Shown here one piece after another: positions 1 through 64,000 of a DNA stretch of 64,000 nucleotides. Source of the stretch: Paracoccus limosus (GTDB lineage Bacteria > Pseudomonadota > Alphaproteobacteria > Rhodobacterales > Rhodobacteraceae). The notes beneath the pieces are model-generated. The model saw nothing but the letters and a program-made list of their open reading frames with translations, had not been told where the DNA came from and ran no database searches. The stretch's first letter is position 1. Each line of letters starts with the position of its first letter. The stretch spans positions 1-64,000 of the forward strand of contig NZ_WMIF01000013.1 in assembly GCF_009711185.1 (NCBI RefSeq). Reading direction: 5' to 3'. A program made the position numbers and the translations under genes.

Positions 1-66
1 GTCCTCGAGCCGATCAGGGAAAAGAACCGTCTGCCCGCGTGCAACGCCTTCGATGAACCCCGACAT
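1..66 (-). CDS. IS1182-family transposase, N-terminal fragment
   Basis: The minus strand from an ATG at 66 is open to the window edge and encodes 22 residues. They begin MSGFIEG and continue to LFPDRLED. This is the conserved N-terminal signature of IS1182-type DDE transposases, which usually continues into a DNPVR...VDELDL block that would lie outside the window. Only the start is visible, so whether the transposase is intact cannot be judged. The family call rests on this short but distinctive signature. Confidence 0.7.
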   Translation of the reverse strand, partial: MSGFIEGVARGQTVLFPDRLED

Positions 67-128
67 GCCGATCCCCCAACGCCATGCCAAAGTCTATCAC
101 AAGACCGAGTTTTTACACAGGCTCGGCC
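1..128 (-). mobile_element. IS1182-type insertion sequence, right-hand end (partial)
   Basis: The left edge of the window holds the end of an insertion sequence. The start of its transposase lies at 1-66 on the minus strand. A terminal-repeat-like sequence lies at about 103-128 and reads, on the minus strand, GGCCGAGCCTGTG followed by TAAAAACTCGGTC, with an internal CCGAG/CTCGG dyad. This resembles the ends of IS elements of this group as I remember them. The exact outer end and any target duplication cannot be fixed, because the other end is outside the window. Confidence 0.7.
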
Positions 129-666
129 GAAACTCGAACTTCTGGCCAAGCAGTACGCAGATACCATTCTTTGGATCGACCAGCTTAAACAAATGCCCAA
201 TCGATTCGTCGGCAAGCGCCTGATCCTCGACCATCGGGTTTGGAAAGAAAAATCCGGCTCGCTCCTCCAGCAGGAAGTGATCAAGATCCTCGTCGAAATG
301 CTCAAAGGCATTTCGTAACTTCCGGCATTTCAGCGCTGATGTTTCATCAAGAGCGAAGGCATCTCGCAGGCGATCACCACGGGCGGCTGCAAGTTGGTCG
401 TCCTTCTTCTTTGATTTCATTGGCCAGAAAAAGCGGGATAGCGCCCCGGCGTGGGTTAGCGCGTCCTGAATGTAAGCGAAGATTACTGAGGCCGAACGAG
501 AAATGGCGACAGCCTCATCAAACCTCTGGAAAGCCGCCTCTGAACGCTCGGCCGCATAGAGAATTGAGTGAATGTAGAATGCTTCATAGACGGGGCATAT
601 TCCACTGTACTTCTGGGTAATAAGTGCCGCGCGTTCCTTCCGAACAGATTCGTCCGACTCTGCCAT
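97..666 (-). pseudogene. HEPN-like hypothetical protein, 3' end rewritten by an IS insertion
   Basis: The preferred start is the ATG at 666 (MAESDES), because AGGAG lies 7 nt upstream; an upstream ATG at 741 is in frame but has no such site. The product is about 189 residues and rich in charged helices. It contains RNAFEH, an R-N-x3-H motif of the kind that marks HEPN-fold proteins, many of which are RNases or nucleotide-binding partners in defence modules. The last ten residues are encoded by the inverted repeat of the adjacent insertion sequence, so the native C terminus is missing. Base composition is visibly more AT-rich than the neighbours, which suggests horizontal transfer. I recognise no named family, and the HEPN assignment is an inference from one motif. 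Confidence 0.55.
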
Positions 667-742
667 ATCGATGCTCCTGAAGACTGATGGTAACGCCATA
701 TTGCCAATACCAACCCAGGCCGAAAAGCCAAACTGCCCCATC

Positions 743-1195
743 CTACAACGGCCCCGGCCGGCGTTCTTCCGACAGCATGACGTTGGCCTCGACCTGGCCC
801 ACGCCGGGCAGGGTCATGATGCGGCGGCGCAGGATGCGTTCGAAATCGGCGATGTCGCGGGCGGTGATGCGCAACCGGTAGTCGAACTGGCCCAAAACGT
901 GCTGGACCACCTGCACCTCGGGGATGGCGGTGACGGCGCGCTCGAATTCTTCAAGGCTGGTGCGGCCCTTGGCGGCCAGGCGCACGCCCAGAAACACGGT
1001 GACGCCGAAGCCAAGCGCGGTCTGGTCGGTGACGATGCGGCGGCCCGCCAGCACGCCCGCGTCGGTCAGCCGCTTGATGCGGCGCCATGCGGCGGGCTGG
1101 GTCATGCCGAGTTCGCGCCCGACCTCGGCGGCGCTGAGCAGCGCATCGGCAGAGAGCAGGCGCAGGATGGCGAGGTCGGTGGCGTCAGGCGTCAC
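743..1195 (-). CDS. Lrp/AsnC family transcriptional regulator (second of a coupled pair)
   Basis: The product is 150 residues, the usual Lrp length. An N-terminal winged helix (about residues 4-60, with the recognition helix around MTQPAAWRRIKRL) precedes an RAM ligand-binding domain (about 66-142, containing QVVQHVLGQFDYRL). I chose the GTG at 1195 because it overlaps the TGA of the upstream Lrp gene as GTGA, the normal coupling for this pair; an upstream in-frame ATG would put the gene deep inside its neighbour. The pair is divergent from ilvC, so control of branched-chain amino-acid metabolism is plausible but not proved. The effector is unknown. Confidence 0.88.
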   Translation of the reverse strand: MTPDATDLAILRLLSADALLSAAEVGRELGMTQPAAWRRIKRLTDAGVLAGRRIVTDQTALGFGVTVFLGVRLAAKGRTSLEEFERAVTAIPEVQVVQHVLGQFDYRLRITARDIADFERILRRRIMTLPGVGQVEANVMLSEERRPGPL

Positions 1196-1647
1196 AGCGG
1201 CAGCTCCTGCCGGTCCTTGATGGTCGAGATCAGCATGAGCGCGTCGCTGTCCGAGACATGCGGCAGGGTCAGGATGCTTTCGCGGTAGATCTGCTGCCAA
1301 TGCGCCATGTCGCGGGCGATCACCGACAGCCGCAGATCGACCGAGCCGAGGAAGGTCTGGATCTCGACGACCTCGGGGACGCGGCGGGCGGCGGCGGTGA
1401 AGTCGTCAAAGGCGCGCGGATGGGTCTTGTCGAGGGTGAAGCGCAGGCTGACCTGCACCTCATAGCCCAGCTTGCGCCAGTCGATGCGGGTCTCGGTCGC
1501 GCGGATCACGCGGGTTTCGCGCAGCTTTTCCAGCCGGCGCCAGAGGCTGGCGGGCGTGACCCCTGCCCGCTCGGCCAGTTCGGCATTGCCGATGTCGGGA
1601 TCGGCCAGAAGCTGGCGCAGGATGCGTTTGTCGGTGGCGTCGGGCAT
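1192..1647 (-). CDS. Lrp/AsnC family transcriptional regulator (first of a coupled pair)
   Basis: The product is 151 residues beginning MPDATDKRILRQLL. It has an N-terminal helix-turn-helix (about residues 4-60, TPASLWRRLEKL as recognition helix) and a C-terminal RAM domain (about 65-140). It is the promoter-proximal gene of a two-gene Lrp operon and overlaps the second gene by 4 bp. Tandem Lrp paralogues of this kind often act as hetero-oligomers in Rhodobacteraceae, but that is inference here. It faces ilvC across a 127-bp intergenic region that contains a 15-bp dyad equidistant from both start codons. Confidence 0.9.
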   Translation of the reverse strand: MPDATDKRILRQLLADPDIGNAELAERAGVTPASLWRRLEKLRETRVIRATETRIDWRKLGYEVQVSLRFTLDKTHPRAFDDFTAAARRVPEVVEIQTFLGSVDLRLSVIARDMAHWQQIYRESILTLPHVSDSDALMLISTIKDRQELPL

Positions 1648-1681
1648 GATTTTTTCATTGTTTCGATAATCGCAACATTAA

Positions 1682-2797
<1,116 letters not shown>

Positions 2798-2820
2798 TCG
2801 CGCGCGACCTGAACGATCGA

Positions 2821-2847
2821 AGGCCCCGCCAGCGCGGGGCCTTTTTC
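2821..2847 (+). terminator. Rho-independent terminator of ilvC
   Basis: The hairpin AGGCCCCGC-cagc-GCGGGGCCT is followed by a run of T residues, starting 24 bp after the ilvC stop codon. Confidence 0.9.
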
Positions 2848-2872
2848 ATGGGCCGAGTTTCATGCGGGGCGA

Positions 2873-3259
2873 TCAGCGCCCCTTGCATTCGAGCGTGACC
2901 GAGACCGGGTTCGGCACCAGTTCCTGCGTGGCGCCGGTGCCTGCATCGACGCCCGCGCCAATGATGCCGCCGAACACGATATTGCCCGCCATCGCCGCAC
3001 CGCCGCTGCCGGCGACCCGGTTGGTGACGCGGACCTGTTGCGGCTTGCAGCCGGGTTTCTGGATCAGCACGTTCAGTTCGGATTTGCGGGGCAGTTTGAA
3101 GGTGCAGGGCGTGCCGGTGCAGCTTTCGCCATTGCTCAACTTGACCTCGGCGCCGCCCGGCGTCGAATTCACCACCAGCACGTCATTGGTGCCGCGCGTG
3201 ATCGTGGCGCAACCGGCGACGGAAAGTGCGCCCATCAGCATAATCAATTGGAGTTTCAT
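2873..3259 (-). CDS. Small outer-membrane lipoprotein of unknown function
   Basis: The product is 128 residues. A signal peptide with the lipobox SVAGC places the lipidated cysteine at residue 17. The mature part has four further cysteines in a PEGA-like beta segment (TPGGAEVKLSNGESCTGTPC), then a Gly-rich hydrophobic stretch (about residues 82-108) that could be a hairpin membrane insertion. The start at 3259 is the first ATG before the signal peptide. It stands alone, between ilvC and the divergent psu genes. Similar proteins occur widely in Rhodobacteraceae without a known role; PEGA-type surface binding is only a suggestion. Confidence 0.8.
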   Translation of the reverse strand: MKLQLIMLMGALSVAGCATITRGTNDVLVVNSTPGGAEVKLSNGESCTGTPCTFKLPRKSELNVLIQKPGCKPQQVRVTNRVAGSGGAAMAGNIVFGGIIGAGVDAGTGATQELVPNPVSVTLECKGR

Positions 3260-3400
3260 GGGTTCCTCATCAAATACACCCGCTGAGGATAGGTCCGATC
3301 CAAACCAGAACAAAGCGCCAACTAGGACAAAGTTTATCGGCCCCTTGCCCTTTTCGGCGATATGCCGCAACTTGCCGGCCTGAATTCCGATCGAGCCCGC

Positions 3401-4312
3401 ATGCCCTCCCAGCCTCATCTGCCCCGGATCCTTTGCGTCGGTGCGATGCTGTGGGACATTATCGGCCATGCCGCGCGCGCGGTCTCGCCGGGCGAGGATC
3501 TGGCGGGCCGCATCGTGCAACGTCCTGGCGGTGTTGCGCTGAACGTGGCGCTGGCCTTGGCGCGGCAGGGGTTGCAGCCGGCCATTCTGGCCGCAGTCGG
3601 GCGTGATGCGCCGGGCGAGGCGCTGCTGGCCGAAGCGGCGCGGCTGGGCGTGCGCACCGAATGGATCTGGCGCGACTCGGGGCGGGCCACCGATACCTAT
3701 ATGGCCATCGAGACGCCCGAGGGGCTGCTGGCCGCCATCGCCGATGCGCAGGGGCTGGAGGCGGCGGGCGCGGCCGTGGTCGCGCCGCTGCGCGATGGCC
3801 GGCTGGGCAGCGCCGCGCGGCCTTGGGTCGGCACGCTGATCGCCGACGGCAATCTGACGCCCGCGGTCTTTGCCGAGCTGGCGGCGGACCCCTGTCTGGC
3901 CGGGGCACAATTGCGGCTGGTGCCGGCAAGCCCGACCAAGGCGCAGAGCCTGCAGCCGCTGCTGCGCCATCCGCAGGCGATCTTTCACCTGAACCGGCTG
4001 GAGGCCGAGGCGCTGGCCGGTCGTCCGCTGGCCGATGCGGCCGAGGCGGCGGGCGCCTTGTTGCACATGGGCGTGCATCGCGCGCTGGTGACCGATGGGC
4101 CGCGTGCTGTGGCCGATGGCCTGGCCGGGGCGTCGCTGCTGTTGCGCGCGCCGCCGCCGGTGGTGGCGCGTCGCGTCACCGGTGCGGGCGATGCCTTTCT
4201 GGCCGGTCATGTCATGGCGGAACTGGCCGGTCACGACCGTGCCGCGGCGCTGGACGCCGCCTTGAATGCCGCCGCGGCCCATGTGGCCGAGGCTCCTGCA
4301 GAAGCGATCTGA
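3401..4312 (+). CDS. psuK: Pseudouridine kinase (PfkB family)
   Basis: The protein is a PfkB-fold sugar kinase of about 303 residues. N-terminal ILCVGAMLWDIIG and PGGVALNVALALARQG match the substrate side, and VTGAGDAFLAGH near the C terminus holds the anion hole and catalytic aspartate. Assignment to pseudouridine kinase rests on the next gene, psuG, 12 bp downstream: PsuK phosphorylates pseudouridine and PsuG splits pseudouridine-5'-phosphate into uracil and ribose-5-phosphate. The start is uncertain: the ATG at 3401 (MPSQPHL) fits the family length, while one at 3362 adds 13 residues. Neither has a clear ribosome binding site. Confidence 0.88.
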   Translation: MPSQPHLPRILCVGAMLWDIIGHAARAVSPGEDLAGRIVQRPGGVALNVALALARQGLQPAILAAVGRDAPGEALLAEAARLGVRTEWIWRDSGRATDTYMAIETPEGLLAAIADAQGLEAAGAAVVAPLRDGRLGSAARPWVGTLIADGNLTPAVFAELAADPCLAGAQLRLVPASPTKAQSLQPLLRHPQAIFHLNRLEAEALAGRPLADAAEAAGALLHMGVHRALVTDGPRAVADGLAGASLLLRAPPPVVARRVTGAGDAFLAGHVMAELAGHDRAAALDAALNAAAAHVAEAPAEAI

Positions 4313-4324
4313 GAAGGAAACACG

Positions 4325-5242
4325 ATGACCCTGCCCCTGCTGATCACCCCCGAGGTCGAGGCCGCGCTGGCCGCCGGCCGCCCCGTCGTGGCGCTGGAAT
4401 CGACCATCATCACCCATGGCATGCCTTATCCGCAAAACCTCGAGATGGCGCGGACCGTCGAGGACACGATCCGCGAGGCCGGCGCCGTGCCTGCGACCAT
4501 CGCGGTGATGGGCGGGCAGATCCGCATCGGGCTGGACGCGGCCGCGCTGGAGGCCTTGGCGCAGACGCCGGGCGATCAGGTGATGAAGCTGTCGCGCGCC
4601 GATCTGGCCGCCTGCATCGCGCTGGGGCGTACCGGGGCGACCACGGTGGCCGCGACCATGATCTGCGCGGCGCTCGCCGGCATCCGGGTCTTTGCAACCG
4701 GCGGCATCGGCGGCGTGCATCGCGGCGCCGAGACCAGCTTTGACATCTCGGCCGACCTGCAGGAACTGGGGCAAAGCCCGGTCACGGTGGTCTCGGCCGG
4801 GGCCAAGGCGATCCTTGATCTGCCCAAAACGCTGGAAGTGCTGGAGACGCTGGGCGTGCCGGTGATTTCCTTTGGTCAGGACCAGCTGCCGGCCTTTTGG
4901 TCGCGCGAGTCGGGGCTGGCCGCGCCGCTGCGCATGGACGATCCCGCCGAGATCGCGGCCGCCGCCGAGATGCGCGCCCGGCTGGGCCTGAAGGGCGGGC
5001 AACTGGTGGTGAACGCGATCCCCGAGGCCGACGAGATCCCGCGCGCGCGCATGATCCCGGTGGTCGAGCAGGCGCTGGCCGAAGCCGCCGAACAGGGCAT
5101 TGCCGCCAAGGCGGTCACGCCCTTCCTGCTGAGCCGCATTTTTGAGCTGACCGAGGGGCAGTCGCTGAAGGCCAATATCGCGCTGGTGCTGAACAATGCG
5201 CGGCTGGCAGCGCGGATCGCGGCGGCGCTGAGCGCGGGCTGA
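4325..5242 (+). CDS. psuG: Pseudouridine-5'-phosphate glycosidase
   Basis: PsuG hydrolyses the C-C glycosidic bond of pseudouridine-5'-phosphate, feeding uracil and ribose-5-phosphate to salvage. The 305-residue product carries the family hallmarks: ALESTIITHGMPYPQN near residues 22-37, ATGGIGGVHRG in the middle, and GAKAILDLPKTLE with the catalytic lysine. AGAAGG lies just upstream of the ATG. It is the second gene of the psuKG operon. No nucleoside transporter or ribohydrolase is linked here. Confidence 0.96.
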   Translation: MTLPLLITPEVEAALAAGRPVVALESTIITHGMPYPQNLEMARTVEDTIREAGAVPATIAVMGGQIRIGLDAAALEALAQTPGDQVMKLSRADLAACIALGRTGATTVAATMICAALAGIRVFATGGIGGVHRGAETSFDISADLQELGQSPVTVVSAGAKAILDLPKTLEVLETLGVPVISFGQDQLPAFWSRESGLAAPLRMDDPAEIAAAAEMRARLGLKGGQLVVNAIPEADEIPRARMIPVVEQALAEAAEQGIAAKAVTPFLLSRIFELTEGQSLKANIALVLNNARLAARIAAALSAG

Positions 5243-5252
5243 TCCGCAACCT

Positions 5253-5284
5253 CTGGCGGCGCTTTACGAAAACAGCGCCGCCAG
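5253..5284. terminator. Bidirectional hairpin between psuG and the patatin gene
   Basis: An 11-bp perfect stem (CTGGCGGCGCT with AGCGCCGCCAG) and a 10-nt loop begin 11 bp after the psuG stop. The stem overlaps the final codons of the convergent patatin gene. There is no T run on either strand, so it may be a barrier or 3'-end stabiliser rather than a classical terminator. Confidence 0.5.
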
Positions 5285-6313
5285 ATCGATCGAGTCGCGC
5301 TCGCCAAGGTTCTTGGCGTGATATTGCAGGAACCGCTCGGCCGCGGCATAGCCGGCATTACGCAGCACCGGCAGGAGCCCGGGCTCGGGCACCAGCTTGG
5401 TGCCGGCGGTCAGCTTGTTCATCAGGAAATCGTCCATGACCATATGGATCAGCGGGTTCTTCATCTCGCGCCCGGTCAGGCGGCCCTCGCCATGCAGTTT
5501 CTTGACGAAGTTGATGGCGCGCAGCTCGCTGAGGAGGGCTGCGTTAAAGCTGACCTCGTTGATGCGATCCTGAATTTCGACCGGGGATTTCGGCAGCACG
5601 TCGCGCAGCATCGGGTTAATGTTGACGATGACGATGTCGCGCGGCAGGTCGCGGGCATAAAGCGGGAACAGTGCCGGATTGCCGGAATAGCCGCCGTCCC
5701 AATAGGCCTCGCGCCGGCCGGTGCGCGGGTCGTCGATTTCCACCGCGCGAAAGATCGACGGCAGGCAGGCCGAGGCGAGCACCGCGTCCACCGTGACCTC
5801 GGCCCCCTCGAAGACGCGGATGCGGCCGGTGCGGACATTGGTGGCGCTGACGAAGAACTGCGGGCCGCTGGGCAGACCCAGTGCCGGATGCGGCATCTCG
5901 CGCAGGATGGCGGCCAGCGGATTGCTGTAGAAGGGGCCGGAATCATAGGGGCTGAAGATGCGGGTCAGCCCCTCCATCCAGGCGATGGGCGAAAACAGCT
6001 CGGTCAGGCGCTGCCAGCCGCGCGGGGTGGGAAACATCGAATGCAGCCAGCGCACCACGGTATTGTCGCTGATCTGGCTGACCTGCGACCAGATGTAATC
6101 AAGGTTCTGGATCGCCGCATCGCGGCCGCGCTGGCCCTTGGCGCTGCTGAGGCCTGCGGCCAGCGCCGCGCCGTTCAGCGCCCCGGCCGACGCGCCGCTG
6201 ATGGCCGCGATCTCGATGCTGTCCTCGCGCAGCAGGCGCGTGATGGCGCCCCAGGAAAAAGCGCCATGGGCGCCGCCGCCCTGCAGGGCGAGATTGATCT
6301 TTCTGACCGACAT
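5264..6313 (-). CDS. Patatin-like phospholipase family protein
   Basis: The product is a 349-residue serine hydrolase with a Ser-Asp dyad. The oxyanion loop GGGAHGAF lies at residues 12-19, the nucleophile motif GASAG at 40-44 (Ser42) and the DGG motif at 206-208. There is no signal peptide, so it is probably cytoplasmic or membrane-peripheral. Family members deacylate phospholipids or, in some bacteria, act on polyhydroxyalkanoate granules; the substrate here is not evident. The gene stands alone, convergent with psuG. Confidence 0.9.
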   Translation of the reverse strand: MSVRKINLALQGGGAHGAFSWGAITRLLREDSIEIAAISGASAGALNGAALAAGLSSAKGQRGRDAAIQNLDYIWSQVSQISDNTVVRWLHSMFPTPRGWQRLTELFSPIAWMEGLTRIFSPYDSGPFYSNPLAAILREMPHPALGLPSGPQFFVSATNVRTGRIRVFEGAEVTVDAVLASACLPSIFRAVEIDDPRTGRREAYWDGGYSGNPALFPLYARDLPRDIVIVNINPMLRDVLPKSPVEIQDRINEVSFNAALLSELRAINFVKKLHGEGRLTGREMKNPLIHMVMDDFLMNKLTAGTKLVPEPGLLPVLRNAGYAAAERFLQYHAKNLGERDSIDLAALFS

Positions 6314-6428
6314 GCGTCACCTCGCTTTGCGGTTGCAGCATAACTTGCTGCGGCGCAGCGCGAAAGTCTGACGTTTGCTGGCGCCAGCATTTTCCCGTGA
6401 CAGTGGCGCGATCAGGCGCGGGCCGGGA

Positions 6429-7556
6429 TCAGTCCTCGGCCTGTGCCTCGGCGCGGGATTTACCGGCGACATCAAGGGCCAGCGTGGCAGCCATGAAGGC
6501 GTCGAGATCGCCGTCGAGCACGCCCTGCGTGTCCGAGGTTTCATGCGAGGTGCGCAGATCCTTGACCATCTGATAGGGGTGCAGGACGTAGGAGCGGATC
6601 TGGTTGCCCCAGCCGGCGTCGCCCTTGGCCTCGTGCTGGGCGTTGATCGCGGCGTTACGCTTGTCGAGTTCCAGCTGGTAAAGCCGCGCCTTCAGCGCCG
6701 CCATGGCGTTCGCGCGGTTCTGGTGCTGCGATTTTTCCGAGCTGGTCACCACGATATTCGTCGGCAAGTGGGTGATCCGCACCGCCGAGTCGGTGGTATT
6801 GACGTGCTGGCCGCCCGCACCCGACGAGCGATAGGTGTCGATGCGGATATCCTTGTCGGGGATGTCGATCTCGATATTGTCGTCGACCACCGGATAGACC
6901 CAGACCGAGCTGAAGGACGTGTGCCGCCGCGCCGCCGAATCGTAGGGCGAGATGCGGACCAGACGATGCACGCCCGATTCCGATTTCAGCCAGCCATAGG
7001 CGTTCGGGCCCGAGATCTTGTAGGCGGCCGAGCGGATGCCCGCCTCGTCGCCGCCGGTCTCGGAGAGCAGTTCGACGTTATAGCCCTTTTTCTCGGCCCA
7101 GCGGACATACATGCGGGAGAGCATCGAGGCCCAGTCGCAGCTTTCGGTGCCGCCGGCGCCGGCATTCACCTCGAGGAAGGTGTCGTTGCCGTCGGCCTCG
7201 CCGTTCAGAAGTGCCTCGAGTTCCTTCTGCGCGGAGAGCTCGGCCAGTGCCTTCAGCGAGGCTTCGGCATCGGCGACGATCTCGGCGTCGCCCTCGGCCT
7301 CGCCAAGTTCGATCAGATCGGCGTTGTCCTGCAATTCCTTTTCGATGCGGCGATAGGTTTCCACGGCATCCGACAGCATCTGCCGGTCACGCATCAGCTT
7401 TTGCGCGCGGGCCGGGTCGGACCAGATATCGCCGGCCTCGATCATCGCGTTCAGCTCTTCGAGCCGGTGCGGGGCGGTTTCCCAATCCATGCGCTGCGCC
7501 AGAAGCTTCAGCGATTTGCGGATCGCTTCGATGGTGGCAAGGGTTTCGGCGCGCAT
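6429..7556 (-). CDS. prfB: Peptide chain release factor 2
   Basis: RF2 terminates translation at UGA and UAA. The 375-residue product contains the GGQ catalytic loop (SGAGGQHVN) and the anticodon-like element as [14 protein letters not shown], with SPY where E. coli has SPF. The start is the ATG at 7556 ([12 protein letters not shown]); extra upstream codons are not RF2-like. The N terminus reads straight through the region where many bacteria have the programmed +1 frameshift at an internal UGA, so autoregulation by frameshifting is absent. It follows the PBP1A gene on the same strand, about 160 bp downstream. Confidence 0.95.
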
Positions 7557-7675
7557 GGTTCGGTCTCTTTCGCAGGGGCGGGCAGTTAACCGCAGACAGA
7601 TAGCCTGCGCGGGCGCTGCGGGCAAGGGAGGCGCGCAAAGGCCGGGCGTGGCGCCGGCTGCGTGCGTGGTGTTTT

Positions 7676-7696
7676 GGGTATTTGGAAAACGGTGAA
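7676..7696 (+). repeat. Intergenic repeat A, copy 1
   Basis: GGGTATTTGGAAA followed by ACGGTGAA lies 20 bp beyond the stop codon of the PBP1A gene, in antisense orientation to it. The same 21-bp element recurs at 13673, 31531, 60647 (with an inverted partner) and, with one change, inside ileS at 63933. Confidence 0.75.
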
Positions 7697-7715
7697 TGGC
7701 CGGGCGGACGGGCGG

Positions 7716-10250
7716 TCAGTAGAGACCGCCCGAGGAGAGCGTGCCGAAATCGGCCTTTTTCGGGATGACCTTTTTCTTGCCGGTCGAGGTCGTCACCGCC
7801 TGCCCGCCGTCGCGCGCGGAGGTGTAGAGCGGCAGCGTCGCCGGATCGGCGCGGCCAAAGCCGCCATCGACCATGCCGATGCCGCTGAGATCCTGACCGT
7901 CGCGGAAATATTCGGCGATGACATTGTCGCCCTTGGCATCCGGGCCGAGGATGGCGCCGGTGAAGCGGTCGACGTTCACGAAATGCCCGCCCGGCGGCAC
8001 CTTGAAGGCCGAGCCGCCATATTCCTTGATCGCCTGACGCATGAATTCCTGAAACACCGGAACGCAAAGTGTGCCGCCATAGGCATTGTCGCCCAGGCTG
8101 CGCGGCGTGTCATAGCCCAGATAGCAGCCGGCGACGATGTTCGAGGTAAAGCCGATGAACCACACGTCCTTGGCGTCATTGGTGGTCCCGGTCTTGCCCG
8201 CCACCGGCACCGGCAGCTTGACGCCGCGACCCGAGCCGCGCTTGACCACGCCCTCCATCATCGAGGTGACCTGATAGGCGGTGATCGCATCCAGCACCCG
8301 TTCGCGCGTGGTGCGCAGTTCGGGGGCGGCGCCGGCGGGCAGCGTCGGCTGATTGCAGGTCACGCATTGCTGCTGGTCGTGGCGATAGATGGTGCGGCCG
8401 CGCCGGTCCTGCACGCGGTCGACCAGCGTGGGTTCGACCCGCTCGCCGCCATTGGCAAACATCGCATAGGCCGCGACCATCTTGAAGAGCGTGGTTTCCT
8501 GCGAGCCGAGCGCATTGGCGAGGAACTGGCTGAAATGGTCATAGACGCCGAATTTCTCGGCATATTTCGCCACGGTATCCATGCCGATGTCTTGCGCGAT
8601 GCGGATGGTCATCAGGTTGCGCGACTGCTCGATCCCGATGCGCATCGGCGTCGGGCCGTAATATTTCCCGGTCGAGTTCTTGGGCGTCCAGAGGCCCTGC
8701 GGCGTGTTCACGGTGATCGGCTCATCCACCACGATGGTCGCGGGGTTGAAGCCCGAATCCAGTGCGGCGGCATAGACGAAGGGCTTGAAGCTGGAGCCCG
8801 GCTGGCGCTGCGCCTGCGTCGCGCGGTTGAAGACCGAGCTTTGATAGCTGAAGCCGCCCTGCATCGCCATGACGCGGCCGGTGTTCACGTCCATGGCCAT
8901 GAAGCCGCCCTCGATCTCGGGCACCTGACGCAGGGTCCAGCGGATCAGCGCGCCGGTCTTGTCATCGGTCATCTGGCGCACCAGCACCACATCGCCCAGA
9001 TCCAGGAGGTCAGAGGCCACCTTGGCCTTAGGGCCGAGCTTGCCGTCCGAAAGCCGTTTGCGCGCCCATTGCACGTCCTTGGCCGGAATGTCGGCGGTGC
9101 CCTGCTGGCCCTCGATGCCGATGGTGGCATCCGTGGCGCCAAGCGCCAGCACGACGGCGGGAGACCAGCCCTCGATGTCGCGCGGCACCTGGGCTGCGGC
9201 AAGGGCTGTGCGCCAGTCCTGTTCGCTGGCCAGCTTGTCTTCGGGGATGCGGATGCGGGTGCCGCGCCAGACGCCGCGACCGCGGTCATATTGCTCCAGC
9301 GCCTGTTGCAGGGCATGGGCCGCGACGCGCTGCAGGTCGGGTTCGACCGTGGCGCGGATCTGCAAGCCGCCGGTGAAGAATTCATCCTGACCGAACTGCG
9401 CCGAAAGCTGGCGCCGGATCTCGTCGGTGAAATAGTCGCGCGGCGGCATGGTGCTGCGCCAGGACGGGAAATCGCCGTTCTGCACGGTGCGCAGCGGCAG
9501 CGCCGACTCGAATTTATAGGTCGCCTCGTCGATATAGCCGTTCTGCCACATCTCGCGCAGGACGTAGTTGCGCCGTTCGGTGATGCGCTCCTTGTCGCGC
9601 ACCATGCTGCGCGAGGGGGCCTGCGGCATGGCGGCCAGCGTCGCCGCCTCATGTGGGGTCAGATCGGTCAGCGACTTGTTGAAATAGGTCTGCGCCGCCG
9701 CCGCCACGCCCGAGCTGTTCTGGCCCAGAAAGATCTCGTTCAGGTAAAGCTCAAGGATCTGGTCCTTGCTCAGCGACTGTTCCAGCCGGGTGGCGAGGAT
9801 CAGTTCCTTGACCTTGCGCTGGATGCTGCGGTCGCTGGACAGCAGGAAGTTCTTCATCACCTGCTGGGTGATGGTCGAGGCGCCACGCACGTTCTGGCCA
9901 CGCGTCTGCACCGCCTGCACCATCGCCCCGATCATGCCGCGCGGGTCGAAGCCGTGGTGGTGATAGAAGTTCTTGTCCTCGGCGCTGATGAAGGCCTCTT
10001 TCACCAGCTGCGGGATCTCGTCGATGGGCACGAAGATCCGGCGCTCCTCGGCGAATTCGTCGATCAGCTTGCCCTCGCCGGAATAGATCCGGCTGATGGT
10101 TTTGGGCGAATACTGCGCCAGCTGCTCATGGCTGGGCAGGTCGCGCGAATACATCCAGAAGACCGCTCCCAGAACCAGGGCGATGAAAACGGCGCCGGTG
10201 ACGATCCAGGAAAAGATCGCACCGAAAAACGAAAGGATAAATCGGAACAA
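7716..10250 (-). CDS. mrcA: Penicillin-binding protein 1A (bifunctional transglycosylase/transpeptidase)
   Basis: This class A PBP polymerises lipid II and cross-links peptidoglycan from the periplasmic face. The 844-residue protein has one N-terminal membrane anchor (about residues 10-35), a GT51 domain with the catalytic AEDKNFYHHHG motif, an OB-like insert, and a transpeptidase domain with SSFKPF (SxxK), SRN (SxN) and KTGTTND (KTG). It is transcribed in the same direction as the AmiC-type amidase upstream (96-bp gap), a common alphaproteobacterial cell-wall pair. The long reading frame on the opposite strand is a high-GC shadow. Confidence 0.96.
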   Translation of the reverse strand: MFRFILSFFGAIFSWIVTGAVFIALVLGAVFWMYSRDLPSHEQLAQYSPKTISRIYSGEGKLIDEFAEERRIFVPIDEIPQLVKEAFISAEDKNFYHHHGFDPRGMIGAMVQAVQTRGQNVRGASTITQQVMKNFLLSSDRSIQRKVKELILATRLEQSLSKDQILELYLNEIFLGQNSSGVAAAAQTYFNKSLTDLTPHEAATLAAMPQAPSRSMVRDKERITERRNYVLREMWQNGYIDEATYKFESALPLRTVQNGDFPSWRSTMPPRDYFTDEIRRQLSAQFGQDEFFTGGLQIRATVEPDLQRVAAHALQQALEQYDRGRGVWRGTRIRIPEDKLASEQDWRTALAAAQVPRDIEGWSPAVVLALGATDATIGIEGQQGTADIPAKDVQWARKRLSDGKLGPKAKVASDLLDLGDVVLVRQMTDDKTGALIRWTLRQVPEIEGGFMAMDVNTGRVMAMQGGFSYQSSVFNRATQAQRQPGSSFKPFVYAAALDSGFNPATIVVDEPITVNTPQGLWTPKNSTGKYYGPTPMRIGIEQSRNLMTIRIAQDIGMDTVAKYAEKFGVYDHFSQFLANALGSQETTLFKMVAAYAMFANGGERVEPTLVDRVQDRRGRTIYRHDQQQCVTCNQPTLPAGAAPELRTTRERVLDAITAYQVTSMMEGVVKRGSGRGVKLPVPVAGKTGTTNDAKDVWFIGFTSNIVAGCYLGYDTPRSLGDNAYGGTLCVPVFQEFMRQAIKEYGGSAFKVPPGGHFVNVDRFTGAILGPDAKGDNVIAEYFRDGQDLSGIGMVDGGFGRADPATLPLYTSARDGGQAVTTSTGKKKVIPKKADFGTLSSGGLY

Positions 10251-10345
10251 CTGCGGGCCTCTGGGGGTAAGCTTTGGACTCTATAGTCGGCGACCGGGCC
10301 AAGGTCAAAACACAACCTGCCTGTGGCGGAGATCCGGTCGCGGCG

Positions 10346-11575
10346 TCAATGCCGCGCGAGGCCGGCGCGGATGGCGTCATCCTGCGCCCATGCGCCGATT
10401 GCGCGGGTCAGGGCCTGGGCGGTGGCGGCGCGCCACGCCGGGTCAAAGAGGTTGTGGCGGTCGCCGGGATCGGTCAGGAAGCCTAGCTCGACCAGCACCG
10501 AGGGAATGTCGGGCGATTTCAGCACCGAAAAGCTGGCGCCGCGAATGGGCGTGCGGTGCATGCCGATGCCCGACTTGTTCAGTTCGGAGACGGCGAATTT
10601 CGCGAAAGCCTCGGATCGGGGATGGGTTTCCAGCCGCGCCAGATCCATCAGCGCGCCCGCCACCTCGTCATCGGCGCCGGCAAGGTCGACGCCCGACAGA
10701 AGGTCGGCGCGGTCGTGGCGCATGGCCAGTTCGCGGCTGGCGCGGTCGTCGGCCTCCTGGTTCCAGGTATAGATCGACAGGCCCGCCGCCTCGCCCGCCG
10801 GCAGCGCATCGGCATGCAGCGCGATGAACAGATCGGCCTGTCCGGCGCGGGCGATGGTCATGCGCCGTTCCAGCGGCACGAAACTGTCGTCGGTGCGGGT
10901 GGGCACCACCTCGAAGCCGGCGCGGGTCAGCATGTCGGAAAGTTCGCGGGCAAAGCCCAGCATCACCGCCGCCTCGCTGATGGCGCCGACCTGCGCGCCC
11001 GGGTCATGGCCGCCGTGGCCGGGGTCGATGGCCACGCGCAGGCTGCGCCCGGTGTGGCGATGCGGTTGCGGCGGCGGCAGGGCGGCCGGCTGCGGCAGAT
11101 CCCAGAGTGCCGAAAGCGCATTGCCACGGGTGACGAAATCCTTGGCCTCGACCGGGGCGATCGCAAGGTTCAGCCGCGCGCCCGCCCCTGCTGCGCCCTG
11201 CGTCTGGACGGCGCTGCGCAGCGCATAGGGGCCGGGCAATTCCACCACCATGCGCGACCAGCCGGGGCGAAAACGGCCCCAGCGGATCGCGGGTACGAGG
11301 TCGCGGCCGGGAATGGCATCAGGGGTGATGCGGGAAAAATCCAGCTCGCGGAAATCCACCACCAGCCGGGGCGGGCTGTCGAGGAAATAGACCCGGTAAG
11401 GCACCGGCTGGCTGAGCGCGAGTTGCAGATTCAGCGGGCGCGGCTTGCCCCGGTCGCGGCCTTCGGCGGTGATTGCCGATTGCGCCGGATCAAGCTGCGC
11501 CAGAGCCGATTTCGCGGGCTCCTGCGCCAGCGCCGGCAGCGCCAGCAGCATCAGGACGGCGATCAGCCGCCTCAT
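10346..11575 (-). CDS. amiC: N-acetylmuramoyl-L-alanine amidase (AmiC type)
   Basis: The periplasmic zinc amidase removes stem peptides from septal peptidoglycan for daughter-cell separation. The 409-residue precursor has a signal peptide (about 1-17, cut after ALA), an AMIN targeting domain (about 40-150), a Pro/His-rich linker, and an Amidase_3 domain from about residue 178. Visible zinc ligands are in DPGHGGHDPG and ALHAD, and the catalytic glutamate is in VLVELGFLTD. Its ATG overlaps the stop of the upstream aminotransferase by 4 bp (ATGA), so the two are translationally coupled, with PBP1A next. Confidence 0.94.
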   Translation of the reverse strand: MRRLIAVLMLLALPALAQEPAKSALAQLDPAQSAITAEGRDRGKPRPLNLQLALSQPVPYRVYFLDSPPRLVVDFRELDFSRITPDAIPGRDLVPAIRWGRFRPGWSRMVVELPGPYALRSAVQTQGAAGAGARLNLAIAPVEAKDFVTRGNALSALWDLPQPAALPPPQPHRHTGRSLRVAIDPGHGGHDPGAQVGAISEAAVMLGFARELSDMLTRAGFEVVPTRTDDSFVPLERRMTIARAGQADLFIALHADALPAGEAAGLSIYTWNQEADDRASRELAMRHDRADLLSGVDLAGADDEVAGALMDLARLETHPRSEAFAKFAVSELNKSGIGMHRTPIRGASFSVLKSPDIPSVLVELGFLTDPGDRHNLFDPAWRAATAQALTRAIGAWAQDDAIRAGLARH

Positions 11576-12729
11576 CGCGCCGCCCGTGCTGCGGTCCGCC
11601 CGGCCATGAAGCGTTCCAGCCGGTCCAGCCCTTCGGCAATCTCGGCGGACGAGCGGGCATAGCTGAAGCGCAGCGTGCGCGCGCCACGCCGCGGGTCGAA
11701 ATCGAGGCCGGGGGTGATGGCGACACCCGCCTCTTCAAGCACTTGCGCGCAAAAGCTGAGACTGTCGTCGGTCAGTTCGGAGACATCGGCATAAATGTAG
11801 AAGGCACCTTCGGGGGGCGCGATGCGGTCGAACCCCATTGCGGGCAGGCGTTCCAGCATCATACGACGATTTTCGGCGTAAACGGAAAGGTTTGCCTCGG
11901 CTTCCTCGATGCAGTCGAGCGCGGCGAGGGCCGCGACCTGACTGGCATGGGGCGGGCAGATGAACATGTTCTGCGCGATGCGTTCGACGGTGCGGATCAT
12001 CGTCTCGGGGACGACCATCCAACCGATGCGCCAGCCGGTCATGCTGAAATATTTGGAAAAGCTGTTGATGACGACGACCTCGTCGGTGACCTCCAGCGCG
12101 GAGTGGAAACCGGCGCCATAGTCGAGCCCGTGATAGATCTCGTCCGAGACGATGCTGATGTTCAGTTCGGCTGCGCGCGAGGTCAGCGCCGCCAGCTCGT
12201 CGCGGCGCAGCACCGTGCCCGAGGGATTGCCGGGCGAGGCAAGGATCAGCCCCTGCACATCGGCCGGCAGATCCTGCGGCTGCGGTTGATAGCGGCTTTC
12301 GGCGCGGGTCTGGATGCCCACGGGTTCGAGCGACATGGCGCGCAGGATCTGGCGATAGCTGGGATAGCCCGGCTCGCCCAGAGCCACGCGGTCGCCGGCA
12401 TCGAAAAGCGCGGCAAAGGCAAGGATGAAGGCCCCCGACGAGCCCGGCGTCACGATGACGCGGGCCGGGTCCAGATCCAGCCCATACCAGCGCTTGTAAA
12501 GCCCGGCGATGCCCCGGCGCAATTCGGGCAGACCCAGCGCGACCGTATAGCCCAGTGGCTGGTCCAGCGCCTGCGCCAATGCGGCGCGCGCCGCAGCGGG
12601 GGCCGGGGTCGAGGGTTGGCCGACCTCCATATGGATGATGTGGCGCCCGGCGGCCTCGGCCTTGCGGGCGGCTTCCATCACGTCCATGACGATGAAGGGG
12701 TCCACCTGGCCCCGGTGCGACTGTCTCAT
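11572..12729 (-). CDS. Pyridoxal-phosphate aminotransferase, class I/II
   Basis: The product is 385 residues with the fold type I pattern: a TPGSSGAF cofactor loop, SDEIYHGLDYG with the aspartate and tyrosine that bind PLP, and SFSKYFSMTGWRIGW containing the PLP-binding lysine. The C-terminal LRFSYA arginine binds the substrate carboxylate. It resembles the broad AspC/ArAT subfamily, but the amino-acid substrate cannot be fixed from sequence. It heads an operon with amiC (4-bp overlap). The starting ATG at 12729 precedes MRQSHRGQVDPF, typical of this subfamily. Confidence 0.9.
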   Translation of the reverse strand: MRQSHRGQVDPFIVMDVMEAARKAEAAGRHIIHMEVGQPSTPAPAAARAALAQALDQPLGYTVALGLPELRRGIAGLYKRWYGLDLDPARVIVTPGSSGAFILAFAALFDAGDRVALGEPGYPSYRQILRAMSLEPVGIQTRAESRYQPQPQDLPADVQGLILASPGNPSGTVLRRDELAALTSRAAELNISIVSDEIYHGLDYGAGFHSALEVTDEVVVINSFSKYFSMTGWRIGWMVVPETMIRTVERIAQNMFICPPHASQVAALAALDCIEEAEANLSVYAENRRMMLERLPAMGFDRIAPPEGAFYIYADVSELTDDSLSFCAQVLEEAGVAITPGLDFDPRRGARTLRFSYARSSAEIAEGLDRLERFMAGRTAARAAR

Positions 12730-12888
12730 CTTTGCCTCGATGGTTTTCGTCCGGGTATCACAACTTGCCGGCTTGCGGTCAAGCGCCGGCGGTCAAGCCC
12801 GCGTGAAGCACCGCCGCCGCCGGGTGCTGGCGGCTTGCAACCGCCGGTCGGGCGCGCCAAGCTTTGCGCGACACGGAAAGGACACCCG

Positions 12889-13632
12889 ATGAAAGCCCTG
12901 TTGACCGCCGCGCTGCTGGCCGCGACCGCCCTGCCCGCCGCAGCCTTCGATCCCGCCAAGATGAACGATGTCGAAAAGGCCGCCTTTGGCGATGCCGTGC
13001 GCGAATATCTGATGGCCAACCCCTCGGTTCTGGTCGAGGCGATCAACGTGCTGGAAGAGCGCCGGGTTGCCGACGAATCCAAAAATGACAAGCTGTTGGT
13101 GGAAAACAACAAGGCCGAGATTCTTGACGACGGCCATAGCTGGGTCGGCGGCAATCCCAATGGCGATGTCACGCTGGTCGAGTTCTTTGACTATCGCTGC
13201 GGTTACTGCAAACAGGTCAATCCGCAGCTGGAACAGCTGATGCAGTCGGATGGCAATGTGAAGGTCATCCTGAAGGAATTCCCGATCCTGACTGCCGAGA
13301 GCGAGCTGGCGGCGAAATTCGCGGTGGCGGTGCAGCAGGTCTCGGGGGCGGATGCCTACAAGAAGGTGCATGACGCGCTGATGGCCAATCGCGGTCCGGT
13401 CAATCTGGAGACCTTGGGCAAGCTCGCCGACGATCAGGGACTGGACCGCAAGGCGGTGCTGGACCGGATGAACGGCGAAGAGGTCATGGCGGTGCTGCGC
13501 GCCAACAAGCAACTGGCCGAGAAGATGAGCATCATGGGCACGCCCACCTTTATCATCAATGGCGAGATGATTCGCGGCGTGCCGGGGGCCGGGCTGGAAA
13601 GCGCCGTGCAGGGCGTGCGCAACGAGGGCTGA
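12889..13632 (+). CDS. DsbA-family thiol:disulfide oxidoreductase, periplasmic
   Basis: The 247-residue precursor has a signal peptide (about 1-19, TALPAAA), an N-terminal helical extension of about 65 residues typical of alphaproteobacterial DsbA/ScsC-like proteins, and a thioredoxin fold with CGYC at residues 104-107 and the cis-proline loop GTPTF. It probably oxidises or isomerises disulfides in exported proteins. AAGGA lies 8 nt before the ATG at 12889. It is monocistronic, divergent from the aminotransferase and followed by a terminator. Confidence 0.93.
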   Translation: MKALLTAALLAATALPAAAFDPAKMNDVEKAAFGDAVREYLMANPSVLVEAINVLEERRVADESKNDKLLVENNKAEILDDGHSWVGGNPNGDVTLVEFFDYRCGYCKQVNPQLEQLMQSDGNVKVILKEFPILTAESELAAKFAVAVQQVSGADAYKKVHDALMANRGPVNLETLGKLADDQGLDRKAVLDRMNGEEVMAVLRANKQLAEKMSIMGTPTFIINGEMIRGVPGAGLESAVQGVRNEG

Positions 13633-13672
13633 GCCCGATCCCCCGCGCCCGGCTGGTGGCGCGGTTGCGGAT

Positions 13673-13693
13673 GGGTATTTGGAAAATGGTGAA
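13673..13693 (+). repeat. Intergenic repeat A, copy 2
   Basis: GGGTATTTGGAAA followed by ATGGTGAA lies in the convergent gap between the dsbA-like gene and ispG. Its last bases merge into the stem of the terminator that follows. Confidence 0.75.
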
Positions 13694-13729
13694 GGCGGGG
13701 GCGCTGTGCTGCGGCCCCGCCTTTGTTTT
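13692..13729 (+). terminator. Terminator of the DsbA-like gene
   Basis: The stem AAGGCGGGG/CCCCGCCTT with a 14-nt GC-rich loop is followed by TGTTTTG. It lies in the convergent gap with ispG. Confidence 0.75.
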
Positions 13730-13738
13730 GATATGCGC

Positions 13739-14863
13739 CTATTCGGCGGCCTGCGCCTCGGCCGCCTCGATGGCGGCGGCGCGTTCCTCGACCAGCGAGA
13801 CGATGTGATCGACCATCTGGTCGTTCGACATCTTGTGATCGTGCTTGCCGGCCAGATAGACCATGCCCGAGCCGGCACCGCCGCCGGTGAAGCCGATGTC
13901 GGTCATCAGCGCCTCGCCGGGGCCGTTGACGACGCAGCCGATGATCGACAGGCTGATCGGGGTCTTGATGTGTTCGAGGCGTTTTTCCAGCGTTTCCACG
14001 GTCTTGATCACGTCGAAGCCCTGACGCGCGCAGCTGGGGCAGGAAATGATCTGCACGCCGCGGGTGCGCAGGCCGAGCGATTTCAGGATCTCGAAGCCGA
14101 CCTTGACCTCTTCGACCGGATCGGCGGAGAGGCTGACGCGGATCGTGTCGCCGATGCCCGACCACAGCAGATTGCCAAGGCCGATGGCGGATTTGACCGT
14201 GCCGCCGACGAAACCGCCGGCCTCGGTGATGCCGAGGTGAATCGGGGCGTCGGTCGCCTCGGCCAGCTGCTGATAGGCGGCGGCGGCGAGGAACACGTCG
14301 CTGGCCTTCACGCTGATCTTGAATTCGTGGAAGTCGTTGTCCTGCAGGATCTTGATGTGATCGAGGCCGGATTCCACCATCGCATCCGGGCAGGGCTCGC
14401 CGTATTTTTCCAGCAGATGCTTTTCGAGGCTGCCGGCATTGACGCCGATGCGGATCGAGCAGCCGTGGTCGCGGGCGGCGTTGATCACCTCGCGGACGCG
14501 CGTCGCGTCGCCGATATTGCCGGGGTTGATGCGCAGGCAGGCGGCACCGGCCTCGGCGGCCTCGATGGCGCGTTTGTAGTGGAAATGGATGTCCGCGACG
14601 ATCGGCACCGGGCTTTCGCGGCAGATCTCGCGCAGGGCGCGGGTCGAGGATTCGTCCGGGGTCGAGACGCGGACGATATCAGCGCCGACATCGGCCGAGC
14701 GGATGATCTGATCCAGCGTCGCGCGCACGTCGCTGGTGTCGGTATTGGTCATGGTCTGCACGCTGATCGGCGCGTCGCCGCCGACCGGGACCTTGCCGAC
14801 CATGATCTGGCGCGACTTGCGGCGGTCGATATTGCGCCAAGGGCGGATCGGGTTATGCGACAT
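13739..14863 (-). CDS. ispG: 4-hydroxy-3-methylbut-2-en-1-yl diphosphate synthase (flavodoxin type)
   Basis: IspG performs the penultimate step of the MEP isoprenoid pathway with a [4Fe-4S] cluster. The 374-residue protein starts [15 protein letters not shown] and carries a TIM-barrel half with ISVQTMTNT, then the cluster-binding half with SCPSCARQG and [10 protein letters not shown]. The single-domain length fits the bacterial GcpE form. It lies 108 bp downstream of the RodZ-like gene on the same strand, a conserved alphaproteobacterial pairing. ispH, the next step, is also in this window at 59.7 kb. Confidence 0.96.
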
Positions 14864-14971
14864 GATCGGGGGCCTTTGCAGCGAAAGCGGCTATTCCCGG
14901 TCAGAGATAGGCCGATGCGGCGCTGCCGGCAAGCCGCCGGGCGCCGCAGGGGTGTGAAGAAGTCGTGACGG

Positions 14972-16216
14972 CTATTCCTGCTGTTCGCCCGCACGGGCCG
15001 GATCGGCCGAGGCCAGCGAGATCATCTGCGCCAGTTCGGGATCCTTGGCCGGATCGGCATAGGCGAATTTCGCGGTCAGCGCCTCGGCCGAAAGCTCGAC
15101 ATTCTTGACGACCTTGGCGCCGGGCGCGGCCGGGCCATAGGTGCGGCCGTTGACGGCGAAATAGATGGCGCCGGAATTGCCGGTGCGCAGGATCGGCGTG
15201 CCGTCGAGCTTGGGCAGGATGAACCGTTCGCCGGCGTCCATGGTCTTTTCCAGAAGCACGGTGCCATCGGCCGAGGTCACGCGCACCCATGCCGGGCGCG
15301 CGGCCAGCACCTCGACTGCGGAGGCGCCGGGGGCAACCGCCTGCACGGCAACCGTGGTCGCGGGCGGCACCGGGCCGGCGGCCTGCGCGCTTTGCTGCGC
15401 ATCAAGCGGGGCGGCGGTTTCGGGCGTGACGACGGCGGACTGGGCGATATTGCTGGCGGCGGGCAGCACCGCCGGGTTCAGGCCGGGGTCGATGGCGGCG
15501 ATGGGGCCGTCGCGGGCGACCAGAACCGGCACTTCAAGCGCCTGCGGGCGATAGGTGCGGTCGATGCCTTCGGGGCGCGGCAGGTTCACCTCGGCCGAAT
15601 CGACGGTTTCGGGGGCAGCAGCCTCTTGCACGGGATCGAGCGCCGCGACCACGCCGGGCGATTGCTCACCGGGGGTCAGGTTGACCTTTTGCACCTCGCG
15701 CAGCACCGACCAGCCGCCATAGCCAAGGCCGCAGGCCAGCAGCACCATCACCAGAACCGAGCCGATGGCGCGCGGCTCGACCGAGGACCACATGCTTTCG
15801 GGTTTGGGCAGAAAGATCGGATGCGGGTTGGCCAATGCCTCGGCCGGGTCCGAGGCGCGGCGCTGCGGCTTGGGACCGGCGGCGACGGGGGCCATGCCAT
15901 GCGTCGGCTGGAAGCCCGATTCCTGGCAGAAGCGGCGATAGGTCCATTCCGGGGCCAGCCCCAGATACCGGGCATAGGACCGCACGTAGCCCGCCACGAA
16001 GCTTGGCGCGTCGAAGGCCGAGACATCGCAATTCTCGATTGCGGCGACATAGGACGCGCGGATGCGCAATTCGCGCTGCACATCCAGCAGCGATTTGCCC
16101 AGCGTGGCGCGTTCGCCCCGCATCAGATCGCCCAGCCGGAAATCCGGATCATCCGCCCCATGCGGAAAATCCGGCAGTTCATGCTGCAACGGGGGGGTTC
16201 CCCTCAGCCCATTCAT
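14972..16216 (-). CDS. RodZ-like helix-turn-helix membrane protein
   Basis: The 414-residue product has a RodZ-type layout. A cytoplasmic helix-turn-helix (about residues 30-95, ATLGKSLLDVQRELRI and YVAAIE) is followed by a single transmembrane segment (about 152-173), a long Ala/Pro-rich periplasmic linker, and a C-terminal beta domain of the DUF4115 type (about 325-400). RodZ links MreB to the cell-wall elongation machinery. The neighbour ispG is a typical partner. The function is inferred from architecture and synteny. Confidence 0.85.
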   Translation of the reverse strand: MNGLRGTPPLQHELPDFPHGADDPDFRLGDLMRGERATLGKSLLDVQRELRIRASYVAAIENCDVSAFDAPSFVAGYVRSYARYLGLAPEWTYRRFCQESGFQPTHGMAPVAAGPKPQRRASDPAEALANPHPIFLPKPESMWSSVEPRAIGSVLVMVLLACGLGYGGWSVLREVQKVNLTPGEQSPGVVAALDPVQEAAAPETVDSAEVNLPRPEGIDRTYRPQALEVPVLVARDGPIAAIDPGLNPAVLPAASNIAQSAVVTPETAAPLDAQQSAQAAGPVPPATTVAVQAVAPGASAVEVLAARPAWVRVTSADGTVLLEKTMDAGERFILPKLDGTPILRTGNSGAIYFAVNGRTYGPAAPGAKVVKNVELSAEALTAKFAYADPAKDPELAQMISLASADPARAGEQQE

Positions 16217-16323
16217 CGCCCGTGCCTCGTTTTTTGCTGCTGCATCTCCTCGAATCAGGAGAATCTCACAGGTTCATTAGAGGAAGGTTATCACGGGCGC
16301 GAGAGCATATCACCAGTCATCCG

Positions 16324-17559
16324 TCAGGCCACACTCGCCGAACGGTTGAGCTTGCACATAGACCACAGCGCATCCATCGCCTTGACCAGACCGTCGATTT
16401 CGCGCGGATCATGCACGGGCGACGGGGTAAGGCGCAGCCGCTCGGTGCCGCGCGGCACAGTCGGGAAGTTGATCGGCTGCACATAGATGCCGAAATCGGC
16501 CAGCAGCATGTCCGACAGCGCTTTGCAATGCACCGGATGGCCGACATGCACCGGCACGATATGGCTGCCATGGTCCATGATCGGCATGCCAAGGCCGCGC
16601 AGACGCATCTTCAGGATGCGGGCGTTCAGCTGTTGCTGGTCGCGCAGCACCTGCCCCTCGGCCGTCTTGAGGAAGGCGATCGAGGCCGCAGCCCCCGCCG
16701 CAACCGCCGGCGGCAGCGAGGTGGTGAAGATGAAGCCCGGCGCATAGGAGCGGATCGCGTCCATCATCTTGGCCGTGCCGGCGATATAGCCGCCGAAAAC
16801 GCCAAAGGCCTTGGCCAGCGTGCCGTTGAACATGTCGATGCGATGCATCAGCCCGTCGCGTTCGGCGACGCCGCCGCCGCGCGGACCATACATGCCGACG
16901 GCATGGACCTCGTCGAGATAGGTCAGCGCGTTGAACTCATCCGCCAGATCGCAGATCGCGGCGATGGGGCCGAAATCGCCATCCATCGAGTAGATCGATT
17001 CAAAGGCGATGAGCTTGGGCGCCTCGGGATCGTCGGCGGCCAGCAATTCGCGCAGATGTTCGACATCATTGTGGCGGAAGATGCGCTTGGCGCCGTCGAA
17101 ACGCTTGATGCCCTCGATCATCGATGCGTGGTTCAGCGCGTCCGAATAGATGATCAGGCCCGGGAACAGCTTGCGCAGCGTCGAAAGCGTGGCGTCATTG
17201 GCGGTATAGGCGCTGGAGAAGACCAGCGAGGCCTCTTTGCCATGCAGATCGGCCAGCTCGGCTTCCAGCTGCTTGTGATAGACCGTGGTGCCCGAGATGT
17301 TGCGCGTGCCGCCTGAACCGGCGCCGGTCGAATCCAGCGCCTCGTGCATGGCGTTCAGCACCACCGGATGCTGGCCCATGCCCAGATAGTCGTTGCCGCA
17401 CCAGACGGTGATCTCGGTCTCGGACCCGTCGGGGCGCGTCCAGATGGCCTTGGGATAAGCCCCCTTGCGGCGCTCGATATCGATGAAGGTGCGATAGCGC
17501 CCCTCGTCATGCAATTTGCCGATGGCCTGATCGAGAGCGGCAGAATAGTCCATCTTCAT
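16324..17559 (-). CDS. hemA: 5-aminolevulinate synthase
   Basis: HemA condenses glycine with succinyl-CoA to form 5-aminolevulinate, the C4 route to tetrapyrroles found in alphaproteobacteria. The 411-residue protein shows the glycine-rich [23 protein letters not shown], and [10 protein letters not shown] with the PLP lysine at residue 250. A perfect FNR box lies 62 bp upstream of the ATG with a -10-like CATGAT at the right distance for class II activation. This fits oxygen-responsive control of hemA by FnrL as known in Rhodobacter. hemC and hemE lie elsewhere in the window. Confidence 0.97.
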
Positions 17560-17620
17560 CCCTTACCTTGCTTGAACTTGCTCGCTTGGGGGATCATGGT
17601 CCGATCCCGCGGGTTCTGAC

Positions 17621-17634
17621 TTGATACGGATCAA
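17621..17634. promoter_or_regulatory. FNR box upstream of hemA
   Basis: TTGATACGGATCAA matches the FNR consensus TTGAT-N4-ATCAA exactly. Its centre is 32 bp from a CATGAT -10 candidate on the minus strand (17598-17593), which places the box at about -41.5 relative to the hemA start site. The M20 dipeptidase gene is divergent and begins 87 bp to the right, so the box could serve both. Confidence 0.8.
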
Positions 17635-17720
17635 TCCGGTGAAAATATAGGGCCAAATTGTCGCATTACGACCATGGGAGCATCTGTTTGCCCCCAAAAA
17701 GCAGTCTGGAAAGGCATGAG

Positions 17721-19106
17721 ATGCAGGACGACAGCCGAATTGAAGACGTGGTTTCGACGCTGGAGGCGCAATTGCCCGAAGCCTTGGAGCGGCTGAAGGA
17801 ATTCCTGCGCATCCCGTCGGTCTCGACCGATCCGGCCCATGCGGGCGATGTCCGTGCGGCGGCAGAGTGGCTTTGCGCCGAGCTGCAGGGGCTGGGGTTT
17901 CTGGCCTCGGTCCGGCCGACGCCGGGCCATCCGATGGTGGTGGCGCATTCGCCCAAGGGCAATCGCCGGCCGCTGCTGTTTTACGGGCATTACGATGTGC
18001 AGCCGGTCGATCCGCTGGCGCTGTGGGACCGCCCGCCCTTCGAGCCGATGATCGAGGAGACGGCTGACGGCCCGGTGATCCGGGGGCGCGGCGCGGCCGA
18101 TGACAAGGGCCAGCTGATGACCTTTGTCGAGGCGTTCCGGGCGTGGAAGACCGTGCATGGCGCGCTGCCGACCGATCTGGTGCTGCTGTTCGAGGGCGAA
18201 GAGGAATCGGGCTCGCCCAGCCTGCAACCGTTCCTGCGTGAAAATGCCGAAGAGCTGCGTGCCGATCTGGCGATGATCTGCGACACCGGGCTGTATTCCG
18301 ATGGCCGCCCGGCGATGACGACGCAGTTGCGCGGGCTGTTGGGCGAGGAAATCGTCGTGCGCGGCGCCGATCGCGACCTGCATTCGGGCAGTTTCGGCGG
18401 TCTGGCCGCCAACCCGATCCAGATTCTGGTGAATGCGCTGGCCACGGTCAAGGATGCCGGCGGCCACGTCACCCTGCCCGGCTTTTACGATGGCGTCGAG
18501 GAACTCAGCGACGAGCTGCGCGCCGACTGGCAGGATCTGGGCTTTGACGCCGCCGAGTTTCTGGCGCGCGTCGGCCTGAAACATCCGGTCGGCGAAACCG
18601 GCCGCACCGGGCTGGAAATGGTCTGGAACCGCCCGACATTCGAGATCAACGGCATCACCGGCGGCTATACCGGCGACGGGTTCAAGACCGTGCTGCCGGC
18701 CGAAGCTCGCGCCAAGGTCAGTTTTCGCCTGACCGGAACCCAGAACCCCGAGGCGATCCGCGTGGCGTTTCGCGCCCATGTCCGCGCCGCGATCCCCGAT
18801 GATTGCACGGTCGAGTTCCACGGCCATGGCGCCAGCCGCGCCAGCCGCATGGATACCTCGGACCCGGCCTTTGCTGCGGCCAAACAGGCGCTGTCGCAGG
18901 AGTGGGGGCGCGAGGCCGCCTATATCGGTGCCGGCGGCTCGATCCCGGTGGCGGGCGATTTCAAGGAAATCCTTGGCATGGATTCGCTGTTGATCGGTTT
19001 TGGCCGCGACGACGACCGTATCCATTCCCCGAACGAGAAATACAATCTGGAAAGCTTTGCCAAGGGCGCGCGCAGCTGGGCGCGGATTCTGGCCGCGCTG
19101 GCCTGA
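17721..19106 (+). CDS. M20 family dipeptidase/metallopeptidase
   Basis: The 461-residue cytoplasmic protein is a di-zinc M20 peptidase. Metal and catalytic motifs are visible: GHYDVQPVDP (first histidine and catalytic aspartate), GRGAADDKGQ (bridging aspartate) and FEGEEESGSPS (general-base glutamate). A lid/dimerisation domain occupies about residues 190-350. The start at 17721 (MQDDSR) has a GGAAAGG site upstream; a possible start 21 codons earlier lacks family residues. The substrate is probably a dipeptide or N-acyl amino acid. It is divergent from hemA and followed by a hairpin. Confidence 0.92.
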   Translation: MQDDSRIEDVVSTLEAQLPEALERLKEFLRIPSVSTDPAHAGDVRAAAEWLCAELQGLGFLASVRPTPGHPMVVAHSPKGNRRPLLFYGHYDVQPVDPLALWDRPPFEPMIEETADGPVIRGRGAADDKGQLMTFVEAFRAWKTVHGALPTDLVLLFEGEEESGSPSLQPFLRENAEELRADLAMICDTGLYSDGRPAMTTQLRGLLGEEIVVRGADRDLHSGSFGGLAANPIQILVNALATVKDAGGHVTLPGFYDGVEELSDELRADWQDLGFDAAEFLARVGLKHPVGETGRTGLEMVWNRPTFEINGITGGYTGDGFKTVLPAEARAKVSFRLTGTQNPEAIRVAFRAHVRAAIPDDCTVEFHGHGASRASRMDTSDPAFAAAKQALSQEWGREAAYIGAGGSIPVAGDFKEILGMDSLLIGFGRDDDRIHSPNEKYNLESFAKGARSWARILAALA

Positions 19107-19113
19107 TCCTGCA

Positions 19114-19139
19114 CCCTGATCGGGCTGCCCGGATCAGGG
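19114..19139 (+). terminator. Hairpin after the dipeptidase gene
   Basis: CCCTGATC/GATCAGGG with an inner GGG/CCC pair forms a near-perfect stem 7 bp after the dipeptidase stop. There is no T run, so termination strength is uncertain. Confidence 0.5.
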
Positions 19140-19141
19140 CG

Positions 19142-19182
19142 TGAAAATGCACCGGCCGTCCGATGCGCTGCACCGGACGGCC
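19142..19182 (-). terminator. Terminator-like hairpin downstream of the DUF6456 gene
   Basis: On the minus strand GGCCGTCC/GGACGGCC pair around a 13-nt loop (stem 19154-19182), followed by GGTGCATTTTC. It lies 32 bp beyond the DUF6456 stop codon. Confidence 0.5.
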
Positions 19183-19213
19183 CGTTCCCCTGCCCGAGAT
19201 TGGTCCCGGATCG

Positions 19214-20491
19214 CTAGCCGACCAGCGGCGCGCCGGCGCCATAGGTCTCGCGGTAATGGCGGTCCAGCCGCATCAGCGCGAGGCGCAGCACGATCTTGCC
19301 CGAACGCGCCGACCAGCCCAGCCGCCGCTCGGTCAGCTCGATCCCTTCGAGGAAGCAGCACACGCGCAGGCACAGATCGCCCATGCCCGGGCCCAGCTCG
19401 CGCAGAGCGGCGGCGACGCGGTTGCGCGCGCTTTCCGCGCCGCCGCCATAGCCCACCGACACGCGTGACACGTCGATGCCAGAGGTCAGGAAGCGGTCCC
19501 AGTTCTGGGTGACGCGCGGGCCCATCTGCGCCAGCTCGAAATCCTCGCGCAGCCGCTCGCCCGCCGCCACCATTTCAGGCGCCAGAAAGGGTGTGCCATC
19601 CGCCTCGCGCCGGCGCGCCAGCATCATCAGCGGGCTTTCGGCGATATTGACCCGGGCGCGGCGGCGGCGGCCATCCTCGGGGTCGGTGATCTCGCGATCC
19701 TCATAGCTGCGGTGATGTTCGGCATGGGCAAAGCCCGCCGCCTCTTCGGCGCAGCCCTCGGCCATGACCGGGGCGGCCAGAATGAAATCCTCGCGCTGCG
19801 GCAGGGCACCGCCGCGCCGCGCGGCGATCAGGCTGCGCAACACCTCGCGCCCCTGGGCCGAGATGACATAGCGGCTGACCCGGCCCTGCCCGGTCATCTG
19901 CACCCAGGCGCGGATCGCCATATGCTCGGCCAGCTCGCGGTCAAGGATGGCGGTGCGGATCTCGTCGCGCACGACGATGGCCTTGTCCATGCCCTCGGCC
20001 ACCACCATCTGCGCGCCCGGCTCGGCCAGACGGCGCAGGATGCGCGAGATCTGCTTCAGCCCGGTGCGGCCGGGCGTCAGCGCGGCGGGCTGGGCTGCGG
20101 CCGGACCTGGCGCCGGATCGGACCCCGGGCCTGCAACGTTGCCCGGCGCGCGGGTTGCGGCACGCTCGACCGCCTGATCGACCAGCGGATCGTCGCGCCG
20201 CGCCTCGAAACGGCGGATGCGGCGCAGGATGGTCGAGGCATGGCAGCCCAGTTCGCGGGCCAGCGCGCGGATGGTCTCGCCGCCCTCGACATGGCGCAGA
20301 TACAGGCCCAGATCGCCGTCTTCGGGCAGTCCGGGCGCGCCCGACAGGGCCGGGGGGTGATCGCCCGGCGCGGCAATCGCAGGCCGGGGCGATGCCTGCT
20401 CGTCGGGCCGATTGCAGCCCGCGGCCTCCAGCCCGGATTGCAGCCCGGCCGGAAAGGCGCCCAGGGCGAAATCTCCCGTCTGAATCGTCAT
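19214..20491 (-). CDS. DUF6456 helix-turn-helix protein, possible GafA-type activator
   Basis: The 425-residue protein has three parts. A helix-turn-helix (about residues 68-96, GGETIRALARELGCHASTIL) is joined by an Ala/Pro-rich linker (about 112-142) to a middle region (about 143-300). The C-terminal block (about 310-415) contains MGDLCLRVCCFLEGIELTER and a GWSARSGKIVLRLAL segment, the DUF6456 signature. I recall this domain and layout from GafA/GafZ regulators of gene transfer agents in Rhodobacter and Caulobacter, but could not check this. The ATG at 20491 has GAAGGA six bases upstream; a MDM start two codons earlier is less well placed. The gene is divergent from a DUF6477 gene across an elaborate control region. 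No phage-like structural gene is in the window. Confidence 0.75.
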   Translation of the reverse strand: MTIQTGDFALGAFPAGLQSGLEAAGCNRPDEQASPRPAIAAPGDHPPALSGAPGLPEDGDLGLYLRHVEGGETIRALARELGCHASTILRRIRRFEARRDDPLVDQAVERAATRAPGNVAGPGSDPAPGPAAAQPAALTPGRTGLKQISRILRRLAEPGAQMVVAEGMDKAIVVRDEIRTAILDRELAEHMAIRAWVQMTGQGRVSRYVISAQGREVLRSLIAARRGGALPQREDFILAAPVMAEGCAEEAAGFAHAEHHRSYEDREITDPEDGRRRRARVNIAESPLMMLARRREADGTPFLAPEMVAAGERLREDFELAQMGPRVTQNWDRFLTSGIDVSRVSVGYGGGAESARNRVAAALRELGPGMGDLCLRVCCFLEGIELTERRLGWSARSGKIVLRLALMRLDRHYRETYGAGAPLVG

Positions 20492-20531
20492 GTCCATTCC
20501 TTCGTTTTCCTGAGGCAAGCGGGCAGTCGCT

Positions 20532-20545
20532 CACCCATGGGTTGT
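20532..20545. promoter_or_regulatory. CACCCATGGGTTGT element before the DUF6456 gene
   Basis: The element contains the perfect 10-bp palindrome ACCCATGGGT. It ends 41 bp upstream of the DUF6456 ATG. A copy with one base change (R = G to A) lies at 20658-20671, at the matching distance from the divergent gene. Confidence 0.55.
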
Positions 20546-20590
20546 TGGTTTGCCCCTGCCCAAAAGCTCGGGTCACCACCGAGATGGGGC

Positions 20591-20620
20591 AATAATTCCT
20601 AACAACTCCTAAAGATTCCT
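20591..20620. repeat. Three tandem 10-bp iterons
   Basis: AATAATTCCT, AACAACTCCT and AAAGATTCCT follow one another without gaps, giving a consensus AANAATTCCT with exactly one helical turn per unit. They sit in the middle of the divergent DUF6456/DUF6477 intergenic region, flanked by the two CACCCATRGGTTGT elements. This is the arrangement of a cooperative protein-binding array. Confidence 0.65.
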
Positions 20621-20657
20621 TGCCGCAGCGCGCGCAGCAGAAGGTCGGAACGCAACA

Positions 20658-20671
20658 CACCCATAGGTTGT
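20658..20671. promoter_or_regulatory. CACCCATAGGTTGT element before the DUF6477 gene
   Basis: This is the second copy of the element at 20532, with 13 of 14 bases identical. It ends 42 bp upstream of the DUF6477 ATG. Confidence 0.55.
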
Positions 20672-20712
20672 CAATAATCGGTTCACCAAACCAGCCAGCA
20701 GGAGCACCGCCG

Positions 20713-21114
20713 ATGACCATGATGCCCAATGTCGTCCAGTTTCAGCCGCATCTCTCCAGCCCGGCCGGCCGGGCCTGGCGGCCGGCACAGGTCCGCCGCC
20801 CGCGCCTGCTGGTCGAGGCGGCGCGGGCCGGTCTGCCGAACTATCGCCGCAAGCGCGATCTGCGCCGCATCCTGCGCGGCGAGGAAATCCCGCAGCCGGG
20901 CGCGGCCCTGCGCCGGCTCTTGGCCGAAGAGGACAGGCTGGACCAGTCCCGGCGCGAAGCCGAGGCCGATTACGATGTCGAGCGCCATGTCCTGTTGCTG
21001 ATCGCGATCATGGCCGAATCCATTCTGGCGCTGCCGCAGCCCGTCGCGCGCCGCAACGGACCGAGCGCCGCGCCGGTCACTTTCCCCGGAACAGCGATCC
21101 GAGCACGCCCCTGA
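20713..21114 (+). CDS. DUF6477 family protein
   Basis: The 133-residue basic protein has a conserved centre (RRPRLLVEAARAGLPNYRR and a DLRRIL block, then PGAALRRLLAEE) and a C-terminal helix (LLLIAIMAESIL). This matches my recollection of DUF6477, a family largely confined to Rhodobacterales. Its function is unknown. The ATG at 20713 follows AGGAG with 9-nt spacing. It is divergent from the DUF6456 gene and shares its symmetric control region, so the two are probably co-regulated. Its 3' end overlaps the convergent HerA-like gene by 38 bp. Confidence 0.75.
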   Translation: MTMMPNVVQFQPHLSSPAGRAWRPAQVRRPRLLVEAARAGLPNYRRKRDLRRILRGEEIPQPGAALRRLLAEEDRLDQSRREAEADYDVERHVLLLIAIMAESILALPQPVARRNGPSAAPVTFPGTAIRARP

Positions 21115-22663
21115 CCAGCGCCTGCCCCGTCTTGGTGCCCAGTTGCCGGGCAAGGCTTTTGCCGAAGGTGATGGCGATGCTGTCGCTGGCGCTGGCCCGG
21201 CTGCGCGCTGCCGGAGCGGCGCGCGGCTTTTCGGCCGGGATCTGGATCGAGGGATCATAGCGCCGGCCGCGCCCGGCCTTGGGCTGCATCTGCCACAGAT
21301 CGTCATCACCTGCCTTGGCCGGTGCTTCGGCCTCGGCAGCCGCCGTCTCGGCGCGCTTGGCCAGCAGTTCGGCCGCCGACTCGCGGTCCAGCGTCTTGGC
21401 GTATTTCAGCCCCATCGGGTTCTGCGCGATCAGCTGCGCCCGCTCGGCATCCGGGATCGGACCCAGCTGCGCCAGCGGCGGCCGGATCAGCGTGCGCTGC
21501 ACGATGCCCGGCACGCCCTTGGCCTCCAGCAGCGAGGTCACCGCCTCGCCGGTGCCGACAGCCTGAATCGCCTCGGCGGTGTCGAAATCGGGGTTCGGGC
21601 GATAGTTCTGCGCCGCCAGTTTCAGCGCCTTCTGATCCTTGGCGGTAAAGGCACGCAAGGCATGTTGCAGCCGGTTGCCCAATTGCCCCAGCACCGATTC
21701 CGGCAGGTCGGCCGGGTTCTGGGTGATGAACCACAGGCTGACGCCTTTGGACCGGATCAGCCGCGCCACCTGTTCGATCTTGTCCACCAATGCCGGCGGC
21801 GCGTCGTTGAACAGCAGATGCGCCTCGTCGAAAAAGAACGCCATGCGCGGCTTGTCGGGATCGCCCACCTCGGGCAGCTGCTCGAAGAGCTCGCTCATCA
21901 GCCACAGCAGGAAGGTCGCGTAAAGCCGGGGCGCGTTCATCAGCTTTTCGGCCGACAGGATATTGACCATGCCCTTGCCCGAGGCATCCAGCCGCATCAT
22001 GTCGGCAAGCTCCAGCGCCGGCTCGCCAAACAACAGATCGCCGCCCTCGTTTTGCAAGACCATCAGCGCGCGCTGGATCGCCCCCACCGAGGCGGTCGAG
22101 ACATTGCCGTATTTCAGCGACAGATCCTTGGCGTTCTGCCCGACCCAGACCAGCATCGCCTGCAGGTCCTTCATGTCCAGAAGCGCCAGCCCCTCTTCGT
22201 CGGCAACGCGAAAGGCGATGTTCAGAACGCCCTCTTGCGCATCGCTCAGCCCCATCAGCCGCGACAGCAGCAAGGGGCCCATTTCCGCCGGGGTGGTGCG
22301 CACGGGATGGCCGCGTTCGCCCCAGATGTCCCAGAAGGTGACGGGAAAGCCCTGGTAATCCAGCGTCACGCCGATCTGTTCGGCGCGCTTGGCAAAGCTC
22401 TCGGCCAGTTTCGCGTCCCCGCCGCCGGGCTTGGCGATGCCGGCCAGATCGCCTTTCACATCGGCCATGAACACCGGCACCCCGGCGCGGGAAAATGATT
22501 CGGCCAGTGTCTGCAAGGTCACCGTCTTGCCGGTGCCGGTGGCGCCCGCGATCAACCCGTGGCGGTTGGCATATTTCAGCAACAGCACCTGCGGCGTGCC
22601 GTAACCCGCTCCGCCGCCACCGACGAAGACGGTTCCGGCATCCAGATCGACGATTTCGGCCAT
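21077..22663 (-). CDS. HerA-like ATPase, DUF853 family
   Basis: The 528-residue protein is a HerA/FtsK-superfamily ATPase. Walker A GATGTGKT lies at residues 40-47 and Walker B MAFFFDEAHLLF in the middle. FITQNPADLPESVLGQLGNR supplies the sensor and arginine-finger region, and the acidic/Ala-rich C terminus ends in a basic tail. It probably forms hexamers that act on DNA, but the role of DUF853 proteins is not established. The start at 22663 (MAEIVDLD) has AGGAGA upstream. No NurA nuclease is adjacent. Its 3' end overlaps the DUF6477 gene tail to tail. Confidence 0.88.
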   Translation of the reverse strand: MAEIVDLDAGTVFVGGGGAGYGTPQVLLLKYANRHGLIAGATGTGKTVTLQTLAESFSRAGVPVFMADVKGDLAGIAKPGGGDAKLAESFAKRAEQIGVTLDYQGFPVTFWDIWGERGHPVRTTPAEMGPLLLSRLMGLSDAQEGVLNIAFRVADEEGLALLDMKDLQAMLVWVGQNAKDLSLKYGNVSTASVGAIQRALMVLQNEGGDLLFGEPALELADMMRLDASGKGMVNILSAEKLMNAPRLYATFLLWLMSELFEQLPEVGDPDKPRMAFFFDEAHLLFNDAPPALVDKIEQVARLIRSKGVSLWFITQNPADLPESVLGQLGNRLQHALRAFTAKDQKALKLAAQNYRPNPDFDTAEAIQAVGTGEAVTSLLEAKGVPGIVQRTLIRPPLAQLGPIPDAERAQLIAQNPMGLKYAKTLDRESAAELLAKRAETAAAEAEAPAKAGDDDLWQMQPKAGRGRRYDPSIQIPAEKPRAAPAARSRASASDSIAITFGKSLARQLGTKTGQALVRGVLGSLFRGK

Positions 22664-22699
22664 GATCTCTCCTTGGAATTGGCAAAAATGCGCAGGGCA

Positions 22700-22820
22700 A
22701 GACAAAAGGACAATACAACCTTAAAGGTTTTGTGCCACTCTTGTCCTGTCGGGCAGGGCTTCATGCCTGCCCGGTTTCCTCCCTGTTGGACTGCCGCGCC
22801 TTCGGGCGCGGTCTTTTTTT
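22700..22820 (+). ncRNA. Candidate small regulatory RNA with an exposed CCUCCC segment
   Basis: Three hairpins follow in order. The first closes with AGGACAA (22708-22714) and TTGTCCT (22741-22747) around an inner AACCTT/AAGGTT stem. The second pairs GGGCAGG (22751-22757) with CCTGCCC (22766-22772). The third is CCGCGCC-ttc-GGGCGCGG (22794-22811) followed by CT7, a textbook terminator. Between the second and third lies an unpaired stretch with CCTCCC (22778-22783), complementary to a Shine-Dalgarno sequence. No protein gene precedes this terminator on the plus strand. The 5' end is a guess, as I see no clear promoter. Confidence 0.55.
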
Positions 22821-22882
22821 GGGCGGCATGGTGCTGAATCCCCTGCGCAAAGCCCGTTTTTTCCTCAGCCACTGCACCCTTT

Positions 22883-22899
22883 GTCACAATCCGTCACAA
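22883..22899. promoter_or_regulatory. Tandem GTCACAA repeat, 10-bp spacing
   Basis: GTCACAA occurs twice in direct orientation, at 22883 and 22893, exactly one helical turn apart and ending 18 bp before the -35 of the promoter at 22917. This geometry is typical of OmpR/PhoB-type response regulators. The regulator is unknown. Confidence 0.4.
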
Positions 22900-22916
22900 G
22901 CTGACGAATAGGACAG

Positions 22917-22945
22917 TTGACGCTTGCAACCGCTCATTCTAGCTT
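22917..22945 (+). promoter_or_regulatory. Sigma70-type promoter upstream of the ialB-type gene
   Basis: TTGACG (22917-22922) and TAGCTT (22940-22945) are separated by 17 bp. Transcription would start near 22952, about 265 bp before the IalB-type ATG, giving a long leader that contains the hairpin at 22991-23034. Confidence 0.5.
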
Positions 22946-22990
22946 TCGCAGCAATGATGACCGGCCAGTCCGGCAGGGAAGGTAAGGCTG

Positions 22991-23034
22991 TGAAACCCGG
23001 GGTCGTGCGCGCAATGGCGGCACCCCGGGTTTCA
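22991..23034 (+). promoter_or_regulatory. Long leader hairpin upstream of the ialB-type gene
   Basis: TGAAACCCGGGGT (22991-23003) pairs perfectly with ACCCCGGGTTTCA (23022-23034) over 13 bp with an 18-nt loop. It begins about 40 nt into the transcript predicted from the promoter at 22917. It may be an attenuator, an RNA-stability element or the 3' end of a short RNA; there is only a weak T-rich tail. Confidence 0.45.
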
Positions 23035-23216
23035 TGTTTGCCCACACCCTCAGGCAGGCGGTTCCGCCGGCGCCATCCGAGGAAAATCCCTCTTCGCGCT
23101 CCGGCTATCACACGGGAAGAAAACGCAAAGGTGACGTCCAGCACGGCAATCGGCCCTGACATTCCCCGGCGCACATGCTACCAGCGGGCGACAACTTGGA
23201 CCAAAGGAAGAGAACC

Positions 23217-23960
23217 ATGGCCAACAGGACGTCCGCGGCTCTGCTCGCCGCCATCTTCACCATCGCCAGCTCGGCCGGCGTGATGGCGCAAACCTCCGAG
23301 ACCCCTGCCCCCGCCGCCCCGGCGGCCGAGGCGCCCGCGACCACTCCGGCGCCTGCTGCCGAAGCTCCGGCCGCCGCTGCCCCTGCCGCGCCCGAAGCGG
23401 CGGCCGCCCCGGCCGAGGCTGCTCCGGCTGCTGCCGCAAATGGCGAGCCGCAGGTTGGCCAGACCTATGCCAAATCGACGCAAGGCGACTGGACGCTGCG
23501 CTGCATGAAGACGCAGAACGGTCAGGATCCCTGCGAGCTTTACCAGCTGCTGAAGGACAAGGACGGCGCCTCGGTGGCCGAAGCCTCGGTCCTGCCGATG
23601 GGCGGCAAGGTCTCGGCGGTGATCACCTTTGTCGCGCCGCTGGAAACCGACCTTCAGGCCGGGCTGGGCCTGCAGATCGATTCGGGCAAGGCCAGCCGCT
23701 ATCCCTTCATGCTGTGCGCCCCGGTGGGCTGCATCTCGCGCATCGGCCTGACCGATGCCGAGCTGGCGCCGCTGAAGAAAGGCAATACCGCGACCGTGAC
23801 CCTGCTGCCCTTTGGCGCACAAAAGGAACAAATGGTCGGCCTGAACCTGTCGCTCAAGGGCTTCACCTCGGGCATGGATGCGCTGGTGCAGGCCAACAAG
23901 GACCTGCCGCAGGCCGGCGCTGCCGCCGCGCCGAGCCCGGTTCCCGCGCCCAAGCCCTGA
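23217..23960 (+). CDS. Invasion-associated locus B (IalB) family protein, periplasmic
   Basis: The 247-residue precursor has a signal peptide (about 1-22, SSAGVMA), then a low-complexity Ala/Pro/Glu linker (about 25-75). The IalB-type beta domain carries GDWTLRCMKTQNGQDPC and CAPVGC, whose four cysteines probably form disulfides. A second Ala/Pro tail ends the protein. IalB was named in Bartonella for erythrocyte invasion, but homologues are general in non-pathogenic alphaproteobacteria and their role is unclear. The ATG at 23217 has AAGGAAG upstream. Both flanking control elements and the terminator suggest a single-gene unit. Confidence 0.88.
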   Translation: MANRTSAALLAAIFTIASSAGVMAQTSETPAPAAPAAEAPATTPAPAAEAPAAAAPAAPEAAAAPAEAAPAAAANGEPQVGQTYAKSTQGDWTLRCMKTQNGQDPCELYQLLKDKDGASVAEASVLPMGGKVSAVITFVAPLETDLQAGLGLQIDSGKASRYPFMLCAPVGCISRIGLTDAELAPLKKGNTATVTLLPFGAQKEQMVGLNLSLKGFTSGMDALVQANKDLPQAGAAAAPSPVPAPKP

Positions 23961-23983
23961 TCGCCTGGACGGACCGCAATGCC

Positions 23984-24009
23984 AAGGCCGGGGAGACCCC
24001 GGCCTTTTT
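23984..24009 (+). terminator. Terminator of the ialB-type gene
   Basis: AAGGCCGGGG-aga-CCCCGGCCTT is followed by TTTC, starting 24 bp after the stop codon. Confidence 0.88.
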
Positions 24010-24046
24010 CATGCCCGCACCACAACCGGCAAGGCGGCAGCCAAGG

Positions 24047-24073
24047 AAAAAGGCCGGGCGTGCACCCGGCCTT
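24047..24073 (-). terminator. Terminator of the DegP-type protease gene
   Basis: On the minus strand AAGGCCGGG and CCCGGCCTT pair around a 6-nt loop and are followed by TTTCC. It lies 36 bp beyond the protease stop codon, convergent with the ialB terminator. Confidence 0.85.
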
Positions 24074-24108
24074 GTCGCATGTCCTAAGCCCCGGCTGGCT
24101 TGGGGCGC

Positions 24109-25653
24109 CTAGTCGATCGGCAGCGCCACGAAACGCGGCTCGCCGGCGCGGCGCACCAGCATCAGGACGGACTTGCGCCCGCCCTTGCGGGCCTCGGCGA
24201 TGCGCGCTTCCAGATCGGCAAGACTGGTCACCGGCTGTTGCCCGGCCTCGGTAATGACATCGCCCGGTTGCAGCCCCTTGTCAGCGGCAGCGCCTTCGGG
24301 ATCGACCTCTTGCACCACCAGCCCCTGCATCTCGCGCGAGACGCCGATCTCGGCGGCGACATCGGGGGTCAGCGGCGCCACGGTCATGCCCATCAGCTGG
24401 CTGGTCGATTGCGCGCCGCTGTCATTGCCGGCCGGATTGGTGCCGGTGCCTTCGGCCAGCTCGCGCCGACCCAGCGTGATCTTCAGATCGACCGGCTTGC
24501 CCTCGCGTTGCACCACGACATCCACGGCCTCGCCCACCGGGGCATCGGCCACGCGGCGCACCAGATCGCGCGGGTCCTTGACGTCTCCGCCGGCAAAGCT
24601 GGTGATGACATCGCCCGCCTTCATGCCGGCATCCGCCGCCGGTCCGGTCGGAACATCGGTCACCATCGCGCCCTTGGCATCGGCCAGACCCAGCGAATCG
24701 GCGATGTCCTGCGTCACCGGCTGGATCTTGACGCCCAGCCAGCCGCGCCGGGTCTCGCCATATGCCTCAAGCTGATCGACCACCTTGGAAACCACATTCG
24801 AGGCCATCGAGAAACCGATGCCGATCGAGCCACCGTTGGGCGACAGGATCGCGGTGTTCACGCCGATCACCTCGCCATCCATGTTGAAAAGCGGCCCGCC
24901 CGAATTGCCCCGGTTGATCGCGGCATCGGTCTGGATGAAATCGTCATAGGTGCCCGAAAGCGCACGGTTGCGCGCCGAGACGATCCCGGTCGTGGCCGAG
25001 AAGCCCTGCCCCAGCGGGTTCCCCAGCGCCAGCACCCAGTCGCCGACGCGCGACTTGTCGCTGTCACCGAATTTGACAAACGGCAGCGGATCCTTGCTGT
25101 CGACCTTCAGCACGGCGATATCGGTCTTGTCGTCCTTGCCCACCACCTTGGCCGGCAGGGTCTTGCCCGAAAAGAACTCGATCTCGATCTGATCGGCGCC
25201 GTCGATGACGTGGTTGTTGGTCACGATCAGCCCGTCGGGCGACACGACAAAGCCCGATCCCAGTGCGTTCGAGCGCTGCTCGGGGGCACCACGGCCAAAG
25301 GGACGCGGGCTGTCGCCCTCGTCATCCTGCGGGGGCATGCCCGGAAAGCCGAAGTCGCGGAACAGGTCGCTGAACGGGCTGCCCTCGGGCAGTTGCGGCC
25401 CGCCGGCCAGCGGCGAGGCGACGGTCGAGGTCGTGGTGATGTTCACCACGGCGGGGCTGACCTGTTCGACCAGATCGGCAAAGCTTTCGGGCATCACCTG
25501 CTGGCTGCGCGCGGCGCTGTCGGGGGCGGCCAGCGGCTGGTTGGCATTGGCCGGCGCGGTGGTCGCGGACTGCTGCGCGACAGCGGGCGACACTGCCATC
25601 AGCAGGGCCAGACCCGAGGCGGTCAGGTAATGGCGGGCGGATAGGTTCTTCAT
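24109..25653 (-). CDS. degP: DegP/DegQ-type periplasmic serine protease (Do family)
   Basis: The 514-residue precursor has a signal peptide (about 1-27, VSPAVAQ), a linker, a trypsin-like domain with the triad His148 (TNNHVI), Asp178 (KTDIAV) and Ser251 (GNSGGP), and two PDZ domains (about residues 290-380 and 410-510). It degrades or chaperones misfolded envelope proteins. The start at 25653 (MKNLSARHYL) is preceded by AGGAGA. A longer in-frame start would hide the signal peptide. No linked two-component or sigmaE gene is present. Confidence 0.95.
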   Translation of the reverse strand: MKNLSARHYLTASGLALLMAVSPAVAQQSATTAPANANQPLAAPDSAARSQQVMPESFADLVEQVSPAVVNITTTSTVASPLAGGPQLPEGSPFSDLFRDFGFPGMPPQDDEGDSPRPFGRGAPEQRSNALGSGFVVSPDGLIVTNNHVIDGADQIEIEFFSGKTLPAKVVGKDDKTDIAVLKVDSKDPLPFVKFGDSDKSRVGDWVLALGNPLGQGFSATTGIVSARNRALSGTYDDFIQTDAAINRGNSGGPLFNMDGEVIGVNTAILSPNGGSIGIGFSMASNVVSKVVDQLEAYGETRRGWLGVKIQPVTQDIADSLGLADAKGAMVTDVPTGPAADAGMKAGDVITSFAGGDVKDPRDLVRRVADAPVGEAVDVVVQREGKPVDLKITLGRRELAEGTGTNPAGNDSGAQSTSQLMGMTVAPLTPDVAAEIGVSREMQGLVVQEVDPEGAAADKGLQPGDVITEAGQQPVTSLADLEARIAEARKGGRKSVLMLVRRAGEPRFVALPID

Positions 25654-25818
25654 GTGGCGTCTCCTTGGGTGCCGCAGAGGCCGTGGCCGCTGGGCAATCT
25701 GCTCAAGTTCAAGGGGATTTCCAAGCCCGTTGCAAATGAACCACGCTCGCAGGGAATGAACTGATCGTGACTTGCGCCGCGCGCCGGGGTCAAGGGCCAA
25801 AACGCCGCAGTTCAGCCC

Positions 25819-27636
25819 CTAGCCCTGATCGCGGTCCGCCAGATCCAGCCATTCCTCTTCGGCGGCGGCCAGCGCCGTCTGACGTTCCGACAAGCCCTCG
25901 CTTGCCTTGGCAAATTTCGCCGGCGCGGTCTGGAACAGGTCGGGCTGGGCCAGAAATTCGGTCAGCTTGCCGATCTCGGCCTCCAGCCGCTCCATGATGC
26001 CCGGCAATGATTCGAGCCGCTTTTTCTCGGTAAAGCTTAGACCCGAGCGGGCCGTAGCAGCCGGGGCCGCATCCGGGCGCGGCTGCGCCGGGGCGCGGGA
26101 CGGCACCTCGACGGGTTCGGGCAGGTCCTGCGGGCGCTGCGCGCGGTAATCCGACCAGCCGCCGGGATAGATGGTGGCGCGGCCGTCGCCCTCCATCGCC
26201 ACGGTGGTGGTGGCGACGCGGTCGATGAAATCGCGGTCGTGGCTGACCAGCAGCACGGTGCCGTCATATTCGCCCAACAGATCCTGCAGCAGGTCCAGCG
26301 TTTCCACGTCCAGATCGTTGGTCGGTTCGTCCAGCACCAACAGATTCGACGGCCTCGCCATGATCCGCGCCAGCAAAAGCCGCGCCTTTTCCCCGCCCGA
26401 AAGGCTGCCCACCGGCGCACGCGCCTGCGCCTCATCGAACAGGAAATCTTTCAGATAGGCGACGACATGGCGCGGATTGCCGCGCACCATCACCTGATCG
26501 GCCCGGCCCGAGACGCGCATCTCGGGATCGCCCGCCAGCGCATCCCACAGGCTGACGGTTTCGTCGATGGCCGAGCGCGCCTGATCGAAGATCGCGATTT
26601 CAAGGTTGGTGCCCAGCTTGATCTCGCCGCTGTCGGGGGGCAGCTCGCCGGTCAGCATCTTGATCAGCGTGGTCTTGCCCGCGCCATTCGGGCCGACAAA
26701 GGCCACGCGGTCGCCGCGCAAGACGCGCAGGTCGAAGGGCCGCAGGATGGTGCGCTCGCCAAAGGTCTTCGAGATGCCCTTGGCGTCGATCACCCGCTTG
26801 CCCGATTGCTGGCCGGCATCCAGCTCCATCGCCGCCGTGCCCTGCCGGCGGATCTGACCGGCGCGTTCCTCGCGCAGTGCGGCCAGCGCGCGCACGCGGC
26901 CCTGATTGCGCTTGCGCCGCGCCGAAATCCCCTCGACCGCCCAACGCGCCTCGGCCTTGATCTTGCGGTCCAGCTTGTGACGGGCCTCATCCTCGGCGGC
27001 CCACAGCGTCTCGCGCCAATCCTCGAAATGTTCAAACCCGCGATCCTGCCGGCGCACCTCGCCCCGGTCGATCCACAGCGTGGCGCGGGTCAGTGCGCGC
27101 AGAAAGGCACGGTCGTGGCTGATCAGCACGAAACCGGCGCGCGTGGTCGAAAGCTGCTCTTCCAGCCAGCCGATGGCCTCGATATCCAGATGGTTCGTCG
27201 GTTCGTCCAGCAGCATCAGCTCGGGCGCCTCGGCCAACAGCCGCGCCAAGGCCGCGCGGCGGCGCTCCCCGCCCGAGGCGGTGGCGACGGCGCGGTCGGG
27301 ATCGAATTTCAGCCCCTCGGCCGCCATCTCGACGCGGTAGCCCTCGGCATCGTCCAGACCGGCGCGGGCGAAATCGCCCAAAGTGGCATAGGCCGACAGG
27401 TCGGGATCCTGCTCCATATAGCCGACCTTGGTGCCAGCCGGGGTGATAACCTCGCCGCTGTCGGGTTCGACCAGCCCGGCCATGACCTTCATCAGCGTGG
27501 ACTTGCCCGAGCCGTTGCGGCCGACCAGCGCCAGCCGGTCGCCCTGCTGGACGGTCATGCTCAGCCCGTCAAAGACGGGGTTGCCGCCAAAGGTCAAAGA
27601 GATATCGGTGAGTTGCAAAAGGGGTGCGCGTGCCAT
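25819..27636 (-). CDS. uup: ABC-F family ATPase Uup
   Basis: The 605-residue soluble protein has two ABC domains and no membrane segment. The first has Walker A GRNGSGKST and the second GPNGAGKTT with signature LSGGEKARLLL; the ABC-F linker lies between them. A C-terminal coiled coil (about residues 525-600, EKKRLESLPGIMERLEAEI) is diagnostic of Uup, which binds DNA or ribosome-associated branched structures and affects transposon excision. The start at 27636 (MARAPLLQ) suits the family; a longer start adds 20 unrelated residues. It is divergent from the DUF2218 gene. Confidence 0.94.
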   Translation of the reverse strand: MARAPLLQLTDISLTFGGNPVFDGLSMTVQQGDRLALVGRNGSGKSTLMKVMAGLVEPDSGEVITPAGTKVGYMEQDPDLSAYATLGDFARAGLDDAEGYRVEMAAEGLKFDPDRAVATASGGERRRAALARLLAEAPELMLLDEPTNHLDIEAIGWLEEQLSTTRAGFVLISHDRAFLRALTRATLWIDRGEVRRQDRGFEHFEDWRETLWAAEDEARHKLDRKIKAEARWAVEGISARRKRNQGRVRALAALREERAGQIRRQGTAAMELDAGQQSGKRVIDAKGISKTFGERTILRPFDLRVLRGDRVAFVGPNGAGKTTLIKMLTGELPPDSGEIKLGTNLEIAIFDQARSAIDETVSLWDALAGDPEMRVSGRADQVMVRGNPRHVVAYLKDFLFDEAQARAPVGSLSGGEKARLLLARIMARPSNLLVLDEPTNDLDVETLDLLQDLLGEYDGTVLLVSHDRDFIDRVATTTVAMEGDGRATIYPGGWSDYRAQRPQDLPEPVEVPSRAPAQPRPDAAPAATARSGLSFTEKKRLESLPGIMERLEAEIGKLTEFLAQPDLFQTAPAKFAKASEGLSERQTALAAAEEEWLDLADRDQG

Positions 27637-27754
27637 GTCCGCCAGATAGGGCGCGGCGCTGGCCGGGTCAACGGGATTGCGGGGCCCGTGCCGCACCCCC
27701 TGCCCGCGCGCGACGATGCTTGCGCAGGCGGTGCCGCGCGCCTACATCCGGTTC

Positions 27755-28048
27755 ATGACAAAAAACATCACCCATTCCACCTGCTCTGTGCCCACCGAAC
27801 ACGGCAGCCGTTATCTGCAGCAGCTCTGCAAGCATTGGGCGCACAAGTTCGAGGTCAGCTTCGACGCCACCCAAGGCCGCATCGCCATGCCAGAGGATCG
27901 CGTGGTCACCCTGACCGCGACTCCTGCGACGCTGCAGATCGCACTGGACGCCCCAGACGATGTGACCGCCCATATGCGCGGCATCGTTGACAGCCATATC
28001 GCCCGCTTTGCCTTCCGCGAGGAGCTGGTCTTCGACTGGCAGCCGTGA
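27755..28048 (+). CDS. DUF2218 domain-containing protein
   Basis: The 97-residue protein (MTKNITHSTC...) has the compact alpha-beta sequence of DUF2218: HGSRYLQQLCKHWAHKFEV, a middle strand with VTLTATPATLQIAL, and RFAFREELVFDWQP at the end. In other bacteria members lie next to iron or siderophore genes, but no such link exists here and the function is unknown. The start at 27755 is preferred to an in-frame start 26 codons upstream, which extends into the divergent uup leader. Confidence 0.82.
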   Translation: MTKNITHSTCSVPTEHGSRYLQQLCKHWAHKFEVSFDATQGRIAMPEDRVVTLTATPATLQIALDAPDDVTAHMRGIVDSHIARFAFREELVFDWQP

Positions 28049-28106
28049 TCCGGTTGCCGCTCCCGCGCGGCCCGGCTAATCTCTGCCGGTCACGAAAGGC
28101 CGGTGG

Positions 28107-29879
28107 ATGAGCGAAGAACAGCACTATCAGGTATTGGCGCGGAAATACCGCCCCGAGACATTCGCCGATCTGGTCGGTCAGGATGCGATGGTGCGCACGC
28201 TGAAGAACGCCTTTGCCGCCGACCGCATCGCGCAGGCCTTCATCATGACGGGGATACGCGGCACCGGCAAAACCACCACCGCCCGTATCATCGCCAAGGG
28301 CCTGAACTGCATCGGCCCGGACGGCACCGGCGGCCCGACGACCGAGCCTTGCGGGGTCTGCGAACATTGCGTCGCAATCAGCGAAGGCCGTCATGTCGAC
28401 GTGATGGAGATGGACGCCGCCTCGCGCACTGGCGTCGGCGACATCCGCGAGATCATCGAATCCGTCCACTACCGAGCCGCCTCGGCGCGCTACAAGATCT
28501 ATATCATCGACGAAGTCCACATGCTGTCGACAAGCGCATTCAACGCGCTGCTAAAGACGCTGGAAGAGCCGCCGCCGCATGTGAAATTCATCTTTGCCAC
28601 CACGGAAATCCGCAAGGTGCCGGTCACGGTGCTTTCGCGCTGCCAGCGCTTCGACCTGCGCCGGATCGAGCCCGAGGTGATGATCGCCCTGCTGCAGAAA
28701 ATCGCCACCCGCGAAGGTGCCCAGATCACCGAGGACGCGCTAGCCCTGATCACCCGCGCCGCCGAAGGCAGTGCGCGCGATGCAACCAGTCTGCTGGATC
28801 AGGCGATCAGCCATGGTGCGGGCGAAACCACCGCGCCGCAGGTCCGCGCCATGCTGGGTCTGGCCGACCGGGGCCGGGTGCTCGACCTCTTCGACATGAT
28901 CCTGCGCGGCGCCGCCGCCGAGGCTTTGGCCGAATTGCAGGCGCAATATGCCGATGGCGCCGATCCGATGGCCGTGCTGCGCGATCTGGCCGAGATCACG
29001 CATTGGGTGTCGATCGTGAAGATCACGCCCGAGGCGATCGAGGACCCGACCATCGGACCGGACGAGCGCGCCCGTGGCGCCCAGATCGCCGAAAAGATCC
29101 CGATGCGCGCCCTGACCCGGCTGTGGCAGATGCTGCTGAAAGCTCTGGAAGAGGTCGGCGCCGCGCCGAACGCGATGATGGCGGCGGAAATGGCGATCAT
29201 CCGCCTGACCCATGTCGCCGACCTTCCCGACCCCGAGGCGCTGATCCGCAAGGTCCAGGCCAGCGCGGCGGCGGGCGAATTCAACCGCAGCGCCGCGCCC
29301 CCCGCCCACCGCAACGAGGCGCCGCGCGCAATCGCCCCCCTCGCGCCCATCGCCGCCCGCCCCGATGGCAGCGCCGCAGCCGTGGCCGTGTCACCCGATG
29401 CCTTAGCGGGCTTTCCCGATTTCGAAAGCGTCATCGAACTGATCCGGCGCATGCGCGACATGAAGCTGCTGCTGGACGTCGAAGACCACCTGCGGCTGGT
29501 GCGCTACGCGCCGGGCCGGATCGACTTCAACCCGACCGACAATGCTCCGCGCGACTTTGCCCAGCGTCTGGCCGAACGGCTGCGCGGCTGGACCGGCGGG
29601 CAACGCTGGGCCGTGGTCGTGGTCTCGGAACCGGGACAGCCGACGATCAGCGAACAGCGCGCCGCGCGCGAGCTTGAAGCCCGCGCTCGCGCCATGGAAA
29701 ACCCGGCCGTGCAGGCAATCTTTGCCGCCTTCCCGCAGGCCAGGATCACCCGCATCCGCCCGGCACCGCAGCCGGTCGCGGTTGAAAAACCCGCGGGCGA
29801 GGATACATCCCCGCATGAGCTGACCGAAGGCCCGGTGGCCGAGGTCGAGGAATGGGACCCTTTCGAGGACGAGGAGTAG
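28107..29879 (+). CDS. dnaX: DNA polymerase III subunit gamma/tau
   Basis: DnaX is the clamp-loader ATPase and organiser of the replicative polymerase. The 590-residue protein shows Walker A GIRGTGKTT at residues 49-57, zinc cysteines at 68, 82, 85 and 88, Walker B and sensor in IIDEVHMLS, and a tau-type C-terminal part. I see no strong slippery heptamer, so production of gamma by frameshifting is not evident. dnaX leads directly into ybaB and recR, the conserved dnaX-ybaB-recR operon. Confidence 0.97.
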   Translation: MSEEQHYQVLARKYRPETFADLVGQDAMVRTLKNAFAADRIAQAFIMTGIRGTGKTTTARIIAKGLNCIGPDGTGGPTTEPCGVCEHCVAISEGRHVDVMEMDAASRTGVGDIREIIESVHYRAASARYKIYIIDEVHMLSTSAFNALLKTLEEPPPHVKFIFATTEIRKVPVTVLSRCQRFDLRRIEPEVMIALLQKIATREGAQITEDALALITRAAEGSARDATSLLDQAISHGAGETTAPQVRAMLGLADRGRVLDLFDMILRGAAAEALAELQAQYADGADPMAVLRDLAEITHWVSIVKITPEAIEDPTIGPDERARGAQIAEKIPMRALTRLWQMLLKALEEVGAAPNAMMAAEMAIIRLTHVADLPDPEALIRKVQASAAAGEFNRSAAPPAHRNEAPRAIAPLAPIAARPDGSAAAVAVSPDALAGFPDFESVIELIRRMRDMKLLLDVEDHLRLVRYAPGRIDFNPTDNAPRDFAQRLAERLRGWTGGQRWAVVVVSEPGQPTISEQRAARELEARARAMENPAVQAIFAAFPQARITRIRPAPQPVAVEKPAGEDTSPHELTEGPVAEVEEWDPFEDEE

Positions 29880-29882
29880 GCA

Positions 29883-30224
29883 ATGTTCAAGGGACTTGGC
29901 GATATGGATCTGTCCAAGATGATGGAAGCCGCGCAGAACATGCAAAGCAAGATGACCGAAATGCAGGACGGGCTGAGCCGCCTGTCGGTCACCGGCGAAT
30001 CCGGCGGTGGTCTGGTCAAGGCCACCGCCAGCGCCAAGGGCGAGCTGACCGGGCTCGACATCGCCCCTTCGATCTTCAAGGCCGAGGACAAGGAAGTGGT
30101 CGAGGACCTGATCCTCGCCGCGATCAAGGACGCGCAGCGCCGTGCGCAAGACAAGGCCGCCGAAGAAATGGCGCGTCTGACCAGCGAACTGGGCCTGCCC
30201 GCCGACATGAAGATGCCGTTCTGA
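29883..30224 (+). CDS. ybaB: YbaB/EbfC family nucleoid-associated protein
   Basis: The 113-residue protein forms a tweezer-like dimer that binds DNA. The sequence has the N-terminal helix ([19 protein letters not shown]), the beta sheet with [16 protein letters not shown], and a C-terminal helix. It starts 3 bp after dnaX and ends 1 bp before recR, so it is co-translated with both. YbaB is usually linked to recombination and replication through this synteny. Confidence 0.95.
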
Positions 30225-30225
30225 C

Positions 30226-30825
30226 ATGGCCGCTGGCGGCGATGAGATCGAGACGCTGATCGCCGCCATGGCCCGCCTGCCGGGGCTCGGCCCGCGTTCG
30301 GCACGCCGGATCGTGCTGCAACTGATCCGCAAGCGCGCGGGCCAGATGGCGCAACTGGCGGCGCTGATGGCCAGCGTCGCCGAAAACGCCCGCGAATGTC
30401 TGGTCTGCGGCAATGTCAGCCAGTCCGACATATGCCCGATCTGTGAAAACCCCGCCCGCGCCAGCGGAGAGATCTGCGTCGTGACCGATGTCGCCGACCT
30501 CTGGGCCATGGAACGCGGTCGCGCCTTTGGAGGGCGCTATCATGTGCTGGATGGCAATCTCTCGGCGCTGGACGAGATCGGCCCCGAGGATCTGCGCATC
30601 CCGCAGCTGGTCGAACGCATTGCCGAGGAAAACATCCGCGAGGTGATCCTCGCGCTTTCCGCCACGGTCGAGGGCCAGACCACCGCGCATTACATCGCCG
30701 AGGCGCTGGCCGAGACCGGCGTCACCGTCACCGGCCTCGCGCAAGGCGTGCCGATCGGCGGCGAGCTTGATTATCTTGACGACGGCACCATCACCGCTGC
30801 CCTGCGCGCCCGGCGCAAGTTCTGA
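30226..30825 (+). CDS. recR: Recombination protein RecR
   Basis: RecR works with RecO and RecF to load RecA at gaps. The 199-residue protein has an N-terminal helix-hairpin-helix ([12 protein letters not shown]), a zinc finger ([16 protein letters not shown]), a TOPRIM domain ([13 protein letters not shown]) and the Walker-like C-terminal segment ([15 protein letters not shown]). It is the last gene of the dnaX operon. Repeat B, with a strong GC hairpin, follows 48 bp after the stop. Confidence 0.96.
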
Positions 30826-30872
30826 AACGCCAAAGGGCGCGGCCCCAAGCCACGCCCCAAGTCATATCTCAT

Positions 30873-30920
30873 TTCTTTCGTGGGAAAATATCCCGGGGGT
30901 GCGGGGGCAGCGCCCCCGCG
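30873..30920 (+). repeat. Intergenic repeat B, copy 1, with terminal hairpin
   Basis: TTCTTTCGTGGGAAAATATC leads into a run of G and the hairpin GCGGGGGC-agc-GCCCCCGC. It lies in the convergent gap between recR and hsp20. A second copy is at 44165-44215 on the other strand; there the hairpin stem differs in sequence but is preserved. Confidence 0.65.
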
Positions 30921-30930
30921 GCCAATGCTC

Positions 30931-31377
30931 TCAGGCGTCCAGTTTCTCGACGGCTTTCATCGGCTTCGCGATCTCGATCCGGCGCGGCTTCAGCGCCTCG
31001 GGGATCTCACGCACCAGTTCGATGTTCAGCATCCCGTCGACATGGCTCGCCCCCTCGACCCGAACGTGATCGGCCAGAGTAAAGCGGCGTTCAAAGGCAC
31101 GGGTGGCGATGCCACGATGCAGGAAGGTGCGGCCCTCATCCTCGCCGGGTTTGCGGCCCGAGACGATGACGGCGCCATCCTTGACCTCGACGGTCAGGTC
31201 ATCGGCGCCAAAGCCTGCAACGGCGATGGCGATGCGATAGGCATTCTCGCCGGTCTTTTCGATATTATAGGGCGGGTAGCTGGCGATGTCGGCCGAGAGG
31301 GCACGGTCCATCACATCGGCCATGCGATCGAAACCGACCGAGGCACGATAAAGCGGGGTAAGGTCAAAATTGCGCAT
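30931..31377 (-). CDS. Small heat-shock protein, Hsp20/IbpA type
   Basis: The 148-residue protein is a holdase that binds unfolding proteins. It begins MRNFDLTPLYRASVGFDR, as in IbpA, and has an alpha-crystallin domain (about 35-130) with YRIAIAVAGF and a C-terminal extension. The start at 31377 is supported by AAGGA seven bases upstream; an ATG five codons earlier would overlap that site. The leader carries a heat-shock-sigma-like promoter and a ROSE-like fold, suggesting both transcriptional and RNA-thermometer control. Confidence 0.93.
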   Translation of the reverse strand: MRNFDLTPLYRASVGFDRMADVMDRALSADIASYPPYNIEKTGENAYRIAIAVAGFGADDLTVEVKDGAVIVSGRKPGEDEGRTFLHRGIATRAFERRFTLADHVRVEGASHVDGMLNIELVREIPEALKPRRIEIAKPMKAVEKLDA

Positions 31378-31460
31378 TTTCGCATCCTTCATCCAAGCGA
31401 TACAAAGGCTTGCCCCCCATTGGGGCGGGCAGGTCCGTCGGCGCCCTTGGGCCGTCCGAC
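31378..31460 (-). promoter_or_regulatory. ROSE-like RNA thermometer candidate in the hsp20 leader
   Basis: The roughly 80-nt leader folds into successive hairpins: GTCGG/CCGAC, then TGCCC-gCCCC-aat-GGGG-gGGCA. A 3' hairpin follows in which TCGCT (31400-31396) faces the Shine-Dalgarno AAGGA (31389-31385). U[U/C]GCU opposite the Shine-Dalgarno is the conserved core of ROSE elements of rhizobial small heat-shock genes. The assignment is by pattern only. Confidence 0.5.
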
Positions 31461-31465
31461 AGGGA

Positions 31466-31496
31466 TTAGCTGGGATGTGATGCGGGGCTTTTCAAG
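31466..31496 (-). promoter_or_regulatory. RpoH (sigma32)-type promoter of hsp20
   Basis: On the minus strand CTTGAAA (31496-31490) and CCCAGCTAA (31474-31466) are 15 bp apart, matching the heat-shock consensus CTTGAAA-N11-16-CCCATnT well in the -35 and partly in the -10. Confidence 0.55.
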
Positions 31497-31530
31497 GCCC
31501 CGGCCGGCGCGCTGCTGGCGGGCTTGGCAT

Positions 31531-31551
31531 GGGTATTTGGAAAATGGTGAA
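31531..31551 (+). repeat. Intergenic repeat A, copy 3
   Basis: GGGTATTTGGAAA followed by ATGGTGAA ends 5 bp before the glcF stop codon's outer edge and is identical to copy 2. Confidence 0.75.
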
Positions 31552-31556
31552 GGTGC

Positions 31557-32939
31557 TCAGGCCGTGAGTGCGCGGGGTTTCGGGCCTCCGGTCGCCCAGT
31601 CGAGCAGTTCCACAGTATGGACCACCGGCAGGCCGGTGCCCGCGCCGATCTGCATCATACAGCCGATATTGCCGGCGGCGATGACTTCGGGCGTGGTGGC
31701 CTCCAGCGTGGCGACCTTGCGTCTGCGGAGTTCGCCCGAGAGTTCTGGTTGCAGCAGGTTGTAGGTGCCGGCCGAGCCGCAGCAAAGATGCGGGTTCTCT
31801 GGTTCCACGATGTGGAAACCGGCCTGTATCAGCAGGGTCTTGGGCGCCGAGCGGATCTGTTGGCCGTGTTGCAGCGAGCAGGCCGAATGATAGGCGACGC
31901 GCAGGCCCTGTCCGCCTTCGCGCGCGGGGCGCAGGCCGGAGGTTGGGGGCGCGGCCGCGTGGCCGAGGTCGGGGAAATGCGGGGCTTCGTCGCGCAGCGC
32001 GCCCGGCTCTCGCCCGGTGGGCAGGCCATGGGTTTCCAGAAATACGGTCACGTCGCGGGCAAGGCGGGCGATCCGTTCGGCCTGCGGCTGCATCGGGTCG
32101 CCGGCAAAGATCTTGCCATAATCCTTGAGCGTGGTGCCGCAGCCCGAGGTATTGACGATGATCGCGTCCAGCGGCGTCCGGGCGTCGATGTCCTGAAACT
32201 GGCGGATGGTGGCGCGGGCGGAATGCAGGGCCTGTTCCTCGCGCCCCATGTGATGGGTCAGCGCGCCGCAGCAGCCAAAGCCTTGCGGGATCACCACCTC
32301 GCAGCCGGCGCGGCGCAAGAGGCGGATGGTGGCGTCGTTGATGTCAGTGTTCAGCGCCCGTTGCGCGCAGCCGGGCATCAGGGCCACCCGCGCGCGTCTG
32401 TGCCCATGGGGGGCAAAGATATGTCCGCGGTCCGAGGGGCTGGCGGGCGGGATGTGCTGCGGCGCCATGTCAAGCATGGCGCGCAACCGGGGGTCGGGCA
32501 GCAACCGGGCAAAGGGCCGTGCCAGCCGCGCCGCATGCAGGGCCAGCCGGAACCGCCGGTGATGCGGCAGGATCTGCGCCAGCATCCAGCGCAGCGCCCG
32601 GTCGCGCCAAGGCCGGCGATAGGTCTTTTCGACATGGATGCGGGCGTGGTCGATCAGATGCATATAGTCCACGCCCGAGGGGCAGGTGGTCATGCACGAC
32701 AGGCAGGACAGGCAGCGGTCCAGATGCTTGACCGTCTTTTCATCGGCGTCGCGGCCGCTTTCCAGCATGTCCTTGATCAGGTAGATCCGCCCGCGCGGGC
32801 TGTCGAGTTCATCGCCCAGCACCTGATAGGTCGGGCAGGTGGCGGTGCAAAAGCCGCAATGCACGCAGGCGCGCAGGATCTTGTTCGAGCGCGCGACCAG
32901 CGGGTCTTTCAGCTGCTCATCTGTGAAATTTGTCTGCAT
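31557..32939 (-). CDS. glcF: Glycolate oxidase iron-sulfur subunit
   Basis: GlcF passes electrons from the GlcD flavin towards the membrane. The 460-residue protein has two [4Fe-4S] motifs, the first with cysteines at residues 25, 28, 31 and 35, the second CLSCLSCMTTCP. Two CCG domains follow with GCCGALTHHMG and CCGSAGTYN. The start at 32939 (MQTNFTDEQL) lies inside the 3' end of glcE (31-bp overlap), so translation is coupled. It is the last gene of ydcH-glcD-glcE-glcF. Confidence 0.95.
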   Translation of the reverse strand: MQTNFTDEQLKDPLVARSNKILRACVHCGFCTATCPTYQVLGDELDSPRGRIYLIKDMLESGRDADEKTVKHLDRCLSCLSCMTTCPSGVDYMHLIDHARIHVEKTYRRPWRDRALRWMLAQILPHHRRFRLALHAARLARPFARLLPDPRLRAMLDMAPQHIPPASPSDRGHIFAPHGHRRARVALMPGCAQRALNTDINDATIRLLRRAGCEVVIPQGFGCCGALTHHMGREEQALHSARATIRQFQDIDARTPLDAIIVNTSGCGTTLKDYGKIFAGDPMQPQAERIARLARDVTVFLETHGLPTGREPGALRDEAPHFPDLGHAAAPPTSGLRPAREGGQGLRVAYHSACSLQHGQQIRSAPKTLLIQAGFHIVEPENPHLCCGSAGTYNLLQPELSGELRRRKVATLEATTPEVIAAGNIGCMMQIGAGTGLPVVHTVELLDWATGGPKPRALTA

Positions 32940-33982
32940 GGTCCGTCGCTGGCTAGGATGGCGCGCGGATCGAACCGTTCGCGCAGGCTGGCATTGATCC
33001 GCGCCACGATCGGGTCGGGCGCGGGAAGGCTGAGCGGTTGGGCGCCGCTGACGCGGGTGGCATGGCCGGACCAGACCGGCAGGGCCGGAGCCTCGCCCGG
33101 CGGCAGGCGTAGCCAGATCAGCGCGCCGCCCCAATCCAGCGCCTCGGGCGGCGGCAGGGCGGCCAGCAGGGCCGGCGCCTCGGAGGGGCGGCAGATGATG
33201 CGCCACAGATCGCCGCGCGCATCCGGCACCGGACCCGGCTGCGGCACGGTTTGCGGCCAGTCCGCGACCTCATCGACTGGGCCAAAGCCCGCCAGCCGCT
33301 GGGTCAGCGCAGCGCGGCGGATGGCGACGGAACCCGCCAACCCCTCGACCCGGATCAGTGCGCCCTGCCCCGGCAGCCAGGCCGCGCCGGAAACGTCATA
33401 GGGCCCGGTCAGCGCAGCCGTCAGCGCCGGGATCGCCTGCGCCGCACCCAGCCCCGGCAGCGCCAGCACCGCGCGGGTCTGCGGGCGCGGCGCGGTCTTC
33501 AGCGCCACCTCGGTCAGCACGCCCAGCCTGCCGCGCGCGCCGGCCAGCAGCTTGACCAGATCATAGCCGGTCACGTTCTTCATTACCCGACCGCCATTGG
33601 CGATCACCTCACCCTGTCCGGTGACAAAGCGCAGGCCCAGCATGGCGTCGCGGCAGGCCCCGGCCTGCACCCGGCGCGCGCCGCTGGCATTGGCCGAAGC
33701 CACCCCGCCGATGGTCGAACCGGGACGGGCGTCGGGTTCAAAGGCCAGCATCTGCCCCTCGGCCGCCAGCAGCGTCTGGATTTCGGCCAAGGGCGTGCCC
33801 GCGCGCACCACCAGCGTCAGCGCGGCGGGTTCGTAAAGCACCACCCCGGTCAGGGCCGAGAGATCCAGCCGCAGCCCCTGCCCCTCGCCCGGGTGCAACC
33901 GGCTGCCGCCGCCGAGGGGCGACAGGGGTTCGCGGGCGGCGCGGATCATGTCCGCCAGCTCGGCCTCGGTTTCAGGCTGCAT
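32909..33982 (-). CDS. glcE: Glycolate oxidase FAD-binding subunit
   Basis: The 357-residue protein is a half-length FAD_binding_4 protein partnering GlcD. It shows the PCMH-type FAD fold with LGGGSRLHPGEG, GGVASANASGARRVQAG and a GYDLVKLLAGARG segment, but lacks the C-terminal catalytic cap of GlcD, as is normal. The start at 33982 (MQPETEAEL) overlaps the 3' end of glcD by 11 bp. A longer reading frame upstream is not GlcE-like. Confidence 0.94.
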   Translation of the reverse strand: MQPETEAELADMIRAAREPLSPLGGGSRLHPGEGQGLRLDLSALTGVVLYEPAALTLVVRAGTPLAEIQTLLAAEGQMLAFEPDARPGSTIGGVASANASGARRVQAGACRDAMLGLRFVTGQGEVIANGGRVMKNVTGYDLVKLLAGARGRLGVLTEVALKTAPRPQTRAVLALPGLGAAQAIPALTAALTGPYDVSGAAWLPGQGALIRVEGLAGSVAIRRAALTQRLAGFGPVDEVADWPQTVPQPGPVPDARGDLWRIICRPSEAPALLAALPPPEALDWGGALIWLRLPPGEAPALPVWSGHATRVSGAQPLSLPAPDPIVARINASLRERFDPRAILASDGPCRQISQMSS

Positions 33983-35417
33983 TGCGCATCCCCTCGCGGC
34001 GCGGGGCCGAGACGGCCAGCGGGAACACCTTGGCCGCGTTGAGCAGCCATTGCGGATCGAACACATCCTTGACCCGCATCTGCGCATCAAGATCGGTCGG
34101 CGTGAATTGCGCCAGCATCAGCTCGCGCTTTTCCACGCCCACGCCATGCTCGCCGGTCAGGCAGCCGCCGGCCGCGACGCACAGGCGCAGGATCTCGGCC
34201 CCCAGCGCCTCGCAGCGCTCCAGATCGCCGGGCTTGTTGGCATTGTAGAGGATCAGCGGATGCATGTTGCCGTCGCCCGCGTGAAAGACATTGGCCACGT
34301 CCAGCCCGTATTCGCCCGAAAGCCGCGCGATCCCGGCCAGCACCTGCGGCAGCGCCGACACCGGGATCGTGCCGTCCAGACACATGTAATCGTTGATCTG
34401 GCCCATGGCGCCGAAAGCCGATTTCCGGCCCAGCCAGATGCGGCGCGATTCGTCCTCGGAGCGGCTTTCGCGGAACTCGACCGGGGCGAAGCCCTCGGCG
34501 ATGGCGCGGATCAGGCGCAATTGCTCGTCGATCTCGGGCGGCGTGCCCTCGACCTCGATAATCAGCAGGGCCTCGCAATCGGGATAGCCCGCGCCGGCAA
34601 ACGCCTCGGTCGCGCGGATGCAGGGCCGGTCCATGAATTCGATGGCGACGGGCAGGATGCCGGCGCGGATGATGGCGGCCACACAGGCGCCCGCGGTTTC
34701 CGAGGCGTCAAAGCCCACCAGCACCGGGCGCGCGCCCGCAGGCTTGGGCAGGATGCGCAAGCTGGCCTCGGTCACGATGCCCAGTTGCCCCTCGGAGCCG
34801 CAGACGACGCCCAACAGATCCAGCCCCGCCGCCTCGCCCATCGGGCCGCCCAGTTCGACCACCTCACCGGCCATGGTGACCAGCGTGACGCCCAGCAGGT
34901 TGTTGGTGGTGACGCCGTATTTCAGGCAATGCGCCCCGCCCGAATTCATGCCGACATTGCCGCCGATCGCGCAGGCAAGCTGGCTGGAGGGATCGGGGGC
35001 GTAAAAGAACCCTGCCCCATCCACCGCACCCGAAACCGACAGGTTGGTGCGGCCTGCCTGCACGCGGATGAAGCGGTCGTCGAGATTGGTTTCCAGCACG
35101 GCATTCATGCGCGCAAGCCCGACCACCACCGCATCGGCGGTGGGCATCGAGCCGCCGGCAAGGCTGGTGCCGGCGCCGCGCGGCACCACGGGCACGCGTT
35201 CGGCGTGGCAGATGCGCAGGACGGCCGCGACCTCTTCGGTCGTGCGCGGCAGCACCACCGCCAAGGGCGGGCAGCGATAGGCCGAGAGCGCGTCGCATTC
35301 ATAGGCGCGCGTCTCGGCCGGGTCGTCGATGACCGCACCCGGCACGGCCTCGCGCAGCCGGGCGGTGATCGCCGCGCGGCGCGCCAGCACGCCGGCATCG
35401 GGTGCGGGCATCTGCAT
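33972..35417 (-). CDS. glcD: Glycolate oxidase catalytic subunit
   Basis: GlcD oxidises glycolate (and often D-lactate) to glyoxylate using FAD. The 481-residue protein has the PCMH domain with VVPRGAGTSLAGGSMPTADA and AIGGNVGMNSGGAHCLKYG, and the C-terminal catalytic half with FHAGDGNMHPLILYN and GGCLTGEHGVGVEKR, whose histidines bind metal and substrate. The ATG shares one base with the ydcH stop (TGATG). No GlcC regulator is adjacent. Confidence 0.95.
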   Translation of the reverse strand: MQMPAPDAGVLARRAAITARLREAVPGAVIDDPAETRAYECDALSAYRCPPLAVVLPRTTEEVAAVLRICHAERVPVVPRGAGTSLAGGSMPTADAVVVGLARMNAVLETNLDDRFIRVQAGRTNLSVSGAVDGAGFFYAPDPSSQLACAIGGNVGMNSGGAHCLKYGVTTNNLLGVTLVTMAGEVVELGGPMGEAAGLDLLGVVCGSEGQLGIVTEASLRILPKPAGARPVLVGFDASETAGACVAAIIRAGILPVAIEFMDRPCIRATEAFAGAGYPDCEALLIIEVEGTPPEIDEQLRLIRAIAEGFAPVEFRESRSEDESRRIWLGRKSAFGAMGQINDYMCLDGTIPVSALPQVLAGIARLSGEYGLDVANVFHAGDGNMHPLILYNANKPGDLERCEALGAEILRLCVAAGGCLTGEHGVGVEKRELMLAQFTPTDLDAQMRVKDVFDPQWLLNAAKVFPLAVSAPRREGMRNAA

Positions 35418-35656
35418 CAGGCCACCTTGGCGAGAATGCGGGCGATTTCATCCTTGAGCGCGGCGCGTTGCTTGCGCAGCGCGGCCTCGGCCTCGTCGGA
35501 CATGGGCGTCTGGCGGCTTTCGGCCCCCGCCACCTGATCATTGATCGCGTCATATTCCCCCAGAAGCCGGGCGAAATGCGCGTCCGAGAGCTTCAGCTCG
35601 TGGATGCGCTGCGCGTCATTGGGGAATTCTTCGTGGATTGCATGCGGTGCTGCCAT
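35417..35656 (-). CDS. YdcH/DUF465 family small protein
   Basis: The 79-residue, helix-rich protein is of the DUF465 family (HELKLSDAHFARLLGEYDAIN and a C-terminal AALKDEIARIL helix). Members are common and their function is unknown. AAGTACC-type spacing makes the ribosome site ordinary. It is the first gene of the glc operon and shares the overlap TGATG with glcD, so its translation probably feeds that of GlcD. Confidence 0.88.
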   Translation of the reverse strand: MAAPHAIHEEFPNDAQRIHELKLSDAHFARLLGEYDAINDQVAGAESRQTPMSDEAEAALRKQRAALKDEIARILAKVA

Positions 35657-35751
35657 GGTACTTTCTCCAAGGGCAAGGGGGCCGTCTTACTGGATAGCCC
35701 CCGCACCGGGGTCTGGCAACCGTCGGGCAGGCTGGCTAGAACTGTTGCATC

Positions 35752-36453
35752 ATGGATTCCGTCGTCAACCTGCCCGCCTCCGTTTCCTATTTCGACCTTT
35801 TCGCGCTGGTCCTGCTGTTCGGCAGCTGGCTGGGCGCCGGCTGGCTGGTCGAGCATCCGCCGCGCAGCCGGCCTTCGGTTTCGGTGCTGATGCGCGACTA
35901 CCGGCGCGAATGGATGCGCCATTTCGTGACCCGCAACCCAAGGCTCTTTGATGCCAATATCCTGGCCTCGCTGCGCGAGGGCACGGCGTTCTTTGCCTCG
36001 GCCTGTCTGATCGCCATTGGCGGCGGGCTGGCGATGATCGGCAAGACCGACCAGATCGCGGGCGTGGCGCGGCAATTCGACATCCAGCACGTCCCGGCGC
36101 TGATCTGGGAAATCAAGATCGTGGTGGTGCTGTTCTTTGTCGCCAACGCGCTGTTGCGCTTTATCTGGGCGCATCGGTTGTTTGGCTATTGCGCCATCCT
36201 GATCGCGGCGGTGCCGAATGATCCCGACGATCCGCTGGCCTATCCGCGCGCGCATCAGGCGGCCGAGATCAATATCACCGCCGCGAAAAGCTTCAACTCG
36301 GGGTTACGCTGCGTCTATTTCGCGCTTGGCGCGCTGGGATGGCTGGCAGGGCCGCTGGTCCTGTTGCTGACCACGCTGGCGGTGCTGGCGGTGACGCTGC
36401 GGCGCGAATTCGCCTCAGGATCGCGCCGAGCGATTTTGCATCGCATGCCCTGA
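35752..36453 (+). CDS. DUF599 domain-containing membrane protein
   Basis: The 233-residue protein is predicted to span the inner membrane four times (about residues 13-35, 76-98, 118-142 and 195-222). The DUF599 core is visible in REWMRHFVTRNPRLFDANI and INITAAKSFNSGLRCVYFAL. No biochemical function is known for the family. Its last 39 bp overlap the 3' end of the convergent MFS transporter gene. Confidence 0.85.
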   Translation: MDSVVNLPASVSYFDLFALVLLFGSWLGAGWLVEHPPRSRPSVSVLMRDYRREWMRHFVTRNPRLFDANILASLREGTAFFASACLIAIGGGLAMIGKTDQIAGVARQFDIQHVPALIWEIKIVVVLFFVANALLRFIWAHRLFGYCAILIAAVPNDPDDPLAYPRAHQAAEINITAAKSFNSGLRCVYFALGALGWLAGPLVLLLTTLAVLAVTLRREFASGSRRAILHRMP

Positions 36454-37626
36454 ATCCAGCTGGCCGTTGCGGGCGGCCTGCCACCAAGCCAGAGCCAGCG
36501 CGGCGATGCCGGCAAAGGACAGCCCGACGCCCACGATCCCCGAGCTGCGCCAGCCCCAGCCCGCCCCCAGCGCCATGCCCGCAAGCCATGGGCCAAGCGC
36601 ATTGGCGGCGTTGAAGGCGGCGTGGTTCATCGCGGCGGCCATGCTTTGCGCCTCGCCCGCGACATCCATCAGCCGGGTCTGCAACGGCACCACCATGCCC
36701 GAGCCCAGGCCCAAGAGGAAGGACGAGCCGATCATCAGCACCCAGCTGCCCACGGCGGCCGAGGCCAGCGCCTGCGTCAGTGCCATGAACAGCATCAGGA
36801 CCAGCGCGGCGCGGAAATTGCCCAGCCGGATCGACAGCCGCGCGGCCTGAATGCTGCCCAGCGTGCCGCCGACGCCAAAGGCCGACAGCAGCGCCGCCAC
36901 CGCCCATGCCGGCGGCGTGGTCGTGGCCAGCATCGCCGCCGACAGGTAGGAATAGACCGCAAACAGCCCGCCAAAGCCGATGGCGCCCACCAGCAGCGTC
37001 AGCATCACCGCCGGATTGCCAAGCGCGCGCAGCTCGACCAGCGGCCGGGCATTGGGGTTCGAGCCGACGCGGGGCGCCAGCCGCAGGATCAGCACCGCCG
37101 AGATCAGTGCCAGCACGCCCGGCAGCGCAAAGCCCCAGCGCCAGCCCAGCCCCTGCCCCAGCGCGCTGGCCAGGGGCACGCCGGCGATATTGGCGATGGT
37201 CAGGCCCAGCAGCACCTGCGTCACGCCCTTGGCGCGCTGATCGCGCGGCAGGGCATCGGCGGCAAACAGCATGGCCACGCCCAGAAAGCCGCCATGCGGC
37301 AGCCCGGCCAGAAAGCGCATGCTGACCAGCGTGCCATAGCCCGGCAGCACGGCGGCCAGCAGGTTCATCACGCCATAGACCGCGATCAGCGCGGCAAGGT
37401 AGCGTCGGCGCGGCAGCTTGGCGCCAAGGATCGAGGTCACCGGCGCCCCCACCACCACGCCAAGCGCATAGGCGCTGATCACATGCCCGGCCTGCGGCTC
37501 GTTCAGGCCAAGGTCGCTGGCATACCATGGCAACAGCCCCATGGCGGCGAATTCGGAGGTGCCGATGGCAAAAGAGCCAAGGGCAAGCGCCAGAATGGCG
37601 AGGCGCAGGTTCGGTTGGGGCGACAT
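36415..37626 (-). CDS. MFS transporter, DHA1 family (AraJ/YdhP-like)
   Basis: The 403-residue protein has twelve predicted transmembrane helices. It begins LAILALALGSFAIGTSEFAA, the hallmark of AraJ/YdhP-like efflux permeases, and has the loop 2-3 motif as GAKLPRRRYL. The substrate is not known; relatives export sugars or small aromatic compounds. I chose the start at 37626 (MSPQPNLRL); the frame stays open for a further 112 codons upstream, but that stretch is not transporter-like. The tail overlaps the convergent DUF599 gene. Confidence 0.9.
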   Translation of the reverse strand: MSPQPNLRLAILALALGSFAIGTSEFAAMGLLPWYASDLGLNEPQAGHVISAYALGVVVGAPVTSILGAKLPRRRYLAALIAVYGVMNLLAAVLPGYGTLVSMRFLAGLPHGGFLGVAMLFAADALPRDQRAKGVTQVLLGLTIANIAGVPLASALGQGLGWRWGFALPGVLALISAVLILRLAPRVGSNPNARPLVELRALGNPAVMLTLLVGAIGFGGLFAVYSYLSAAMLATTTPPAWAVAALLSAFGVGGTLGSIQAARLSIRLGNFRAALVLMLFMALTQALASAAVGSWVLMIGSSFLLGLGSGMVVPLQTRLMDVAGEAQSMAAAMNHAAFNAANALGPWLAGMALGAGWGWRSSGIVGVGLSFAGIAALALAWWQAARNGQLDSGHAMQNRSARS

Positions 37627-38011
37627 GGCGTCCTTTGCAGAGCGGGCTCTGGCTGGCTGAGGGGGAGGGACTTGCGCCCCGCGATACCAGATGCCCCCGG
37701 CCCAAGCCAAGCGCGCGCGGGTGACGCTCTGCCATGCAATGGGTGCAACCCTGCCATCCAAACCCGGAGCTTGCGGGCGGTTCCGGGTTCTGGCAGCGGC
37801 CGGATGTTCGCGGCTTTGCAGAATCCGATCTCCGATCCTCACCAAGTTCGCCTCACAGGGCGAAAGCCGACTGAAGGCGTGCGGTGTGGTGCCTGCCGCA
37901 ATTCGTGCAAAGAGGTCGCTCATGTCGCGCGGCGCGGCATCTTGGGCCACCTGCGACCGCATGAGCAGTCTGTTTGCCGCGAATGGCGCCGGCCATTTGC
38001 GGGCGGCCGCA
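37627..38011. other. 385-bp region between the MFS and LysR genes
   Basis: The minus-strand frame of the MFS gene stays open to 37962, but its composition is typical of a GC-rich shadow and it matches no family I recognise. No terminator, repeat or clear promoter stands out. It presumably carries the MFS promoter and the end of the LysR transcript. Confidence 0.5.
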
Positions 38012-38914
38012 TCAGCCGGAGATATTCTTTCGCAACACCCCCTCCATCCAGTCCGCGAAGGCGGTCAGGCGGCGCAAGGTGCGGGGGTTGCCGGGAAACA
38101 GCAGATGCATCGGCATTGGCTCGGCCCGGTGGTCAGGCAGAACCTCAACCAGATCGCCACGGGCCAGATGGTCCGCCACGTCATAGGCCGGGATCTGGAT
38201 CAGCCCCATCCCGGCCAGAGCGCAGGCGATATAGCCCTCGGCGCTGTTGGCGCTGACCCGCCAGGGCACTGGACAGGTCCGGGTCCGCGCGCTTTCGTGC
38301 CATTCCCAATCCGCCACGCGCCCGGTCGAGGGGGAGGCATAGGCGACCTGCCAATGCGCCCCCAGATCGGCGGGCGAAAGCGGGATGCCGTGCTGCAGCA
38401 GATAGGCCGGGCTCGCCACATTGATCTGGGCGATCTCGCCGATGCGACGCGCCTTCAGGCCGGAATCGGGCAGAGGTCCGATCCGCAAGGCAAGGTCCAC
38501 CCGCTCACCCAGCAGATCCACGGCGCGGTCGGTCATGCCGAGTTCCACCCTGATGCCGGGCCAGAGCGCCAGAAAGTCAGGCAAGGCCGGCGCCACGATC
38601 AGCCGGCCGATCCGCCCCGGCAGATCCACGCGGATCCTGCCCTCGATCCCGTGGCCGGCGTTGCGGAACATCGTCTCCATCTCTTCGCCCTCGGCCAGAT
38701 AGCCGCTGCAGCGTTCATAGAATTCCTCGCCCTCGTCGGTGGGCACGACCACGCGCGTGGTACGGTTGAGCAGCCGTGCACCCAACCGCGCCTCCAGATC
38801 CGCAATTGCGGTCGAGACGCTGGAGCGCGGCATCTGCAAGGTATCCGCCGCCCGGGTGAAGCTGCGGGCCTCAACGACGCGGATGAAGATGCGGTAGAGG
38901 TCGAGCTGGTCCAT
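38012..38914 (-). CDS. LysR family transcriptional regulator
   Basis: The 300-residue protein has an N-terminal winged helix (about 1-60, RSFTRAADTLQMPRSSVSTAIADLE) and a periplasmic-binding-like effector domain (about 90-295). It matches the CrgA/AaeR-type branch (LNRTTRVVVPTDEGEEFYERC). It is divergent from the SDR gene with 93 bp between the start codons, the usual layout for a LysR protein and its target. The inducer is unknown. Confidence 0.92.
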   Translation of the reverse strand: MDQLDLYRIFIRVVEARSFTRAADTLQMPRSSVSTAIADLEARLGARLLNRTTRVVVPTDEGEEFYERCSGYLAEGEEMETMFRNAGHGIEGRIRVDLPGRIGRLIVAPALPDFLALWPGIRVELGMTDRAVDLLGERVDLALRIGPLPDSGLKARRIGEIAQINVASPAYLLQHGIPLSPADLGAHWQVAYASPSTGRVADWEWHESARTRTCPVPWRVSANSAEGYIACALAGMGLIQIPAYDVADHLARGDLVEVLPDHRAEPMPMHLLFPGNPRTLRRLTAFADWMEGVLRKNISG

Positions 38915-39007
38915 TGTTCGATTTCTGCGACAGGTGAAGTCAGAATGGCTGGATCTATTCCGCTATCCACGAACGTATAACAAGCCCTCAGACAAGAGGA
39001 GCTGATC

Positions 39008-39781
39008 ATGACCAACAGAACCATTGCCGGGAAGACCGTGCTGATCGCCGGCGGGGCCAAGAATCTGGGCGGGTTGTTGGCCCGCGATTTCGCGGTGCAG
39101 GGCGCCAAGGCCATCGTGATCCATTACAACAGCGCCGCCAGCGCCAAGGATGCCGAGGCTACGGTCGCGGCGGTCAAGGCCACCGGGGCGCAGGCCGTCG
39201 CCCTTCAGGCCGATCTGACCACTGCGGGCGCGGTCGAGAAACTGTTCGCCGATGCGGTCGCTGCGGTGGGTCGCCCCGATATCGCCATCAACACCGTCGG
39301 CAAGGTGCTGAAAAAGCCGATGTCCGAGATCACCGAGGCCGAATATGACGAAATGAGCGCGGTGAACGCCAAGGCCGCGTTCTTTTTCATGAAAGAGGCC
39401 GGCAAGGTCGTGAACGACAATGGCGCGATCTGCACGCTGGTGACCTCGCTGCTGGGCGCCTATACGCCGTTCTATTCCAGCTATGCCGGCACCAAGGCGC
39501 CGGTCGAGCATTTCACCCGCGCCGCATCCAAGGAGCTGGGCGAGCGGGGGATTTCAGTCACCGCCATCGGCCCCGGCCCGATGGATACGCCATTCTTCTA
39601 TGGTCAGGAAAACGCCGACGCGCAGGCCTATCACAAATCGGCCGCCGCGCTGTCGCCGTTCAGCAAGACCGGCCTGACCGACATTCAGGACATCGCGCCG
39701 TGGATCCGGTTCCTCGTGACCGAGGGCTGGTGGATGACCGGCCAGACGATCCTCGTCAACGGCGGTTATACCACCAAGTGA
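39008..39781 (+). CDS. SDR family oxidoreductase
   Basis: The 257-residue protein is a classical short-chain dehydrogenase. The cofactor loop is GGAKNLGGLLARDFA, where the usual TGxxxGIG is relaxed, and the YAGTK motif supplies the catalytic Tyr and Lys. GPGPMDTPFF follows and the C terminus (TGQTILVNGGY) is typical. AGAGGAGCTG precedes the ATG. It is the likely target of the divergent LysR regulator. The substrate cannot be told from sequence. Confidence 0.92.
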   Translation: MTNRTIAGKTVLIAGGAKNLGGLLARDFAVQGAKAIVIHYNSAASAKDAEATVAAVKATGAQAVALQADLTTAGAVEKLFADAVAAVGRPDIAINTVGKVLKKPMSEITEAEYDEMSAVNAKAAFFFMKEAGKVVNDNGAICTLVTSLLGAYTPFYSSYAGTKAPVEHFTRAASKELGERGISVTAIGPGPMDTPFFYGQENADAQAYHKSAAALSPFSKTGLTDIQDIAPWIRFLVTEGWWMTGQTILVNGGYTTK

Positions 39782-39936
39782 CTGGCCCCCGGCCTTGGTG
39801 CAAGGAAAGGTCCCCACGAATGGGCGAGGCCCCGGAAGTGGTCGCATGAATGCGAGCAAAGCGCCGATCCATGGCAATATGAACCGGCCGGTCCTGTGAC
39901 CTTTGCCTGCCGGGGCTCTTACCGCCGCTGCCCCGT

Positions 39937-40722
39937 TCAACCGCGATCCCACTCCGGCCGTCGCTTGTCGAAAAAGGCGGCGATGCCTTCGGTGGCTTCG
40001 GGGCTTTCCCACGCTTCGACAAGGGCCGAGATGCTGGCCTCGATCTCGGCGGGGCCGATGGGCGGGCCCAGGCGGCGGGCCAGGTGCTTGGCGCGGGCGA
40101 CGGCGCCGGGGGCGCAGGCCAGATAGGGCGCGACCTCGGCCTCGATGGCGGCGTCCAGAAGCTCAGGCTCGGCCAGCCCGGCCAACAGGTTCAGCCGCAT
40201 GGCCTCGGCCGCGTCGAACAGGCGCGCGGACATGAAGACGCGGCGGGCCATGGTCTCGGTCATGCGGGCGATGACATAGGGGCCGATGGTGGCGGGGATC
40301 AGCCCCAGCCGGGTCTCGGTCAGGCCAAGGCGCGCCTGCGGCACCGCAATCGCCAGATCGCAGACCGAGATCAGCCCGACACCGCCGCCAAAGGCATTGC
40401 CCTGCACCCGGCCGATCAGCGGCTTGGGCAGGGTGTTCAGCGCCTGCAGCATCAAGGCCAGCGCCCGCGCAGCGGCGCGGCGGGTTTCGGCATCGGCATG
40501 GATCTGGTCGCGCATCCATGCCAGATCGCCGCCAGCGCAAAAGCTGTGCCCCTCGGCCGCCAGCACCACGACGCGGATGGCGGGATCGGCGCCAAGGCGC
40601 GCCGCCGCCTCGGTCAGCTCGGCGATCATCTGCGCCGACAGCGCATTGTGGCGATCGGGCCGCGCCAGCCACAGATGGGCAACGCCGCGGGCATCGGTCT
40701 GGATGCGGATGGTCTGCATCAT
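39937..40722 (-). CDS. liuC: Methylglutaconyl-CoA hydratase (enoyl-CoA hydratase family)
   Basis: LiuC hydrates 3-methylglutaconyl-CoA to HMG-CoA in leucine and isovalerate degradation. The 261-residue crotonase-fold protein has the oxyanion region AAEGHSFCAGGDLAWM and GNAFGGGVGLISVCDLAIA and the TETRLGLIPATIGPYV loop. The specific role is inferred from the adjacent HMG-CoA lyase, with which it shares a 4-bp overlap. It is the last gene of the liuB-liuD-gst-liuE-liuC run. Confidence 0.9.
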   Translation of the reverse strand: MMQTIRIQTDARGVAHLWLARPDRHNALSAQMIAELTEAAARLGADPAIRVVVLAAEGHSFCAGGDLAWMRDQIHADAETRRAAARALALMLQALNTLPKPLIGRVQGNAFGGGVGLISVCDLAIAVPQARLGLTETRLGLIPATIGPYVIARMTETMARRVFMSARLFDAAEAMRLNLLAGLAEPELLDAAIEAEVAPYLACAPGAVARAKHLARRLGPPIGPAEIEASISALVEAWESPEATEGIAAFFDKRRPEWDRG

Positions 40723-41573
40723 CTTGTTCCTCGCATGGCGCGGGCCAGATTGGCGGCGCGGGCGATGATCGCCGGGTCAAGACCGTTGGCAAAGCCGCGT
40801 GCCGCCAGATGCGCCGCGACGCGTTCGGTTGCGACATTGCCCGCCGCGCCGGGGGCATAGGGACAGCCGCCGAGCCCGCCCACGGCGGCGTCAAAGACCC
40901 GCAGCCCGCGCGCAAGGCTGGTGTCGATATTGTCGAGCGCGCGCCCGGCGGTGTCGTGGTAATGCCCGGCCAGCCGTTCGGCCGGCAGCTCGTCCAGCAC
41001 CGCCGCCAGCATGGCGTCGATGGTTTCGGGCCGGCCCTGCCCGATGGTGTCGCCCAGACTGATCTCATGGCAACCCATGTCGCGCAGGGCGGCGGCGACG
41101 CGGGCGACGGCGGCAGGCGGCACCGGCCCGTCAAAGGGGCAATCCGTCACCATCGAGACATAGCCCCGCACCGGGATGCCGTCGGCCTGTGCCGCCCGCG
41201 CCACCGGCGCCATCCGGTCCAGACTTTCGGCGATGCCGGCATTCAGATTGGCGCGGGAAAACCCCTCGGAGGCCGAAGCAAAGACCGCCACGGCCGAGGC
41301 GCCGGCAGCGCGGGCAGCCAGATAGCCCTGCATGTTCGGCGTCAGCACCGCATAGCACACGCCCGGCGCGCGGGTGATACCGGCCATGACCTCGGCGGCA
41401 TCGGCCATCTGCGGCACCCATTTCGGCGAGACGAAGCTGGTGACCTCGATGCGGCGAAACCCGGCCTGCGACAGCAGATCGACCAGCGCGATCTTGTCGG
41501 CGGTGGGGATCGGGCGCGCTTCGTTCTGCAAGCCGTCGCGCGGGCCCATTTCAAAGATCTCGGCCTCAGCCAT
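40719..41573 (-). CDS. liuE: Hydroxymethylglutaryl-CoA lyase
   Basis: The enzyme cleaves HMG-CoA into acetoacetate and acetyl-CoA, the last step of the liu pathway. The 284-residue TIM barrel has the signature GPRDGLQNEARP, SFVSPKWVPQMADA, and the C-terminal loop GLGGCPYAPGAAGN carrying the catalytic cysteine. The start at 41573 (MAEAEIFEM) sits within the end of the GST gene (8-bp overlap). Its stop overlaps the liuC start by 4 bp. Confidence 0.94.
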   Translation of the reverse strand: MAEAEIFEMGPRDGLQNEARPIPTADKIALVDLLSQAGFRRIEVTSFVSPKWVPQMADAAEVMAGITRAPGVCYAVLTPNMQGYLAARAAGASAVAVFASASEGFSRANLNAGIAESLDRMAPVARAAQADGIPVRGYVSMVTDCPFDGPVPPAAVARVAAALRDMGCHEISLGDTIGQGRPETIDAMLAAVLDELPAERLAGHYHDTAGRALDNIDTSLARGLRVFDAAVGGLGGCPYAPGAAGNVATERVAAHLAARGFANGLDPAIIARAANLARAMRGTR

Positions 41574-42213
41574 CGGGCAGCTCGTAGAAATCGCGGGCAT
41601 AGATGGCATCGCCGCCGGCGCGGGCGGCGGCGCGCAGATAGGCGGGGCGGGCGCGCATGCGATCGCAATAGGCGGCAAGTGCCGGGTGATCGGCGCGCGG
41701 CAGAAAGCGGAACAGTGCCTCGATGTTGAAGCCGAACATGCAATCGGCCGCCGAAAATTCCGCAAGCAGCGTTTCGCGGCCGTGCAGGTGCTGGTCCATG
41801 GCGCGGGCCGTCACCGCCAGCCGCCGCGTGTCAAGCCGCATCAGGGCCGGCGAGCGCGCCTCGGGCGGGCGCAGAAAGATGTGCTGGATATTGAGGTTTT
41901 GCAGGATCGCCGCCTGGGTTTCGGCGAAATGCAGCCATTCAAGGAAATCGGCGCGTTCGGGCGTGCCGGGGGCCGGGGCCAGCCGGCCCTGCCGCTCGGT
42001 CAGGTATTGCACGATGGCGCCGGATTCAAAGATCGCGCGCCCGTCGATTTCCAGCGCCGGGATGCGGCCGGCGGGCGACAGCGCCAGAAACGCGGCGCTG
42101 CGCAGGCCGCCATCGGTCAGCGACCAGTTCTGCAAGGTGCAGTCGAGGCCCAGCTCCTCGATCAGCCACAGGACGCGCATCGAGCGCGCGCCGGGAACAT
42201 GGTGCAGGATCAT
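41566..42213 (-). CDS. Glutathione S-transferase family protein
   Basis: The 215-residue protein has a thioredoxin-like N domain (HHVPGARSMRVLWLIEELGL; LSPAGRIPALEIDG; FESGAIVQYL) and an all-helical C domain. Its place between liuD and liuE with short overlaps on both sides means it is part of the liu operon. A role in leucine catabolism is not established; it may detoxify reactive enoyl-CoA intermediates, which is only a guess. Confidence 0.9.
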   Translation of the reverse strand: MILHHVPGARSMRVLWLIEELGLDCTLQNWSLTDGGLRSAAFLALSPAGRIPALEIDGRAIFESGAIVQYLTERQGRLAPAPGTPERADFLEWLHFAETQAAILQNLNIQHIFLRPPEARSPALMRLDTRRLAVTARAMDQHLHGRETLLAEFSAADCMFGFNIEALFRFLPRADHPALAAYCDRMRARPAYLRAAARAGGDAIYARDFYELPDG

Positions 42214-44135
42214 GGCGTCTCCTCCAGCCGGATCAGGGCGGCGCCGGCCTCGACCTGATCGCCGGGGGCGGCCAGAACCTCGGCCACGCGGCCGGCGCGG
42301 GCGGCGGTCAGGTTGTGTTCCATCTTCATCGCCTCAAGGATGGCCAGCCGGTCGCCCGCCGCGACCTCTTGGCCCGGCACGACGAAGACCGCCTTGACCA
42401 GCCCCGGCATGGGCGAGAGCGTCAGCCCCCCGCCCCTGCCCGGATCACCGCCCCGCGCCAGCGGATCAAGCGGCACCAGCGTCACCGCCGGGCCAAGGCC
42501 AAAGCAGCTGGTCCCGCCGGCATGGGTGACGACACGGGCCGGGACCTGCCGGCCGTCCAGCCACCAGCGCCCGTCCTGCTGGATGATTTCATGCGTTGTG
42601 CTGTCGATGGTGACGCGGGCGTGGCCCGGGCCGGGCAGCTCCAGCCGGGCGCTGCCGCCCTGCCAGGTGATCGTGTGGCATAGCGGTTGCCACAGCGCAA
42701 AGCCCTGCGCCTGATCAAGCCGGTGCAGCCCGGCCAGACCAAGCGCCGCAAGGGCCGTGGCACCGGGATCGGCGGTTGCAGCCAGAAGCTGGTCGAGGTC
42801 GCGGGCGATTAGCCCGGTGTCGACCTCGCCGCGGGCAAAGCCGTCGTGCCGGCTGAGCGCCAGCAGGAAGTCGAGATTGGTAACCGTGCCCGCCACCTCG
42901 GTCGTGGCCAGCGCCGCGTCAAGCGCGCGCAGGGCGGTGGCGCGGGTCGGGCCATGGCTGATGATCTTGGCGATCATCGGGTCATACCACGGGCTGATCC
43001 GGTCGCCCTGGCGCACGCCGGTTTCGACGCGGGCATGGTCGGGAAAGCGCAGATGCGCCAGCCGGCCGGTGGCGGGCAGAAACCCCGCCGGCACGTCCTC
43101 GGCGTAAAGCCGGGCCTCGAAGGCATGACCCCGGATTGCGATCTGGTCCTGACGCGCGGGCAGCGGCTCGCCGCTGGAGATGCGCAGCTGCCATTCGACC
43201 AGATCGATGCCGGTGATCGCCTCGGTAACAGGATGTTCGACCTGCAGGCGGGTGTTCATCTCCATGAACCAGAAGCGGTCCGGGCGCAGACCCTCCGAGG
43301 CGTCGGCGATGAATTCGACGGTGCCGGCACCGGCATAGCCGATGGCGCGGGCGGCGCGCACGGCGGCCTCGCCCATGGCGGCGCGCATCTGGGGCGTCAT
43401 GCCGGGTGCCGGGGCTTCCTCGATCACTTTCTGGTGGCGGCGTTGCAGCGAACAGTCGCGTTCGAAAAGATGCAGCGCGTCCTGGCCATCACCAAAGATC
43501 TGCACCTCGATATGGCGCGGCCGGGGAATGAACCTTTCGAGAAGGACGGCGGGATTGCCGAAGGCGCGGTCCGCCTCGGCGCGGGCGGCGTCGAGGGCTG
43601 CGGCGAAATCGGCGGCGCCTTCGACCAGCCGCATGCCCTTGCCGCCGCCGCCCGCCACGGGTTTGATCAGCAGCGGATAGCCGAGGGCATCGGCCTGGCC
43701 TGCCAGATGCGCGCCGTCCCGATTGGGGCCGTGATGGCCGGGCACCACCGGAACGCCCGCCTGCGCCATCAGCGCCTTGGCCGCATCCTTGAGGCCCATC
43801 TGGCGGATGGCCTTGGCCGAGGGGCCGATGAACACGAGCCCAGCTGCCGTGACGGCATCGACGAAATCGGGGTTTTCGCTGAGAAAGCCATAGCCGGGAT
43901 GAATGGCGCGGGCGCCGGTGGCCAGTGCTGCAGCGATGAGGGCATCGCCGCGCAGGTAGCTGTCGGCGGGCGCCGGGCCGCCGATCGGCACCGCCTCATC
44001 GGCCAGGGCCACATGGCGGGCTTCGCGATCGGCTTCGGAGAACACCGCGACCGTGCGGATGCCGAGGCGGCGGGCGGTGTCGATAATGCGGCAGGCGATC
44101 TCGCCCCGGTTGGCGATCAGGATCTTGTCGAACAT
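42210..44135 (-). CDS. liuD: Methylcrotonoyl-CoA carboxylase, biotin-containing alpha subunit
   Basis: The 641-residue subunit carries biotin carboxylase and biotin carrier domains. An ATP-grasp domain (about residues 1-445) shows GGGGKGMRLV and EMNTRLQVEHPVTEAITG; a BT-type linker follows, and the carrier domain ends the protein with EAMKMEHN (biotin-lysine at residue 604). Together with LiuB it carboxylates 3-methylcrotonyl-CoA. The stop overlaps the GST start (ATGA). A gap of about 100 bp holding repeat B separates it from liuB. Confidence 0.95.
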   Translation of the reverse strand: MFDKILIANRGEIACRIIDTARRLGIRTVAVFSEADREARHVALADEAVPIGGPAPADSYLRGDALIAAALATGARAIHPGYGFLSENPDFVDAVTAAGLVFIGPSAKAIRQMGLKDAAKALMAQAGVPVVPGHHGPNRDGAHLAGQADALGYPLLIKPVAGGGGKGMRLVEGAADFAAALDAARAEADRAFGNPAVLLERFIPRPRHIEVQIFGDGQDALHLFERDCSLQRRHQKVIEEAPAPGMTPQMRAAMGEAAVRAARAIGYAGAGTVEFIADASEGLRPDRFWFMEMNTRLQVEHPVTEAITGIDLVEWQLRISSGEPLPARQDQIAIRGHAFEARLYAEDVPAGFLPATGRLAHLRFPDHARVETGVRQGDRISPWYDPMIAKIISHGPTRATALRALDAALATTEVAGTVTNLDFLLALSRHDGFARGEVDTGLIARDLDQLLAATADPGATALAALGLAGLHRLDQAQGFALWQPLCHTITWQGGSARLELPGPGHARVTIDSTTHEIIQQDGRWWLDGRQVPARVVTHAGGTSCFGLGPAVTLVPLDPLARGGDPGRGGGLTLSPMPGLVKAVFVVPGQEVAAGDRLAILEAMKMEHNLTAARAGRVAEVLAAPGDQVEAGAALIRLEETP

Positions 44136-44164
44136 GCGCGGGCTCCGCTGGCGGGCGGGTCGTC

Positions 44165-44215
44165 GGGGGTTTCACACCCCCGGACCCCCGTGGGATATTT
44201 CGGCACGAAAGAACG
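44165..44215 (-). repeat. Intergenic repeat B, copy 2, with terminal hairpin
   Basis: The minus strand reads TTCTTTCGTGCCGAAATATC, then G-rich sequence and the hairpin CGGGGGT-gtgaa-ACCCCCG. It lies between liuB and liuD, 24 bp after the liuB stop in the sense direction, so it could attenuate transcription within the operon. Compare copy 1 at 30873. Confidence 0.65.
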
Positions 44216-44238
44216 GAGAGGCGCTGCGGTCATGGCGG

Positions 44239-45843
44239 CTACATGCGGAAAAGGCCGAAGCGGGTCGGCTGGATCGGCGCGTTCAGGCTGGCGCGCAGGC
44301 TGAGGGCGAGGATGTCGCGGGTCTGGCGCGGGTCGATGATGCCATCGTCCCAGAGCCGGGCCGAGGCATAGAGCGGATGGGACTGGCGGGCGAAGGTTTC
44401 GATGGTGGGGCGTTTGAATTTGGCCTCGCCCTCGGGCGACCATGTGCCGCCGCCGCGTTCGATGCCCTCGCGCCGAACGGTGGCGAGCACACCTGCGGCC
44501 TGTTCGCCGCCCATCACGCCAATGCGGGAATTGGGCCATGTCCAGAGGAAGCGCGGGCCAAAGGCGCGGCCGGCCATGCCGTAATTGCCGGCGCCGAAGC
44601 TGCCACCGACCAGAAGGGTGATCTTTGGGACATTGGTGGTGGCGACCGCCATGACCATCTTGGCGCCGTGGCGCGCGATGCCTTCGTTTTCGTATTTGCG
44701 CCCGACCATGAAGCCGGTGACGTTTTGCAAAAAGACGAGGGGGATGTCGCGCGCCGAGCAAAGCTCGATGAAATGCGCGCCCTTTTGCGCGGCCTCGGAA
44801 AAGAGGACGCCATTATTGGCGATGATGCCCACCGGGCAGCCCTGCACATGGGCAAAGCCTGTCACCAGCGTCTCGCCGAAGCGGGCCTTGAATTCGTCGA
44901 AGCGCGAGCCGTCCACCGTGCGGGCGATGACCTCGCGGATGTCGTAGGGGGTGCGCAGGTCCGCGGGGACGAGGCCAAGGATCTCGTCGGGGTCATGTGC
45001 GGGCGGTTCGGGGGATTGCCACTCCACTGTCACGGGCCGCTGGCGGTTGAGATTGGCGATGGCGCGGCGGGCGATGGCGAGGGCATGGGCGTCATCCTTG
45101 GCCAGATAGTCGGCGACGCCGGAAAGGCGGGTGTGCGCGTCGGCGCCGCCCAGATCCTCGGCGCTGACGACCTCGCCGGTGGCGGCGCGCACCAGCGGCG
45201 GGCCGGCCAGAAAGATCGTGCCTTGATCGCGCACGATGATGGTCACGTCCGACATCGCCGGCACATAGGCGCCGCCCGCCGTGCACGAGCCCATGACCAC
45301 GGCGATCTGGGCGATGCCCTTGGCCGACATCTGCGCCTGATTGTAGAAGATGCGGCCGAAATGGTCGCGGTCGGGAAAGACCTCGTCCTGATTGGGCAGG
45401 TTCGCGCCGCCCGAGTCGACCAGATAGACGCAGGGCAGCTGGCAGGCCTCGGCGATTTCCTGGGCGCGCAGGTGCTTCTTGACCGTCATAGGGTAATAGG
45501 TGCCGCCCTTGACCGTGGCGTCATTGGCCAGAACCATCACCTCTTGCCCCTGCACCCGGCCGATGCCGGCGATCAGGCCGGCGCAGGGGGCAGCGCCCTC
45601 ATACATGCCATGTGCCGCCGTGGCGCCGATTTCGAGAAAGGGCGCGCCGGGATCGAGCAGGTTCGCCACCCGTTCGCGCGGCGGCATCTTGCCGCGCGCG
45701 ACATGCCGCGCCAGCGCTGCCGCCCCGCCGCCAGCCGCCGCCGCCTGCGCGGCCGTGCGGATCTCGTCCAGCATGGCGAGATGCGCGGCGCGGTTGGCGC
45801 GAAAGGTCCGGGAGCTGGGCTGCACCGATGTGGCAAGCTTCAT
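44239..45843 (-). CDS. liuB: Methylcrotonoyl-CoA carboxylase, carboxyltransferase beta subunit
   Basis: The 534-residue protein has two crotonase-like carboxyltransferase domains. [20 protein letters not shown] and [15 protein letters not shown] lie in the N half, and [20 protein letters not shown] and [19 protein letters not shown] in the C half. It moves CO2 from LiuD biotin to 3-methylcrotonyl-CoA. It heads the liuB-D-gst-E-C run and is divergent from ompW. A small perfect palindrome, GTCAATTTGAC at 45873-45883, lies 30 bp upstream of the start. Confidence 0.95.
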
Positions 45844-45908
45844 GCGCGGCTCCTTTCGGGCGGGCGGGCTGGGTCAATTTGACGCAGGCGGGGCGCGATG
45901 ACGAAAAC

Positions 45909-45922
45909 TTGATGCAGATCAA
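45909..45922. promoter_or_regulatory. FNR box upstream of ompW
   Basis: TTGATGCAGATCAA is an exact FNR consensus. It ends 59 bp before the ompW ATG at 45981. A -10-like CATGTC at 45946-45951 lies 33 bp from the box centre, compatible with class II activation. liuB is divergent and its start is 66 bp on the other side. Confidence 0.75.
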
Positions 45923-45980
45923 TGTCCCGGACGCCCGGAAAGCGCCATGTCGCGCCAGAACGAAAGACGAGAGGACCATG

Positions 45981-46592
45981 ATGAAACGTCACCTGATCAC
46001 CGCCGCCGCGCTGGCCCTGCTGGCCTCGCCGGTGCTGGCCCAATCCCAGGGCGAATGGACGCTGGGCCTGGGCCTGGCCAATGTGAATCCGAAATCCGAC
46101 AACGGCACTCTGGCCGGCGGCACCGTCCCGGTCAGCATCGGCGACAGCACCCGCCCGACCGTCACCGCCGAATATTTCATCCGCGACAACCTCGGCATCG
46201 AGCTGCTGGCCGCCCTGCCCTTCAAGCATTCGATCAAGTCGAATGGCACCGAGATCGGCACCGTCAAGCAGCTGCCGCCGGTCGTGTCGCTGCAATACCA
46301 CTTTGACGCCACGCCGCAGCTGAAGCCCTTTGTCGGCGTCGGTGTGAACTTTACCGGCTTCTGGGATGGCAATGCCAAGGGGCCGCTGGACGGCGCCGAT
46401 CTGCAGGTCAAGAACAGCTGGGGTCTGGCCGCGCATATCGGCACCGACTACTGGATCAGCGACAAGGCGGCCATCCGCGCCGACCTGCGCTGGATCGACA
46501 TCGACAGCGACGTGATGCTGAATGGCACCCGCATCGGCAAGGTCGAGGTCGACCCGGTCGTCGTCGGCGTCAGCTATGTGATGAAGTTCTGA
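45981..46592 (+). CDS. ompW: OmpW family outer-membrane protein
   Basis: The 203-residue precursor has a signal peptide (about 1-21, SPVLAQ) and an eight-stranded beta-barrel pattern ending in VSYVMKF with the C-terminal phenylalanine needed for barrel assembly. WTLGLGLANVNPKSDNG and LQYHFD are OmpW-like. The ATG at 45981 has GAGGA five bases upstream; the ATG just before it is too close. The promoter has a perfect FNR box, as known for E. coli ompW. It interrupts the liu genes on the opposite strand. Confidence 0.93.
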   Translation: MKRHLITAAALALLASPVLAQSQGEWTLGLGLANVNPKSDNGTLAGGTVPVSIGDSTRPTVTAEYFIRDNLGIELLAALPFKHSIKSNGTEIGTVKQLPPVVSLQYHFDATPQLKPFVGVGVNFTGFWDGNAKGPLDGADLQVKNSWGLAAHIGTDYWISDKAAIRADLRWIDIDSDVMLNGTRIGKVEVDPVVVGVSYVMKF

Positions 46593-46705
46593 AGCCAGCC
46601 CTTGCGGTTCCGGCCCCCGCGGCCGGACGCCGACAATTCCACCACATTGCCGGCGAAGGCGCGCCCGCAAGGCGCGCCGTGCGGCGCCGGCTTTGGCCGG
46701 CGTCG

Positions 46706-47188
46706 TCATTCAAGTTGTCCCAGTGACATCAGCAGCGCCACCTGCCGCGCGGTCTCGTCGCGGATGCAGCGGGCCTGCGCCAGCGCGCCGGATGTTTCGC
46801 CGGCGCTGTCCTGCATCTGGTGGCAAAGATCCTCGCGAAACTGGATCCAGCTGCGTTCGGCCTGCCGCAGCATCTCTTGCGGCTTGATGCCCTTTTTCCC
46901 TTGGGTGGCCAGCAGGGCGTCATAGGTCGAGCCCAGCTTGGCCTCCCATGCCTGATGCGAGGCGTCGAGGCAGTTCGCCATCGGGAAATCGGCATCATCG
47001 CCGGTATATTTCCTCTTGGCATAGGCCAGACAGGCATCCATGCCGATGCCCGCGCAATCGGCCCGCGCGCCCTGCGTCGGCGCCGCCGCAAGGCATTGGT
47101 CGATGCCGGCCGGATCAAAGCCCGAGGCATCGCCCGCCAGCGCCGGCCCTGCGGTCAGCGCGGCGATCAGGGCAAGGCGCGCGATCAT
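46706..47188 (-). CDS. LprI/DUF1311-type periplasmic protein (second of a pair)
   Basis: The 160-residue precursor has a signal peptide (about 1-18, GPALA) and the LprI-type domain in its C half (EAKLGSTYDALLA and AERSWIQFREDLC). Six cysteines in the mature protein suggest disulfides. LprI of Mycobacterium inhibits lysozyme, which gives the family its name; this activity is not shown for most members. It overlaps the upstream paralogue by 4 bp. Confidence 0.82.
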   Translation of the reverse strand: MIARLALIAALTAGPALAGDASGFDPAGIDQCLAAAPTQGARADCAGIGMDACLAYAKRKYTGDDADFPMANCLDASHQAWEAKLGSTYDALLATQGKKGIKPQEMLRQAERSWIQFREDLCHQMQDSAGETSGALAQARCIRDETARQVALLMSLGQLE

Positions 47189-47700
47189 TGGTCATCCTCC
47201 AGCAGGTCGCGCAGGCGCAGGGCCTGCGTCCCGGTCAGTTCCATCAGACAGGCCGCCGCAGCCGGGCCGCCGCCGGTGCCGCCCTGAAACCGCGCCCCCT
47301 GAAAGGCGCAGCTGGCATCGCGAAAGGTGATCCAGTTGCGTTGCGAGGTTTTGAGCAAGGGCGCCGCCGGTGCCGCCGCCGAGCCCAGCGATTTCAGGTC
47401 GGCATCGGCCGCCTCGGCCTGTGTCATCGCCTTGCCATACCAGCCGTTCATCAGCCCGTCCCATTGCGCCGCCTCGGTGCTGAGACAGCTGACCATGCCG
47501 GCAGTGCTGTCGCCACCGGGCAGCTCCATGCATTTGGTCGAGGCCCCGCCGATGCAGATATCGGCATCCGTGCCCTTGGCCTTGGACTGGTCAAGGCAGG
47601 CAGGCAGCAGCGTGTCGTCATAGCCCGGCGCCGTTTCGGCGAAAGCAGGCGCAGCAAGCCCGGAGCCGGCCAGCGCGAGGGTGATCAAAAATCGATTCAT
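47185..47700 (-). CDS. LprI/DUF1311-type periplasmic protein (first of a pair)
   Basis: The 171-residue precursor has a signal peptide (about 1-21, PAFA) and an LprI-like domain with LMNGWYGKAM and SQRNWITFRDASCAFQG. It is a diverged paralogue of the next gene. Its ATG shares one base with the liuA stop codon (TGATG), so it is translationally coupled to isovaleryl-CoA dehydrogenase. That link between a cytoplasmic catabolic enzyme and two exported proteins is unexpected. Confidence 0.82.
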   Translation of the reverse strand: MNRFLITLALAGSGLAAPAFAETAPGYDDTLLPACLDQSKAKGTDADICIGGASTKCMELPGGDSTAGMVSCLSTEAAQWDGLMNGWYGKAMTQAEAADADLKSLGSAAAPAAPLLKTSQRNWITFRDASCAFQGARFQGGTGGGPAAAACLMELTGTQALRLRDLLEDDQ

Positions 47701-48860
47701 CAGGCAATCTCCATCAGTTGACGCCCGATCAGCATACGCCGGATTTCAGAAGTTCCTGCCCCGATCTCCATCAATTTGGCGTCACGGAACAACCGGCTGA
47801 CGACCGAATCGGCCAGAAAGCCCGCGCCCCCCAGCGCCTGCACGGACTGATGCGCCTGCACCATCGCCTGTTCGCTGGCATAAAGCACCGCGCCCGCCGC
47901 ATCCTGCCGCGTCACCCGACCGGCATCGCAGGCGCGCGCCACCTCATAGACATAGGCGCGGGCGGTGTTCAGCGCGACATACATGTCGGCGATCTTGCCC
48001 TGCATCAGCTGGAACGAGCCGATGGGCTGGCCGAACTGGTGACGGTCGCGCAGATAGGGCAGCACCTCGTCCAGACAGGCGGCCATGATGCCGGTGCCGA
48101 TGCCCGACAGGACCACGCGTTCGTAATCCAAGCCCGACATCAGCACGCGCACGCCTGCGCCCTCGGTGACCAGCACATTCTGCACCGGCACCTCGCAATC
48201 GTCAAAGATCAGCTCACCCGTGTTCGAGCCGCGCATGCCGAGCTTGTCGAAATGCGGCCCGGTCGAGAAGCCCTGCATGCCGCGCTCGATAATAAAGGCG
48301 GTGATGCCGCGGCTGCCGGCCTGCGGGTCGGTCTTGGCATAGACGACCAGCGTGTCGGCATCGGGGGCGTTGGTGATCCAGTATTTGCGGCCGTTCAGCA
48401 CATAGATATCGCCGCGCCGCTCGGCCCGCAGCGTCATCGCGACGACATCGCTGCCCGCCCCGGTCTCGGACATGGCCAGCGCCCCGACGGCCTTGCCGCT
48501 GCACAGATCGGGCAGATAGCGCCGCCGTTGTGCCGCGCTGCCGTTCAGCCGGATCTGGTTCACGCAAAGGTTGGAATGCGCGCCATAGGACAGGCCGACC
48601 GAGGCCGAGGTGAGGGCGATTTCCTCGGTCGCGACCACATGCGCCAGATAGCCCATGCCGGCGCCGCCGAACGCTTCGGGAACGGTGATGCCTAGCAGGC
48701 CAAGATCGCCCATCTCGGGCCAGAGCTCATTGGGAAAGGCATTCTCGCGGTCGATGCGCGCGGCCAGCGGCTTGACCCGGTCCTGCGCCCAGCGATGCAC
48801 CATGTCGCGCAGCGCGTTCACATCCTCGCCAAGGTCGAAGCGCATCCCGGTGGTGAACAT
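47700..48860 (-). CDS. liuA: Isovaleryl-CoA dehydrogenase
   Basis: LiuA oxidises isovaleryl-CoA to 3-methylcrotonyl-CoA with FAD, passing electrons to ETF. The 386-residue protein has the acyl-CoA dehydrogenase signatures [16 protein letters not shown] and [12 protein letters not shown]. The catalytic glutamate is at residue 247 in GLDYERVV, the position that distinguishes isovaleryl-CoA dehydrogenase from most family members. The promoter carries a TetR-type operator. The gene leads the liuA-lprI-lprI unit and is separated from the other liu genes by ompW. Confidence 0.95.
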
Positions 48861-48876
48861 CCGGCTTCTCCTTTAT

Positions 48877-48890
48877 TGAACGAGTGTTCA
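48877..48890. promoter_or_regulatory. TetR-type operator in the liuA leader
   Basis: TGAACGAGTGTTCA is a perfect TGAAC-N4-GTTCA inverted repeat, typical of TetR-family regulators of acyl-CoA metabolism. It lies just downstream of the predicted transcription start and 17 bp upstream of the liuA ATG. No tetR gene is present in the window. Confidence 0.6.
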
Positions 48891-48899
48891 TTTAATCCG

Positions 48900-48929
48900 G
48901 TTATGCCAGCCGGGGGCGGGGCGCGTCAA
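48900..48929 (-). promoter_or_regulatory. Promoter of liuA
   Basis: On the minus strand TTGACG (48929-48924) and CATAAC (48905-48900) are 18 bp apart. Transcription would start near 48893, immediately before the operator at 48877-48890, which fits roadblock repression. Confidence 0.55.
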
Positions 48930-48993
48930 GCCCCGCTTCGTTGACAAGGTTGCGGGGCCGCGCCATTGCTGCGGCAGTTTCCAAGGATGGCCG

Positions 48994-49557
48994 ATGCCCC
49001 CCGATCCTGATCCCGCACCCAACCCCGCCCGCCTGCTGATCCTGCGCCATGCGCCGCTGGCGCAGCCGGGGCTGGCCGGACGGCGCGACGTGGCCGCCGA
49101 TTGCAGCGATGCGGCGGCGCTGGCGCGGGCGGCGCTTTGGCTGGGCGGGGCCGCGCAGGTCTGGGCCAGCCCCGCGCTGCGCTGCCGGCAGACCTGCGCC
49201 GCCATGGGCCTGCAAGCCGACTATCGCCCGGCCCTGTGGGAGCAGGACTTCGGCGCATGGGAAGAGCCGGGCGCCACCCTGCCCGACCTTGGCCCGCGAC
49301 CACCCGAGGCGCTCGCCCGCCACCGCCCGCCGGGGGGCGAAAGCTTTCTGGACATGGCCGCGCGCGTGCAGCCGTTGTTGCAGGCGGCGCAGGGCGTCAC
49401 AGCCATTGTCGCCCATGCCGGCACCGCCCGCGCCGCGCTGGCGCTGGTCGTCGGGCCGGCGGCGCTGTCCTTTGCCATCGCACCGCTGTCGCTGACCATC
49501 CTGACCCGCCATGCCGGCATCTGGGCGGTCGAGGCCGTCAATCGGAGCGTATCATGA
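48994..49557 (+). CDS. Histidine phosphatase family protein (alpha-ribazole phosphatase-like)
   Basis: The 187-residue protein has the phosphohistidine motif ILRHAPLAQPG near the N terminus, LWEQDFGAWEE, and the second histidine in VAHAGTARA. Its stop overlaps the cobD start (ATGA), so a role as the CobC-type alpha-ribazole phosphatase of cobalamin assembly is likely. No cobalamin riboswitch is visible in the 130 bp upstream. The ATG at 48994 has AAGGA upstream. Confidence 0.85.
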   Translation: MPPDPDPAPNPARLLILRHAPLAQPGLAGRRDVAADCSDAAALARAALWLGGAAQVWASPALRCRQTCAAMGLQADYRPALWEQDFGAWEEPGATLPDLGPRPPEALARHRPPGGESFLDMAARVQPLLQAAQGVTAIVAHAGTARAALALVVGPAALSFAIAPLSLTILTRHAGIWAVEAVNRSVS

Positions 49558-50507
49558 TCTTGTCGCAGGCGACGCTGACCGTGGCGCTGGTGGCGCTGGC
49601 AGTGGATGCGGTCCTGGGCTGGCCGGGTTGGCTTTATCGCCGCATCGGCCATCCGGTGACATGGATCGGCGGGCTGATCGCGGCTCTGGACCGGCGCTGG
49701 AACCGGGGCGGGCACCGCATCCTGCGCGGGGCGCTGGCGGTGCTGGTGGTGGTGCTGGCGGCGGTGCTGCCGGCGCTGGCGCTGAGCTGCTGGCTGATGC
49801 CGCTGGATGGCGGGCCAGTGATTCTTGGGGTGCTGGCATGGCCGCTGGTCGCGACGCGCTCGCTGCACGACCATGTTGCCGCCGTCGCCCTGCCGCTGGC
49901 AGCCGGGGATGTTGCGGCGGCCCGGCGGGCGGTGGCGATGATCGTCGGCCGCGACCTGACCGACGATCCCGCCCCCATCGCCCGCGCCGCGCTGGAAAGT
50001 CTGGCCGAGAACACCTCGGACGGGGTGGTGGCGCCGGTGCTATGGGCGGCCATCGCCGGCTTGCCCGGCATCGCCGCCTATAAGGCGATCAATACGCTTG
50101 ATTCGATGATCGGCCATATGAGCCCGCGCCATGCCTTGTTCGGGCGCGTCGCGGCGCGGCTGGACGATCTGGTGAACCTGCCCGCCTCGCGGTTGACGGC
50201 GGCGCTGTTTCTGCTGGCGGCGCCGCCCGACCGGGGCCGGGCGCTCGGCGTGGTCTGGCGCGATGCCGGTCGGCATCGGTCGCCCAATGCCGGCTGGCCC
50301 GAGGCCGCCATGGCCGGCGCGCTGAAGGTGCGGCTGTCGGGGCCGCGCAGCTATCATGGCGTGCAAAGCAATGAGCCCTGGCTGAATGCCGATGGCCGCG
50401 ACCCCGATGCCCGCGCGCTGCGGCTGGGGCTGCGGCTATATGTCCGCGCCATGCTGATGTTGGGGCTGTTTCTGGCGGCGCTGCTGTGGGTGCCGGCGCG
50501 GTTCTAG
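49554..50507 (+). CDS. cobD: Adenosylcobinamide-phosphate synthase CobD/CbiB
   Basis: CobD attaches the aminopropanol arm to adenosylcobyric acid at the inner membrane. The 317-residue protein has several transmembrane helices and the family motifs HPVTWIGGLIAALDRRWN, ESLAENTSDGVVAPVLWAA, AYKAINTLDSMIGHMSPR and RSPNAGWPEAAMAGALKV. It is coupled to the upstream phosphatase gene. The other cob genes are not in the window. Confidence 0.94.
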   Translation: MILSQATLTVALVALAVDAVLGWPGWLYRRIGHPVTWIGGLIAALDRRWNRGGHRILRGALAVLVVVLAAVLPALALSCWLMPLDGGPVILGVLAWPLVATRSLHDHVAAVALPLAAGDVAAARRAVAMIVGRDLTDDPAPIARAALESLAENTSDGVVAPVLWAAIAGLPGIAAYKAINTLDSMIGHMSPRHALFGRVAARLDDLVNLPASRLTAALFLLAAPPDRGRALGVVWRDAGRHRSPNAGWPEAAMAGALKVRLSGPRSYHGVQSNEPWLNADGRDPDARALRLGLRLYVRAMLMLGLFLAALLWVPARF

Positions 50508-51439
50508 GCGAAGAAATCCGCCGGCGCCCGGCCGCGCAGCTCATTGGCAAGGTCCAGACCCATGGCCGCACCGTCGCGGGCCAGCCCTTCGCGGAGGCTG
50601 GCGATGACCTCGCTGCCATCCGGGCGCAGGATTTCACCGCGCAGGATCAGCCGGTCACCCTGCAGCAGCGCAAGCCCCGCGATCGGCGTCTGGCACGAGC
50701 CGTCCAGCCGCGCCAGAAAGGCACGCTCGGCCACAACCCGCAGCCCGCTTTCGGAATCGGCGATCGGCGCCAGCAGCGCGGCGGCACTGGCATCCTCCGC
50801 GCGCCGCTCGACGCCGATGCAGCCCTGCGCCACGGCTGGCAGCATCTCGTCGGGGGAAATCGCCTGACGCACGATCTGCGACATACCCAGCCGCGACAAG
50901 CCCGCCATGGCAAGGAACGTGGCAACTGCGACGCCTTCTTCCAGTTTTTTCAGGCGGGTCTGGACGTTTCCTCGAAACTCGACCAGGTGCAGATCGGGGC
51001 GGCGTGCGGCCAGCTGCGCCCGGCGCCGCAAGCTTGAGGAACCGACGACAGCGCCTTGGGGCAGCTCGGAAATTCCGGCGTAAAGCGTCGAGACGAAAGC
51101 ATCGCGCACGTCTTCGCGCGGCAGGTAGCAGTCGATCACCAGCCCCTCGGGCTGCAGCGTCGGCATGTCCTTCATCGAATGCACGGCGATGTCGATGTCG
51201 CCGGCCAGCAGCGCATCCTCGATCTCGCGGGTGAACAGGCCCTTGCCGCCGATATCCTTCAGCGCGCGGTCCAGCACACGGTCGCCGGTGGTCTTGATGA
51301 CCACGATCTGGAACGCGGCCTCGGGCAGGCCATGCGCCGCCATCAGCCGGTCGCGGGTTTCATGGGCCTGCGCCAGCGCCAGCGCCGAGCCGCGCGTGCC
51401 GATGCGAAGGGGGTTCTGGGGATCGGGCATCTGGGTCAT
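50504..51439 (-). CDS. hemC: Porphobilinogen deaminase (hydroxymethylbilane synthase)
   Basis: HemC polymerises four porphobilinogens to hydroxymethylbilane. The 311-residue protein shows LRIGTRGSALALAQA, HSMKDMPT, SSSLRRRAQL, and GSCQTPIAG with Cys249 holding the dipyrromethane cofactor. The start is either the ATG at 51439 (MTQMPD) or at 51430; neither has a strong ribosome site. It is divergent from hemE and convergent with cobD, which it overlaps by 4 bp. Confidence 0.95.
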   Translation of the reverse strand: MTQMPDPQNPLRIGTRGSALALAQAHETRDRLMAAHGLPEAAFQIVVIKTTGDRVLDRALKDIGGKGLFTREIEDALLAGDIDIAVHSMKDMPTLQPEGLVIDCYLPREDVRDAFVSTLYAGISELPQGAVVGSSSLRRRAQLAARRPDLHLVEFRGNVQTRLKKLEEGVAVATFLAMAGLSRLGMSQIVRQAISPDEMLPAVAQGCIGVERRAEDASAAALLAPIADSESGLRVVAERAFLARLDGSCQTPIAGLALLQGDRLILRGEILRPDGSEVIASLREGLARDGAAMGLDLANELRGRAPADFFA

Positions 51440-51468
51440 GCGCAAGGGCTTAGCGCTCCCTCGCGCCC

Positions 51469-51496
51469 TTGACAACGGGGACTGGCAGGCCATGAA
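51469..51496 (+). promoter_or_regulatory. Promoter candidate for hemE
   Basis: TTGACA (51469-51474) and CATGAA (51491-51496) are 16 bp apart, placing a start near 51503 and leaving only the AAGAGGTGAG ribosome site before the hemE ATG. Confidence 0.4.
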
Positions 51497-51515
51497 GGGG
51501 GCCAAGAGGTGAGCC

Positions 51516-52544
51516 ATGTCCGAAAAAACCATCCTGCGCGCCCTGAAGGGCGAGCGTTTGCCCGTTCCGCCCGTGTGGATGATGCGCCAGGCCGGGCGCT
51601 ACCTGCCCGAATATCGCGCCACCCGCGCGCAGGCCGGCGACTTTCTGTCGCTGTGCTATACGCCCGATCTGGCGGCCGAGGTGACCCTGCAGCCGATCCG
51701 GCGCTATGGATTCGACGCCGCGATCCTGTTTGCCGATATCCTGCTGCTGCCGCAGGCGCTGGGGGCGGATCTGTGGTTCGTGACCGGCGAAGGCCCGCGC
51801 CTGTCGACCATCACCGATGCCGCAGGCGTGGCCGCGCTGAAGCCGGTCGCGGCGATCCACGAGACGCTGGCCCCGGTCTATGAGACGGTGCGCATTCTTG
51901 CCCGCGAATTGCCGCGCGAAACCACGCTGATCGGCTTTGCCGGCGCGCCTTGGACCGTGGCGACCTATATGGTCGCCGGGCGCGGCACGCCCGATCAAGG
52001 CCCGGCCCATGCCTTCAAGGACGCCGACCGCGCTGCGTTCAGCGCACTGATCGACCGCATCACCGAGGGCACGATCGAATATCTCTCGGCCCAGATCGAG
52101 GCCGGGGCCGAGGTGGTCAAGCTGTTCGACAGCTGGGCCGGCTCGCTGAAGGGCGCGGATTTCGACGATTTCGCGGTCGCGCCGGCGCAGCGGATCATCG
52201 CCGCGCTGAAGGCGCGCCACCCCGGCATCCCGGTCATCGCCTTCCCGCGCGAGGCCGGGCCGCGCTATTCGGGCTTTGCCCGTGCGACCGGGGCCGACGC
52301 CGTGGCTCTGGACAATTCGGTCAGCGCTGACTGGGCGGCGGCCGAGGTGCAAAAGGACGGCTGCGTGCAGGGCAATCTGGACCCACGCCTGATGGTCAGC
52401 GGCGGCGCCGAGCTGGTGGCCGAGACGCGGCGGATCGTGCAGGCCTTTGCCGGCGGGCCGCATATCTTCAACCTTGGCCATGGCATCACCCCCGATGCCG
52501 ATCCCGACAATGTCAGCCGCATGATCGAGGCTATCCGCGGATAA
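51516..52544 (+). CDS. hemE: Uroporphyrinogen decarboxylase
   Basis: HemE decarboxylates uroporphyrinogen III to coproporphyrinogen III. The 342-residue TIM-barrel protein starts with [17 protein letters not shown], the diagnostic N-terminal signature, and contains [27 protein letters not shown] and [26 protein letters not shown] precedes the ATG. It is divergent from hemC, and an EamA permease follows 4 bp later, presumably co-transcribed. Confidence 0.97.
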
Positions 52545-52548
52545 GGCC

Positions 52549-53424
52549 ATGTGGATTCTTGCTACGCTGATCGCCGCCGCCGCGCAGACGGGGCGCAATG
52601 CCGCGCAACGCGGGCTGACGGCCGAGGTCGGCACGCTGGGCGCCACCGCCGTGCGCTTCCTGTTCGGCCTGCCCTTTGCGGCGCTGTTCCTGCTGGTCTG
52701 GGGCAGCTTCGCCGCGCTGCCGCTGCCCGACGCGCGCGTGCTGGGCTGGGCGGCGCTGGGGGCGCTGGCGCAGATCGGCGCGACCGGGCTGATGCTGGTG
52801 ACGATGCAGCGGCGCGGCTTTGGTGTCACCACGGCGCTGATCAAGACCGAGCCGGTGACGCTGGCCATCATCGGCGCGCTGCTTCTGGCCGAGCCGCTGG
52901 GCCCGGCGCGGATGCTGGCCATTGCCGTTGCGACGGCGGGCGTTCTGGTGATGTCGGGCACCGACTGGCGGCAGGGCGACTGGCGCGCGGCCGGGCTGGG
53001 GGTGCTGTCGGGCGGGCTGTTCGGCCTGTCGGCCATCGGCTTTCGCGGCGCGCTGCTGGCGCTGGAAAGCGGCGGCTATGTCACCCGCTCGGCCGTGGTG
53101 CTGGCGTTAAGCCTTGCGCTGCAATCGGCGCTGATGCTGGTCTGGCTGGGGCTCGCCGACCGCCCGGCGCTGGCCGGGGTCGCCCGGCATTGGCGCGGAT
53201 CGCTGCGGGCCGGGGCGCTGGGGGCCTTGGCCTCGCTTTTCTGGTTTATGGGCTTTGCGCTGACTTCGGCCGCGAATGTCCGCACGCTGGCGCTGGTCGA
53301 GGTGGTGATGGCGCAGCTGGTCTCGGGGCGGATGTTTCGCGAAACCACGCCGCCGCGCCAGATGCTGGGCATGGCGCTGATCGTGCTGGGCGTGGCCGTG
53401 CTGATCGCGGTCAGTGCCCGCTGA
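52549..53424 (+). CDS. EamA/DMT family transporter
   Basis: The 291-residue integral membrane protein has ten predicted helices in two EamA repeats of about 140 residues each. VTTALIKTEPVTLAIIGALLL in the first half and TLALVEVVMAQLVSGRMF in the second are the equivalent helix pairs. Substrate unknown; the family exports amino acids, nucleosides or other metabolites. It starts 4 bp after hemE. Its 3' end overlaps the convergent LysE gene by 14 bp. Confidence 0.88.
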   Translation: MWILATLIAAAAQTGRNAAQRGLTAEVGTLGATAVRFLFGLPFAALFLLVWGSFAALPLPDARVLGWAALGALAQIGATGLMLVTMQRRGFGVTTALIKTEPVTLAIIGALLLAEPLGPARMLAIAVATAGVLVMSGTDWRQGDWRAAGLGVLSGGLFGLSAIGFRGALLALESGGYVTRSAVVLALSLALQSALMLVWLGLADRPALAGVARHWRGSLRAGALGALASLFWFMGFALTSAANVRTLALVEVVMAQLVSGRMFRETTPPRQMLGMALIVLGVAVLIAVSAR

Positions 53425-54004
53425 GCACCGGCAGCATCGAGGCGACCAGCAGCACCGCCATCGTCCGGTTGAACAGCCGCAGCCGCGCCGGATCCTGCAG
53501 GGCGCCGCGCAAGCCCTGCCCCATCGCCGCCCAGATCGCGACGCTGGGCAGGTTCACTGCCACAAAGACCAGCGCCACCATCAGCGTGCCGCCCGCGCCG
53601 CCGGAATAGGCCGAAAGCGCGCCCAGCCCCATCATCCACGCTTTGGGATTGACCCATTGAAAGGCGCAGGCGGCCAGAAACCGCATCGGCCGGCCCGTGG
53701 CGCCGGCTGTGCTTTCAGGCGCGGCTGCATGGGCGATCTTCCATGCCAGCCACAGCATATAGCCAAGGCTCAGCGCCTTCATCGCCAAGGCAAGGCCTGG
53801 CGCGGCATCAAGGATTCGCCCGACGCCAAGGCCCAGCACCAGCACCATGACCCCGAACCCCAGCGCCACGCCCAGCATATGCGGCAAGGTGCGGCGCAGC
53901 CCGAAATTGGCGCCCGATGCCATCAGCATCAGGTTGTTGGGCCCCGGCGTGACCGAGGTGACAAAGGCAAACGCCATGAGCGCCAAAAGAACCTGTTGCG
54001 ACAT
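53411..54004 (-). CDS. LysE family amino-acid exporter
   Basis: The 197-residue protein has six predicted transmembrane helices and the LysE/RhtB signature VTPGPNNLMLMASGANFG near residues 18-36. The start at 54004 (MSQQVLLALM) is the first ATG at the membrane segment. It is divergent from an Lrp/AsnC regulator, 67 bp apart, with a 13-bp dyad in between, the usual arrangement for an amino-acid-induced exporter. Confidence 0.92.
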   Translation of the reverse strand: MSQQVLLALMAFAFVTSVTPGPNNLMLMASGANFGLRRTLPHMLGVALGFGVMVLVLGLGVGRILDAAPGLALAMKALSLGYMLWLAWKIAHAAAPESTAGATGRPMRFLAACAFQWVNPKAWMMGLGALSAYSGGAGGTLMVALVFVAVNLPSVAIWAAMGQGLRGALQDPARLRLFNRTMAVLLVASMLPVLSGH

Positions 54005-54026
54005 TGACCCGTCCCGTGTTTCCTGC

Positions 54027-54039
54027 GCAATCATATTGC
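54027..54039. promoter_or_regulatory. 13-bp dyad between lysE-type and lrp-type genes
   Basis: GCAATCATATTGC is a perfect GCAAT/ATTGC inverted repeat with a 3-bp centre, 23 bp from the LysE start and 33 bp from the Lrp start. It is a candidate operator for the Lrp/AsnC protein. Confidence 0.4.
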
Positions 54040-54071
54040 CGGGCAGGCGCAATTTCACGGCAGATGGCGGC

Positions 54072-54548
54072 ATGGAATCTGAATCTACACAACCTGATTT
54101 CATCACGGATCAGATCAGCGCGCGAATCTTGCGAATCCTGTCCCAACAGGGGCGGATCCCGAATCAACAGCTGGCGGCCATGGTCGGGCTGTCACCCTCG
54201 GCCTGCCTGCGCCGGGTGCAAGAGCTGGAGCGGCGCGGCGCCATTCTGGGCTATCGCGCTGTCATCGCACCCTCGGCGCGGGCGGCGGGCTTTACCGCCT
54301 ATGTCACCATCGGCCTGTCGCGCCATTCGAACGAGGCGCAGCGCGCCTTTGAACGCGCCTGCATCGCCGCGCCGCAGGTGCGCGAATGCCACAACATCAC
54401 CGGCGCCGTCGAATACCTGCTGCGGGTCGAGGTGCCGGATCTGGAAAGCTATCGCCGCTTTCACACCGATGTGCTGGGCGCCTTTCCGCATATCTCGACC
54501 ATCACCACGCATGTCGTGATGGATTCGGCCAAGGACGAGCGCGGCTGA
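54072..54548 (+). CDS. Lrp/AsnC family transcriptional regulator
   Basis: The 158-residue protein has an N-terminal helix-turn-helix (about 15-70, NQQLAAMVGLSPSACLRRVQELER) and a C-terminal RAM domain (about 75-150, VRECHNITGAVEYLLRVEV). The start at 54072 (MESESTQ) fits the family length; the frame is open further upstream into the divergent gene. It probably controls the adjacent LysE exporter in response to an amino acid. It is the third Lrp paralogue of the window. Confidence 0.92.
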   Translation: MESESTQPDFITDQISARILRILSQQGRIPNQQLAAMVGLSPSACLRRVQELERRGAILGYRAVIAPSARAAGFTAYVTIGLSRHSNEAQRAFERACIAAPQVRECHNITGAVEYLLRVEVPDLESYRRFHTDVLGAFPHISTITTHVVMDSAKDERG

Positions 54549-54624
54549 TCGTGCCGGCGGCGATCGGGCCGGATCGGGCGCGAATGCGCTTTCGGACCGG
54601 CGCCGCGCGCGTTAGCAAGGCGGC

Positions 54625-56160
54625 ATGACCCTGCCCGCCCTTTCCCCCGATCAGGCCGAAGCCTGGGATGCCATTGCCTCGGCCCTGGAAACGGCCGGGA
54701 TCGACCTCGTGTCCGAAGAGACCTCGCCGCCCGTCGAGGGCAAGGGCCGGGTGATGGCGGTGATCGGCAAGGCCGGCTCGGGCAAGACGCTGCTGCTGGC
54801 CGAACTGACCAAGGCGCTGAAGGCGGCGGGGGTCGATCTGGTCTCGGGCGATTACGAGGGCAAGAAGCGCAAGGACCGGCGCACGGTTGCGATCCTTGCG
54901 CCCACGAACAAGGCGGCCTTTGTGCTGCGCATGCGCGGCGTGCCGGCGACCACCATTCACCGCATCCTTTACACCCCGGTCTATGACCCCGATTACGAAC
55001 GCATCGCCGACTGGCTGACCGGCGCCGGCGACCGGCCTGTGGTCGAGGGCGTGATCGAGGGGCTGACGGATGCCGCGCTGGACCGGGCCAAGGCGTTTTA
55101 CGATCAGCATGCCTCGATCCCCGGGGCGCTGGCAGCGGCGGGGCTGCGCGGCTCGGATTTCATTCGCGGCTGGAAGCGGCGCGAGGATGGGCTGGACGTG
55201 GGGCTGGTCGACGAGGCCTCGATGCTGGACGAGCGCCAGTTCGAGGACCTGCGCGAGATCTTTCCCGTCCTGATCCTGTTCGGCGATCCGGCGCAGCTGG
55301 CCCCGGTCGGGCAATCGGGCGAGATGGTCTTTGACCGGCTGGCCGCGCCGCAAAAGCTGATCCTGAACCGCATCCACCGCCAGTCCGGCGACAGTCCGAT
55401 TCTTGATCTGGCCCATGCGCTGGCCGATCCGGCGCTGGATTTCCCGGCCTTCGAGCGCATGGTGCAGGATGCCGCCCGCCGCGACGAGCGCGTGCTGTGG
55501 GCCGAGCGCGTTGAGTCCGATCTGATGGCGCAAAGCCCGGTGCTGGTCTGGCGCAACATCACCCGCATCAAGCTGATCCAGGCCTTTCGCACCGCATATG
55601 GCGCGCCGGGCGACGCGCTGCTGCCGGGCGAGCCCTTGATCTGCGACGGGCTGGAACTGCCGCTGAAGCATCGCAAGAAGCGCATCGACCTTGAGGCGCG
55701 CGGGCTGATCAAGGGGGCGCAGGTGATCTATCTGGGTCCGGGGCGTAAGCCCGGCTTTTCGCGGCTGCATGTGGTGGGCGCCGAAGAGCCGCGCCTGTCC
55801 GCCGCCAGCATCGTCAAGATCGAGATGCCCGATGTCGAGGAACCCTTCATCCCCTATGCCGCGCGCATGGGCGCGACCTTTTTGCATGGCGCGGCGGTGA
55901 CGATCCACAAGGCGCAGGGCAGCCAATGGCCCGATGTGCAGGTCTTTGGCCCCGACATCAGCGCCGCCGCATGGTCCAATCGCAACGAAGCGGGCGTGCC
56001 CCTGTGGAAACGCCTGACCTATGTGGCGATCACCCGCGCGCAGGAGCGTCTGCATTGGGTGGTGCGGGCGAGGCTTGCGCGACCGGCGCAGCCTTTGGGC
56101 ATCGACCATCTGGAGAACCCGGCCGCCGCGCTGGAGCTGACGGCAGAGGCCGAGGACTAA
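54625..56160 (+). CDS. RecD-like SF1B DNA helicase (AAA ATPase, UvrD-like C terminus)
   Basis: The 511-residue protein resembles Dda/RecD2-type helicases without the RecD2 N-terminal domain. Walker A GKAGSGKT lies at residues 48-55, Walker B VGLVDEASMLDE in the middle, LFGDPAQLAPVG as motif III, and TIHKAQGSQWPDVQVF and YVAITRAQERL as motifs V-VI. An insert (about residues 75-210) lies between motifs Ia and II. It is probably a 5'-3' helicase in repair or replication restart. It stands alone between the lrp and ecsC genes. Confidence 0.88.
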   Translation: MTLPALSPDQAEAWDAIASALETAGIDLVSEETSPPVEGKGRVMAVIGKAGSGKTLLLAELTKALKAAGVDLVSGDYEGKKRKDRRTVAILAPTNKAAFVLRMRGVPATTIHRILYTPVYDPDYERIADWLTGAGDRPVVEGVIEGLTDAALDRAKAFYDQHASIPGALAAAGLRGSDFIRGWKRREDGLDVGLVDEASMLDERQFEDLREIFPVLILFGDPAQLAPVGQSGEMVFDRLAAPQKLILNRIHRQSGDSPILDLAHALADPALDFPAFERMVQDAARRDERVLWAERVESDLMAQSPVLVWRNITRIKLIQAFRTAYGAPGDALLPGEPLICDGLELPLKHRKKRIDLEARGLIKGAQVIYLGPGRKPGFSRLHVVGAEEPRLSAASIVKIEMPDVEEPFIPYAARMGATFLHGAAVTIHKAQGSQWPDVQVFGPDISAAAWSNRNEAGVPLWKRLTYVAITRAQERLHWVVRARLARPAQPLGIDHLENPAAALELTAEAED

Positions 56161-56165
56161 GGCCC

Positions 56166-56987
56166 TCAGCCGCGCCGCATCAGCTTGCGCGCGGTGATAT
56201 TGGGGCTGATCTGTTCCATGCGCAGCACCAGCGCCTCGACCAGCGCTTCGCGCGGGATGCCGGTTTCATGCGACAGCCGCATCAGGCCGAACTGGACGCG
56301 GGCGATTTCCTGATAATAGCCGGTAAAGCTGTAGTTGATCGTGGCACCGGCCACCGCGCCCAGCAAGGGCACCGCCTGCGCCGCCACCTTTTGCGCCAGC
56401 GAGGCCGAAAGCCGCGGCGCCACCTTGGCGATCAGCGTCTGCACCGTCTGCCCGGTGATGGTCATGCGCGCCGCGATCAGCCCCAGATCGGCGCCGTCAT
56501 CGCCCGAAAACGGCCCAGCCGAGGCAAAGACATGCAGCGCTTCGGTCCGGGCGGCGTCGCTGTCGGGATCGAAGCCATGTTCGGCGGCGATGTCCATGAT
56601 CGCGCGCAGCAAAAGCGTCACCGTCACCGGCAGCTCGATCACCGAACCGGCCAGACCGGCCATGCCCCCGGCAGCGCCCGAAGCGGTCGAAAGCGCGCGG
56701 TTGAACCAGTCGCCGCGGTTCGACAGCAGCCCGCGCGAGCGTGACGCAGCGTCAAAAGCCCGGTTCAGCGCCGCCAGAGTGATGCGGTCCATGCGCGCAC
56801 GCACGGGCTTTGGCAGATGCTCGATCAGCCCCTCGGCGCGACCACCAACGGCGTTCATCAGTTCCATCGCAAGACCGCCCGCCTTGAGGTATCGCCGCGC
56901 CAGCCGGTCGATTTCCGCATGAACCGTAGGGTCTGTGATCGGCGGCAGCACCGCCTGGCGGGTGGGGATCGGGCTGTGTTCGGTCAT
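56166..56987 (-). CDS. EcsC family protein
   Basis: The 273-residue protein has the EcsC pattern: a helical N region (LARRYLKAGGLAMELMNAVGG), a Gly/Ala-rich hydrophobic segment (about 112-140), and the C block with AQAVPLLGAVAGATINYSFTGYYQEIARVQFGL. EcsC is named from a Bacillus ABC-transporter operon, but its function is unknown and no transporter is adjacent here. The start at 56987 (MTEHSPIP) is supported by family length. It is divergent from the Ivy gene. Confidence 0.85.
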   Translation of the reverse strand: MTEHSPIPTRQAVLPPITDPTVHAEIDRLARRYLKAGGLAMELMNAVGGRAEGLIEHLPKPVRARMDRITLAALNRAFDAASRSRGLLSNRGDWFNRALSTASGAAGGMAGLAGSVIELPVTVTLLLRAIMDIAAEHGFDPDSDAARTEALHVFASAGPFSGDDGADLGLIAARMTITGQTVQTLIAKVAPRLSASLAQKVAAQAVPLLGAVAGATINYSFTGYYQEIARVQFGLMRLSHETGIPREALVEALVLRMEQISPNITARKLMRRG

Positions 56988-57095
56988 GCTGGCGACTGGC
57001 GTCCTTGGCGGTTCTGGGGCGGTGCCCGGGCGGTTCTGGCCCGCGACGGCGGCCGGGGATCCGGTTCCGCGCAAGCCCGTGACCAAACCCAGATA

Positions 57096-57131
57096 GGAAC
57101 TCCGGGGTTCCCTGTCACCGGCTGGCGTGAC
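57096..57131. promoter_or_regulatory. Two adjacent dyads upstream of the Ivy gene
   Basis: GGAACTCCGGGGTTCC (57096-57111) is an inverted repeat GGAAC/GTTCC, and GTCAC (57114-57118) pairs with GTGAC (57127-57131). The second is followed by AATCC, as in the GTCACAATCC of the IalB upstream region at 22883. Their role is unknown. Confidence 0.35.
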
Positions 57132-57199
57132 AATCCTTTGGGCGCGGCCGGCCCAGGGACTCGCGCATGGTCCGGCCTCTGACAAAAGGACAAAGAACG

Positions 57200-57685
57200 A
57201 TGAATGGTAACCGGGTCAAACTTTCGATGATCGGCGCGCTGATGGCACTGATGGCCGCGATTCCGGCCATGGCCGAGGACAGCCCGCCCGAACTGCCCAC
57301 CCTGGAACAGCTGGACAAGGACACGTCCATGACCGCCGCCTTTGACGCCATGACCGTCAATCGCACCATGCCCGAATGGCTGAAGAACGGCGGCGTGACC
57401 ACGCCCACTCAGCAGGTCGGCTTCGACGGCAAGAGCTGGCTGGCCATGAGCTCGTGCAAGCCGCATGACTGCGCCTCCCAGCGCATCGCCGTGATCTATG
57501 AGCCCAAGAGCAATGTCATGTATGGCCTGCTGTCGGAAACCAGCAATGACGGCGCCGAGGAAAAGCTGAGCTGGCTGAACATGGGTGGCGGTGCCGAAAC
57601 CATCGACGGGCGCACCATCCTTTATGCGGCGCTGACCGGCAGCCTGCAAAACCACCCCAAAGGCTTTGACTACAACGAAAACTGA
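57200..57685 (+). CDS. Ivy family C-type lysozyme inhibitor, periplasmic
   Basis: The 161-residue precursor has a signal peptide (about 1-25, IPAMA) and the Ivy signature CKPHDC at residues 86-91, the loop that plugs the lysozyme active site. The rest matches the Ivy fold (QRIAVIYEPKSNVMYGLL). It would protect peptidoglycan from lysozyme or moderate the cell's own lytic transglycosylases. The start at 57200 follows an AAAGGACAAAG site. Together with the two LprI-type genes at 47 kb, the window holds three lysozyme-inhibitor-like proteins. Confidence 0.88.
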   Translation: MNGNRVKLSMIGALMALMAAIPAMAEDSPPELPTLEQLDKDTSMTAAFDAMTVNRTMPEWLKNGGVTTPTQQVGFDGKSWLAMSSCKPHDCASQRIAVIYEPKSNVMYGLLSETSNDGAEEKLSWLNMGGGAETIDGRTILYAALTGSLQNHPKGFDYNEN

Positions 57686-57722
57686 AACCCGACCGCTGGT
57701 GCAGGGCGGGACCGCCCTGCGC

Positions 57723-58259
57723 CTAGCCCCGGCTGCCGATGCTGCGCCACGCCGTGCCCGAGGCCTCGTTGTCGCTGGTGTCGCGCGTCACCGCGCCCTC
57801 GACCCCCTGCCATGCGCCCGGCTCCAGTTCCAGCCCCAGCACGCGCTCGGGGTTGGTGGGCGGCGGCATCTGCACATGTTCCAGCTTGCGAAAACCGAAG
57901 CGGCGGTAATAGGGCTCGTCGCCGACCAGCATCACCCGCACCCAACCCTGTGATTCGGCGCGCCACAGCCCCTCGCGAATGAGCAGCCCGCCCAGACCCT
58001 CGCCCTGCGCGGTCGGGTGGACCGCGACCGGGCCCAGCAGCAGCACCGGCTCGTCCGCGACATGCACCGGCCAGAAGCGGATGGCACCCACCACCACCTC
58101 GCCGCTGTCGCGCAGCACAAGGCACAGGCCGGGCACCGGCGGCACGCCTTCACGCAGGCGATATGAGCTGAGCGCGGTGCGACCCGGCGCGAAGCAGAGG
58201 TCCAGAAGGGCCTCGACCTCGGGCGTATCGACCGCCCTTTCCGGGCGAAGTGCATACAT
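57723..58259 (-). CDS. GNAT family N-acetyltransferase
   Basis: The 178-residue protein has the acetyl-CoA loop of GNAT enzymes (VHPTAQGEGLGGLLIREGL), preceded by LLLGPVAV and followed by VMLVGDEPYYRRFGFRK, typical of the YhbS-like group. The substrate is unknown. The start at 58259 (MYALRPERA) fits the family; other frames upstream are not similar. It is convergent with the Ivy gene. Confidence 0.9.
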   Translation of the reverse strand: MYALRPERAVDTPEVEALLDLCFAPGRTALSSYRLREGVPPVPGLCLVLRDSGEVVVGAIRFWPVHVADEPVLLLGPVAVHPTAQGEGLGGLLIREGLWRAESQGWVRVMLVGDEPYYRRFGFRKLEHVQMPPPTNPERVLGLELEPGAWQGVEGAVTRDTSDNEASGTAWRSIGSRG

Positions 58260-58459
58260 CGGGCCATCCCTAGAAGCAGCGGGCGCGGCCCCCCTATCAC
58301 GCATGACGCGCCACGAAAACCGCCCAGCCGCCCCGGCGGGAAAATTCCTGCGCTGGGGTCCCTGCGGCGGGGCGCGGCCCGGCCAGGGTGCTTGACGCCG
58401 GCATGGGCTGCGGGCAGACCTGTGATCTGCGACCCAGCCAGCAGGAAGGCCCGGAAACC

Positions 58460-59056
58460 ATGTTCTATCGCCCCGAGGCCGGCCATGGCCTGCCGCACAA
58501 TCCGCTGAACGCAATCGCCGCCCCCCGGCCCATCGGCTGGATCTCGACGCGCGGCACGCAGGGCGACAACCTGTCGCCCTATTCCTTCTTCAACCTGACC
58601 GCCTATGTGCCGCCGCAGGTGATGTTTTCCTCGACCGGGGCCAAGCCGGACCGGCCGGGCACCAAGGATAGCGTGGCCCAGATCGCCGAAAGCCGGGTGT
58701 TCTGCGTCAATATCGCCGATGGCAGCATGGCGCAGGCGCTGAACGCCAGCTCGGCCGCCCTGCCCGCCGGCACCAGCGAATTCGAGGCCTGCGGCATCGC
58801 CGCCGCCGAATGCGACACCATCGACTGCCCCCGCGTCGCGGGCGCGGCTGCTGCGCTGGAATGCCGGATGACGCGCATCATCCGGCTGGCGGGTGATGCC
58901 AATATCATGGTGCTGGGCGTCGTCACCGGCATCCACCTGCGCGATGATTGCGTGCAGAACGGACGCTTCCGCCCGCCAGCCGGGTGGCTGTCGCGGCTGG
59001 GCTACAAGGACTTCACCATCACCACCGACACTTTCGAAATGGAACGCCCCCGATGA
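58460..59056 (+). CDS. Flavin reductase-like FMN-binding protein
   Basis: The 198-residue protein has the split-barrel flavin reductase fold: [51 protein letters not shown] (FMN phosphate site) and [10 protein letters not shown]. Similar proteins in Rhodobacteraceae are small flavoproteins of unknown partner. AGGAAGGCCCGG lies upstream of the ATG. Its stop overlaps the apt start (ATGA), so the two are translationally coupled. Confidence 0.9.
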
Positions 59057-59622
59057 GCGACCTCCGCCCGCGCGAGCCGCGCCATCGCGACACGCGCGTC
59101 CTGCGCGACTATATCCGCACCATCCCGGATTTTCCGAAACCGGGCATCCTGTTTCGCGACGTGACGACGCTGTTTGCCGATGCGCGCGGCTTTCGCATGG
59201 CGGTGGACCAGTTGCTGACCCCCTATGCCGGCGAGCCGATCGACAAGGTCGTAGGTCTTGAAGCGCGCGGCTTCATTCTTGGCGGCGCGGTGGCGCATCA
59301 GCTTTCGGTCGGCTTCGTGCCGATCCGGAAAAAGGGCAAGCTGCCCGGCGCCGTGGTCAGCCAGGCCTATGCGCTGGAATATGGCGAGGCGGTGGTCGAG
59401 ATCCATGACGACGCGCTCAAACCCGGCGAGCGGGTGCTGATCGTCGATGACCTGCTAGCCACCGGCGGCACGGCAGCGGCGGGGATCGAGCTTTGCGAAA
59501 GGCTGGGGGCCGAGGTGATCGGCTGCGCCTTCGTCATCGACCTGCCGGAACTCGGCGGCCGGGCCCTGCTTGAGGAACTGGGCTATGACGTCCATGCCCT
59601 GACGGTGTTTTCCGACCGCTAG
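59053..59622 (+). CDS. apt: Adenine phosphoribosyltransferase
   Basis: Apt salvages adenine to AMP with PRPP. The 189-residue protein contains [40 protein letters not shown], the flexible-loop segment [20 protein letters not shown], and the PRPP-binding motif [20 protein letters not shown]. It is coupled to the upstream flavin reductase gene by a 4-bp overlap, with ispH 43 bp downstream on the same strand. Confidence 0.96.
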
Positions 59623-59665
59623 CGCCGCCCTTGCGGCAGCCGGACCGGATCGCTAGGTGAGGCGC

Positions 59666-60619
59666 ATGGAACAGAAAGCCCCCCTGACCCTTTACCTTGC
59701 CGCGCCGCGCGGCTTTTGCGCCGGCGTTGACCGCGCCGTCAAGATCGTCGAGATGGCGCTGCAGAAATGGGGCGCCCCGGTCTATGTCCGCCATGAGATC
59801 GTGCACAACAAATTCGTGGTCGAAGGACTGCGCGACAAGGGCGCGGTCTTTGTCGAGGAACTGGACGAATGCCCCGATGACCGCCCGGTGATCTTTTCGG
59901 CGCATGGCGTGCCGAAATCCGTCCCGGCCGAGGCGCGCCGGCGCGAGATGATCTTTGTCGATGCCACCTGCCCCCTGGTCAGCAAGGTCCATGTCGAGGC
60001 CGAGCGTCACCATGCCGCCGGCCTGCAGATGGTGATGATCGGCCACGCCGGCCACCCCGAAGTGCTGGGCACCATGGGCCAATTGCCCGAGGGCGAGGTG
60101 CTGCTGGTCGAAACCGTCGAGGATGTGACCGGGATTGCCCCCCGCGACCCTGCCCGGCTGGCCTTCATCACCCAGACCACGCTGTCGGTGGACGATACCG
60201 CCGCCATCGTCGCGGCCCTGCAGGCCCGCTTCCCCGCCATCGTCGGCCCGGCCAAGGAAGACATCTGCTACGCCACCACCAACCGTCAGGCCGCGGTCAA
60301 GGCCATCGCAGGCCGCATTGACGCGCTTCTGGTGATCGGCGCCCCCAACAGCTCGAACTCGCGCCGGCTGGTCGAGGTCGGTCGCGCTGCTGGCTGCGAC
60401 TATTCGCAACTGGTGATGCGCGCCGACCAGATCGACTGGCGCGCGATGCAGGGCATCCGCTCGGTCGGCGTCACCGCCGGCGCCTCAGCGCCCGAGGTGC
60501 TGGTCAACGAGGTGATCGACGCCTTTCGCGCCCGCTACGACGTGACCGTCGAACTGGTGGAAACCGCGCGCGAGAATGTCGAATTCAAGGTGCCCCGGGT
60601 TCTGCGCGAGCCCGGCTGA
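59666..60619 (+). CDS. ispH: 4-hydroxy-3-methylbut-2-enyl diphosphate reductase
   Basis: IspH performs the last step of the MEP pathway, forming IPP and DMAPP with a [4Fe-4S] cluster. The 317-residue protein has the three cluster cysteines at residues 18 ([11 protein letters not shown]), 102 (DATCPLVSK) and 201 ([11 protein letters not shown]), and the proton-relay glutamate region between them. The ATG at 59666 is preceded by AGGTGAGG; a GTG three codons earlier is less likely. The inverted pair of repeat A follows the stop. Confidence 0.97.
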
Positions 60620-60646
60620 GCGCCGCCCTTCGTCGCCGCCGCGAAT

Positions 60647-60709
60647 GGGTATTTGTGAAATGATGAAATCGGCCCGCCCGGCTGGTATTTCATCATTTTC
60701 CAAATACCC
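60647..60709. repeat. Inverted pair of repeat A (copies 4 and 5)
   Basis: A plus-strand copy (GGGTATTTGTGAAATGATGA, 60647-60668) and a minus-strand copy (60688-60709) face each other and pair 22 of 24 bases across a loop of about 18 nt. The hairpin lies 28 bp after the ispH stop and could end or stabilise its transcript. Confidence 0.75.
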
Positions 60710-60863
60710 ATCGCGACACCTGCCAGAGGCGCGGCCTGCGGACTGATGGCGATGCTGCTGACACCCGCTGCCTTGCCTTCTGGCAGGGCGTCGCGATCCT
60801 GCCTATAGTGCCGCGACATGCTGCGGGAAAATCCCGCAGAAGCAAGATCAAGGTGACAAGTCG

Positions 60864-61469
60864 ATGCGGCTTTATTCGATGCCCTCGTCGGGCAACAGCT
60901 ACAAGGTGCGGCTGCTTCTGGCGCTGCTTGGACGCAGCTGCGAGACGCTGGACGTGGAATATCAGAGTGAGGCGCTGGACCGGGCCAAGGCCGAAGGGCT
61001 GCTGCCCTTTGGCAAGGCGCCGGTGCTGGAGCTGGATGATGGCCGCCTGCTGCCCGAATCAAATGCGATCCTGTGCTGGCTGGGCGAAGGCACCGCTTTC
61101 CTGCCCGAAGATGCCTTTGCGCGGGCCGAGATGCTGGCCTGGATGTTCTGGGAGCAGAACCAGCATGAAGGCGTCATCGCCGTGCGGGCCGCTTTGCTGA
61201 CCTATCCGCATCGCCGCGCGCAGGCGACGCCCGAGCGCCTGGCCGAGTTGCTGGAGCGTGGCCATGAGTTGCTGGCGGTCATGGAGCGGCATTTGCAGGA
61301 CCGGGATTGGCTGGCCGGCGATGCCGTGAGTCTGGCCGATATCTGTCTTTATGCCTATACGCACAGCGCCGGATCGCGCGGCGGCTTTGATCTGGGGCGT
61401 TTCCCGGCACTGAACCGCTGGCTTGCGCGCATTGCCGCACTGCCAGGCTACAAGGGGCTTGAGGCGTGA
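60864..61469 (+). CDS. Glutathione S-transferase family protein
   Basis: The 201-residue protein has a thioredoxin-like N domain ([45 protein letters not shown]) and a helical C domain with [24 protein letters not shown]. It is a distinct type from the GST in the liu operon. The stop overlaps the GTG start of rnhA by 4 bp, so the two are co-translated. Substrate unknown. Confidence 0.9.
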
Positions 61470-61933
61470 CCCGGCTTCTTGCGTGGACCGATGGCGCCTG
61501 CAGCGGCAATCCCGGCCCCGGCGGCTGGGGGGTGCTGATGCGCGCCATGAGTGGTGACGCCGTGCTGAAAGAGCGCGAGCTGTCGGGGGGCGAGCCCGAT
61601 ACCACCAACAACCGCATGGAGCTGATGGCCGCGATCTCGGCGCTGGAGGCGCTGACCCGGTCTACCGAGATCACCGTGACCACCGACAGTGCCTATGTGA
61701 AGAACGGCGTCACGCAATGGATCCACGGCTGGAAGCGCAACGGCTGGCGGACCGCCGATCGCAAGCCGGTCAAGAATGCCGAACTGTGGCAGCGGCTGGA
61801 TGCGGCGCAGGCGCGCCATCAGGTGCGCTGGGAATGGATCAAGGGCCATGCCGGCCATCCCGAGAACGAGCGCGCAGATGAGCTGGCGCGGGCCGGCATG
61901 GCGCCCTTCAAGCCTGTCAAGGCGCAGGGATAG
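61466..61933 (+). CDS. rnhA: Ribonuclease HI
   Basis: RNase HI removes RNA from RNA-DNA hybrids. The 155-residue protein has the four catalytic acids: Asp9 ([16 protein letters not shown]), Glu52 (NNRMELMA), Asp74 ([10 protein letters not shown]) and Asp138 (NERADELAR). The start is a GTG (61466) overlapping the upstream GST stop as GTGA. The TRIC-type channel gene begins 3 bp after its stop. Confidence 0.96.
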
Positions 61934-61936
61934 CCC

Positions 61937-62599
61937 ATGCCCCCCGATCTGTTGCGTCAGGAGATGTTGCACCCGCAGCTGCTGATCCCGCTGCTGGACT
62001 ATGCCTCGGTGCTGGTTTTTGCGCTGACCGGGGCGCTGGTCGCCAGCCGGGCGCAGCTGGATCTGGTCGGCTTCATCTTTTTCGCGACGCTGACCGGGAT
62101 CGGCGGCGGCACCCTGCGCGATCTGGTGCTGAACCGCAGCGCCGTGTTCTGGGTGGCGCGGCCCGAACTATTGTTGCTGATCTCGGCGGCGGCGGTGCTG
62201 GTGTTCTTTACCGCACATCTGCTGGAGAGCCGCTATCGGCTGCTGTTATGGCTGGATGCGCTGGCGCTGGCCGTCGCGGTGCCGGCCGGGGTGGGCGTCG
62301 CGTTGCAGGCGCATGTCAGCCCGGTCGTCGTGGTGGCGATGGGGGTGATCACCGGCACATTCGGCGGGTTGATGCGTGATGTCGTCGGCAATGAGCTGCC
62401 GCTGGTGCTGAAACAGGGCGAGCTTTACATCACTGCGGCCTTTGGCGGCTCGGTCACCGTGGTCAGCCTGATCGAGATCGACTGCCCGCGTCCGCTGGCG
62501 CTGATCATGGGCGCGGGGGTGGTATTCCTGCTGCGCGCGGGCAGCATGGCTTTGGGCTGGCGGTTGCCAGTCTATAAGGCGCGGCCGCCGCGCAACTAG
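61937..62599 (+). CDS. TRIC cation channel family protein (UPF0126, YadS/YicG-like)
   Basis: The 220-residue protein has seven predicted transmembrane helices arranged as two three-helix repeats. Each repeat has the glycine-rich signature: TGIGGGTLRDLVLNR in the first and ITGTFGGLMRDVVGNELPLVL in the second. Structures of prokaryotic relatives are trimeric cation channels; the physiological role in bacteria is unclear. It is the third gene after the GST and rnhA with almost no spacing. Confidence 0.88.
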   Translation: MPPDLLRQEMLHPQLLIPLLDYASVLVFALTGALVASRAQLDLVGFIFFATLTGIGGGTLRDLVLNRSAVFWVARPELLLLISAAAVLVFFTAHLLESRYRLLLWLDALALAVAVPAGVGVALQAHVSPVVVVAMGVITGTFGGLMRDVVGNELPLVLKQGELYITAAFGGSVTVVSLIEIDCPRPLALIMGAGVVFLLRAGSMALGWRLPVYKARPPRN

Positions 62600-62994
62600 C
62601 GCAGCACCGGGGGCATCGCCCCCGGGGTCGTATTCTCGACCCCCATGCGCAGGCCAGCGCCGATGCGATGCGCCAAGGCCGACCAGCCGCGGGCGCTGTC
62701 CTCGGGCAGGCAGCGGCGCAGGGTCTCGTCAAAAAGCATCAGCCATTCGAGAAAATGCTCGGCCCGGACGTTGCCGGCGCGAAGATGGGCGCGCATCGGG
62801 CTGCCGTCATAACTGCGTTCGTAAAGGATGGCGTTGCGCCAGAAGGCGGCGATCTTGGCCTCATGCTCGGGCCAGTCGTGGACATGGGCGGCAAAGACCG
62901 GGCCCAGCACCTCGTGCCGGCGCACGGCGGTGTAGAAGGTGGCGACGACCCGGTCGATTTCGGGCGGGGTGATGGCAAAGCGCGGCGGAACCAT
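62596..62994 (-). CDS. Group III truncated hemoglobin
   Basis: The 132-residue globin has the group III pattern: VVATFYTAVRRHEVLGPVF, DWPEHEAKIAAFWRNAI, GSPMRAHL, and HFLEWLMLFDETL with the probable proximal histidine at residue 80. It may bind O2 or NO, but no linked NO-response gene or FNR box is seen. Its last codons are encoded by a strong hairpin (CCGGGGGCATCGCCCCCGG, 62608-62626), and its 3' end overlaps the convergent TRIC gene. Confidence 0.9.
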   Translation of the reverse strand: MVPPRFAITPPEIDRVVATFYTAVRRHEVLGPVFAAHVHDWPEHEAKIAAFWRNAILYERSYDGSPMRAHLRAGNVRAEHFLEWLMLFDETLRRCLPEDSARGWSALAHRIGAGLRMGVENTTPGAMPPVLR

Positions 62995-63078
62995 GGCGCC
63001 GATATGGGCCGCAGGGCGCCAAAGGGCAAGACGGCAGGATGACGCGGTTGCGACGGTGCGCGAGGCGGCGTCAGGTGC

Positions 63079-63107
63079 TTGCGGGAGCGGGCCGGCTTTC
63101 CTATAAC
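63079..63107 (+). promoter_or_regulatory. Promoter of ileS
   Basis: TTGCGG (63079-63084) and TATAAC (63102-63107) are 17 bp apart. Transcription would begin near 63114, at or beside an ATG that opens a 20-codon frame (63115-63177), leaving a 120-nt ileS leader. Confidence 0.6.
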
Positions 63108-63234
63108 CGCCCGCATGTTCAGCACCCGCGCAGGCAGTTCAGGCCGGACCATTCGAATTAGTCGCCCGGCGGCATAGGGGTTCCTTGCCGTCGGGTCACG
63201 CATGCCTGCCCTGCCACCGAAGGATTCCCGCCAG

Positions 63235-64000
63235 ATGAGCGACACGACCACCACCCAGACCGACGCTGGACCCGATTACCGTGACACGGTTTTCCTGCCG
63301 CAGACCGACTTCCCGATGCGCGCCGGCCTGCCGCAGCGCGAGCCCGACTGGCTGGCCCGCTGGGAGCGTCTGGGCGTCTATGACCAGCTGCGCGCGAAAA
63401 AGAGCCGCACGCCCTTTATCCTGCATGACGGCCCGCCCTACGCCAACGGCAACCTGCATATCGGCCACGCGCTGAACAAGGTGCTGAAGGATTTCATCAC
63501 CCGCAGCCAGCAGATGATGGGCCGCGACGCGCGCTATGTGCCGGGTTGGGACTGTCACGGCCTGCCGATCGAATGGAAGATCGAAGAGCAGTATCGCGAG
63601 CGCCAGCAGCGCAAGGATGACGTGGATGTGGTCGAGTTCCGCCAGGAATGCCGCGCCTTTGCCCAGGGCTGGGTCGAGACGCAGCGCGAGCAGTTCAAGC
63701 GGCTGGGCGTGATCGGCAAATGGGAAGACCCCTATCTGACCATGAACTACCATGCCGAGGCGGTGATCGCGGCCGAGTTCATGAAGCTTCTGATGAACGG
63801 GGCGCTGTACCAGGGCTCGAAGCCGGTGATGTGGTCTCCGGTCGAAAAGACCGCGCTGGCCGAGGCCGAGGTCGAGTATCACGACCATACCAGCCATACG
63901 ATCTGGGTGCGGTTCAAGGTGCAGCCGTCGCAGGGTATTTGGGAAACGGTGAAGGACGCCAGCGTGGTGATCTGGACCACCACGCCGTGGACCATGCCGC
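63235..64000 (+). CDS. ileS: Isoleucine-tRNA ligase, N-terminal part (runs off the window)
   Basis: IleS charges tRNA-Ile. The visible 255 residues start [19 protein letters not shown]. They include the HIGH motif in [35 protein letters not shown], and the start of the editing domain ([12 protein letters not shown]). The reading frame continues past the window edge. Between WVRFKV and the WTTTPWT motif lies QGIWETVKD, encoded by a copy of repeat A, so this family-variable loop was apparently built from an intergenic repeat. AAGGATTC precedes the ATG. Confidence 0.96.
63933..63953 (+). repeat. Repeat A copy inside the ileS coding sequence
   Basis: GGGTATTTGGGAA followed by ACGGTGAA matches the intergenic copies at 19-21 of 21 positions. 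It is in frame and encodes GIWETVK at the edge of the IleS editing domain. Confidence 0.7.

Follow-up and report, generated by a model that had tools for sequence, protein, structure and literature searches.

The window, by which we mean the whole 64,000-nucleotide stretch analyzed (Paracoccus limosus contig NZ_WMIF01000013.1, positions 1 to 64,000), carries a divergent gene pair whose Pfam matches lie far beyond chance. The gene on the minus strand, a gafA homolog (19214..20491), encodes 425 residues from an ATG at 20491; an alternative TTG start at 20518 would give an open reading frame of 434 residues (19214-20518, minus strand). Its C-terminal block, which includes CCFLEGIELTERRLGWSARSGK, matches the GafZ-equivalent domain DUF6456 (PF20057; 19247..19654, minus strand) at residues 289 to 424 with 197.2 bits (E = 1.4e-58; Pfam cutoff, 26.3 bits) and scored 200.8 bits in the whole-genome search. 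An N-terminal helix-turn-helix of the HTH_23/HTH_28 type (20183..20296, minus strand; residues 75 to 112 of the 434-residue frame) scores 25.9 bits with HTH_23 (Pfam cutoff, 24.6) and is fused with DUF6456 in one protein. DUF6456 proteins are BLASTp matches of GafA, the protein that activates RcGTA and binds its promoter and the omega subunit of RNA polymerase, according to passages of PMC6363796, PMC9638019, PMC6473078, and PMC8601537. A first-pass annotation, made from the letters alone, had described a 425-residue protein with these N- and C-terminal features and a DUF6477 neighbor; the open reading frame and both domain matches agree with that description, and the protein is of the GafA type.

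Across the divergent intergenic region at 20492..20712 lies the neighbor (20713..21114, plus strand; ATG at 20713, stop codon ending at 21114), which encodes 133 residues and is likely an ortholog of rcc01866. Its DUF6477 domain (PF20083; 20785..21030, plus strand) scores 101.1 bits (E = 3.5e-29; Pfam cutoff, 25), as expected from the first-pass annotation, and the nearest named DUF6477 proteins are those of Paracoccus. Neither protein matched an NCBIfam model at E ≤ 0.001. Profile searches of the whole genome (3.9 Mb, 72 contigs; E ≤ 0.001) returned a single DUF6456 and a single DUF6477 match, both on this contig (C5). The locus is flanked by genes for a HerA-like ATPase and an M20 peptidase; the lipA and GMP synthase genes that usually flank gafA are not its immediate neighbors in the window. 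The 3' end of the DUF6477 gene overlaps the convergent HerA-like ATPase gene by 38 bases (21077-21114). We conclude that the locus is a real member of the known gafA/rcc01866 system and is, in itself, largely ordinary.

Where does this genome carry the gene transfer agent (GTA) genes themselves? An RcGTA-type cluster was found on contig C34 (locus L005), away from the gafA pair on C5, as the first-pass annotation had proposed. Its genes run in the order terminase, portal, prohead protease, capsid, head completion, tail completion, tail tube, tail assembly chaperone, DUF2460, baseplate hub (phiJL001 Gp84 N), NlpC/P60, and GTA_TIM/Rcc01698, the last encoding 1298 residues; two open reading frames between the cluster genes were scanned and had no Pfam match. 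The genome holds four GTA_TIM matches in all, the best of which is on contig C33 (2382-3278) in a frame of 1324 residues, and a second, weak capsid match is on contig C71 (L006). The C33 and C71 matches are possibly GTA-like prophages that exist besides the GTA cluster.

We then asked how the pair is distributed among 244 genomes from the order, all of which belong to the window's family (Rhodobacteraceae in the wide sense). DUF6456 was present in 243 and DUF6477 in 240 of them. The refuting condition named in the first-pass annotation, genomes that keep the pair but have no GTA cluster, did not hold in general: GTA_TIM was matched in 233 genomes (in 14 by weak matches only, 1e-25 to 1e-41, and all 14 have a DUF6477 match). 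The four genomes that lack DUF6477 are G005, G056, G163, and G232; among these, GTA_TIM is present only in G056, and G232 lacks all three domains. Co-occurrence of DUF6477 and GTA_TIM (232/8/1/3) gives a Fisher P of 2.7e-4 with kinship ignored, a value that is optimistic because the genomes are related. G163 retains a DUF6477 remnant of 31 bits beside a short gafA frame of 286 residues (L014). Of the 11 genomes in which GTA_TIM is missing, 8 still have DUF6477, including G160, where it has an internal stop, and G021 has GTA_TIM, yet its DUF6477 carries an internal stop. Given the 8 GTA_TIM-less and the 14 weak-GTA_TIM genomes that have DUF6477, the pair may serve further purposes or may be lost only slowly.

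To the window we added 80 fetched loci (12 from its own genus and 68 from other genera), a sample biased to good matches because the loci were picked among the DUF6456 matches listed. A DUF6477 match was present in 80 of these 81 loci, and a divergent arrangement could be scored directly in 79 (one of them the L014 remnant); the exceptions are L009, where a long open frame masks the gene, and L048, which is cut by a contig end. Among 80 named loci from Thioclava, Celeribacter, Aliiroseovarius, Sinirhodobacter, and others (R. capsulatus is not one of them), DUF6456 is divergent from DUF6477 in 77, and the three misses are at contig edges. DUF6477 is thus conserved nearly as widely as DUF6456 and, in the set of 81 loci, is divergent from it in the 80 that allow a judgment. 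Weak DUF6477 forms (about 1e-7 to 1e-17) occur in genera g7, g12, g15, g40, g56, and g61, and the DUF6477 proteins of L067, L071, and L075 are without the YRRxRDLxRLL helix, as in the phage form described below. In genomes with weak DUF6477 forms, the GTA_TIM match is for the most part also weak or falls into two pieces, with exceptions such as G227, G220, and G013; co-divergence of switch and particle is a possible explanation.

The DNA between the two genes was compared in 79 intergenic regions, which leave out L048 and one locus without a settable start. A CtrA-type pair of half-sites, [TG]TAA-N7-[TG]TAA on the gafA strand, is present in 55 of them versus 1.0 expected from mononucleotide shuffles and agrees with the published site (passages of PMC6363796). 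The canonical CtrA site was not found in the window's intergenic region, and only 1 of the 13 own-genus loci, window counted, has a CtrA-type site. Where other genera mostly carry that site, most own-genus loci have a similar TTCCTAACAACTCCTAAAGA block, at 20596..20615 in the window in the form TTCCTAACAA.TCCTAAAGA. Two MCC-N3-GGTT elements, CCCATGGGTT near gafA (20534..20543, plus strand) and CCCATAGGTT near the DUF6477 gene (20660..20669, plus strand), are weak candidates for regulator sites. A similar AACCATAGGTT is located directly upstream of the -35 element of the genome's own GTA promoter (L005), and the element recurs at that place in G092 and is absent in G241. We regard the block and these elements as leads only.

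Comparison with two genomes of the same genus placed the GTA promoter of this genome at TTGACT-17-TAGAAC. In all three, a G+C-rich hairpin followed by a T-run stands about 25 bases past the -10 element, ahead of the first open reading frame. Is this arrangement general? We compared 23 GTA operons, namely, these three and 20 from genomes of 18 other genera that were located by their offset from GTA_TIM, among the matches listed. Hairpins with a T-run and an energy of ≤ -10 kcal/mol, located between -400 and -150 of the terminase start, were found in 22 of the 23 operons versus 4.8 expected from first-order Markov shuffles. In 21 of these 22, own leader included, the hairpin is positioned at -253 to -298; of the two leaders without one at that place, L284 has none and L288 has one elsewhere. 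When the 21 leaders were aligned on their hairpins, TTGAC stood at the same place in 20 (L285 has GTAAC), and in these 20 rows, cut to start at TTGAC, conservation covers T24-A25 of the -10 element and a large part of the spacer, which holds a CGnnCGnTC element.

In the window's genome this spacer element is a perfect dyad (GAACGTTC), and it reads GAGCGCTC in G092 and GACCGGTC in L289. At least three of the dyad's four pairs are formed in 9 of 20 loci, and no covariation between its halves was seen (46 of 80 pairs over 20 loci, a count reached by 809 of 2,000 re-dealings). The 20 hairpins retain their stems as core pairs swap: when pairings were read from each hairpin's own fold, every core position showed at least two pair types, and the first core pair was G-C in 10 hairpins and C-G in 10. 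RNAalifold, run on the plain sequence alignment, returned no consensus structure. As far as it can be read from sequence, the conserved promoter-leader layout is that of Q/GafZ-type anti-terminators, and with a predicted terminator between the promoter and the first gene, RNA polymerase would probably need the help of the switch to get past the hairpin.

These data bear on how the window's GafA acts. The reading that we favor, and consider fairly probable, is that the locus encodes a GafA homolog with a divergent DUF6477 partner and that GafA would load onto RNA polymerase at the GTA promoter, carry it through the terminator-like hairpin in the operon leader, and so activate the GTA cluster. 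Anti-termination enters this reading by analogy. GafZ, which matches the C-terminal part of GafA (passages of PMC11150451 and PMC9632790), is an anti-terminator whose action involves a palindrome situated between the -35 and -10 elements (PMC11150451), and the window's GafA shares its Pfam domain with a protein of our Caulobacter vibrioides control genome. Because the layout matches that of GafZ, lambda Q, and AlpA, and because the authors of PMC11150451 themselves suggest that GafA might have an unrecognized anti-termination activity, our prediction is that the GafA of the window both activates and anti-terminates.

A somewhat unlikely alternative is that GafA works at initiation only, recruiting RNA polymerase via omega, and that the hairpin in the leader stabilizes the RNA or terminates weakly, without regulatory weight. 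Published assays do show binding of R. capsulatus GafA to the promoter and to omega (passages of PMC9638019), the omega contact was not seen for Caulobacter GafZ in passages of PMC11150451, so that GafA and GafZ may differ in mechanism, and the hairpin, being known from sequence prediction, could be inactive. Against this alternative stand the hairpin and T-run, which occupy a fixed place past the promoter and ahead of the first gene in 21 of 23 operons, and the GafZ homolog, which is an anti-terminator. A reading in which GafA carries polymerase past the hairpin remains the one that we prefer.

What does the divergent partner contribute? The first-pass annotation had read the locus as a possible GTA switch of this organism, and this stands as regards the GafA-type protein and the GTA cluster on another contig. 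Its statement that DUF6477 has no known role does not, since a mutant of the divergent gene rcc01866 is reported to form immature particles and not to lyse (passages of PMC9638019, citing Hynes 2016). A function for rcc01866 could not be predicted, according to passages of PMC6363796, PMC9638019, PMC6473078, and PMC8601537, and Dshi_1585 of Dinoroseobacter shibae is termed its homolog (PMC6473078). The Roseobacter phage RDJL Phi 1 has homologs of gafA and rcc01866 with a ctrA-like gene between them (passages of PMC6363796). We found that its gp38 matches DUF6456 (42.4 bits) and its gp36 DUF6477 (30.5 bits), that gp37 matches Trans_reg_C alone, and Pfam matches gave the same series of DUF6456, receiver-less ctrA, and DUF6477 in RDJL6. 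In RDJL Phi 2, tblastn located a gp36 relative (61% identical) at a place annotated with ctrA and a gp38 relative (56% identical) nearby. The phage DUF6477 gene overlaps the receiver-less ctrA gene, behind the gafA-like gene. Given the position beside gafA and the fact that the rcc01866 homolog of RDJL Phi 1 encodes DUF6477, rcc01866 very likely belongs to the DUF6477 family. Its predicted fold has four helices (mean pLDDT of 92 to 97 in 10-residue blocks over residues 31 to 100 of a 132-residue model), and no clear relative of this fold was found among solved structures.

Outside the family, the DUF6477 cutoff was reached in only 2 of 237 genomes of the class, both times weakly. In G299, DUF6477 stands beside an XRE-type gene and is divergent from a DnaA-like open reading frame and a DUF6456 frame, a locus that is gafYZ-like. 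A DUF6477-like frame of 28.2 bits was also seen in G358 (L121, 8425-9051), with a neighbor that we take to be a gamma-glutamyltransferase gene; the 18-kb stretch around it has no DUF6456 match, and the 41 genomes with DUF6456 do not include G358. A sensitive profile applied to 20 further DUF6456 loci outside the family gave one candidate with an E of <0.01, in L173 (genome G312), where it is divergent from DUF6456. A second small frame that is divergent from Gaf genes, on the bacterial contig L127 (3753-4037), scored an E of 0.3 and was taken up for its place; it has no Pfam match. The family of this protein is likewise without a Pfam model and is named "cytoplasmic protein" by NCBI in Phyllobacterium, Brucella, and others, and we took the order to be Hyphomicrobiales on the basis of these named members and the gene order.

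The L173 frame serves as a bridge, since it scores with both PF20083 (17.8 bits; cutoff, 25) and the L127 small-protein family (28.2 bits). A survey of 150 genomes from the order of G312 found the small gene in 71, DUF6456 in 124, and GTA_TIM in 110. Sixty of the 71 small genes are transcribed divergently from a DUF6456 gene no more than 5 kb away. The remaining 11 genomes comprise four in which DUF6456 was not matched and seven in which it is on a different contig, at a distance of more than 5 kb, or otherwise oriented. The small gene and GTA_TIM co-occur (66/5/44/35; P = 1.2e-7, kinship ignored). Comparison of the DUF6477 and small-gene family profiles gave a probability of 73 and an E of 3.1e-5 over 31 columns (an earlier alignment pair had given 49 and 1.7e-4), and none of 200 column shuffles reached the core score of 28.0, the best reaching 16.2. 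Both models end in a long helix, a short loop with Y-S/D-x-x-R-H-V/I, and a helix. We therefore grade the Hyphomicrobiales small family as a likely, and not an established, remote relative of DUF6477, because the similarity is short and below the Pfam cutoff.

The mutant phenotype, the phage overlap with a receiver-less ctrA, and the place beside Gaf genes suggest that DUF6477 is most likely a small late-gene transcription cofactor. The protein would then assist the GafA switch, and the genes that most likely depend on it are the late ones for maturation and lysis, which also need CtrA. The main rival, which we regard as unlikely, is that it acts not on transcription but on the CckA-ChpT-CtrA phosphorelay, raising CtrA phosphorylation so that late genes follow. 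The rcc01866 mutant does resemble a cckA mutant (passages of PMC9638019), and CtrA-type sites are frequent in the intergenic regions, as described above. However, the CtrA beside the phage DUF6477 (RDJL Phi 1 gp37, 151 residues) matches only the DNA-binding domain, so phosphorylation could hardly be the target there, and the likely DUF6477 relatives adjoin gafYZ in another order. It is very improbable that the gene is a passive neighbor with no part in GTA biology: shared promoter DNA can hold divergent genes together, and DUF6477 outlasts GTA_TIM in the eight genomes noted, but the mutant is defective in GTA maturation and lysis, and the linkage recurs in phages and, remotely, in another order.

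What might the cofactor reading mean beyond this genome? We tentatively suggest, as a possibility that we would not yet call probable, that alphaproteobacterial RcGTA-type activator loci inherited from a phage a switch composed of a Gaf protein that is both activator and anti-terminator, a terminator in the target operon, and a divergently encoded small helical protein that joins the RNA polymerase complex. As part of the same tentative proposal, the small proteins would form a superfamily of DUF6477 in Rhodobacteraceae, the Hyphomicrobiales family, and a minimal phage form and would release the late maturation and lysis genes. The terminator-like leader hairpin, the conserved spacer element, the likely remote relative of DUF6477, and the joint absence of DUF6477 and GTA_TIM (three of the four genomes without DUF6477) go beyond what we found in print. 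In its passages, the 2024 Caulobacter study (PMC11150451) left anti-termination by the Rhodobacter-type GafA undecided, and the fixed-place leader hairpin is a candidate for the missing cis element. The enigmatic rcc01866 gains a likely family and a predicted fold, along with a phage version overlapping ctrA and, on the gafYZ side of another order, a likely distant relative. For specialists, the interest lies in the predicted terminator of the leader and in the broader family of partner proteins.

How does the locus compare with known systems? The closest is gafA (rcc01865)/rcc01866 of R. capsulatus, which likewise joins a helix-turn-helix and DUF6456 in one protein, has a small divergent neighbor gene, and is located apart from the RcGTA cluster. 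It differs in its usual flanks, lipA and a GMP synthase gene (passages of PMC6363796) versus the HerA-like ATPase and M20 peptidase genes here, and in its canonical CtrA site upstream of gafA. GafY/GafZ of Caulobacter crescentus resembles our system in a DUF6456-type protein that works with a DnaA-like DNA-binding part, a palindrome between the -35 and -10 elements of the GTA promoter, for which the spacer dyad is the candidate here, and a terminator in the transcription unit, here a predicted one (passages of PMC11150451 and PMC9632790). In Caulobacter, however, these are two proteins rather than one, and the terminator lies past the first gene, whereas the predicted one here lies ahead of it. 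Lambda Q and P. aeruginosa AlpA have the layout predicted here, of a loading element in the -35/-10 spacer and a downstream terminator (PMC11150451), and passages of that study describe GafZ as having no sequence or structural similarity to either; both are processive anti-terminators, a role that we infer for GafA. Finally, RDJL Phi 1, RDJL Phi 2, and RDJL6 combine DUF6456 and DUF6477 genes as the window does and add a receiver-less ctrA between them. The phage genes are all on one strand, whereas the window's pair is divergent, and the phage DUF6477 proteins have 71 to 73 residues with a gap at the second helix, compared to 133 residues in the window.
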